This document shows positions 1 through 35,597 of a stretch of 35,597 nucleotides of DNA, in pieces. Position numbers and translations under genes: made by a program. The notes beneath the pieces are model-generated. The model searched no databases. It was not told the origin of the DNA and saw only the letters and a list, made by a program, of their open reading frames with translations. The stretch's first letter is position 1. Every line of letters begins with the position of its first letter. The DNA comes from Bacteroidales bacterium (GTDB lineage Bacteria; Bacteroidota; Bacteroidia; Bacteroidales; GCA-2748055). The stretch spans positions 1 to 35,597 of the forward strand of contig JAGLPR010000082.1 in the NCBI GenBank assembly GCA_023137255.1, written 5' to 3'.

Positions 1-13
1 TCGGGGTTTTTTT
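1..13 (+). terminator. 3' half of an intrinsic terminator (partial)
   Basis: The window opens with TCGGGG followed by seven T. This is the descending arm plus T-tract seen in two complete terminators further on (near 3450-3473 and 4895-4923). The ascending arm would lie outside the window, so the call rests on resemblance only. If right, an upstream plus-strand gene ends just before the window. Confidence 0.4.
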
Positions 14-223
14 ATTGGAAGTGCCCCAAGATATGATCCAGACTCACTCCTATCATACTGCCCCCTATGGTGGCATCCAATTACGCAAGATCATATTCTC
101 CAAGAGAAGAAGGCGCGCCAATGGCAAACTGTCGAATACATGGACCATTAGGCTCAAATTGGGGTAAAGTGTACGCAACCACTAATGATTTTCTTTCATC
201 TTAAACTAAAGAAATAGGGGCAA
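14..223. other. Leader region with no recognised gene
   Basis: This stretch separates the partial terminator from the first lipoprotein. Short open frames exist (one plus-strand frame is open from base 2 to about 148), but neither starts convincingly nor resembles a known family. No clear TAnnTTTG element was found before the gene at 224. It could hold the end of a decayed gene. Confidence 0.3.
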
Positions 224-667
224 ATGAACCATAGTTATATTTATAGTATAGTTTTCATTTTGCTTTTGAATTGCTGCGAGAAAGAAAACTCTCAAATAAC
301 ACTTTCTGTTGATCAAATCACATATGGCGATTGCAAACCGGGAACAAAAAAATCAGGTACTTCCGAGTACATAGAATATATAACTGTTGATGCTGAATAT
401 TTGCAAATAAATCACGTCAATGCTTGGTTTAACTGTGAACCGGGCAAAATATTTGTTTCTGCCGAATTAATCAATGATACAATTGTTATTCATGAGGATG
501 AAGAAACAGCTTTGGCAAACTGTATTTGTCCTTACGATTTATCTTATCGTATAGGGCCGATGAATTATGATCGATATATATTTAGTATTCGGAGAGGGGG
601 TTGCATATATACAGAGTTCTCGATTAATTTTAATTCTTCAACAAAGGGAGTTTTTAGTATAGAATAA
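224..667 (+). CDS. Small Cys-rich lipoprotein of unknown function
   Basis: The 147-residue product starts with a short hydrophobic segment ending in a lipobox-like LLNC, with C17 the likely lipidated cysteine, so it is probably anchored in the outer or inner membrane after export. The mature part has further cysteines, including a NCICPYDLSY segment near residues 98-107, a pattern I associate with uncharacterised Bacteroidota lipoproteins; I cannot name a family. The start codon ATG follows an A/G-rich stretch (AAATAGGGGCAA), one of the few ribosome-binding-site-like sequences here. It is the first of four tandem small lipoprotein genes and is AT-rich compared with genes after 3.5 kb. Function unknown. 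Confidence 0.7.
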   Translation: MNHSYIYSIVFILLLNCCEKENSQITLSVDQITYGDCKPGTKKSGTSEYIEYITVDAEYLQINHVNAWFNCEPGKIFVSAELINDTIVIHEDEETALANCICPYDLSYRIGPMNYDRYIFSIRRGGCIYTEFSINFNSSTKGVFSIE

Positions 668-681
668 AGCTGCATTCCCAA

Positions 682-1074
682 ATGAGAGTAAGTCAAAATA
701 TCCTAATAATGGTGACTTTTATACTCTTATTCTGCTTTTTTTCTTGTGAGAAATCTGAAACAGAAGAAAGTGTAAGCTACTCCAACATGCCTGTGGATAA
801 TAGACTTATTGGTGCCTGGTATAAAAGTTATTCTGTAGTCGGTGATCATAATTCCATTTCAGTATGGACAGATTCAATTCAATTCAATTCGAATAACACT
901 GGCAGCAGAAGAATCATTAGGTTAGGACCCGAACCTGAGATAAACTATACATTCGAATTCTATACAGAAGACAGAACTATTTATTTGATATATGATGAAG
1001 GGAATGAAAAATGGACATATGCAATCCGTAATGACAGTTTATTCATTTTCGGAAGAATACCATACATTAGATAG
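682..1074 (+). CDS. Small lipoprotein, possibly lipocalin-like
   Basis: The 130-residue product has a strongly hydrophobic N-terminus ending in FFSC (C22), a lipoprotein signal. The mature part begins with acidic residues and carries LIGAWYKSY followed by alternating strands. A 'LxGxW' opening with beta-strands is typical of lipocalin-like lipoproteins in Bacteroidota, but identity here is too weak to be firm. It lies 14 bp after the preceding lipoprotein and 42 bp before the next, so they may be co-transcribed. No catalytic motif is visible. The coding sequence is AT-rich. Confidence 0.65.
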   Translation: MRVSQNILIMVTFILLFCFFSCEKSETEESVSYSNMPVDNRLIGAWYKSYSVVGDHNSISVWTDSIQFNSNNTGSRRIIRLGPEPEINYTFEFYTEDRTIYLIYDEGNEKWTYAIRNDSLFIFGRIPYIR

Positions 1075-1116
1075 AAAACATATGCAAGGAAACAACGCAA
1101 GTTAAATAATACTACC

Positions 1117-1497
1117 GTGAACAAACATACCTCAATAGTTGGAGGCACTCTGGTTCTTATAGCTTCAATATGTGGATGTATATCCAAAGAAAATCCAAAT
1201 TGTGGCTACAATGGAGAAACCTTCATGGTTTTAGAAGATAGAGAAGCCCTTGTAAGAGATTCCGATGGTATCTTTTACCTAAATTTTAAAGAGGTAATTC
1301 TCCCGGGAGTATTCAATCTGCTTGATAGTATTCATTTTCTAAAGCCCTGTAACTTAGAGGAAAAGTATAGAATTGATGATTTAGAAGTTATAGTATCTGG
1401 TGAGGTGAAAGAGAATCCACCGTATTCATCACATAATAACTATACTGATTTTTTTATCACAAAAATTAAGAAAGCCCGCCCGCATGGCGGGATTTAG
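1117..1497 (+). CDS. Small lipoprotein of unknown function, GTG start
   Basis: The 126-residue product is read from a GTG codon; no upstream in-frame ATG fits, and starting here gives a sensible signal (MNKHTSIVGG...) with a lipobox-like ICGC ending at C21. The mature part is short, charged and probably beta-rich, with no recognisable domain. Its last residues (ARPHGGI) are encoded by a GC-rich hairpin at 1475-1491, so the natural C-terminus may have been extended by insertion of that repeat. Third gene in the tandem lipoprotein group. Function unknown. Confidence 0.6.
   Translation: MNKHTSIVGGTLVLIASICGCISKENPNCGYNGETFMVLEDREALVRDSDGIFYLNFKEVILPGVFNLLDSIHFLKPCNLEEKYRIDDLEVIVSGEVKENPPYSSHNNYTDFFITKIKKARPHGGI
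1475..1491. repeat. GC-rich hairpin inside the 3' end of a gene
   Basis: CCCGCC and GGCGGG form a perfect 6-bp stem around the loop CGCAT. It stands out in an AT-rich region. It overlaps the last codons of the third lipoprotein and is followed by ATTTAG rather than a T-tract, so it is a poor rho-independent terminator. It could be a small dispersed palindromic element or a transcript-end stabiliser. Confidence 0.5.
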
Positions 1498-1517
1498 TTC
1501 AACAGTGTGCAAACGCA

Positions 1518-1925
1518 ATGAGATTTGACACGCCATTTAAGGTTATTATCATTTTATTCGCAATATCATCTTGCACTAAGGGTGACGATGATTTTATTAT
1601 TGTATCAAGTTTAGACCAAATTCAGGGACTTTGGGAATGGGAATCAACGTGCGGTGGGCTTATTTTTACATGCGGATATCCTTCTGATTCTAATTTCCAA
1701 TCAATTGAGTTTACAAGTGATCATTATTTCGTAGAAAAACACAACGATACTCTCTATTTTTCAGCTCCTTATGCAATATCTAAAACTAACAATACAGATG
1801 GCAGACTTATTATCTATGAAGTTGGTACAAGCGATACTCTGTCAAACAGACCTATAAATTTGGTCGATAATCGATTGATAATTTCTGCTGGTGAACTTGC
1901 ATTTTCATACAAAAAGATAAAATAG
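1518..1925 (+). CDS. Small lipoprotein, possibly lipocalin-like
   Basis: The 135-residue product has a hydrophobic leader ending in ISSC (C19). The mature part has an IQGLWEWEST opening, then IEFTSDHYFVEKHNDTLYF, and ends in SYKKIK. This order (an LxGxW-type start, strands, a late Tyr-Lys end) resembles small lipocalin-like lipoproteins, and the layout resembles the second gene of the group without obvious sequence identity. It sits 20 bp after the third lipoprotein and is followed by about 135 bp of AT-rich DNA before an unrelated secreted amidohydrolase. Function unknown. Confidence 0.65.
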   Translation: MRFDTPFKVIIILFAISSCTKGDDDFIIVSSLDQIQGLWEWESTCGGLIFTCGYPSDSNFQSIEFTSDHYFVEKHNDTLYFSAPYAISKTNNTDGRLIIYEVGTSDTLSNRPINLVDNRLIISAGELAFSYKKIK

Positions 1926-2060
1926 ATAGAATGTAAACTTCCCTTAGGTAAACCCCATTTGCTGTCACACTTTTTGCAGATAGACCAACAAGAGCATTTT
2001 ATTGTACTTTTAAAATAACTTTATCTATTGTAAAGACTTGTATTTCTGTATTCATACATT

Positions 2061-3374
2061 ATGAAAAAAGTACTTACGCTTGCAATAATACATTTTGCAG
2101 GCATCTTTTTATACTGCCAGCAAACCGGGATTGATAAAATCATTGAAGACAAATATTCCTACCTGGAGTCATTGTATACCAATCTGCATCAATCACCAGA
2201 GCTATCCTCCCAGGAAAATTTGACTTCTCAAAAGATCGCCGATGAACTTGAAAAGGCAGGATATGAAGTGACTACAAACTTTAGCGGTTTTGGAATTGTA
2301 GGAGTTCTAAAAAATGGTGAAGGTCCTACGGTTTTGATTCGAACCGACATGGATGCACTTCCATTGCTGGAAAAGACAGGATTGGAGTATGCCAGCCGGC
2401 AAAAGGCTACATTAAATGGAAATGAAGTAGACGTTATGCATGCTTGTGGACATGATATGCATATGACAGTTTTTACCGGTACAGCTTATGCACTGTCTGC
2501 TTTAAAAGAGCAATGGCGAGGAACAGTATTGCTAATTGCACAGCCTGCCGAAGAAACCGGTGATGGAGCAAAAGGAATGCTGGATAAGGGGTTGTTTTCA
2601 AGATTTGGGACACCAGATTATGGGCTGGCATATCATGTTTCAGCAGAATTGGAATCAGGCAAAATTGGATATTGCCATGGCCCGGCCATGGCAAGTGTAA
2701 GCAGTGTCAATATTATAATGAAAGGTCTGGGTGGTCATGGAGCTTATCCACACAAAACTATTGATCCTGTCGTATTATCAGCACGAGCTGTTTTAGCCAT
2801 ACAAACACTCGTTAGTCGAGAAACTTCTCCTTTAGAATCATCAGTTGTTACAGTTGGAGCAATAAATGGAGGATATAAACATAATGTGATTCCTGATGAA
2901 GTAGAGTTACTGCTGACTTTACGGTCTTACTCTGAAGAAGTTAGAAAGCAAACAATTGAGGGGCTTGAAAGAATTACTAAGGGAATAGCAATTTCTGCAG
3001 GAGTTCCGGAAGAAAAATATCCGGAGGTAATTGTACAGGATGGCTACACCCCACCGGTGATTAATGATATTGATTTAACCAATCGTTGGGTTCATGTAAT
3101 AAATGAATCTATTGGATACGAAAATGTGGTTCAAGTTGATCCGGTAATGGCTGGGGAAGATTTTGGTCTATATGGGGACTCAGAAGAAGAAGTGCCTATT
3201 TGCTTAATGTGGTTAGGTGCAGTGAGCCCAAAAAAAATGCAAGATCATATAGAAAATGGAACAAAGCTTCCTCCATTACATTCTCCCCTTTTTGCTCCCT
3301 ATCCTAATACAACAATTAAGACAGGTATAAGATCCATGGTTGGTGTTGTAATGGATTTGATGAAGGCAGATTAA
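2061..3374 (+). CDS. Exported M20-family metal-dependent amidohydrolase
   Basis: Likely hydrolyses amide bonds of N-acyl amino acids or small peptides with two bound metal ions. The 437-residue product has a signal peptide (MKKVLTLAII, cleavage around residues 19-24), so it should act in the periplasm or outside. M20/AbgB-type motifs appear in order: TDMDALP (95-101), HACGHDMH (127-134, containing the family's metal-binding Cys and His), QPAEETGDGAKGM (161-173), GGHGAYPH (near 224) in the dimerisation domain, and MAGEDFGLYG near 365. Length is typical of family members with a leader. It stands alone, with a terminator about 70 bp downstream. Substrate cannot be read from sequence; hippurate, N-acetyl amino acids or indole-acetyl conjugates are all possible. 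Confidence 0.9.
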   Translation: MKKVLTLAIIHFAGIFLYCQQTGIDKIIEDKYSYLESLYTNLHQSPELSSQENLTSQKIADELEKAGYEVTTNFSGFGIVGVLKNGEGPTVLIRTDMDALPLLEKTGLEYASRQKATLNGNEVDVMHACGHDMHMTVFTGTAYALSALKEQWRGTVLLIAQPAEETGDGAKGMLDKGLFSRFGTPDYGLAYHVSAELESGKIGYCHGPAMASVSSVNIIMKGLGGHGAYPHKTIDPVVLSARAVLAIQTLVSRETSPLESSVVTVGAINGGYKHNVIPDEVELLLTLRSYSEEVRKQTIEGLERITKGIAISAGVPEEKYPEVIVQDGYTPPVINDIDLTNRWVHVINESIGYENVVQVDPVMAGEDFGLYGDSEEEVPICLMWLGAVSPKKMQDHIENGTKLPPLHSPLFAPYPNTTIKTGIRSMVGVVMDLMKAD

Positions 3375-3443
3375 TATTTTATTCATCTTCTGTAAGTTAT
3401 CTACAGAAAATTTACAGCCTACACTGAGTCACCACCCTTGAAG

Positions 3444-3473
3444 AACCTCGATCAGAAACGGTCGGGTTTTTTT
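3444..3473 (+). terminator. Intrinsic terminator after the M20 amidohydrolase
   Basis: AACC-CGATC (with one bulged T) pairs with GGTCGGGTT across the loop AGAAAC, then a run of T follows. Its loop and T-tract end resemble the terminator near 4900 and the partial one at base 1. Confidence 0.75.
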
Positions 3474-3486
3474 AGTTGTAAAACTC

Positions 3487-3494
3487 TATCTTTG
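3487..3494 (+). promoter_or_regulatory. -7 promoter element (TAnnTTTG)
   Basis: TATCTTTG matches the Bacteroidota -7 consensus exactly and lies 30 bp before the start of the ICMT-like methyltransferase, just after a terminator. No well-spaced -33 TTG was found. Confidence 0.5.
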
Positions 3495-3523
3495 CGCAAC
3501 AAAGAATACAAAATATTTCTAAT

Positions 3524-4276
3524 ATGGCATTACAGGAATCGTTTGAAAAACAGGGGATATGGTTGTTCAGGTATCGAGGCGTGATTCCGATTATTATATT
3601 AATTATCGGGGCGGCACTCTATACCAGAATGAAACTGGTTCCTGGAGACTCCCTTATAGAACAGCAACCTTATGAGTTTTACTATGAGCTATTTTGTTTA
3701 CTGATCGGTCTGATCGGCTTGGTAATCAGGGCCTATACAGTGGGACATACACCCAGGAATACATCTGGAAGGAATGTGGAAAGGCAAGTTGCAGAAACCC
3801 TAAATACCACTGGAATCTATTCAGTGGTCAGGCACCCCCTGTACCTGGGCAACTTCTTCATGTGGCTTGGACCCGCCATGCTCACAGGGCATCTGTGGTT
3901 TATCCTTGTGTTCTGCCTGTTCTACTGGATTTATTATGAAAGAATCATGTACGCGGAAGAGCAATTCCTGCGTGGAAAATTCGGTCCCTCCTACCTGGAA
4001 TGGTCAGAAACGGTTCCTACTTTTATTCCCAGGTTCAGGGGTTTTGTAAAATCAGATCTCTCTTTCAGCTGGAAGAAAATTTTAAAAAAAGAGAAGAACG
4101 GATTTGCTGCCCTCTTCCTTATATTCTGCGCTTTTAATGTATCAGGTGAAATTATTCAAAACCAAAGCGATAACAACCTCGTTTTTTTAGCTGGCTGTGC
4201 CATATCGGTCCTGGCCTATCTGATCCTGAAATTACTAAAAACCCGCACCGGGGTACTTAACGAGACAGGCAGATAG
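3524..4276 (+). CDS. ICMT-like integral membrane methyltransferase
   Basis: Probably transfers a methyl group from S-adenosylmethionine to a lipid or lipid-linked acceptor at the membrane. The 250-residue product has several hydrophobic segments (about 18-35, 52-70, 110-140 and two near the C-terminus). The isoprenylcysteine methyltransferase/PEMT signature is visible as YSVVRHPLYLGNF (near 99-111) and YERIMYAEEQFL with FGPSYLEW (near 140-165). Bacteria do not prenylate proteins in the eukaryotic way, so the acceptor is more likely a lipid; lipid A phosphate methylation (LmtA type) is one option for the family. It has its own promoter-like element and stands between terminators, close to a small outer-membrane barrel gene. 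Confidence 0.8.
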   Translation: MALQESFEKQGIWLFRYRGVIPIIILIIGAALYTRMKLVPGDSLIEQQPYEFYYELFCLLIGLIGLVIRAYTVGHTPRNTSGRNVERQVAETLNTTGIYSVVRHPLYLGNFFMWLGPAMLTGHLWFILVFCLFYWIYYERIMYAEEQFLRGKFGPSYLEWSETVPTFIPRFRGFVKSDLSFSWKKILKKEKNGFAALFLIFCAFNVSGEIIQNQSDNNLVFLAGCAISVLAYLILKLLKTRTGVLNETGR

Positions 4277-4329
4277 CTATAAATGTCCTGTATGAGAAAA
4301 TAATAAATACAAACTTAATTCCTACGAAT

Positions 4330-4863
4330 ATGAAAAAACTACTGTCATTCGCATTTGCTGTTCTACTGGTAACAGCTGTAGCAGCTCAGGATGAGCAAGA
4401 AACCAACAATGACAACAGCGGTGATTCTCCAGGCATGTGGCTGGGAGGTGAAGTGGCTTTTGGCTCCATGTCAAATATGGATATCACCATAGGTCCGAAT
4501 TTTGGAATTATGATCGGAGAGAGGATGGGAGTTGGAGGCGCACTGACTTTTTCAAGTGGAAATAATGCATACGCTTGGGGCATTGAACCCTACTTCAGGT
4601 ACTATATACCTGTAGCCGATCAATTCTCTTTCTTTGGTGATGCCTTCGTTGGCTTCGGTGGAGGAGATAATCAAACAGATATTGACGGAGGCGATTATTT
4701 CGATTTCTCCTTAGGTGCCAGGCTAGGACTCCAATACTGGTTTACCCCGAAATGGTCGGTTGCAGCATCTAACAATGTTTTCACCTATAACTCGAATGAT
4801 GGAGAGATTGGATTGGGCCTGATCTTCAGTTCGGTGAATTTCTCCCTCTTTTTCCATTTCTAA
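4330..4863 (+). CDS. Small outer-membrane beta-barrel protein
   Basis: The 177-residue product begins with a clear signal peptide (MKKLLSFAFAVLLVTAVAAQ, cleavage after about residue 20) followed by an acidic linker. The rest alternates aromatic and small residues in amphipathic strands (for example GGALTFSSG, YFRYYIPV, LGARLGLQYWF) and ends in aromatic FSLFFHF, an outer-membrane barrel C-terminus. It belongs to the broad OmpW/OmpA-barrel-like group of Bacteroidota porin-family proteins with no known ligand. It lies about 54 bp after the methyltransferase gene and is closed by a strong terminator. Confidence 0.75.
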   Translation: MKKLLSFAFAVLLVTAVAAQDEQETNNDNSGDSPGMWLGGEVAFGSMSNMDITIGPNFGIMIGERMGVGGALTFSSGNNAYAWGIEPYFRYYIPVADQFSFFGDAFVGFGGGDNQTDIDGGDYFDFSLGARLGLQYWFTPKWSVAASNNVFTYNSNDGEIGLGLIFSSVNFSLFFHF

Positions 4864-4893
4864 TCCAGATCATCTGAATCACAACCTTTTAAG

Positions 4894-4923
4894 AAGCCCC
4901 GGTCAGCTTTGGCCGGGGTTTTT
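4894..4923 (+). terminator. Intrinsic terminator between convergent genes
   Basis: AGCCCCGGTC pairs with GGCCGGGGTT around the loop AGCTTT, followed by a T-run. The T-tract overlaps the stop codon of the minus-strand CNNM/CBS gene, so this hairpin may serve mainly the plus-strand barrel gene. Confidence 0.85.
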
Positions 4924-5971
4924 ATTTGATCAGGCCCAGTTTCCTGGCGCGGGCTTCCCAGTTCTTCCTGGCCAGAACCTGCATGTCCTCCACATCATCC
5001 ATTTCATCCACGATCTCCAGGCCGATCAGGGTTTCAAAGAGATCTTCCATGGTGACCAGCCCGCTGACCATGCCGTACTCATCCACCACAATGGCAATAT
5101 GGGCCTGTCGTTCGATCAACTTAGAAAAGAGCCGGATAATGGGGGTATCTTCATTCACTGGGGTGATGGGACGGGCAATGCTCTTCAGCGGCTCCTCTCC
5201 CCTCTTTTCGATGATCATCTCCATCACCTCATCCTTTAGTACAAAACCTGAAAACTGGTTAAGTTCTTCGTGGTAGACCGGTATCCGTGAAAAGGGAGTC
5301 TCCTGGTTTTTTTCATAGAACTCTTCGATGGAAATGCTTTCGTCGGCTGCCTCGATGACAATCTGAGGGGTCATGATGCTCTTGACCAGGATGTCTTTGA
5401 ACTTCATCAGGTTCTGCAGGATCCTCGACTCCTCATCGTCCATCACTCCCTCTTCGATCACCGAATCGGTAATGGCCCTGAACTCTATCTCGCTGATGGC
5501 TGTTTTTCCGCTTTTCCCATTTCGCAGTCTGCGCGTAATGAAATTGGTCAGGATAATAAACGGGTAGAGCGGGGAGTAAATCATGATCCGTAGCGAATGT
5601 ACCGTAAAGCGGCTCAGCTCTTTCCAGTACAAGGCTCCCAGTGTTTTTGGAATGATCTCCGATCCGATGAGGATGATCAGTGTAAGAATGATGGATGCTA
5701 AGGCCAGGTACTCGTTCCCCCATAACTCCTGGACCTGTGAACCCACCCCGGCTGCCCCAATGGTATGGGCAAAAGTATTCAGGGTGAGAATGGCAGACAG
5801 GGGAAGGTCGATGTTCTTCTTGTAGTGATCGAGTCTGGTGGCGTACTTCCTGCCCTCTTTCAGTTTGATCTTGATAAAGATGGGTGTGGTGCTCAGAAGT
5901 GTTGCCTCAAGAATGGAACAGAGAAAGGAGAAAAACAGGGCGATCCCAAGATATATAAATAGTAATGCCAT
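4922..5971 (-). CDS. CNNM (DUF21) and CBS-pair membrane protein
   Basis: A CorC/HlyC-type inner-membrane protein, a family linked to Mg2+ (or Co2+) export and often labelled hemolysin. The 349-residue product has an N-terminal DUF21/CNNM region with about four hydrophobic segments (1-25, 60-80, 88-108, 130-145; note IGSEIIPKTLG). Next comes the acidic connector ISEIEFRAITDSVIEEG, then two CBS domains (near 195-310) with KSIMTPQIVIEA and VVDEYGMVSGLVTMEDLFE. The usual C-terminal CorC_HlyC domain is absent; the protein stops soon after the second CBS. It is transcribed with the upstream isoaspartate methyltransferase gene across a 29-bp gap. Confidence 0.88.
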   Translation of the reverse strand: MALLFIYLGIALFFSFLCSILEATLLSTTPIFIKIKLKEGRKYATRLDHYKKNIDLPLSAILTLNTFAHTIGAAGVGSQVQELWGNEYLALASIILTLIILIGSEIIPKTLGALYWKELSRFTVHSLRIMIYSPLYPFIILTNFITRRLRNGKSGKTAISEIEFRAITDSVIEEGVMDDEESRILQNLMKFKDILVKSIMTPQIVIEAADESISIEEFYEKNQETPFSRIPVYHEELNQFSGFVLKDEVMEMIIEKRGEEPLKSIARPITPVNEDTPIIRLFSKLIERQAHIAIVVDEYGMVSGLVTMEDLFETLIGLEIVDEMDDVEDMQVLARKNWEARARKLGLIK

Positions 5972-6000
5972 AAAAACAAAGATAGCTTTCCTTTGGAAAT

Positions 6001-6807
6001 CTATTCCCTCTTTTTCCCGGTCATTGGAACAAAACGCACGGGATAATGCTCTTTTTTTGAGATTCTGCCCTTTTGGTTTTTGGTCACCTCCACCATATAC
6101 TGGGTCTGGAACTGTCCCCCTACCGGGATCACCATTCGGCCACCGGGAGCCATCTGGTCCAGCAAAGGCTGCGGGATCTGGTTAGGGGCACAGGTGACAA
6201 TGATTTTATCGAAGGGGGCCTCTTCAGGCCACCCCTGGTACCCGTTCCCTATCCTCACTTTAACACTTTCATATCCCAATTCATCAAGCAGTTTCTCGGC
6301 CTTTCTGCCCAGGGGAGCCACGATCTCCATGGTAAAAACATGCTTACACAACTCGCCCAGCACTGCCGCCTGGTACCCGGATCCTGTACCGATCTCCAGT
6401 ATGCGATCATCGGGCTGTATATCAAGAAGTTCAGTCATATGGGCCACAATCACCGGCTGCGAAATAGTCTGACTATGTCCAATGGACAGGGGACTGTTTC
6501 GATAAGCAAGGTCCTGGTATTCTGCCGGAACAAACCGGTGCCTGGGGACCCGGCGCATGGCAGTGAGTACTTTCTGATCCTTCACCGGGTGGTAGGGGTA
6601 GTTTTCGATGTGATCCCTGACCATCCGCTCCCGTTCTCCCGTCCTTTCGCTGAATGCTGGATGGGATCCGGTCTGCTGTTGGGTATCCTGGGAATAAACA
6701 GCAGATCCCCACATCAGGAAAAAGAGAAGTATGATAACCGGAGCCGCAATGGAATCCAGAAAAACCGGTACACTTTTTGCAGTAGCTTGAGTCTTGTTTT
6801 CAGCCAT
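6001..6807 (-). CDS. pcm: Exported protein-L-isoaspartate O-methyltransferase
   Basis: Repairs damaged proteins by methylating L-isoaspartyl residues with S-adenosylmethionine. In the 268-residue product the enzyme core runs from about residue 60. GHSQTISQP (110-118) is the family's substrate-side motif, ILEIGTGSGYQ (136-146) is SAM motif I, and PGGRMVIPVG follows near 225. Unlike the cytosolic E. coli enzyme (about 208 residues) it has a 60-residue N-terminal extension with a hydrophobic segment (21-38) ending in VYSQD, which looks like a signal peptide or anchor. That would place it in the periplasm, where SAM supply is unclear. It is divergent from the S41 peptidase gene and upstream of the CNNM/CBS gene. 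Confidence 0.9.
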   Translation of the reverse strand: MAENKTQATAKSVPVFLDSIAAPVIILLFFLMWGSAVYSQDTQQQTGSHPAFSERTGERERMVRDHIENYPYHPVKDQKVLTAMRRVPRHRFVPAEYQDLAYRNSPLSIGHSQTISQPVIVAHMTELLDIQPDDRILEIGTGSGYQAAVLGELCKHVFTMEIVAPLGRKAEKLLDELGYESVKVRIGNGYQGWPEEAPFDKIIVTCAPNQIPQPLLDQMAPGGRMVIPVGGQFQTQYMVEVTKNQKGRISKKEHYPVRFVPMTGKKRE

Positions 6808-6887
6808 TTATTTTGCTCTCCTTTACTAAAAAAACAGGAAAGGCCACTGAATGTTTAGAAAAGGCTGAAACAGCCAAACCTTATTGC

Positions 6888-6895
6888 TATTTTTG
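6888..6895 (+). promoter_or_regulatory. -7 promoter element (TAnnTTTG)
   Basis: TATTTTTG lies 17 bp before the ATG of the S41 peptidase gene. A small hairpin (GGCTG-AAA-CAGCC, 6863-6875) sits just upstream. No clear -33 TTG at the expected spacing. Confidence 0.5.
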
Positions 6896-6912
6896 TACCA
6901 CAAAACAGAAGC

Positions 6913-8313
6913 ATGGAATACAAGACCCGAATCCAAATCCTCCTGATCCTGGCCATTTTCGGCCTGGCTCTATTGCCATCCTGTGAAAAAGACCCAGATC
7001 TGCCACAGGAAACCATGGTCCTGAATAACTGGATCTGGGAAGGTATGAATGATTTTTATTTCTGGGAAGCCCATATTCCTAATCTGAATCCCAATGTGGA
7101 GCCCGATCCCAGGGAGTTCTTCGACAAGATTCTCTATGAGGATGACCGCGACTCACGGATTTTTGAAGACTATGATGCGGTGATGGCCGTTATGGATGGA
7201 GTGGAGGTGTCAACCGGAATGTCGGTATACCCTATGATTTATACTGAAACCCAGGTGGTGGCTTTTGTGGAGTATGTGGTACCCGGAACACCCGCCGCCG
7301 ACTCCGGCATTAGTCGGGGCGATATCATCCTGACCATCAATGGCCAGACTCTCACCCAAACCAACTACTACACTATGTACTACCAGACCACGGCCACCTT
7401 TGGTTTTGGAGAGTGGGACGGAACTTCCATCAATCCCAATGGAACAGAAATTACCCTTCAGGCGTCAGAAATAAAAATGACTCCTGTGATTTATGACGAA
7501 GTAATTGAATATCAGGGACAAAAGATCGGGTACCTGGTCTATACACTGTTTATCTATGGACAGAACGATGAATGGCTGACTGAACTTAATGCAGTTTTTG
7601 AGGAGTTTCTTTTGGCCGGAGTTACCGATGTGGTGATGGATATCAGATACAATCCGGGAGGCGACCTGTCTCTTTCGACCTATATTGCCAGTACCCTGGG
7701 CCCCGCCTCAGCCATGGAGGATAGCTCGGTATTTGTTGATATGGTCTGGAACGAGAGGTACACCCAGTACTGGCTTGGTGCGGATCTTAACAGTGATGGA
7801 GTAGCGGACGGACTGGACTCGGAACAGCTGCGTTTCAGACTGCCGGAGAGTGACCTGAACCTGGATCTCACCAGGGTCTACTTCCTCACCACCGGTGGTA
7901 CTGCCTCGGCCAGCGAATCGCTGATGGTGGGTCTCGATCCCTATATGGATGTGGTCCAGGTAGGTACAACTACCTATGGAAAATGTTATGGTTCCATTCT
8001 GGTGGATGACTGGGAAGATCCCAAACGGCACAATTGGGCCATGCGACCCATCGTGATCAAATATTTCAATGCAGAGGGATACACCGACTTTGTGGATGGA
8101 ATCGAGCCTGATCACCTGGTTCAGGACAACCTGCTCTATGCCAAACCATTTGGCAGCCTGGAGGATCCCCTTCTGGCCAGAGCACTTGAAGAGATCACAG
8201 GAGTTTCGCCCACGGTAAGAAAATCGGTACAGGCTGAAGCCGGGTTTAAACCATTCAGAGTCCCATTGAAACAGATCCCGGAGCTTAAGGTTGAGTTGCC
8301 TGAGAAAGATTAG
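6913..8313 (+). CDS. S41-family (C-terminal processing type) peptidase lipoprotein
   Basis: A periplasm-facing serine endopeptidase. The 466-residue product has a lipoprotein signal ending in LPSC (C24). A PDZ domain spans about 100-190, with the carboxylate-binding and turn region PGTPAADSGISRGDIIL (near 124-140). The S41 core follows: VMDIRYNPGGDL (about 241-252), TGGTASASESL (about 327-337) carrying the nucleophilic Ser, and TYGKCYG with the likely catalytic Lys at 357. An acidic, calcium-site-like stretch DLNSDGVADGLDSE (291-304) interrupts the core. This architecture is common among Bacteroidota lipoprotein peptidases. It ends in a 3-bp overlap with the convergent pyrD gene. Confidence 0.9.
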   Translation: MEYKTRIQILLILAIFGLALLPSCEKDPDLPQETMVLNNWIWEGMNDFYFWEAHIPNLNPNVEPDPREFFDKILYEDDRDSRIFEDYDAVMAVMDGVEVSTGMSVYPMIYTETQVVAFVEYVVPGTPAADSGISRGDIILTINGQTLTQTNYYTMYYQTTATFGFGEWDGTSINPNGTEITLQASEIKMTPVIYDEVIEYQGQKIGYLVYTLFIYGQNDEWLTELNAVFEEFLLAGVTDVVMDIRYNPGGDLSLSTYIASTLGPASAMEDSSVFVDMVWNERYTQYWLGADLNSDGVADGLDSEQLRFRLPESDLNLDLTRVYFLTTGGTASASESLMVGLDPYMDVVQVGTTTYGKCYGSILVDDWEDPKRHNWAMRPIVIKYFNAEGYTDFVDGIEPDHLVQDNLLYAKPFGSLEDPLLARALEEITGVSPTVRKSVQAEAGFKPFRVPLKQIPELKVELPEKD

Positions 8314-9362
8314 GAATTTTCCTGAAGACGTCGCTTCAGAACGGCCCGGTTGATCCGCCTGGCCAATGCCGGCCCCTCGTAGATAAAGCCGGTATATATC
8401 TGGATAAGTGTGGCTCCTGCATCCAGCATGTTCAGGGCATCCTTCACGTTCATAATTCCGCCCACAGCAATGATGGGAAGCTTCCCCCTGGTTTTCTCAT
8501 GAATGTACCTGACCACCTCCAGGCTTCTGGCTGTAATAGGTGCGCCGCTCATGCCCCCTTTGCCAATGGCCTCTATTTCATGGGCAGGGGTCCTGAGTCC
8601 CTCGCGCCTGATGGTGGTGTTGGTGGCCACAATACCATCCAGCTTCATGTTGGATACTATTTCCAGAGTCTCATCCAGTTGTTCCTTATTCAAATCAGGT
8701 GATATCTTAAGCAACAAGGGCTTCCGGGTCTCCTTCCCGCTCCTCAGTTCAATGAGTCTGCCCAGGATCTTTTCCAGGGAATCCTGATCCTGCAGTTTCC
8801 GCAGATCGGTAATATTGGGACAGCTTACATTCACCACGAAATAGTCCACGCCATCGTATATGGCATTGAATACAGCCTCATAATCGTCCACAGCCCTCTC
8901 ATTGGGGGTCAGTGTGTTCTTGCCCAGGTTTCCGCCTAAAATGAGCCCGGAAGGCCTTTTCCGGCCCAATCTGACTGCCGCTGCCTCTGCTCCGTGGTTA
9001 TTAAATCCCATCCTGTTGATCAGGCCCCTGTCTTTTTTGATGCGAAAGCTCCTGGGGCGATCGTTCCCCGGCTGGCCCAGAGGAGTGACTGTTCCCACCT
9101 CAATAAATGAGAATCCAAAGGCATGAAACTCACGGTAGATCTCGGCGTTTTTATCAAATCCGGCAGCAAGTCCCACCGGATTGCTGAAGGTCAGACCCAA
9201 GAAGTCGGTCTCAAGGGCCTTGTTTCTCACATGATAGCACCTTTTCACAAGTGAAAAAACACCAGGTATGATGAATAGTGCCCGCAGTACGGTAATTAAC
9301 AGGTGATGAATGGACTCAGGGGAGAGGAGAAAGAGGATGGGTCTGATTAGAAACCGGTACAT
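8310..9362 (-). CDS. pyrD: Dihydroorotate dehydrogenase (quinone), class 2
   Basis: Oxidises dihydroorotate to orotate in pyrimidine synthesis, passing electrons to membrane quinone. The 350-residue product has the class 2 N-terminal amphipathic segment (MYRFLIRPILFLLSPE), then NPVGLAAGFDKN, GFSFIEVGTVTPLGQPGN, the catalytic-loop motif VNVSCPNI (Ser type), KISPDL, ATNTT, GGMSGAPI and IAVGGI for FMN phosphate binding. The ATG at 9360-9362 is chosen because it matches the family start and follows a TATATTTG element. A longer frame to 9434 would overlap the preceding regulator and has a poor leader. It lies 31 bp after the XRE gene but probably has its own promoter. Confidence 0.95.
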   Translation of the reverse strand: MYRFLIRPILFLLSPESIHHLLITVLRALFIIPGVFSLVKRCYHVRNKALETDFLGLTFSNPVGLAAGFDKNAEIYREFHAFGFSFIEVGTVTPLGQPGNDRPRSFRIKKDRGLINRMGFNNHGAEAAAVRLGRKRPSGLILGGNLGKNTLTPNERAVDDYEAVFNAIYDGVDYFVVNVSCPNITDLRKLQDQDSLEKILGRLIELRSGKETRKPLLLKISPDLNKEQLDETLEIVSNMKLDGIVATNTTIRREGLRTPAHEIEAIGKGGMSGAPITARSLEVVRYIHEKTRGKLPIIAVGGIMNVKDALNMLDAGATLIQIYTGFIYEGPALARRINRAVLKRRLQENS

Positions 9363-9376
9363 TCTATTTTTGCATG

Positions 9377-9384
9377 CAAATATA
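9377..9384 (-). promoter_or_regulatory. -7 promoter element for pyrD
   Basis: Read on the minus strand this is TATATTTG, 14 bp before the pyrD ATG. A TTTG lies 23 bp further upstream, near the limit of reported spacing. Its position supports the shorter pyrD start. Confidence 0.55.
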
Positions 9385-9393
9385 CACAGATTT

Positions 9394-9906
9394 CTAATGC
9401 GCAGAAGCAAAAGTCCTGAAGGTGTCATCATCATAGATCACCATCACCTGGACAATTTTCCGCTGATCCCCTGCCTTTTGATCAGGCACCGATTGTGAGC
9501 TGTCTGATTGTTGCTCCTTAGCTGCATCTGCAGGGGTTTCAGTAGTAACTGAAGCTTCAAAAGCAAGAGGTGAAGGGGCAGGAGGAGACAAAATTTCACT
9601 GGTTTCCGGCTCCTCCACGGGAATTTGACCGGGAATCTGCTCCTCAGGTGGATGTTCTGGGGGATCAAACAGGTTCCCCGCTACGTTTCTGCCCATCTGT
9701 TCATACATGGTGCCTTCGCCCAGCATTAACCAGGCAGCATTCAAACCGGGAAATGCCTTCAAAGTCTTATGTAGAAAGTCAAAGCTGGGATTGTTCCTTC
9801 CCGAAATCACATGCGATACACTGCTTCTCTGTACTCCGATTATATCAGCAAATTTTGAAGGAGTAATCTGTTCCAGGTCCAGTAACTGAAGAAGGCGCTC
9901 TTTCAT
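9394..9906 (-). CDS. XRE-family DNA-binding regulator with proline-rich tail
   Basis: Likely a repressor or activator. The 170-residue product starts MKERLLQLLD; residues 7-65 form a five-helix XRE domain with helix-turn-helix SKFADIIGVQRSSVSHVISG (17-36). The rest is a low-complexity tail rich in Pro, Glu and Ser, ending in a short segment (VMVIYDDDTFRTF) that looks structured. No protease or ligand domain is seen. The ATG at 9904-9906 is preferred over an upstream start because the added residues are not XRE-like and would run through an operator. Three palindromic sites lie just upstream and the nearest covers the gene's -7 element, so self-regulation is likely. pyrD follows downstream. 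Confidence 0.85.
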   Translation of the reverse strand: MKERLLQLLDLEQITPSKFADIIGVQRSSVSHVISGRNNPSFDFLHKTLKAFPGLNAAWLMLGEGTMYEQMGRNVAGNLFDPPEHPPEEQIPGQIPVEEPETSEILSPPAPSPLAFEASVTTETPADAAKEQQSDSSQSVPDQKAGDQRKIVQVMVIYDDDTFRTFASAH

Positions 9907-9918
9907 AAGATAATCTTT

Positions 9919-9980
9919 GATTACAAATGTAACAACTATTTTGTTTCCATATGTAAACAGCACTTGTTCACATTTGTAAC
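9919..9980. promoter_or_regulatory. Three-site operator array upstream of the XRE gene
   Basis: Three copies of a palindrome with core TTACA-NN-TGTAA: 9921-9932 (perfect), 9943-9958 (GTTTCCATATGTAAAC, one mismatch) and 9968-9979 (TCACATTTGTAA, one mismatch). Their centres are 24 and 23 bp apart, so a repressor would bind with regular phasing. On the minus strand the proximal site contains TACATTTG (9924-9931), an exact -7 element 18 bp before the XRE start codon. Binding there would block the XRE promoter. Confidence 0.7.
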
Positions 9981-10050
9981 ATAATTCAAATTATAGCAAA
10001 AATCAATTATATTCAGTGTAACGCTCCCTGGCTCCAGTTAAGTTGAAAGT

Positions 10051-10066
10051 TGGTGCATTTGCACCA
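10051..10066. repeat. 16-bp palindrome TGGTGCA-TT-TGCACCA
   Basis: Perfect 7-bp arms with a 2-bp centre. The layout matches the operator palindromes nearby (GnTnCA-TT-TGnAnC), but the sequence is GC-richer. It could be a site for a related regulator, or a transcript hairpin. Confidence 0.55.
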
Positions 10067-10107
10067 TTATAATAAATACTGCTTATAAATGACGATAGCG
10101 TTGGAAA

Positions 10108-10144
10108 CCCTGATATCAGGGGTGTCAGAAGCTGATATTTCAGC
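10108..10144. repeat. Pair of adjacent inverted repeats
   Basis: CCCTGATATCAGGG (10108-10121) is a perfect 14-bp palindrome. Ten bp on, GCTGA-TATT-TCAGC (10131-10144) is another inverted repeat, and both contain CTGATAT. Their centres are about 23 bp apart, like the operator spacing upstream of the XRE gene. Binding sites or RNA hairpins are possible. Confidence 0.5.
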
Positions 10145-10321
10145 ATTACAAGGCCAGAACAGGCTTATTTATCGGTAAAAGGCTTATAAATAGGCGTTAG
10201 TTAATAAATGCATGAAGTAAAGGTGATAATGCCCTGGTATTTAGGACTATATTATAGATATATGTCAAACTGAAAGCCCTTTTTCAGGTCAAATCCAGTC
10301 ATTCCCATACAATTTGGTGAA

Positions 10322-10348
10322 GATAATCAAGATATTAATCTGATTATC
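10322..10348. repeat. Inverted repeat GATAATCA / TGATTATC
   Basis: Perfect 8-bp arms with an 11-bp loop. A smaller inverted repeat ATTGAA-TCCT-TTCAAT follows at 10360-10375. There is no T-tract, so neither looks like a terminator. Confidence 0.5.
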
Positions 10349-10395
10349 ATGCAGTTAATATTGAATCCTTTCAATTTGTAAGTGGGATTGGTTTT

Positions 10396-10507
10396 GTTTA
10401 CATTTGTAACTAGTAAAAAAGAGATTATTTGTTGCATTATGTTAATTAATACACTCTTTTTATCCTGTTTACAATTGTAACACCCTTTGTTTTGGTTACA
10501 TTTGTCA
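10396..10507. promoter_or_regulatory. Second operator cluster (three TTACA-NN-TGTAA sites)
   Basis: Sites at 10398-10409 (TTACATTTGTAA, perfect), 10469-10480 (TTACAATTGTAA, perfect) and 10496-10507 (TTACATTTGTCA, one mismatch). They match the sites next to the XRE gene about 400 bp away. The first and third contain TACATTTG on the plus strand, an exact -7 element, so they may mark plus-strand promoters although no coding gene follows. Looping between the two clusters is possible. Confidence 0.6.
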
Positions 10508-10882
10508 ATTATTATAAAGAGGCTTTTAATCTGCTCAAAAATCGCTTTTTCAACAAAGCATATTCTGACTCCAGTAAAATCTCTCCTTCCGTGATCACTT
10601 AAATGAAGAACAGGATCCTTCCCTGGTTATAGAACTACAATTTCCCACTCCTCCCTCCTCCTCTTTAGCTTAATCACCATTTTGGGCAGCACTGTGGGAT
10701 GAGTCTGGATTTTGTGGTCTCTCCTTCTATGTTTCGCGGATTGGGACCGGAACAGGAACAAATAGGACCTTCTGAAGAGCTTAAAACCAATAGAAAGCTG
10801 AGCTGTAAGCTGAGAAACAGACGTTTAGATACAAGAAGTACAGGAAGCCCCGGATATCCAACCTGGGAAAAAGAGGTAGTAT

Positions 10883-12160
10883 TTAGCTATTTTGCGTCAA
10901 TTCTCCTTCCGAACGGGCCACAATAGATGCTACTGTGGAGTCACCTGTGATATTCACAACTGTTCTGAGCATATCCAGGGGACGGTCCACACCCAGGATC
11001 AATGCTAATCCCTCCACAGGTAATCCCACCGAATTAAGGACAATGATCAGCATGACAATGCTCCCACTGGGTATGCCCGGCGATCCTATGGATGCCAGGG
11101 TCGCCGTCAGCACAATTGTCAGCTGCTGGATCAGAGTCAGATCGATTCCGAATACCTGCGCAATAAAGACCGCTGCAATGGCCTGGTAACAACTGGTCCC
11201 GTCCATATTGATTGTCACCCCTACCGGAAGCACAAAGTTGGCTATGGGTTTGGATACCCCCAGCTCGTTGGTCACCTGCTTCAAGGTAACAGGCAGTGTG
11301 GCAGCACTTGAACTGGTGGTAAAAGCAACCAGCTGGGCTGGGAGAATCCCCTTCAGGAAACCAGGGATTCTGATCCGGGCGAATATGCGTATCAGCAAAG
11401 GATAGAGTCCAAGAATCAGGAGAAACAGTCCCACAATCACGGTCAGCATATACATACCCAGCGCTGTGAAAATATCGGCATCGCCGGAAAAATCCACCAC
11501 AAGGGCTGCCATCAATGCGAAAACTCCAATGGGTGCAAAGCGCATGATCATGTCCACAATCTTGAGAATCACATCGTTAAGGCCGTCAAAGAAATTCTTG
11601 ACCACCTGTGTTTTCTCTCCGGGCACCAGAACCAGGGCAATGCTAAACAGGATGGCAAAGAAAATAATCTGCAACATCTTTGAATTATCCCCGGCAGCCA
11701 GGAAAAAGTTCTCGGGGATCATCTCCTCGAAGAAATGAAGAGGTGACTGCTTTTCATACTTCTGGGCAGACTCCTGCCGGATCTCCACCTGGCCTCCGAA
11801 TTTCTCCCTGTACTGCTCCTGCCTGTCATCCGGAAACACATCGCCCGGCTTGAAAATATTCACCATGGCCAGTCCCACCGTAGTTGCAAAAACTGTAGTT
11901 ATAATATATATAGCGATGGTTTTGTAGCCAATCCTGGAAAGCTTTGTAATATCGGTCAGGCTAGAGATGCCCTTTACCAGTGAGACAAAAATCAGCGGTA
12001 CTGCGATCAGCTTGAGCAATTTCAAAAAGATGGTTCCCCACGGTTTGATCCAGTCGATGGTAAAACTCTCCCAACCGGTCCATACAGCGATCAATCCAAA
12101 GAGGATCCCAAGGCCCATGCCTAAAAAAATCTTTGCCCAGAGTGGTAATTTCTTCAACAT
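10883..12160 (-). CDS. DAACS-family dicarboxylate/amino acid:cation symporter
   Basis: An inner-membrane secondary transporter of the SLC1/GltP/DctA family that takes up glutamate, aspartate or C4-dicarboxylates with Na+ or H+. The 425-residue product has about eight hydrophobic segments and the family motifs TTSSSAATLPVTL (serine-rich re-entrant loop), NMDGT (transmembrane segment 7), SIGSPGIPSG (second re-entrant loop) and DRPLDMLRTVVNITGD (transmembrane segment 8). The conserved Asp/Asn pattern in the last motif fits substrate and Na+ binding. It lies 23 bp after the FAD/Fe-S dehydrogenase gene and is probably co-transcribed, so its substrate may feed or drain that enzyme's pathway. Confidence 0.92.
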   Translation of the reverse strand: MLKKLPLWAKIFLGMGLGILFGLIAVWTGWESFTIDWIKPWGTIFLKLLKLIAVPLIFVSLVKGISSLTDITKLSRIGYKTIAIYIITTVFATTVGLAMVNIFKPGDVFPDDRQEQYREKFGGQVEIRQESAQKYEKQSPLHFFEEMIPENFFLAAGDNSKMLQIIFFAILFSIALVLVPGEKTQVVKNFFDGLNDVILKIVDMIMRFAPIGVFALMAALVVDFSGDADIFTALGMYMLTVIVGLFLLILGLYPLLIRIFARIRIPGFLKGILPAQLVAFTTSSSAATLPVTLKQVTNELGVSKPIANFVLPVGVTINMDGTSCYQAIAAVFIAQVFGIDLTLIQQLTIVLTATLASIGSPGIPSGSIVMLIIVLNSVGLPVEGLALILGVDRPLDMLRTVVNITGDSTVASIVARSEGELTQNS

Positions 12161-12183
12161 TGTTTTCTGTTTATTAAATTTCT

Positions 12184-15075
12184 CTATACCAGTGCTTTAT
12201 ATAATATTTCCACCGGGTGCATTGCGTGCGTGCCGGTGCCATCAAATATCTGGTGCCTGCAACTGGTACCCGGCGCTGCTACCAGTGTATCTTCATCTGC
12301 TTTTCGTATTGCAGGAAACAGAACCAGTTCACCCACCTTTATGGAGAGGTCGTAATGCTCCTTCTCATATCCGAACGAGCCGGCCATCCCGCAGCACCCC
12401 GAAGGAATCTCCTCCACCCTGTAATTCTCAGGAATAGACAGCACCCGCCGGGTGGGACCGGTGCTGGCAATGGATTTCTGCTGACAATGTCCGTGAAGCT
12501 TCAGCTCTGCTGCCTCTTTGGTGAACAGAGAATTGTCAAACAATTTGTTCTCATACGCCCGGTCGAGGTACTCCTCCATGGTATAACAATAATCTGCGAG
12601 TGCCAGAGCCCGCTCTTTATGCTCCTTTCCCACCAGTTCAGGAAACTCATCTCTGAAACCAAGTATGGCTGAAGGTTCAATCCCCACCAGCGGTCTCTCT
12701 TCGGATACAATCGGGGACAACACCTCTACGTTCTTCCTGGCGATCTGCCTGGCTTTTTTAAGCAGACCTTTGGAGATAAAGGTTCGGGCACTGACCGGGT
12801 GCTTCACAATGTTCACCCTGATTCCCAGCTTATTAAAAAGCCTGATGCTACTCACACCCAGGGAGGTGTCGTTATAATTTGTAAACTCATCTATATAGAG
12901 GATCACCTCCGGTGCATCCGCCGGGAGGGCGTTATTCAGGCTGCGGAGGTGCTTCCGTGCCCAGCTGCGCAGAGATCTCCTCCCGAGGGTAGGGATGCTC
13001 CTGTTCCGGGCAAATCCAAGCACACTCTTCAACATTGGAGCGGTAATCCTGCCTGTGGCCACCAGGTTAAAGATCCAGGGAAACAGCATGCCCAGCCTGT
13101 TCACCGTGGAAATATTGGCTATGAGCCTGGTTCTCATGGGTACCCGATGATGTTCGTACCATTGCTGCATAAATTCGGCCTTAATTTTTGCCATATCCAC
13201 GCTGGAGGGACACTCCGATTTGCACGCTTTGCATGAGAGACAGAGGTCGAGGATCTCATATATTTCAGGCTGATCAAATGGCTTTTTCAGTCCGCTCACG
13301 GAGAGCAGTTCACGTAGTACATTTGCCCTGGCCCGGGTGGTCGCCGATTCATCGCGGGTAGCCATGTAGCTGGGACACATGGTGCCCCCTGTCACTTCAG
13401 TTTTTCTGCAATCGCCTGATCCATTGCACTTTTCGATAAGATTCATGAATCCACCTTCCCTTGAGAAATCGAACCATGTATCGAAATCAGGAGAGCGGTG
13501 ACCAGGCTGATACCGCAAGTGTGTATTCATAGGAGGCGTGTCGATGACCTTCCCTTCATTGAATATTCCTTCCGGGTCGAACAGCTGTTTGATCCGCCTG
13601 AACAGTTGAAAATTGTGCTCACCCACCATCAGTGGGATAAACTCGCCCCGGAGCCTTCCGTCTCCATGTTCTCCGCTGAGTGAACCCCGGTATTTTTTTA
13701 CCAGTTTTGCAGTATCCAGGGCGATGTCGTGATATAACTGAACATCGACCGGATCTTTAAGGTTCAGGATGGGCCTCAGGTGCAGCTCCCCTACGGAAAT
13801 ATGGGCATGAAAAACACATGCAAGCTCGTATTTATCAAGTAGTTGATTAAATTCTGAGATGTAATCCTCCAGCATCTCCACCCTGACGCTTGTATCTTCG
13901 ATCACGGAGACCGGCCGCCCCTCTCCCGGGATGTTGGAGAGGACCCCCAGGCCCGCTTTTCTCAGGGCCCAGACTTTGGAGATATCGTTCCCTGTAACCA
14001 CCGGAAAATAGTAGCCCAGACCGGCCTTTCTCATCTCATTTTCCATGTCCGAAATCCGCTTCCTTAAAACTGACTCATCCTCGTCCACAATCTCCACCAT
14101 CAAAACTGCCCCCGGATCGCCTTCCAGGAAAAATCGGTTCTTCTTCTGGGTCAGGTTCTCTTTGGTACAGTCAAGGATGGTCTTATCCATCAGCTCCACA
14201 GCTGTGGGAGCGTGCTTCAGTGCAAGCAGGTTGCCCCTGATGGCCTCCATAACTGAATGAAAATGAATGGGAACCAGTGCTTTATAAGGAGGAGGCAGAG
14301 GAACCATGTTGAGTTTTGCCTCAGTCATGAAAAGCAGGGTTCCTTCCGATCCTGACAATAAGCGGCACAGGTTGAAATCTTTGTATTTTGAACTGTCACC
14401 CGAAAACTGTGGAGAGTTTAGCAATTCATCCAGGGCATAACCGGTATTCCGCCTCACCACGTCCGGGTCGGGAAATCCCTCTTTGATCTCCGACTGGTTC
14501 TTCGTATCACTGAGAATGGCATTGATCTCCCGGTAGAGATTCCCTTCAAGGCCCTCCTTTTGAATCTTTTCCATATAATCTGCCTGGTCCAGCGGACCAA
14601 ACTCAGCCACGGAGGCATCGCTAAGAACTGCCCTTACCGACAGGGTATGGTCCCGGGTGGCCCCGTATACCAGTGAGTGAAGACCACAACTGTTGTTACC
14701 GATCATCCCTCCGATCATGCTGCGGTTGGAGGTGGAGGTCTCTGGACTAAAAAAAAGACCTGTGGATTTCAGGGCAATGTTCAATTCATCAAGCACCACC
14801 CCGGGTTCCACCCTTACCCATCGCTCCTTTTCATTGATCTCCAGAATCCTGGTCATGTGCTTCGACACATCCACCACCATCCCGTTACCAACTACCTGAC
14901 CTGCAAGGGAGGTCCCGGCAGCTCTGGGGATCAGGGACAAATGATTCTCACGGGCAAACCGGACCAGTTCCCGGATGTCGTTTTCATGTTTGGGATAGAC
15001 CACCGCCTGTGGATACTCCTTATAATCGGAGGCATCGGTGGAGTACATAATCAGCCTCAGGCGATCGGTATGCAA
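12184..15075 (-). CDS. Fused FAD and Fe-S 2-hydroxyacid dehydrogenase (D-lactate/D-2-hydroxyglutarate type)
   Basis: Oxidises a D-2-hydroxyacid to a 2-oxoacid and passes electrons through FAD and Fe-S centres. The 963-residue product combines a GlcD-like half with a GlcF-like half. The PCMH FAD domain has PRAAGTSLAGQ and MVVDVSKHM; SGEHGDGRLRGEF lies in the C-terminal FAD-oxidase domain. Two cysteine sets follow (CNGSGDC...MCPSY and CLSCKACKSECP), then CCG-type motifs (GHCQQKS, GCCGMAGSFGYEKEHYD). The fusion resembles YdiJ and Dld-II proteins. The listed start is TTG and truncates the usual N-terminus; the frame continues through 16 more plausible codons to an ATA at 15121-15123 with no ATG or GTG. 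It lies downstream of a DUF1338 gene. Confidence 0.9.
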   Translation of the reverse strand: MHTDRLRLIMYSTDASDYKEYPQAVVYPKHENDIRELVRFARENHLSLIPRAAGTSLAGQVVGNGMVVDVSKHMTRILEINEKERWVRVEPGVVLDELNIALKSTGLFFSPETSTSNRSMIGGMIGNNSCGLHSLVYGATRDHTLSVRAVLSDASVAEFGPLDQADYMEKIQKEGLEGNLYREINAILSDTKNQSEIKEGFPDPDVVRRNTGYALDELLNSPQFSGDSSKYKDFNLCRLLSGSEGTLLFMTEAKLNMVPLPPPYKALVPIHFHSVMEAIRGNLLALKHAPTAVELMDKTILDCTKENLTQKKNRFFLEGDPGAVLMVEIVDEDESVLRKRISDMENEMRKAGLGYYFPVVTGNDISKVWALRKAGLGVLSNIPGEGRPVSVIEDTSVRVEMLEDYISEFNQLLDKYELACVFHAHISVGELHLRPILNLKDPVDVQLYHDIALDTAKLVKKYRGSLSGEHGDGRLRGEFIPLMVGEHNFQLFRRIKQLFDPEGIFNEGKVIDTPPMNTHLRYQPGHRSPDFDTWFDFSREGGFMNLIEKCNGSGDCRKTEVTGGTMCPSYMATRDESATTRARANVLRELLSVSGLKKPFDQPEIYEILDLCLSCKACKSECPSSVDMAKIKAEFMQQWYEHHRVPMRTRLIANISTVNRLGMLFPWIFNLVATGRITAPMLKSVLGFARNRSIPTLGRRSLRSWARKHLRSLNNALPADAPEVILYIDEFTNYNDTSLGVSSIRLFNKLGIRVNIVKHPVSARTFISKGLLKKARQIARKNVEVLSPIVSEERPLVGIEPSAILGFRDEFPELVGKEHKERALALADYCYTMEEYLDRAYENKLFDNSLFTKEAAELKLHGHCQQKSIASTGPTRRVLSIPENYRVEEIPSGCCGMAGSFGYEKEHYDLSIKVGELVLFPAIRKADEDTLVAAPGTSCRHQIFDGTGTHAMHPVEILYKALV

Positions 15076-15146
15076 CTCGCCATCGAGGCGTGCCCTAAGC
15101 TCATCAAACTTGCTTTTCTCTATTTGTGTGGTACTTTTCAGACCAA

Positions 15147-15154
15147 CAAATATA
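15147..15154 (-). promoter_or_regulatory. -7 promoter element for the FAD/Fe-S gene
   Basis: On the minus strand this reads TATATTTG, 23 bp before the ATA codon at 15123 and 71 bp before the TTG at 15075. The short distance to the ATA supports translation starting near 15123. Confidence 0.5.
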
Positions 15155-15214
15155 ACAGAATCTCCAAAGCCAAAAACCCCCCTCCACAGACTTTCACCTT
15201 ATGCCTTTCAGCTT

Positions 15215-16015
15215 TTACCTAAAATCGGTGCTCTCAAAGATCTTATCGGCCGAACCGGCAATAAAACCACTGAAAATATGACCGTCTCTATCGGGGTACC
15301 TCAGGGCAAATTCATAGTAACATCCCGGGATGGTATGTACTCCGTCTGTGAAATTAAGCTCCACCCTGTCGGCCAGGGTACTGGATTGTTCCAGAAGCTG
15401 TTCAGGAGTTCCCTTGATCTCACCACCGGAGCTGTTCAGCTGGTATCCACTCTCCTTCAGAAAGCCATTTACTGCTTCGATTCCGTCAAATCCGGTAAGG
15501 TAGTTGATGCTTACTGTAAAATGGTTGGCACGGTAGCCAAATGCATACAACCAGGCCGCATATTCCGACTCCTCCCTTAAACGAGTATACACTTCATAAC
15601 TAATTGATTTGAAAATAGTTCCATGAAAAATAAGTTCAGGTGAAGCAAGCAGCTCTCCCGGAATTGCATCCAGTTGACTCCTGATGGTCCGACGCAGATC
15701 CTCCGAAAATTCATTCAGGATCAGTTCGCTGATAAAGACCCGGGGCGACTCAGGTTCTCCCGGCAGCTCAAAGTGCTTGGCTCTCAACTTCTTTACCTCA
15801 AAATAGTACTCTCCGGCAGGGACATACCCGGCCTCAAGAAACGGGCGGGCAATCACATCTATGTTCACTCTGGGATCGTCGAATGTGCGAAACGCCACAT
15901 GGTCGTTCACTACCCTTTCTCCAGAGTTTTGAAACAGATCAGATATCTGTCCGGCACTTGGATTCTCCCCGGAATACTGCTCCCACAACTTTTCAAATAT
16001 TTCAGCGGATTTCAT
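15215..16015 (-). CDS. DUF1338 protein, HglS-like 2-oxoadipate dioxygenase/decarboxylase candidate
   Basis: DUF1338 proteins include HglS of Pseudomonas putida, an iron enzyme that converts 2-oxoadipate to D-2-hydroxyglutarate in lysine breakdown. This 266-residue member is shorter than HglS but keeps a plausible metal triad: H39 in VNDHVAFRTF, H165 in ANHFTVSI and E235 in CYYEFALRY, with R43 four residues after the first His, as I recall for HglS. Two vicinal-oxygen-chelate-like halves are plausible. The next gene downstream is a D-2-hydroxyacid dehydrogenase that could use the product. Substrate is inferred; other 2-oxoacids are possible. No clear promoter element was found in the 134 bp before it. 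Confidence 0.8.
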   Translation of the reverse strand: MKSAEIFEKLWEQYSGENPSAGQISDLFQNSGERVVNDHVAFRTFDDPRVNIDVIARPFLEAGYVPAGEYYFEVKKLRAKHFELPGEPESPRVFISELILNEFSEDLRRTIRSQLDAIPGELLASPELIFHGTIFKSISYEVYTRLREESEYAAWLYAFGYRANHFTVSINYLTGFDGIEAVNGFLKESGYQLNSSGGEIKGTPEQLLEQSSTLADRVELNFTDGVHTIPGCYYEFALRYPDRDGHIFSGFIAGSADKIFESTDFR

Positions 16016-16149
16016 AATTCTTTGGTTTTTATTTATTAATAACCATACACATCCAAAAGTGTTGCAAAAGATGTTTTCTGAAGATTAGACTCTATTTTTT
16101 TGACTACCTTTATATCTACAATTTACAAAACATAAATTATTGATAATCA

Positions 16150-17163
16150 ATGAATTTAATTGAGAAAATAAAGGAAAAGGCTCGCATGGACTGCCAGCGA
16201 ATCGTGCTTCCGGAAGGCTTTGAAGATCGAACCATTATGGCAGCAGATGCCATCATCAGAGAGAAACTGTGCTACATCAAGCTGATTGCAGATCCGGTAG
16301 AGCTGGAGAAAAAGGTCCATCAATTCGGTCTGAATAACATCAAAAAAGCCACAGTGATCAATCCCAAGGACCACCCCAAGAAGCAGGAGTATACCGAACT
16401 TCTTTATAAAATCAGGAAGTCCAAGGGCATGACCATGGAGAAGGCAGCTGAACTGGTAGAAGATCCCCTTTACCTGGGAACCCTGATGATTAAGGCAGGA
16501 GATGCTGATGGTGAAGTGGCCGGTGCTGCAAATGCTACCACCGATGTGTTGCGTCCCGCCTTCCAGATTGTGAAAACCCTGCCGGGCATCAGCGTTGTTT
16601 CAGGCGCTTTTATCATGATTCTGCAGGACCACTCGTTCGGGGAAGATGGCGTGATAGTTTTCGCCGACGGAGCAGTACACCCCGATCCCGATGAGAAACA
16701 ACTGGCCGAAATTGCTGTTGCCACTGCAGGAACAACGCGTTCCATACTCGGATTTGAACCCCGAATTGCCATGGTCAGTTTCTCCACCAAGGGAAGTGCT
16801 TCTCATCCCATGGTGGATAAAGTGGTGAATGCCACCAAACTGGCCAAAGAGATGGATCCTACCCTGATGATCGATGGCGAATTGCAGGCCGATGCTGCAC
16901 TTATTGAGGCCATTGCCAAAAGCAAGGCGCCGGACAGTCCCATCCAGGGAAATGCCAATGTGATGATCTTCCCCGATCTGAACGCAGGTAATACTGCCTA
17001 TAAACTTGTACAGCGACTGGCCAAGGCCGAAGCAGTCGGACCGGTGCTGCAGGGAATGGCAGCTCCCATCAATGATCTTTCCAGGGGATGTTCGGTGAGC
17101 GATATTGTGAACCTGGTTGCCATTACATCTAACCAGGCCTCGGGATTGAAAAAACAGAAGTAA
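16150..17163 (+). CDS. pta: Phosphate acetyltransferase
   Basis: Converts acetyl-CoA and phosphate to acetyl phosphate. The 337-residue product is the short form (PTA_PTB domain only, no DRTGG regulatory region). It shows RIVLPEGFEDRT near the start, then DPLYLGTLMIKAGDADGEVAG, RSILGFEPRIAMVSFSTKGS, GELQADAAL and NVMIFPDLNAGNTAYKLVQR, which separate Pta from Ptb. Acetate kinase follows 33 bp downstream, forming the standard acetate-producing, ATP-yielding pair. The 134 bp upstream are shared with the divergent DUF1338 gene; TACCTTTA near 16105 matches seven of eight -7 positions. Confidence 0.95.
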   Translation: MNLIEKIKEKARMDCQRIVLPEGFEDRTIMAADAIIREKLCYIKLIADPVELEKKVHQFGLNNIKKATVINPKDHPKKQEYTELLYKIRKSKGMTMEKAAELVEDPLYLGTLMIKAGDADGEVAGAANATTDVLRPAFQIVKTLPGISVVSGAFIMILQDHSFGEDGVIVFADGAVHPDPDEKQLAEIAVATAGTTRSILGFEPRIAMVSFSTKGSASHPMVDKVVNATKLAKEMDPTLMIDGELQADAALIEAIAKSKAPDSPIQGNANVMIFPDLNAGNTAYKLVQRLAKAEAVGPVLQGMAAPINDLSRGCSVSDIVNLVAITSNQASGLKKQK

Positions 17164-17196
17164 TTGTAATTATCAAAATTTAACAGACAACTATTC

Positions 17197-18408
17197 ATGG
17201 TAATATTAGTATTAAACTGCGGCAGCTCTTCCATTAAGTACCAGTTATTTAACATGGACGAAAATGAAGAGTCGGTGATTGCCAAAGGCATAGTGGAAAG
17301 GATCGGTTTTACCGATGCGGTGATCTCTCACAAACCTATGGGAAAGAATAAGTACAAGGATGTCAAACCCATCATGGACCATACCTCCGGAATCAACCTG
17401 GTCATGGGAGCACTGGTGGACAAGGACCACGGTGTATTAAAGACCATTGAGGAGATATCTGCTGTGGGGCACCGCGTGGTACAGGGCGGAGAGAAATATA
17501 AGGAGAGCGTGCTGATCACCAAGGAGGTTATCCAGGACATTGAAGCATGCATGGATCTGGCCCCTCTCCACAACCCGGCCAACCTGAAAGGGATCATTTC
17601 GGTGGACGGTCTTCTTCCCGGAATCCCCCAGATCGCTGTATTTGACACCTCTTTCCACCAGAGCATGCCTCCACATGCCTTTATGTATGCTATTCCACGT
17701 GAGTATTATGAGAAATACGGGGTCCGGAAATACGGATACCACGGCACCAGTCATAAATACGTCTACAAGAGAACCAGCAAGATCCTGGGCAGGGATACCC
17801 GCGATATGAAGGTGGTTTCGTGTCACCTGGGCAATGGAGCTTCAGTGACCGCCATAGAGCACGGAAAATCGATGGATACCTCCATGGGGTTTACCCCCGT
17901 GGACGGATTGATTATGGGTACCCGCACCGGGGATATCGATCCTGGAGTGTTACTTTTCCTGGCCGACAAGGAGCACCTGAGCCTGAAAGGAATCAGCAAT
18001 ATGATCAATAAACGCAGTGGCATGGTCGGTATCTCGGAAATTTCCTCGGATATGCGTGATCTGGAACTGGCTTATTATGAAGGAAATGAACGTGCCAACC
18101 TGGCACTTACCATGTATGCCTACCGTGTCAAAAAATTTATTGGTGCGTATGCTGCTATTATGAATGGCCTCGATTGTGTCATCTTTACCGGGGGGATCGG
18201 TGAGAACGATTTCAACATCCGTCGCATGATCCTTCAGAACATGGATTACCTGGGACTCGATTTCGATGAAACTGAAAACCATGGGGTGAAAGGAGAGGAT
18301 AAGATCATCTCCAAGCCCGATTCGCGGGTCACGGCTCTTGTGGTTAAAACCAACGAAGAACAAGTGATCGCGAGCGACACATATAAAATCCTGGAGAAGT
18401 GCTGCTAG
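17197..18408 (+). CDS. ackA: Acetate kinase
   Basis: Makes ATP and acetate from acetyl phosphate and ADP. The 403-residue product has the ASKHA-fold signature motifs: LNCGSSSIKYQ at the N-terminus, PLHNPANL, FDTSFHQSMP, KYGYHGTSHKYV, SCHLGNGASV, MGTRTGDIDPG and FTGGIGEND. Length and motif order match the family fully. It follows pta closely and is closed by a strong terminator, so pta-ackA form one unit separate from the ptb-buk genes that follow. Confidence 0.97.
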   Translation: MVILVLNCGSSSIKYQLFNMDENEESVIAKGIVERIGFTDAVISHKPMGKNKYKDVKPIMDHTSGINLVMGALVDKDHGVLKTIEEISAVGHRVVQGGEKYKESVLITKEVIQDIEACMDLAPLHNPANLKGIISVDGLLPGIPQIAVFDTSFHQSMPPHAFMYAIPREYYEKYGVRKYGYHGTSHKYVYKRTSKILGRDTRDMKVVSCHLGNGASVTAIEHGKSMDTSMGFTPVDGLIMGTRTGDIDPGVLLFLADKEHLSLKGISNMINKRSGMVGISEISSDMRDLELAYYEGNERANLALTMYAYRVKKFIGAYAAIMNGLDCVIFTGGIGENDFNIRRMILQNMDYLGLDFDETENHGVKGEDKIISKPDSRVTALVVKTNEEQVIASDTYKILEKCC

Positions 18409-18438
18409 TCTTTCAAATGTGTTAAAGAACCTACCTGG

Positions 18439-18468
18439 ATACCCGGTTTGCACCGGGTATTTTTTTTT
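18439..18468 (+). terminator. Strong intrinsic terminator after ackA
   Basis: ATACCCGGT pairs perfectly with ACCGGGTAT around the loop TTGC, followed by eight T. It separates pta-ackA from ptb-buk, which start 27 bp later and so need their own promoter or readthrough. Confidence 0.92.
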
Positions 18469-18495
18469 CTTTGTGGTGAATAAACAAAATTCGAT

Positions 18496-19404
18496 ATGCT
18501 GACAGAACTTTCTCAGTTGCGTGACTTGCTGGACAAGAGCCATAAACCAAAAAGACTGGTACTTGCTGCCTCTGAAGATGCACACTCCCTGAATGCTGTA
18601 GTCAATGCAGCCAATCAGAATATCATTCGTCCGGTGCTGGTAGGCGACAAAGAGAAGACTTTCGGGATGGCTGAGATCCTGAACCTGGATATCAGTAAAT
18701 ATGAGTTTGTGGAGACTGCAAGCCCAAAAGAAGCGGTGCAAACTGCTGTAAAACTGGTTCATGATGGTCAGGCCGATGTGCTGATGAAGGGAAAGGTAGG
18801 TACTTCCGACATGCTTCACAGTGTGCTGAATAAGGAGTACGGGCTTCGCATCGGCAAACTCCTCTCCCATTTCGCCTACTTCGAGATTGAGACCTATCAC
18901 AAGCTTATTGCGGTAACCGATGTGGCCCTGAACATCGCACCCACCCTCACAGAAAAAATCGCTATCCTCAACAACGCGGTAAAAGTGCTCAATAACCTGG
19001 GCATTGAAATGCCGAAAGTGGCGGTACTCGGTGCCATCGAAAAGGTAAATACCGAAATGGATGCCACCCTGGATGCAGCGCTGCTGTCCAAAATGAACCA
19101 GCGCGACCAGATCCTCAACTGCATTGTGGACGGTCCCCTGGCATTCGACAATGCCGTCTCCTTTGAAAGTGCCAAGCACAAAGAGATCAAAAGTGATGTG
19201 GCCGGCGATACAGACCTTTTACTTATGCCTGATATTGAAGTGGGAAATGTACTTTATAAATCCATGGTTTTCTTTGCCAAGGCTAAAGTGGCCGCCATTA
19301 TTGTGGGTGCGAAAGTTCCCATTGTACTTACCTCCAGATCCGATTCTGAGCAGGCAAAATTCGATTCCATCCTCCTGGCAGCAGTAGCGGCCGATAAACA
19401 ATAG
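18496..19404 (+). CDS. ptb: Phosphate butyryltransferase
   Basis: Converts butyryl-CoA, and often branched or other short acyl-CoA, to the acyl phosphate. The 302-residue product shows the PTA_PTB fold with Ptb-type features: DVLMKGKVGTSDMLHSVLN near 98-116, GKLLSHFAYFE, VTDVALNI, ILNNAVKVL, DGPLAFDNAVS and a late MPDIEVGNVLYKSMVF. It is clearly different from the Pta at 16.2 kb. Butyrate kinase lies 34 bp downstream. Substrate preference (butyrate, isobutyrate, isovalerate) cannot be told from sequence. Confidence 0.93.
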   Translation: MLTELSQLRDLLDKSHKPKRLVLAASEDAHSLNAVVNAANQNIIRPVLVGDKEKTFGMAEILNLDISKYEFVETASPKEAVQTAVKLVHDGQADVLMKGKVGTSDMLHSVLNKEYGLRIGKLLSHFAYFEIETYHKLIAVTDVALNIAPTLTEKIAILNNAVKVLNNLGIEMPKVAVLGAIEKVNTEMDATLDAALLSKMNQRDQILNCIVDGPLAFDNAVSFESAKHKEIKSDVAGDTDLLLMPDIEVGNVLYKSMVFFAKAKVAAIIVGAKVPIVLTSRSDSEQAKFDSILLAAVAADKQ

Positions 19405-19438
19405 AAAAGCTGAATAAGGGGCTAAAAAGTAGTTTAAT

Positions 19439-20533
19439 ATGGGTGCTGACTATATACTTGTAATCAATCCGGGTGCAACCTCCACCAAAATTGCGGTCTA
19501 CCGAAATAACCAATCGGTTTTTTTAAAAAGCATACGCCACGAGAGTGGAGAGCTTGAAACGTTTGCCCGCACCAGCGATCAGCTCCCCTACCGGCTCAAC
19601 CTTGTACTTTCAGAAGTAGAGGAGAATCATATTCCCCATGACAAGGTGGGTATGATCATCGCCAGGGGGGGATTGATCCACCCCATTGAATCGGGTGTTT
19701 ATGAAGTGAATGAGGTGATGATCAAAGATCTTGAAGAGGGTGTTATGGGCGATCATGCCAGCAACCTGGGGGGATTGGTCGCTCACCGGCTGCTGGAAAC
19801 ATTTACCCAGGCCAGGGCCTATATTGCAGACCCGGTAGTGGTGGATGAGATGGATGAAGTGGCCAGGATCAGCGGTCATCCCGAATTCCGGCGCACCTCC
19901 ATCTTCCATGCCCTGAATCAGAAATCTGTAGCCAGATCGCATGCCCACTCCATGGGTCTTGAGTATGAAGAGATAAACCTGGTGGTGGTCCATATGGGTA
20001 GCGGGATTTCAGTGGGCGCACATCAAAAAGGACGGGTGGTTGATGTGAACAATGCTCTCGACGGAGAGGGACCGTTCGGCCCGGAACGTTCGGGTACCCT
20101 GCCTGCAGGAGCCCTGGCCAGGTACTGCTTCCAGGAGGGCAACTCGTGGAATAGAGTCACGAAGATGCTGACCGGCGAAGGCGGAATGTTTGCCTACCTG
20201 GGCCATAAGGATGCTCAGTTGCTTGAAAAGATGACCGGTGAGGGTGATGCGGAAGCGGGACTGATACAGAATGCCCTGGCCTACCAGGTGAGCAAAGAGA
20301 TCGGTGCCATGGCTGCTGTGCTCTCCGGCAGCATCGACGGCATCCTGATTACCGGCGGAATGGCACATAACCCCGGTCTGACCGGTGCCATCAAGGAGCG
20401 GATCGAATTTATGGCCCCGGTGTATATCTACCCGGGCGAGGATGAAATGAGGGCGCTGGCCCACAACGGTTCCCTGCTGCTGAGCGGAAAAGTCTCCGTG
20501 AAACAGTATATTGGGAAAAAATCCGGAAAATGA
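19439..20533 (+). CDS. buk: Butyrate kinase
   Basis: Makes ATP and butyrate (or a branched short-chain acid) from the acyl phosphate supplied by Ptb. The 364-residue product has INPGATSTKIAVY at the N-terminus, IIARGGLIHPIESGVYEV, SIFHALNQKSVARSHA, VVVHMGSGISVGAH, NALDGEGPFGPERSGTLP and ILITGGMAHN, all typical of Buk. Its stop codon overlaps the start of the next gene (ATGA), so translation of buk and the following outer-membrane protein is probably coupled. Confidence 0.95.
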   Translation: MGADYILVINPGATSTKIAVYRNNQSVFLKSIRHESGELETFARTSDQLPYRLNLVLSEVEENHIPHDKVGMIIARGGLIHPIESGVYEVNEVMIKDLEEGVMGDHASNLGGLVAHRLLETFTQARAYIADPVVVDEMDEVARISGHPEFRRTSIFHALNQKSVARSHAHSMGLEYEEINLVVVHMGSGISVGAHQKGRVVDVNNALDGEGPFGPERSGTLPAGALARYCFQEGNSWNRVTKMLTGEGGMFAYLGHKDAQLLEKMTGEGDAEAGLIQNALAYQVSKEIGAMAAVLSGSIDGILITGGMAHNPGLTGAIKERIEFMAPVYIYPGEDEMRALAHNGSLLLSGKVSVKQYIGKKSGK

Positions 20534-21102
20534 AGAAAGCGATCCTGCTGATCCTCCTTCTTTCAACAATTGCAGCATCTTTACATGCACAGGAAGAGAT
20601 TCCGAGCCGCAAAGGTAAATTTTTCCTGATCCCGGAACTCTGGCTCTCGTTCGGATCCCGGACCTATATCGATGTGGCGCCCCTGGTAGGTTACCATGTG
20701 AATAATCGCCTTTCTGTAGGACTGGGGCCACACTATATTTTTCAGTCACAAAAGGCCATACCTCCTTATCCGTCATACCAGACACATGCGTACGGACTCA
20801 AAGGATTTGCACGGTTTTCACTGATTACCAATGCCGAAGAGTTTCTTCCCATTAAACTGTTCAGCGAACTGTTCGTTCATATGGAGTATGAAGGACTGAG
20901 CCTGGAGAAGGAACACTATATGCCTCCCTATACCGAAGACGGCAGGTTTGTCTACAGTGGGTTCCTGGTGGGAGGCGGACTCTCCCAGAGGGTGGGTATG
21001 TATAACTCTGTCTCCTTCATGGTCCTGTGGGACATCAATGAATCGACCTCTTCACCCTACTCGAACCCGGTTTTCAGAATAGGTTTTAATGCCTACTTTT
21101 AA
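20530..21102 (+). CDS. Outer-membrane beta-barrel protein, unknown function
   Basis: The 190-residue product starts with a signal peptide (MKKAILLILLLSTIAASLHA, cleavage before QEE). The mature part is made of amphipathic strands such as FLIPELWLSFGSRTY, YHVNNRLSVGLGPHYIF and AYGLKGFARFSLI, and ends in FRIGFNAYF, a typical barrel C-terminus. It resembles small Bacteroidota barrels built from turn-linked strands and is similar in plan to the 177-residue barrel at 4.3 kb. The 4-bp overlap with buk and the 8-bp gap to the antiporter suggest an operon that links acid production with envelope functions. Confidence 0.75.
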   Translation: MKKAILLILLLSTIAASLHAQEEIPSRKGKFFLIPELWLSFGSRTYIDVAPLVGYHVNNRLSVGLGPHYIFQSQKAIPPYPSYQTHAYGLKGFARFSLITNAEEFLPIKLFSELFVHMEYEGLSLEKEHYMPPYTEDGRFVYSGFLVGGGLSQRVGMYNSVSFMVLWDINESTSSPYSNPVFRIGFNAYF

Positions 21103-21110
21103 AAGAACAC

Positions 21111-22397
21111 ATGGAACAGTTAACCTTGTTGAGCTCGCAAGCTCCGTTTTCATCTAATGGCCTGGTGATCATCGGATCGGTGATCGTAATTATCTCCTAC
21201 CTGTTCAACCTGGTGGCCAAACGGTACAGCATACCCAGTGTGCTGCTGTTGATTTTCCTTGGCATGGGGCTGCACGGTGTGGTATCAGCCACCGGGCTCG
21301 AGTCGCCCGACCTGACCCCCATCCTCGAAGTGCTTGGGATCATCGGACTGATCATGATCGTGCTGGAGGCTTCGCTGGACCTGGAACTGGCCGGTGAAAA
21401 AAGAACGCTGATCTCACGCGCCTTCTTTACCGCCCTGGTGAACCTGGCCTTCTCCTCCTTCCTCATCGCAGGTGTCATGATGATCTACCTCAAAGTGGAC
21501 CTCACCACCGGGCTGCTCTATGCCGTTCCGCTCTCCATCATGAGTTCGGCCATCATCATCCCCAGTGTATCGGCACTTAATAAGGATAAAAGGGAGTTCA
21601 TGGTCTATGAAAGCACCTTTTCTGATATCCTTGGTATTATGCTGTTCTATTTCCTGATCAGCAGCATGGAGACGGAGAGTTTCGGAGAGATGAGTCTGGC
21701 GGTACTGCTCAACCTGTCGCTCACCGTATTGGTCTCGCTGGCAGCAAGTTATTTCCTGATCTTTCTCTTCCAGAAGATCCGCACCGAACTGAAGCTATTC
21801 CTGCTGATCGCTGTCCTGATCCTGCTTTACTCGCTCAGTAAGATGTTCCATTTATCCAGTCTCCTGATCATACTGGTATTCGGACTGATCCTCTCCAACA
21901 GGAACATCTTCTTCCCGGGTAAAATGAGGAAGTTTCTGAATGAGGAACACATGGCCACCATCTTCGACAATTTCAAGATGATTACACTGGAGTCCTCCTT
22001 CATTGTCCGCACCTTTTTCTTTGTGATTTTTGGGTTTACCATCGTATTGGCCAGCCTGCTCGACCTGAAGGTCTGGCTGGTAAGCATCCTGATCCTGGGC
22101 ATCCTTTATGGACTGCGGTGGGCATGGTTCCGGCTGGTGATCCGTAAGGATATCTACCCCGCTGTATGGATGGCCCCCAGGGGACTGATCACCATCCTGC
22201 TCTTCTACTCCATTCCTGAAAACCTGGTGGTGGCGGAGTTCAATACCGGCATCCTGCTACTGGTGATTCTCGCCTCCAGCATTATGATGGCTGTATCGCT
22301 TATAAAATACAGGAAATCAGGGCCCGGAGAGCCTGAATTGACAATCGCGGAAGCGGTCGAAGAGGGAGAATACCTCCCTGATTCTGACTCGCCGTGA
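21111..22397 (+). CDS. CPA-type cation:proton antiporter
   Basis: An inner-membrane Na+(K+)/H+ exchanger. The 428-residue product has about eleven hydrophobic segments. Family features are YSIPSVLLLIFLGMGLHG near 39-56, IGLIMIVLEASLDLEL (the LFxxGL-like half), SIMSSAIIIPSVSAL, ESTFSDILGIMLF with an acidic/aspartate pair in the position of the CPA ion site, and APRGLITILLF near 345. The C-terminal tail is short and acidic with no TrkA or UspA domain. It is the last gene of the ptb-buk cluster; a role in pH or sodium balance during acid production is inferred. Confidence 0.88.
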   Translation: MEQLTLLSSQAPFSSNGLVIIGSVIVIISYLFNLVAKRYSIPSVLLLIFLGMGLHGVVSATGLESPDLTPILEVLGIIGLIMIVLEASLDLELAGEKRTLISRAFFTALVNLAFSSFLIAGVMMIYLKVDLTTGLLYAVPLSIMSSAIIIPSVSALNKDKREFMVYESTFSDILGIMLFYFLISSMETESFGEMSLAVLLNLSLTVLVSLAASYFLIFLFQKIRTELKLFLLIAVLILLYSLSKMFHLSSLLIILVFGLILSNRNIFFPGKMRKFLNEEHMATIFDNFKMITLESSFIVRTFFFVIFGFTIVLASLLDLKVWLVSILILGILYGLRWAWFRLVIRKDIYPAVWMAPRGLITILLFYSIPENLVVAEFNTGILLLVILASSIMMAVSLIKYRKSGPGEPELTIAEAVEEGEYLPDSDSP

Positions 22398-22499
22398 ACA
22401 AGATGATTTAAATTTTTGTTAAATACCCTTTAGCGATTCATTTCCCTTTATTTAAAGAGAAATAATTGCTTTATTTGCATCTTCAAAATTTAACAGAAC

Positions 22500-23099
22500 A
22501 TGATTGCTGAAAAAAATAATGTAGTATCCATCGTCTATGAACTGAGATCCGGATCAAAAGAGGGCGAAGTAGTTGAATCTCTGAACAATGAAAATCCCCT
22601 CACTTTTCTTTTTGGAACAGGTGGCATGCTGCCGAAATTTGAAGAGAAACTGAGTGGCCTGACCAACGGTGACGGTTTTGAATTCCTGCTGGGGTTGGAA
22701 GATGCATACGGCCCTGTGGTGGAAAACGCCATTGTGCAAGTTCCCCAAACAGTTTTTGAAGTTGAAGGGGAAATCGACGAATCCATGATGAAGGTGGGAA
22801 ACACCGTCCCCATGATGGATGCGGAAGGCAGGCGCCTGAACGGTAAAGTCATTGCCATTGAAGAAGATGCCGTTAAGATGGATTTTAATCACCCCATGGC
22901 CGGAAATGATCTCCATTTCAAGGGCCAGGTGACCGACGTTCGCAATGCCACCGATGAGGAGCTTACTCACGGTCATGTACACGCTGCCGGAGGTTGCGGA
23001 TGCGGTAGTAGTGAAAGCGGCGAATGCAACGACGGCAACTGCGACGACGATTCCTGGAAGAGCGAAGGAGAAGGCGGAAGTTGCGGCTGCGGTTGCTAA
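22500..23099 (+). CDS. slyD: FKBP-type peptidyl-prolyl isomerase of SlyD type
   Basis: A cytoplasmic folding helper and metal-binding protein. The 199-residue product has an FKBP domain split by an insert-in-flap domain: VVSIVYELR, PLTFLFGTGGMLPKFEEKL, FEFLLGLEDAYG, the insert near 70-125, and FNHPMAGNDLHFKGQV. The tail is rich in His, Cys, Gly and acidic residues (HGHVHAAGGCGCGSS, then GGSCGCGC at the very end), like the nickel-binding tail of SlyD though Cys-dominated. No nickel-enzyme genes are nearby. A TCAAAATTTAACAGA stretch precedes the ATG by two bases. It converges on the nitrilase gene with only 15 bp between. Confidence 0.93.
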   Translation: MIAEKNNVVSIVYELRSGSKEGEVVESLNNENPLTFLFGTGGMLPKFEEKLSGLTNGDGFEFLLGLEDAYGPVVENAIVQVPQTVFEVEGEIDESMMKVGNTVPMMDAEGRRLNGKVIAIEEDAVKMDFNHPMAGNDLHFKGQVTDVRNATDEELTHGHVHAAGGCGCGSSESGECNDGNCDDDSWKSEGEGGSCGCGC

Positions 23100-23114
23100 T
23101 CCACCTTTGATCTT

Positions 23115-23891
23115 CTATTTCATTTCAAACAGGTCTGCATCTTTCCAGACCGGGAACTTCTCCCTGTAATCCCTGAGTTTATCCAGATCCAGTGTAGATG
23201 TTTGTATACCGGGTTGTTTGTCCATTTTACGCATGATGCTGCCCATGGGATCAATGGCACAGGTTCCCCCTGTATGCACAGTTCCCAGGCCATCAATACC
23301 CGCCCGGTTGACCCCGAGAAAATAGCACTGGTTCTCAATGGCCCGTGCCCGGGTAAGCACCTCCCACACCTGCTGTCGTGGAGCCGGCCAGTTGGCCACA
23401 TTCAGAAGCACATCATAATCCCCCCTGTTCCTATAGAATACCGGAAACCTCAGGTCGTAACAGATCTGTGGCAAAATCCTGAACTCGCCCAGGGTAAATA
23501 CCTCTCTGGAACCACCGGGTATAAAGTGCTCATTCTCACGCCCCAGCCGAAACAGGTGGCGCTTGTCATAGTGCCCCTCCACTCCGTGGGGTGAAACCCA
23601 GTATAGCCTGTTGTAGATATTTTGGCCGTCACGTACGATGAGGCTGCCTGTAATGTATATTTCCTTCTCCCTGGCGATCTTCTGCATCCAGGCCAGCGCC
23701 TTCCCGTTCTCTCCTTCGGCATACTTTTCCGACTGCATGGTGAACCCCGTTGAAAAAGTCTCAGGCAATGCCACCAGGTCCGTACCATCAGGCACTTCCT
23801 CCAGCATCCGGACCATCAGTTCCAGGTTGGCATCAATCTCTTCCCAGACCAGATCGGCCTGAACCAGGCACACATTTAACTGCTTCTTCAT
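23115..23891 (-). CDS. Nitrilase-superfamily amidase, omega-amidase (YafV) type
   Basis: A carbon-nitrogen hydrolase. The 258-residue product has the catalytic triad E44 (ALPETFSTGF), K110 (HYDKRHLF) and C144 (PQICYDLRFP). The order and length fit the YafV/Nit2-like omega-amidases, which hydrolyse 2-oxoglutaramate or 2-oxosuccinamate produced by glutamine/asparagine transaminases, often as metabolite repair. No cofactor domain or signal peptide is seen, so it is cytosolic. It has its own -7 element and is divergent from the PiT transporter. Confidence 0.9.
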   Translation of the reverse strand: MKKQLNVCLVQADLVWEEIDANLELMVRMLEEVPDGTDLVALPETFSTGFTMQSEKYAEGENGKALAWMQKIAREKEIYITGSLIVRDGQNIYNRLYWVSPHGVEGHYDKRHLFRLGRENEHFIPGGSREVFTLGEFRILPQICYDLRFPVFYRNRGDYDVLLNVANWPAPRQQVWEVLTRARAIENQCYFLGVNRAGIDGLGTVHTGGTCAIDPMGSIMRKMDKQPGIQTSTLDLDKLRDYREKFPVWKDADLFEMK

Positions 23892-23911
23892 TACATTGTT
23901 TTAAACTCCCG

Positions 23912-23919
23912 CAAAGCTA
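23912..23919 (-). promoter_or_regulatory. -7 promoter element for the nitrilase gene
   Basis: On the minus strand this reads TAGCTTTG, an exact TAnnTTTG match, 20 bp before the ATG at 23891. Confidence 0.5.
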
Positions 23920-23971
23920 AGTGCTTTCGGTTAATGATGCAATTATCAATCTGTTGTTGTATAATATTTCA

Positions 23972-23998
23972 TTTACATTAACTTAACATTAAATTAAT
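23972..23998 (+). promoter_or_regulatory. Candidate Pho box upstream of the PiT transporter
   Basis: Two 11-bp direct repeats, ACATTAACTTA (23975-23985) and ACATTAAATTA (23986-23996), differ at one position. An 11-bp period is what PhoB-type regulators bind. The segment TAACTTAACATTAAATTAAT (23979-23998) reappears with two changes at 27184-27203, and CTTAACATTAAATT reappears exactly on the minus strand at 27129-27142. It ends 21 bp before the -7 element, about where a -33 would be, and no -33 TTG is present, which fits activation. Confidence 0.6.
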
Positions 23999-24019
23999 AT
24001 AGTGCGTCTCATTAAACCC

Positions 24020-24027
24020 TATTTTTG
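24020..24027 (+). promoter_or_regulatory. -7 promoter element for the PiT transporter
   Basis: TATTTTTG, an exact match to TAnnTTTG, 25 bp before the ATG and just downstream of the candidate Pho box. Confidence 0.6.
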
Positions 24028-24052
24028 AACCTTAACCTAACAATTACTTTAC

Positions 24053-26317
24053 ATGGAGGCGTATTACATTCTTATCGTAGGTGTTCTCTTTCTTCTGGCC
24101 ATCTCTGACCTGATCGTAGGGGTAAGCAATGATGCTGTGAATTTCCTTAATTCGGCCATTGGATCCAAAGCCGCACCATTTAAAATCATCCTGGCCATTG
24201 CGGCCGCTGGTGTCCTTGTGGGGGCTGTTTTTTCCAACGGGATGATGGAGGTGGCCCGAAAAGGGATCTTCAATCCGGAATTTTTCGCCTTCAATGAGAT
24301 CATGGTTATTTTCCTGGCAGTGATGCTCACCGATATCCTGCTTCTCGATTTCTTCAACACCATTGGTCTGCCCACTTCGACCACTGTCTCCATCGTGTTT
24401 GAGATCCTCGGGTCGGCAGTGGCTGTTTCGATCTACAAATTCACAAGAAGCACAGAAGTTGTCCATGAGATGAGCGACTACATCAATGTGGAGAGTTCAG
24501 TGATGATTATCGTTGGAATATTCCTCTCCGTGATCATCGCCTTTTCGGTAGGAATGATTATTCAATGGATTGTCAGGCTCGCCTTCTCGTTTAATGTGAA
24601 AAAAACATACAAATACTGGACCGGTGTCTGGGGTGGTTTCGCCATCACCGCCATCCTCTATTTCCTGTTAATCAAAGGAGCCAAGGGATCGACCCTGGTG
24701 TCGGCCGAAATGCTCACATTCATTAAAGCAAATACCACTAGAATGTTGTTGTTCAGTCTTGTGGGCTGGACTGCACTGTTCCAGGTGCTGATCCTGTTTA
24801 CACGGGTCAATATATTGAAAATCACCGTACTGGTGGGAACCTTTGCGCTGGCCATGGCCTTTGCAGGAAACGACCTGGTAAACTTCATCGGGGTACCCCT
24901 GGCAGGTTTTGAATCGTTCAAAGCATTCATGGCCTCAGGGAGTGCCGAGCCGGGAAGTTTCCTGATGAACGCATTGCGTGAGCCGGTAATTACCCCCATC
25001 TATTTCCTGATAGCTGCCGGTTTGATAATGGTAATGACGCTGCGCTTCTCCAAAAAAGCGAAGTCGGTGACCGCAACTACCCTCGATTTGAGCAGACAGG
25101 GTGAAGGCTCGGAACGCTTCGCCTCCTCCTCACTGGCAAGGTTCATTGTCAGAAGATCAGTTGAGATGAGTAATGGGATAGGAAAGATCAGTCCCGCTGT
25201 CGCCACCAGGTTTGTTCAGGCCCGTTTCGATGCAGAAAGTCACCGCGATGAGAAGCAGGAGGGCCTTGCTTTTGACCTGGTCCGCGCTTCGGTGAACCTT
25301 GTTGTAGCGAGTATATTGATCGCCATAGGTACTTCATTAAAACTTCCTCTTTCCACCACCTATGTTACATTTATGGTGGCCATGGGAACCTCTCTGGCCG
25401 ATGGTGCCTGGGGAAGGGAGAGTGCCGTGTACCGCATTACCGGAGTGCTGACAGTCATAGGGGGCTGGTTCTTTACAGCTTTCAGTGCTTTCCTGGCTTC
25501 CTTCCTGATCGCTTCGCTGATCTTCTTCGGAAAACTGCCGGTGATCCTGATCCTGATAGTACTTTCCATCTTCATACTTCTTAGAACGCACGCTTTCCAC
25601 AAAAGAAGAGCAGAGAAGCAGGTGCTGATCGACAGCAAGATCATTACCGCTTCCTATGAAGTGCTGAAATCGTGTGATGATGAAGTGAGGAGTTCCATTA
25701 TTAAAGTATCCAAAATTCTCTACCTGACCTATACCAACCTGTTCAAGGAGAAACATAAGGAACTCAAAAACCTGAAGAAGGAAACAAAACATTTAACCAA
25801 GGACATCAAAGTGATCGTGGAGAATATTCCTGATACACTGAATAAATTCAAAGAGACCGAGCTCGCCAGCGGCCACCACTATGTCCAGGTAGTGGCTTAT
25901 ATGAAGGAGATGAGCTATTCACTGATGCATATTGTGCAACCTGCCTTCAACCACCTGGATAACAACCATCCGCTGGACAAAGAGCAGGTCGATACATTGA
26001 AAAACTTTAATGAAAAAGCCAGTGAATTCTTCAATTTTGTGATAAACATATTGAAGAACAGGAATTACGAAAGCATTGATGAACTGGTGCTGCGCCGGGA
26101 TGAGATGATTAACCTGGCCAATGATATTCTGCTCCACCGAATCAAGATTCTTAAGAAGACCCAAAAAGGGGTCAAATTGAGTATCACCTACATGGAGATG
26201 CTGTCGGAGACCAAGAGCCTGTTCCTGAATGTGGTACAGCTGGTAAAAGCAGATTCGCAGCTTCAGGATTCGCTGGGCAAAGGGGAAGCAGATATTGATA
26301 TGGAGGTACTTGATTAA
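24053..26317 (+). CDS. PiT-family inorganic phosphate transporter with PhoU-like C-terminal tail
   Basis: A low-affinity phosphate permease driven by a cation gradient. The 754-residue product has about ten hydrophobic segments in two PiT repeats. The signature appears as GVSNDAVNFLNSAIGSKA (23-40) and again as GNDLVNFIGVPL (near 280), with LPTSTTVSIVFEILG and its C-terminal counterpart LPLSTTYVTFMVAMGTSLADGAWG. From about 530 the protein becomes soluble and helical, with charged coiled segments to the end, resembling a PhoU/DUF47 domain. This fusion is known in Bacteroidota and may let the regulator act in cis. The promoter carries a candidate Pho box. It converges on the response regulator gene with 15 bp between. 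Confidence 0.92.
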   Translation: MEAYYILIVGVLFLLAISDLIVGVSNDAVNFLNSAIGSKAAPFKIILAIAAAGVLVGAVFSNGMMEVARKGIFNPEFFAFNEIMVIFLAVMLTDILLLDFFNTIGLPTSTTVSIVFEILGSAVAVSIYKFTRSTEVVHEMSDYINVESSVMIIVGIFLSVIIAFSVGMIIQWIVRLAFSFNVKKTYKYWTGVWGGFAITAILYFLLIKGAKGSTLVSAEMLTFIKANTTRMLLFSLVGWTALFQVLILFTRVNILKITVLVGTFALAMAFAGNDLVNFIGVPLAGFESFKAFMASGSAEPGSFLMNALREPVITPIYFLIAAGLIMVMTLRFSKKAKSVTATTLDLSRQGEGSERFASSSLARFIVRRSVEMSNGIGKISPAVATRFVQARFDAESHRDEKQEGLAFDLVRASVNLVVASILIAIGTSLKLPLSTTYVTFMVAMGTSLADGAWGRESAVYRITGVLTVIGGWFFTAFSAFLASFLIASLIFFGKLPVILILIVLSIFILLRTHAFHKRRAEKQVLIDSKIITASYEVLKSCDDEVRSSIIKVSKILYLTYTNLFKEKHKELKNLKKETKHLTKDIKVIVENIPDTLNKFKETELASGHHYVQVVAYMKEMSYSLMHIVQPAFNHLDNNHPLDKEQVDTLKNFNEKASEFFNFVINILKNRNYESIDELVLRRDEMINLANDILLHRIKILKKTQKGVKLSITYMEMLSETKSLFLNVVQLVKADSQLQDSLGKGEADIDMEVLD

Positions 26318-26332
26318 ACGGGGAAGCGGGGA

Positions 26333-27034
26333 TCAGTACATCACATATTTGTAACCAATCCCCTTTACTGTCTGGATATATTTATCACCCAGTTTCTCCC
26401 TTAGTTTGCGGATATGTACATCTATGGTGCGGTCGCCTACCACTATGTTCTCATCCCAAACCCGGTCGAATATCTCCTCCCTGGTAAATACTTTCTCTGG
26501 TTTGGAGATCAGCAGGGAGAGCAGTTCAAACTCTTTTCTTGGAAGGGTGATGTCTTTTCCCTTTTTCACCACCAGGTACCGCTCTTTATCGACCACCAAT
26601 TCTCCCGATACGATCTTATTTACAGAACCTGAATTGGCATCTTCAATCGTCACACTCCGGCGTTTCAGCAAGGCTTTCACCCTGCTTACCAGCACCTTGG
26701 GCTTGATGGGCTTGGTGATATAATCATCTCCTCCTGCCTCGAAACCTGCGATCTGGGAGTAGTCCTCTCCCCTGGCGGTTAAAAATGCCACCAGTGTGTT
26801 CTCCAGGTTTTCGGTGGACCTGATCTCCTCGCAGGCAGCAATGCCATCCATCTCCGGCATCATCACATCCATCAGGACCAGATGAGGCTTAATCTCTTTA
26901 GATAACCGGACGGCCTCTTTTCCATTGGAGGCTGTGTAAATATGAAAGCCTTCATTCCTGAGGTTGTAACTCAGAAATTCGAGGATGTCCTTTTCATCAT
27001 CCACAAGCAATATCTTGTAGTCACTCCAGTTCAT
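26333..27034 (-). CDS. OmpR/PhoB-family response regulator
   Basis: A DNA-binding response regulator. In the 233-residue product the receiver domain has D12, D13, the phospho-acceptor D56 in VLMDVMMPEMDG, T86 and K108 (ITKPIKP). A winged-helix output domain spans about 135-233 with ISKPEKVFTREEIFDRVW, DRTIDVHIRKLREKLGD and VKGIGYKYV. It lies between a PiT transporter and an OprP-like porin, and a Pho-box-like element is just upstream, so PhoB is the likely role. No histidine kinase is encoded in the window; a PhoR partner must be elsewhere, or input comes by another route. Autoregulation is plausible. Confidence 0.9.
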   Translation of the reverse strand: MNWSDYKILLVDDEKDILEFLSYNLRNEGFHIYTASNGKEAVRLSKEIKPHLVLMDVMMPEMDGIAACEEIRSTENLENTLVAFLTARGEDYSQIAGFEAGGDDYITKPIKPKVLVSRVKALLKRRSVTIEDANSGSVNKIVSGELVVDKERYLVVKKGKDITLPRKEFELLSLLISKPEKVFTREEIFDRVWDENIVVGDRTIDVHIRKLREKLGDKYIQTVKGIGYKYVMY

Positions 27035-27128
27035 TGGTTCTCTGAAAATTGATTGTACATCTTTCGACGAATTTACACCAAAAAATTAGGTTCTGAAAAC
27101 CTTGCCCCATGCCCTCAGAGGCAGTGTA

Positions 27129-27151
27129 AATTTAATGTTAAGATAATGTTA
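27129..27151 (-). promoter_or_regulatory. Candidate Pho box upstream of the response regulator
   Basis: On the minus strand TAACATTA occurs twice at an 11-bp period (plus-strand copies TAATGTTA at 27133-27140 and 27144-27151). CATTATCTTAACATTAAATT here matches the PiT box at 19 of 20 positions and in the same orientation relative to its gene. It lies about 95 bp before the regulator start codon, in the gap shared with the divergent porin. Confidence 0.6.
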
Positions 27152-27183
27152 GCTGAATAAAAAATTTAACGGCCGGTTAGTGG

Positions 27184-27203
27184 TAACTTTATATTAAATT
27201 AAT
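27184..27203 (+). promoter_or_regulatory. Candidate Pho box upstream of the porin
   Basis: TAACTTTATATTAAATTAAT matches the PiT box segment at 18 of 20 positions. A TATCATTG at 27214-27221, seven of eight to the -7 consensus, follows 10 bp later and lies 20 bp before the porin ATG. The upstream half-repeat is weaker than at the other two boxes. Confidence 0.5.
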
Positions 27204-27241
27204 CCGATTTCTTATCATTGTGGTGTTTTAATTATCTTCCT

Positions 27242-28237
27242 ATGAAACAGCTTAGTATCCTTGTGGTCATCCTTTCGGTGATGCCCATAGTCAGAAGTCA
27301 GGACACCATTCCGGATCCACCAAAACCGGGAACGGTTTCAGCCAGGATCTTCACCCACTTTAACTACAGCCTCGACCGGGACAATCCGGCCACTGCATTT
27401 GAGGTGAGACGTGCCTATTTTGGCTATACACGTGAGCTTGACAGCCATTTCTCCGCCGAGGTGCAGCTGGACATTGGCAGCGTGGACGATCAGTCAGAAT
27501 TCAGCCTGATCAGGCGTTATACCTACTTTAAGAATGCCTACCTGAGTTACAAAACCGGGAACATCAAAACCTGGTTCGGTCTGATGGACATGCTTCAGTT
27601 TAATTTGCAGGAGAAGTTCTGGGGATACCGTTACCTCTACAGGTCCTACCTGGATGAGTACCGGTTCGGATCCAGTGCCGACCTGGGGGCCGGAATCCAG
27701 TACTCCCCTACCAAACATTTCACAGCCGACCTGGTCCTGAGTAACGGGGAAGGATATAAAAATCTTCAGTTTGACAATGCATACAGGATTGGAGCTGGAG
27801 TGACCCTTCAGCCCACACCGCGACTGACCCTGAGAACCTACTATACCATTCATACCAGTGAAGTGCACCAGATGATCTTCTCGGGCTTCGTAGGGTACAG
27901 AATGAACAGGCTGAGGATCGGAGGAGAATACAACCACCAGCTGAATTACAAATTCAACGATGGACACGACAGGTACGGCTACTCCATATACTCCACCTAT
28001 ATGTTCTCTGACAAATGGGAGGTGTTTGCCAGGTACGACCAGCTTTACTCCAATATCCTTCCGGAAGATGATGTTCCCTGGAACCTGGCCAGGGACGGAA
28101 GTGCCATCATCAGCGGAGTTCAGTTTACCCCCATCGAATATATCCATATGTCGCTGAATTACCAGGACTGGGTGGAGTTTGCCGAGAATGGAGGCTCTGC
28201 ACCCTATCTCTACCTGAACATTGAAATCCTATTTTAA
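27242..28237 (+). CDS. OprO/OprP-like phosphate-type porin
   Basis: An outer-membrane porin likely used for phosphate or polyphosphate uptake. The 331-residue product starts MKQLSILVVILSV with a signal peptide ending near VRSQ; an upstream TTG start would only add a non-signal extension. Porin_O_P features are FEVRRAYFGYTRELDSHFSAEVQLDIG near 50-76, then KNAYLSYKTGNIKTWFGLMDM, alternating strands throughout, and an aromatic end LYLNIEILF. It is shorter than Pseudomonas OprP (about 440). The Pho-box-like element upstream and the PhoB-like gene next to it support the assignment. A beta-helix lipoprotein follows 14 bp downstream, so the two are probably co-transcribed. Confidence 0.85.
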   Translation: MKQLSILVVILSVMPIVRSQDTIPDPPKPGTVSARIFTHFNYSLDRDNPATAFEVRRAYFGYTRELDSHFSAEVQLDIGSVDDQSEFSLIRRYTYFKNAYLSYKTGNIKTWFGLMDMLQFNLQEKFWGYRYLYRSYLDEYRFGSSADLGAGIQYSPTKHFTADLVLSNGEGYKNLQFDNAYRIGAGVTLQPTPRLTLRTYYTIHTSEVHQMIFSGFVGYRMNRLRIGGEYNHQLNYKFNDGHDRYGYSIYSTYMFSDKWEVFARYDQLYSNILPEDDVPWNLARDGSAIISGVQFTPIEYIHMSLNYQDWVEFAENGGSAPYLYLNIEILF

Positions 28238-28251
28238 TCCCGCGGCCACCT

Positions 28252-29580
28252 ATGAGACAAAGTTTAACATTTCTTACAGTTCTAACACTTCTAAGCACTT
28301 TTTCGGCGTGCCGTAAAAGTGCTTACATCATCGAAGAGGTAGAATCCATCACCGACATGGGCGGTGGAACCGGGACCGTTACCTGGAGCAATGATAAAGA
28401 TTACCTGATCAACGGTTTTGTCTTTGTCAATGACGGGCAGACCCTTACCATAGAGGCCGGAACAGTAATACGGGGCCGCACCGGGCAGGGAAGCCTTGCC
28501 AGCGGACTGATCGTAGCCAGGGGAGGCACCATCATTGCAGAAGGCACCCAGATCAATCCCATTATATTTACTGTGGAGGGAGACGACCTTCAAGGGAGTG
28601 TGCCCATTGAGGCCCGGGGACTCTGGGGTGGTCTGATTATCCTGGGAAATGCCACCATCAATACCGAATCGGGGGAGGATATGATCGAAGGGATTCCCAT
28701 CAGTGAACCCCGGGGGATCTACGGCGGTTACGACGATGATGACAACTCAGGGATTCTTCGTTATGTCTCAATCAGGCACGGCGGAACCAATATCGGGGAA
28801 GGAAACGAGATCAACGGGCTAACCCTGGGAGCTGTGGGGCGACAGACCATCATCGATCATGTGGAGGTAATTGCCAATGCAGATGACGGGGTGGAATTTT
28901 TCGGGGGTACTGTGAACTGTAAAAATCTGGTAGTTGCCTTTTGCGGTGACGACGCCTTTGATCTGGATCAGGGATACCGCGGGAAGGGCCAGTTCTGGCT
29001 GGGCATCCATAATAATGATAAATGTTTAGAGATAACAGGCGGTTTACAACCAGTACAGTTACTTACTGAATGTCAGACAATTATCTATAATGCCACCCTG
29101 ATCCACAGCCATCTTTCATCCATAGCCGTACCGGTTCATTTTCTCCAGTATGGCGGGGGGTACCTGAGGAACTCCATCATTCTCAATCCCATGGATGGGG
29201 TTGCTCTTCGATATTCGGATAAACCGGGTGATACCTGGTCACTGTTTCAATCCGGTCGATTGGCACTGGAAAACAACATCCTCTATCCGGGGTCCGGTCC
29301 CACCACTGCATATCATACCTATTCGGAGCTTGGAGAGGATCTAACTGAAGAAAACCAACAGCTCGCAGATTCAACCCTGGCATGGCAAACCAGCTTTGAA
29401 GATCCCGGGATCTCGGACCTGGACGGATTTACCCTGCTACCCCCAACCACCGAGTTTGAGAACATGGCTCCCTATGAGTGTGATTGGTTGGAGGAGGTTA
29501 CCTACAAGGGTAGTTTCGGATCCAATCTCTGGATCGCGGGGTGGACCCTTCTTTACGAATCTGGTTATATCAACGACTGA
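28252..29580 (+). CDS. Beta-helix-like surface lipoprotein in the Pho cluster
   Basis: The 442-residue product has a lipoprotein signal ending in FSAC (C20). It then has strings of short strands and turns such as LIVARGGTIIAEGTQINPI, LWGGLIILGNATI, GVEFFGGTVNCKNLVVAF and DAFDLDQGYRGKGQFWLG, typical of a right-handed parallel beta-helix. The acidic turn GGYDDDDNSGI could bind cations. Members of this family occur with phosphate-limitation genes in Bacteroidota, as I recall, but no activity is established. With the porin 14 bp upstream it is likely induced by phosphate starvation, perhaps as a surface binding or processing factor. It has no apparent type IX sorting domain. Confidence 0.8.
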   Translation: MRQSLTFLTVLTLLSTFSACRKSAYIIEEVESITDMGGGTGTVTWSNDKDYLINGFVFVNDGQTLTIEAGTVIRGRTGQGSLASGLIVARGGTIIAEGTQINPIIFTVEGDDLQGSVPIEARGLWGGLIILGNATINTESGEDMIEGIPISEPRGIYGGYDDDDNSGILRYVSIRHGGTNIGEGNEINGLTLGAVGRQTIIDHVEVIANADDGVEFFGGTVNCKNLVVAFCGDDAFDLDQGYRGKGQFWLGIHNNDKCLEITGGLQPVQLLTECQTIIYNATLIHSHLSSIAVPVHFLQYGGGYLRNSIILNPMDGVALRYSDKPGDTWSLFQSGRLALENNILYPGSGPTTAYHTYSELGEDLTEENQQLADSTLAWQTSFEDPGISDLDGFTLLPPTTEFENMAPYECDWLEEVTYKGSFGSNLWIAGWTLLYESGYIND

Positions 29581-29601
29581 CCTCTCTGAGCAGCATACTG
29601 T

Positions 29602-31119
29602 TTACGTCCTGTGTTCCTTTCGGTTCAGATCAAATACGGTTTTTACAGGTGAGAAAGTGTCGATGGGAACCTCCACAAAAAGAGTCAGCCAGCGGGCCAT
29701 GGCCCCGTTCCAGAGTCCAGGTAATTCAAGGGCTTTGAGTGACTTCCCGGCCACCGATTTTTCTGAAATAAATCCGGAATTCTGGTCCACATAGCGGATC
29801 AGGTTGAATTTTTTTCCCTGGTAATCACGAATGCTGCACACCAGGTCGACCGGATTAAAGTGGGTCGACTCATTTAGCTGCAATGCCTTCTCCGGATCCT
29901 CCATATCGATCTGAGAAGACTCTACGATCTGCAGCGACATTTCTCCCGATTCGGAACGCACGTAGAAGGGTCCGCCGCCCGGTTCACCCTCGTTCCGGAC
30001 CATCCCACAAACCCTGATCGGCCGGTTCATGGTGCTTATCAACCACTTTCTGAGTTCTGAAGCATCCCACTGCTCAAGTATGTCGGGTATAGCAATACCC
30101 AGTCGATCATGCAGGTAGTTCACCATGTGATCCATGCGGGTCTTCTCCACCTTCTCGTCCCCTGTCAGTTGCTGCAGGTAATAAAACACTTTGGAGCGGA
30201 TCTCAAGCAATACCCCACCCAGCACCTGCTTGTGTTTTACCCTTACATTCTTTCGGGAATCAGGCGCCACGTTATCTATGTTGCTGATAAAGACCAGGTC
30301 GGAGTCGAGAGCATCCAGGTTCCGTATCAGGGCTCCATGTCCGGCGGGTCTGAAAAGCAGGGAACCATCGTTGTTGCGGAATGGTTCGTTGTCCAGATCC
30401 ACAGCAATGGTATCGGTTTCCGGCTTCTGAAATGAGAAAGAGAGATCGAAAATGAATCCTGTCTCCTTTTCAATCAGCGGCAGGATCCTGGCTGCCTCTG
30501 TCTGGAATCCATCCAGGTGATCGGGCGAAACCGTCAGGTGAATTCTTACCATCCCTTCCCGGTTTCCACAATACTTAACTGCTTCGCGCACATGCTCCTC
30601 AAATGCGGTTCTGCGGTCCTTTTCACTGTATTTATGAAATTTCAGAAGTCCTTTGGGTTTATTCCCGTAATTCAGTCCCTCTTCTCCAAGCACCTGCCGG
30701 AGAATCTCAGCAGGCGTTGTCTTCTCCTGCAGACTAAGATCTTCGTAAAAAGGATATTTCTCCAGCTTCCTGAAAAAACGATTTAACTCCTTGTTCCCTT
30801 CAATCCACTCCTCCTGCTTTGCCAGTGATTTCCCTTCCAGCTCTTCCTGTGCACCAAACAGCGTTTTAAACATACGTGTTGCCGCACCTGATGCAGGAAT
30901 AAAACGGATGATCCTGAAGTCGGGAGCATTATCGAGAAAAACATCCAGGAAATGTTTCTCGTCCCCCTCTGAAATTACAAGAATACCCTTTCCGGGAGTG
31001 GCCGGCATGGTGATATCTGAAGGAGGAAATCCCTGCTTGAAATGTTTGATCTGTCGGTTGATCTCATCTATATGGATCCCTTTGGAACGGATCTGCTGAA
31101 GGTCTTTCTGGCTGAACAT
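29602..31119 (-). CDS. DUF4301 protein
   Basis: The 505-residue product fits DUF4301, an uncharacterised family nearly confined to Bacteroidota. Near the N-terminus RFIPASGAATRMFKTL (72-87) resembles the glycine-rich nucleotide-binding loop plus arginine of sugar nucleotidyltransferases, and DLDNEPFRNNDGSLLFRPAGHGALI lies mid-protein with an acidic pair. A nucleotide-sugar or related nucleotidyltransferase role is inferred only. No signal peptide or membrane segment. Its start codon sits directly after an 8-bp hairpin (31123-31146). It is downstream of iorBA on the same strand with a 42-bp gap, and converges on the beta-helix lipoprotein. Confidence 0.85.
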   Translation of the reverse strand: MFSQKDLQQIRSKGIHIDEINRQIKHFKQGFPPSDITMPATPGKGILVISEGDEKHFLDVFLDNAPDFRIIRFIPASGAATRMFKTLFGAQEELEGKSLAKQEEWIEGNKELNRFFRKLEKYPFYEDLSLQEKTTPAEILRQVLGEEGLNYGNKPKGLLKFHKYSEKDRRTAFEEHVREAVKYCGNREGMVRIHLTVSPDHLDGFQTEAARILPLIEKETGFIFDLSFSFQKPETDTIAVDLDNEPFRNNDGSLLFRPAGHGALIRNLDALDSDLVFISNIDNVAPDSRKNVRVKHKQVLGGVLLEIRSKVFYYLQQLTGDEKVEKTRMDHMVNYLHDRLGIAIPDILEQWDASELRKWLISTMNRPIRVCGMVRNEGEPGGGPFYVRSESGEMSLQIVESSQIDMEDPEKALQLNESTHFNPVDLVCSIRDYQGKKFNLIRYVDQNSGFISEKSVAGKSLKALELPGLWNGAMARWLTLFVEVPIDTFSPVKTVFDLNRKEHRT

Positions 31120-31122
31120 GAT

Positions 31123-31146
31123 ATGGCGTTTTCATTATAACGCCAT
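31123..31146 (-). promoter_or_regulatory. Hairpin directly before the DUF4301 start codon
   Basis: ATGGCGTT pairs perfectly with AACGCCAT around an 8-nt AT-rich loop. It ends 3 bp before the ATG at 31117-31119. It lacks a T-tract, so it may affect translation start, or be a protein site, rather than terminate iorB. Confidence 0.5.
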
Positions 31147-31161
31147 CAAGATAAAAAAGTT

Positions 31162-31737
31162 TCAGATTTTTACCCCGTTTTTTCCCGCCTTAAGCGCCTT
31201 GATATTCAGCATTACCACATCCTCCCCTTTTCTTCTGAAAAGCGTATCCAGTGCACCTTCCAGGCTTTCCTGGGTGAGGCCCAGGTAGTCTGAGGCAGCT
31301 CCAAGCATCACGATGTTGGAGACTTTCTGTGACCCGATTTCCCTGGCAATGGCAAAAGCATCGATGATGACATGGTTCTGAAGCTTCCTGATCTCCGCAA
31401 ACAGGTCATCTTCCGGGGGGTAGTCATCAATGTTCTTAAAAGTCCTGCTGCTGGTCACCACCCATCCCTCTTTTGCCAGGAAGGGAAGATAACGCAAGGC
31501 CTCCATGGGCTCCACAGAGAGGATCATATCACAGTTGCCTTCCGGTATCAGGTCAGAAGCAATGGGCGAATCAGCAATTCTAAGGTGTGACTGAACTGCA
31601 CCGCCACGCTGACTCATGCCATGCACCTCAGCCTGCTTCAGGTAGAGTCCCGACTCAACCGCAGCCATCCCTATCACCGCAGCGATGGAGAGAATTCCCT
31701 GTCCCCCTACCCCTGCCAGTATAATATCCCTTTTCAT
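31162..31737 (-). CDS. iorB: Indolepyruvate ferredoxin oxidoreductase, beta subunit
   Basis: The small subunit of a thiamine-pyrophosphate enzyme that turns indolepyruvate and other aryl-pyruvates into aryl-acetyl-CoA while reducing ferredoxin. The 191-residue product starts MKRDIILAGVGGQGIL, the typical gamma-domain opening, then QAEVHGMSQRGGAVQSHLRI, CDMILSVEPMEALRYL and NIVMLGAASDYLGL. The ATG at 31735-31737 is chosen over an upstream start, since the extra residues would come from the repeat-containing 3' end of iorA read in another frame. It lies 10 bp after iorA. Confidence 0.93.
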   Translation of the reverse strand: MKRDIILAGVGGQGILSIAAVIGMAAVESGLYLKQAEVHGMSQRGGAVQSHLRIADSPIASDLIPEGNCDMILSVEPMEALRYLPFLAKEGWVVTSSRTFKNIDDYPPEDDLFAEIRKLQNHVIIDAFAIAREIGSQKVSNIVMLGAASDYLGLTQESLEGALDTLFRRKGEDVVMLNIKALKAGKNGVKI

Positions 31738-31747
31738 ACTTTTAGCT

Positions 31748-33352
31748 TTAGACTTTTGACTTTTGACTTTTAAGACGGCGAGAAGCCGTTTGAATACACT
31801 CCCGTTGGGCAATGATTACAGATACTCCATTGTATTCCAGCTCCTCCGACACCATCTTCCGATTCTCTTCATGATGTTTTCGCAGAGGATTCATCTCCCT
31901 GATGTGCTCCTTTTCTACTCCAAGCCCCCTGCATATATCCACCAGCCGGTTGGTGGCATGCGACTGCTGTCCTCCGGTCATCCCGGTGGTGGAATTGTCA
32001 GAGATAATTACGGTAACGGGCGTCTTCTCTACCACTGCATCCAGTAAACCGGTCATGCCTGAATGGGTAAAGGTGGAATCTCCTATGACAGCCACCGAGG
32101 GACGAATACCGGCATCCGATGCCCCCTTGGCCATGGTCACCGAAGCACCCATATCCACACAGGAGTTGATGGCATTATAGGGTGGAAGAGCTCCCAGTGT
32201 ATAACAACCAATGTCTGAGAACACCCTTCCAGGCCCATAGGGCTCCAGGGCCTCTCCCAGCGCATTGTACATATCGATGTGACTGCAACCCTTGCAGAGG
32301 GCCGGGGGCCTGTTCTTCACTATACCCGGAACCTCCCGGGCAGGCTCTACGGTGACTCCCAGGGCCAGTTTCACCAGTGAGGGTGTTAGCTCTCCATCCC
32401 TGGGGAGCAAACCATCCAGCCGGCCGTTGATCCGATAGCTGTTCTCCAGGACGCCAACCAGCGACTCCTCCAGCAAGGGGGCACCCTCCTCCAGCACAAC
32501 CACACGGTCCACCTGCTGCACAAATTGGTTCAACATCTTTGCAGATACAGGGTACTGTGAGATCTTCAGCACAGGGTGATTCAGTCCCGCCTCACCAGCC
32601 ACCTCTCTGTAATAGTTATAGGCCAGTCCGCATGCAATCACCCCTGTGGAGCTATCTTTCCCCTCCTCCAGCCTGTTCAGACCTGAATTTTCGCCCTCTT
32701 GCTCAAGCTTATCCTGGGTGGAAAGCAGCATCTTGTACCTCTTTCTTGCATTGGCTGGCAACAGAATAAACTGCTTCAGATCGGATGGAAATTTAACAGG
32801 ATTCTCCTCCCGGTTTGCTTTCCGCTCCACCGAAGAACGTGAGTGGGCCAGCCGGGTGGTAATTCTAAGCATAACAGGCAGGGCATACTTCTCCGACAGG
32901 TCGAAACCGTAACGGGTCATTTCGTACGCCTCCTGCTGGGTGGACGGCTCCAGTACCGGAACCATGGAAAACTTGCCGTAGAACCTGGAATCCTGTTCAT
33001 TTTGCGAAGAGTGCATGGATGGATCGTCTGCCACCACCACCACAAGACCTCCATTCACACCGGTCATCCCGGCATTGATGAATGCATCGGCTGCCACATT
33101 AAGCCCCACATGTTTCATACAAACAAGAGCACGTTTGCCGGCATAGGACATCCCCAACCCCGCTTCCATGGCAGTCTTCTCATTGGCCGACCATTGTGCG
33201 TGTACTTTTCGCTCCTGCGCCTCTTTCGACTTCTGTATATACTCGGTTATTTCTGTGGAGGGTGTACCCGGGTATGCATATACACCCGAAAGGCCTGCAT
33301 CCAGTGCTCCCTGACCAATGGCTTCGTCTCCCAATAATACAAATCTGGACAT
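31748..33352 (-). CDS. iorA: Indolepyruvate ferredoxin oxidoreductase, alpha subunit (no ferredoxin domain)
   Basis: The large, thiamine-pyrophosphate-binding subunit of the aryl-pyruvate oxidoreductase. The 534-residue product starts MSRFVLLGDEAIGQGALDAG, followed by VYAYPGTPSTEITEYI (pyrimidine-binding side), KHVGLNVAADAFINAG, and the C-terminal TPP domain with CKGCSHIDMYNAL, GDSTFTHSGMTGLLDAV and SDNSTTGMTGGQQSHAT. It ends at IIAQRECIQTASRRLKS with no 4Fe-4S ferredoxin domain of the kind that closes many archaeal and clostridial IorA, so electrons must leave by another carrier. The ATG at 33350-33352 replaces an upstream TTG. A -7 element lies 23 bp before it. Confidence 0.93.
   Translation of the reverse strand: MSRFVLLGDEAIGQGALDAGLSGVYAYPGTPSTEITEYIQKSKEAQERKVHAQWSANEKTAMEAGLGMSYAGKRALVCMKHVGLNVAADAFINAGMTGVNGGLVVVVADDPSMHSSQNEQDSRFYGKFSMVPVLEPSTQQEAYEMTRYGFDLSEKYALPVMLRITTRLAHSRSSVERKANREENPVKFPSDLKQFILLPANARKRYKMLLSTQDKLEQEGENSGLNRLEEGKDSSTGVIACGLAYNYYREVAGEAGLNHPVLKISQYPVSAKMLNQFVQQVDRVVVLEEGAPLLEESLVGVLENSYRINGRLDGLLPRDGELTPSLVKLALGVTVEPAREVPGIVKNRPPALCKGCSHIDMYNALGEALEPYGPGRVFSDIGCYTLGALPPYNAINSCVDMGASVTMAKGASDAGIRPSVAVIGDSTFTHSGMTGLLDAVVEKTPVTVIISDNSTTGMTGGQQSHATNRLVDICRGLGVEKEHIREMNPLRKHHEENRKMVSEELEYNGVSVIIAQRECIQTASRRLKSQKSKV
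31751..31771. repeat. Three tandem copies of GACTTTT at the iorA-iorB junction
   Basis: Three perfect 7-bp units encode, on the minus strand, the last residues of IorA (KSQKSKV), and further imperfect units run to the iorB start. Since 7 is not a multiple of 3, gain or loss of a unit would change the IorA C-terminus and the spacing to iorB. Confidence 0.7.
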
Positions 33353-33374
33353 GAACAACAGCTTTTGTGATGCT

Positions 33375-33382
33375 CAAAATTA
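33375..33382 (-). promoter_or_regulatory. -7 promoter element for iorA
   Basis: On the minus strand this reads TAATTTTG, an exact TAnnTTTG match, 22 bp before the iorA ATG. No -33 TTG is evident. Confidence 0.5.
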
Positions 33383-33445
33383 TATAAAATAAGTACGGCT
33401 ATTTGCTATTCTAAAACATGCATGTACAAGCTGCCAGGGTGACAT

Positions 33446-33856
33446 TTAGGAAGTGATGGTAATTACCAGGCGGCGCGATCCCCCATGGTTCCGGAACTCG
33501 CCCAGGTAGATTCCCTGCCAGGTACCCAAGTTCAACTTTCCATTGGTAATGGGGATGGTAACAGAATTGCCTATGATGGAGGCCTTCAGATGTGCCGGCA
33601 TATCATCGGCACCTTCATAAATATGGGAGTACAAAGGATGGTTTTCAGGGACCAGGTCATTCATAAACAACTCGAAATCGTCTCTTACCGAAGAGTCTGC
33701 ATTCTCATTAAGCGTAAGGCCTGCCGAAGTATGCTGGATCAGTACATGCATGATCCCGGTATCGGGAAGTTCTCCCGCTGCCTCCACCACCCTTCGGGTA
33801 ATAAGGTGAAATCCCCTGGGCATGGGTGATAAGGTGACTGTTTTCTGGGAGACCAT
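33446..33856 (-). CDS. YjbQ/UPF0047 family protein
   Basis: The 136-residue product matches the YjbQ (UPF0047) family, sometimes annotated as a secondary thiamine-phosphate synthase because E. coli YjbQ shows weak such activity; the physiological role is unsettled. Hallmarks are MHVLIQHTSAGLTLNENAD, VRDDFELFMNDLVP, MPAHLKASIIGNSVTIPI and NLGTWQGIYLGEFRNHGG, which supply conserved His, Asn and Glu residues around the pocket. Full length for the family. It has its own -7 element and is 94 bp from iorA, so it is likely a separate unit. Confidence 0.92.
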   Translation of the reverse strand: MVSQKTVTLSPMPRGFHLITRRVVEAAGELPDTGIMHVLIQHTSAGLTLNENADSSVRDDFELFMNDLVPENHPLYSHIYEGADDMPAHLKASIIGNSVTIPITNGKLNLGTWQGIYLGEFRNHGGSRRLVITITS

Positions 33857-33882
33857 GGCACTATTTTAATGTTAATATTTCA

Positions 33883-33890
33883 CAAAAATA
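33883..33890 (-). promoter_or_regulatory. -7 promoter element for the yjbQ-like gene
   Basis: On the minus strand this reads TATTTTTG, an exact match, 26 bp before the ATG at 33856. Confidence 0.5.
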
Positions 33891-33946
33891 GTTCTTAATT
33901 GCAGCAACCGGCTCTGTTTCCGCTGATTTTTTATCTACTTTTGGGC

Positions 33947-34621
33947 ATGTTTTTCGGGAAACAGAGGCTCCATTTGAGGTTGCTGCTGGGGATTGTTCTC
34001 CTGGTGGCAATATCGATGAATGCTGAGGGTCAGAGGAAAAGGGACCAGGATGAGAAACCGGACGATGACCTGGTACAGTTCTCCGGTATCGTGAGGGACC
34101 TGCAGCACCGTCCCCTCCCTCATGTAAATATCATTATCCTGACCGAGAGACGGGGGACCACCTCCGACAGGCGGGGCATGTTCTCTTTTGTGGTGAGGCC
34201 CAACGATACGATTCTTTTCAGCCACATGGGGCACAAAGGGACCATCCATGTGATCCCTGACTCACTGGGCGGACAGCAGTACCCTGCAGATATCTTCATG
34301 GTCAGCGACACTTTCCATCTGGCGGAAGTCAGGATCTATCCATGGAAAACTTACCAGGAGTTCAAAGAGGCTTTCCTGGCACTTGATCTGCCCGACGACG
34401 ACGAGCAGCGGGCCTACCATAACATTGCCCTGATTAAAACACAGATCAAAATGAATGATTTTGGACCCAGTCCAAACATCAATTTCCGGGAGGTGATGAA
34501 GCAGCAGTATAACCAGCTTTACACAGCCGGTCAGACCCCCTATTACACCATTTTCGATCCCATACGGTGGGCCAAGTTCTTCGACGCCCTGAAACGGGGC
34601 GACTTCAAAGAGGATGATTAA
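33947..34621 (+). CDS. Exported protein with CarboxypepD_reg-like domain
   Basis: The 224-residue product has a signal peptide (MFFGKQRLHLRLLLGIVLLV, cleavage after about AEGQ). The mature part begins charged and carries FSGIVRDLQHRPLPHVNIII and then RRGMFSFVVRPNDTILFSHMG, the beta-sandwich CarboxypepD_reg-like fold found at the N-terminus of SusC-type TonB receptors and in small stand-alone proteins. The C-terminal half is helical, ending in an acidic tail. Not a receptor, since no barrel follows. The ATG at 33947 is chosen because it gives a clean leader; a TTG 48 bp upstream is less likely. Function unknown. Confidence 0.78.
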   Translation: MFFGKQRLHLRLLLGIVLLVAISMNAEGQRKRDQDEKPDDDLVQFSGIVRDLQHRPLPHVNIIILTERRGTTSDRRGMFSFVVRPNDTILFSHMGHKGTIHVIPDSLGGQQYPADIFMVSDTFHLAEVRIYPWKTYQEFKEAFLALDLPDDDEQRAYHNIALIKTQIKMNDFGPSPNINFREVMKQQYNQLYTAGQTPYYTIFDPIRWAKFFDALKRGDFKEDD

Positions 34622-34653
34622 ATACTGCAGATCACCTCACATTGCGGCTAAAA

Positions 34654-35597
34654 CTAACGCAGCCCAATCTTCTTAAGCAGGGCATCGAATCGAAGATCAT
34701 CAGCCCGAAGGGCATCAGAGCCTGCCCCGTACCAACAGATCCATGGGTCGCGTTCTTTGGCGGCTTTTTGCAGCCAGTGGAATGCTTCATCAATATTATT
34801 TCGAGCTGAGTAAATCCATACCAGAAAAGTTGCTGGCACGTATGTGCTTTCTGATCTTACCTTTAAACTTTCTAATAGCTCCTCTCCTCTTTTTACCCGG
34901 CCGGACAGAAAACAGGCACAGGCAAGTACCGCCTTTGCAATGGAGGCACTCCCTGAAAGCTCCACTGCCTTTTCACCCGCTAAGACTGCCTCTTCGAACA
35001 TTGATTCAGATATAAACCCAAAACAGAGCCAAAGTTGAGGTTGCCAGTAGCCAGGATCCTTTGCGACAACCTGCTGCAGTCCCTCGATTGCTTCCTCACA
35101 TTGACCCGCAAACATCAGAATCATCGAAACCCATGTATTAATCATACTCGAAAGAGGATCAAGTTTTTGGGCTTTCCCTGCGTGGACGAGTGCCTCCTCG
35201 AATCGTTTCTGATTTGTCAGAATTATGGCGTAGTTTGCGTAACCCAGTGCATTTGTTGGATCCAATTCTATGGTTCTTTTGAACTCCCTGTCAGCAGCAG
35301 ACCAGTTCCAATCATACGTTGCATAGATGACAGCCAGAGCGTTGTGGGCATCGGAAATGGAATCATCAAGCTCAATTGCCTTTTGTGCAAACTCCCGTGA
35401 TTTAGGGATCGCCTGACCCGGTGGCACATCTCCCCAGAATGCCAGGCTCTGGTGCCAGATAGAGAGTCCCACATATGCTAAAGCGTAGGTCGGGTCTATC
35501 TCGATTGCTTTCTGATAACATTCAATGCTTTTTTCCCATCCTTCCGAAGTCAGGCTGTTCCAGTAATAGCGGCCCTTCAAATTGAGGCTGTAGGCCT
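34654..35597 (-). CDS. TPR-repeat protein, 5' end outside the window
   Basis: The visible 314 codons run off the right edge in frame (reading AYSLNLKGRYYWN), so the start codon lies outside; an in-window start at 35580 is a TTG within the repeat array and is not real. At least six tetratricopeptide repeats are visible, for example WEKSIECYQKAIEIDPTYAL, AADREFKRTIELDPTNAL and FEEALVHAGKAQKLDPLSS, ending in ERDPWICWYGAGSDALRADD and the LLKKIGL tail. This tail is typical of the TPR ends of CadC-like, adenylate cyclase-like or Ser/Thr kinase proteins, so a regulatory N-terminal domain probably lies upstream. Role unknown. Confidence 0.85.
   Translation of the reverse strand, partial: AYSLNLKGRYYWNSLTSEGWEKSIECYQKAIEIDPTYALAYVGLSIWHQSLAFWGDVPPGQAIPKSREFAQKAIELDDSISDAHNALAVIYATYDWNWSAADREFKRTIELDPTNALGYANYAIILTNQKRFEEALVHAGKAQKLDPLSSMINTWVSMILMFAGQCEEAIEGLQQVVAKDPGYWQPQLWLCFGFISESMFEEAVLAGEKAVELSGSASIAKAVLACACFLSGRVKRGEELLESLKVRSESTYVPATFLVWIYSARNNIDEAFHWLQKAAKERDPWICWYGAGSDALRADDLRFDALLKKIGLR

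Follow-up and report, generated by a model that had tools for sequence, protein, structure and literature searches.

A PHO-box-like operator conserved upstream of PiT phosphate transporter genes in Bacteroidota, most likely read by an adjacent PhoB-like regulator

The pit locus and its promoter element

The window, a stretch of 35,597 nucleotides, derives from a Bacteroidales bacterium draft genome of 3.34 Mb that is 80.7% complete. It contains pit (24053-26317, plus strand), encoding a PHO4-family phosphate transporter of 754 amino acids (Pfam PF01384, 90.3 bits), and, convergent with it, the gene for a PhoB-like response regulator of the OmpR/PhoB family (26333-27034, minus strand; PF00072 and PF00486). 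Divergent from the regulator gene are the gene for an outer-membrane porin of Porin_O_P, the phosphate-selective porin family (27242-28237, plus strand; PF07396), and then that for a putative lipoprotein of 442 amino acids (28252-29580, plus strand), which is kept beside the porin in relatives. The porin scores 24.2 bits, marginally over the Pfam cut-off of 20.9, and its selectivity is predicted from the family; the lipoprotein matched no Pfam or NCBIfam family. Further along lies a DUF4301 gene (29602-31119; PF14134, 657 bits), which several relatives retain next to the pit-regulator-porin-lipoprotein block. There is no histidine kinase gene next to the regulator or anywhere in the window. 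Reading the C-terminal domain of the long PiT protein as a fused PhoU_div domain was unsupported by profile comparison (hhalign probability of 10%).

A PHO-box-like operator precedes pit (23972-24000, plus strand), consisting of TTTACATTAAC (23972-23982), TTAACATTAAA (23983-23993), and TTAATAT (23994-24000). A second copy, CTAACATTATC-TTAACATTAAA-TTTACAC, lies upstream of the regulator gene (27124-27152, minus strand), and a weaker one, TTAGTGGTAAC-TTTATATTAAA-TTAATCC, upstream of the porin gene (27177-27205, plus strand). A sequence-only reading of this DNA had pointed out 11-bp direct repeats with an identical core, CTTAACATTAAATT, at 23982-23995 (plus strand) and 27129-27142 (minus strand). 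These coordinates are exact, and both the longer match of 19 of 20 positions between the PiT and regulator copies and the match of 18 of 20 between the porin variant and the PiT copy can be read off the sequence. The repeats are real, but their full length had been understated, as the PiT and regulator copies each comprise three 11-bp direct repeats of TTAACAT and are longer than the 14-bp core. PHO boxes are recognized by direct repeats that follow one another in tandem every 11 nt, and three such units are present here.

The pit box is followed after 19 nt by the Bacteroidota -7 element TATTTTTG (24020-24027, plus strand). As had been proposed, the promoter has no TTTG at -33, only the -7, and the element sits at the -35/-33 place, the position that a PHO box takes in an activator-dependent promoter. 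In the window's family, the distance from the box end to the -7 TAnnTTTG is 19 nt (once 20); of the 13 listed pit promoters with a box, 11 have a spacing of 19 to 20 nt and the remaining 2 have no TAnnTTTG. Across the phylum, values of 19 nt and, more commonly, 30 nt occur, with 24 of 30 distances at 18 to 20 or 29 to 31 nt. The two spacings differ by one 11-bp unit, and where the distance is 30 nt, the consensus shows the gap to be occupied by a fourth, degenerate unit resembling AACAT. Three regulator promoters of the genus likewise have 19 nt between the box and a -7-like TAAATTGG or TATCTTGC; before the window's own regulator gene, a -7 at this distance is not clearly seen. From the box in place of a missing -33 and its fixed spacing to the -7, we infer an activator-dependent promoter layout.

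Conservation and genomic specificity

To avoid circularity, the copies were scored with a matrix for which other families alone supplied the pit promoters; these came from 80 loci that a protein search had located. Over both strands of the whole window, this matrix gave scores of 28.1 for the pit copy, 20.4 for the regulator copy, and 14.0 for the porin copy, the best score outside the two intergenic regions being 8.7. When the intergenic regions themselves were dinucleotide shuffled and rescored, p was 2e-4 for the pit and regulator copies, which is the floor of 5000 shuffles, and 8e-4 for the porin copy. In the organism's whole draft genome, a 23-mer pattern allowing up to three mismatches matched only the pit and regulator copies; a looser 19-mer pattern added just two matches with three mismatches, no more than its control did.

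At pit, the element is found throughout the phylum. With a matrix trained on the genus, a site was present in 60 of 76 pit upstreams at p ≤ 0.05 and in 45 of 76 at p ≤ 0.01, each measured against its own shuffles, and these sites lie mostly 75 to 115 bp before the start codon. Named isolates included here belong to Marinilabilia, Labilibaculum, Marinifilum, Puteibacter, and Gaoshiqia. Unprimed Gibbs sampling of 71 PiT upstreams across the phylum returned the same motif, TTAACATTAAnTTAACAT, in four of four runs. A score of at least 10 was reached by 75% of these 71 upstreams versus 6.8% of 264 other upstreams from the same loci (Mann-Whitney p = 6e-22), the PiT and control upstreams both coming from genomes related to one another; among the top-scoring controls are upstreams of other PiT genes, of the linked regulator gene, and of the lipoprotein gene. 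The element is therefore not equally common before unrelated genes. Judged by sequence comparison, it is a genuine control site that has been conserved before the gene of this transporter throughout the phylum Bacteroidota.

Conservation at the other two genes is narrower. Among 38 regulator upstreams, a set that includes near-duplicates, 15 score at least 10. The regulator copy, CTTAACATTA[AT]ATTTACA[CT], is kept in three genomes of the genus (G002, G006, and G009) and, without its first C, in G015; outside these four it is weaker or absent, sister genera included. One genome (G007) has the regulator with no box before it. At this locus (L041, 6522-8778), pit keeps its box, neither the porin gene nor the lipoprotein gene is present, and the regulator gene directly follows that for DUF4301. 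In sister genera (L045 and L049), a second PhoB-like regulator, with 55 to 60% identity, is encoded divergently from pit, which is thus flanked by two related regulators. The porin copy, for which five relatives and the window give the consensus TTAATGATAACTTTATGnTAAnTTAATCC, is real but the least certain, because its occurrence is patchy and just 7 of 23 porin upstreams score at least 10. Conservation at orthologues hence holds strongly for pit, in part of the genus for the regulator, and patchily for the porin. The candidate Bacteroidota Pho regulon that the sequence-only reading had drawn from the three copies is thus supported, least firmly at the porin copy.

Scanning 148 genomes of the order with the pattern, in a gene-blind manner, yielded 22 matches, versus 8 for the reversed pattern, which fell mostly in very AT-rich genomes. 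Fourteen of the 21 distinct loci adjoin PiT genes (long and short ones), PhoU_div-PHO4 operons, or a homologue of the window's porin or lipoprotein gene. The PhoU_div and PHO4 domains at these loci, in other families, were confirmed by Pfam, and a PhoU_div-PHO4 operon with a box in G021 had already come up in a less stringent scan. Homologues of the lipoprotein gene elsewhere have a box of their own (L239, score of 19.7; L204, 17.6; and L270, from the gene-blind scan). Several further matches, beside unrelated genes such as nadA and an epimerase gene, were taken as chance. Like a PHO box, the element thus occurs specifically upstream of phosphate-acquisition genes; this specificity for phosphate transport, the conservation at pit, and the spacing to the -7 are, like the element itself, legible in the genomes.

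Some Pst operons carry related repeats. The Pst operon of G038, which the less stringent scan had also brought up, has five units (score of 26.9), and those of Marinifilum and Labilibaculum (L297, L301, and L303) have a three- to four-unit repeat, TGTAACATTCC, about 150 to 170 bp before pstS, which is possibly a separate box for canonical PhoB. As the box was absent or weak with this matrix at many of the Pst operons examined, we do not claim a universal Pst box.

Genes for small, putatively secreted proteins were also seen near boxes. In at least four lineages (L117/L118, L269, L279, and L306), a MORN_2 protein of this kind (152 to 153 amino acids; PF07661) is encoded divergently from strong TTAACAT boxes at a distance of 54 to 93 bp; it is a candidate for an uncharacterised regulon member. 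Other small, putatively secreted proteins (108 to 116 amino acids) are encoded near boxes at L123, L124, and L306, two of them confirmed as CarboxypepD_reg proteins; at L124, a TonB-dependent receptor follows.

The regulator and its proposed role

With PF00072 and PF00486 both over cut-off, the regulator has the receiver and winged-helix Trans_reg_C domains that define the OmpR/PhoB family. Against the NCBIfam PhoB equivalogs, it scores 215.6 bits for NF053854, its best NCBIfam match (cut-off of 270), and 205.2 for TIGR02154 (cut-off of 296.2). Because these values lie below the cut-offs, we call the protein PhoB-like and do not file it as PhoB, so that the label originally given to it holds for family and resemblance and goes no further. 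In the same genus, the regulators linked to Pst in G004, G012, and G013 score 313 to 319 bits and exceed the NCBIfam Bacteroides PhoB cut-off. Of all solved structures, that of E. coli PhoB comes closest to the C-terminal 50 amino acids (the DNA-binding end) of the window regulator, and the two C-terminal ends have the motif DRT[IV]DVHIR[KR]LR in common.

Within the genus, the pit box was found in 7 of 7 scored genomes with the pit-linked regulator versus 2 of 7 without it (Fisher p = 0.02); association p values here are indicative only, because the tests ignore relatedness and the PiT tree shows that the box was lost at least twice, once in G012 and once in the group of G004, G008, and G013. 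In an alignment from which the row for G009 was left out, the G013 and G004 promoters have a gap at the box position. None of the genus genomes that have the linked regulator gave a detectable PstB; this protein occurs in G003, G004, G012, G013, and G017, and genus genomes with Pst and canonical PhoB have mostly lost the box. In the window's own genome, at its completeness of 80.7%, searches for phosphate genes found no Pst operon.

We read the element as a Bacteroidota PHO box, an operator at which an OmpR/PhoB-family regulator, most likely the adjacent one, would act as an activator. That this PhoB-like regulator uses the element to activate pit and its own gene has, in our estimate, a probability of about 0.7. 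In this scenario, each 11-bp TTAACAT repeat would be read by one winged-helix domain of the regulator, the reader in this organism most likely being the PhoB-like protein encoded beside pit. At low phosphate, the phosphorylated regulator would bind the repeats head to tail, its proximal subunit would occupy the place of the -33 element, and it would thereby recruit RNA polymerase to a promoter with only a -7 element. Transcription of pit and of the regulator's own gene would be turned on, and that of the porin-lipoprotein pair would follow more weakly or partly. The binding protein, activation as the sign, and phosphate as the signal are the parts that we infer.

The same operator might act with the opposite sign, such that pit would be turned down by the phosphorylated regulator when phosphate is low and other genes would be activated. 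Such repression has been reported for the low-affinity Pit systems of some proteobacteria, the box overlaps the core-promoter region in a manner that suits a repressor as well, and the loss of the box in Pst genomes could be a release from repression. Against this, the -33 is not replaced by anything at the boxed promoters, the spacings of 19 and 30 nt keep the helical phase expected for contact with polymerase rather than for a steric block, and no Pst was detected in the window organism to take over at low phosphate. We consider repression unlikely, though it is the strongest of the alternatives.

Somewhat less probable still is that another OmpR-family regulator, either canonical PhoB or an ArcA/PhoP-like protein recognizing a TTAACA repeat, reads the box in response to another signal, with the neighboring regulator as a bystander. 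G003 and G017 keep the pit box and have no linked regulator; therefore, another regulator can use the box, and the pairing is not absolute. Related boxes also occur at Pst operons beside canonical PhoB (G017, G012, and Labilibaculum). Moreover, PhoP of Riemerella anatipestifer, an OmpR-family regulator that is also from Bacteroidota, has a DAP-seq motif conserved at TTTAACA, the same core letters, and its sites resemble those of ArcA; this motif differs from ours in being reported as broad, with several hundred genes, and we found no Pst, phosphate-transporter, or porin targets in that main text (PMC9603813). However, the targets of the gene-blind scan are mostly phosphate transporters, the box goes with the linked regulator in the genus, the promoter of the linked regulator itself has a box, and the best other response regulator of the window's own genome scores just 107 bits versus 505 for the window regulator. 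Finally, chance matches in AT-rich intergenic DNA, which the 68 to 72% A+T of the region and the just moderately strong porin copy might suggest, have a negligible probability, as composition-preserving dinucleotide shuffles, reversed-pattern controls, control upstreams, and unprimed motif discovery all reject them; chance is already refuted for the pit and regulator copies, with some minor doubt left that the porin match exceeds it.

PiT is usually seen as a constitutive low-affinity transporter. Extending the activator reading, we tentatively suggest that an ancestral, phylum-wide operator puts PiT under a dedicated pit-linked PhoB-like regulator distinct from canonical PhoB. The PiT-regulator-porin-lipoprotein cluster might then be an alternative high-demand phosphate system, exchanged for Pst and canonical PhoB between species of one genus, a proposal that we hold at somewhat less than even odds.

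Relation to known Pho systems and implications

In a PHO box, 11-nt units repeat in tandem and are bound head to tail by PhoB or PhoP, and the unit sequence varies between groups (PMC4415409). As in the boxes of E. coli PhoB and of B. subtilis and Streptomyces PhoP, the 11-nt repeats described here have seven conserved and four less conserved positions and lie before phosphate genes and the regulator gene itself, replacing the -35/-33 (PMC4415409). The unit differs, being TTAACAT here but CTGTCAT in E. coli and GTTCACC in Streptomyces (PMC4415409). The main conserved target is PiT, whereas that of known PHO boxes is pst, and, unlike those boxes, the element stands 19 or 30 nt from a Bacteroidota -7, TAnnTTTG.

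Within Bacteroidota, PhoB of Bacteroides fragilis binds the pst promoter directly, on a 512-bp fragment in which the site is unmapped (PMC3547664). This is likewise a Bacteroidota PhoB at a phosphate-transport promoter, but the target is pst and not PiT. In Flavobacterium johnsoniae, the phoBR cluster includes an OprP porin gene and a lipoprotein gene that is strongly induced at low phosphate (PMC8115612). It resembles our locus in bringing together PhoB, an OprP (PF07396) porin, and a lipoprotein, in a group largely without Pst, and differs in that PhoR lies within the cluster and the OprP gene is uninduced (PMC8115612); its FII lipoprotein is compared here with the window's 442-amino-acid protein by cluster position. 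No operator description was found in searches of that paper, and we found no earlier mapped PHO box for PhoB in Bacteroidota in the literature open to search. PHO boxes in general are already known; what is new, as far as that literature goes, is an operator of PiT found throughout the phylum, together with the geometry of this operator and the way it is exchanged with Pst.

Bacteroidota abound in gut, soil, and marine habitats, and Pst is missing from many of them. A defined operator with a fixed geometry makes their Pho regulons predictable from sequence throughout the phylum, allows direct tests of how phosphate uptake is regulated in Pst-less bacteria, and offers a candidate design for phosphate-inducible promoters in Bacteroidota. 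For the organisms themselves, this switch probably lets bacteria without the usual high-affinity phosphate pump turn on phosphate uptake.
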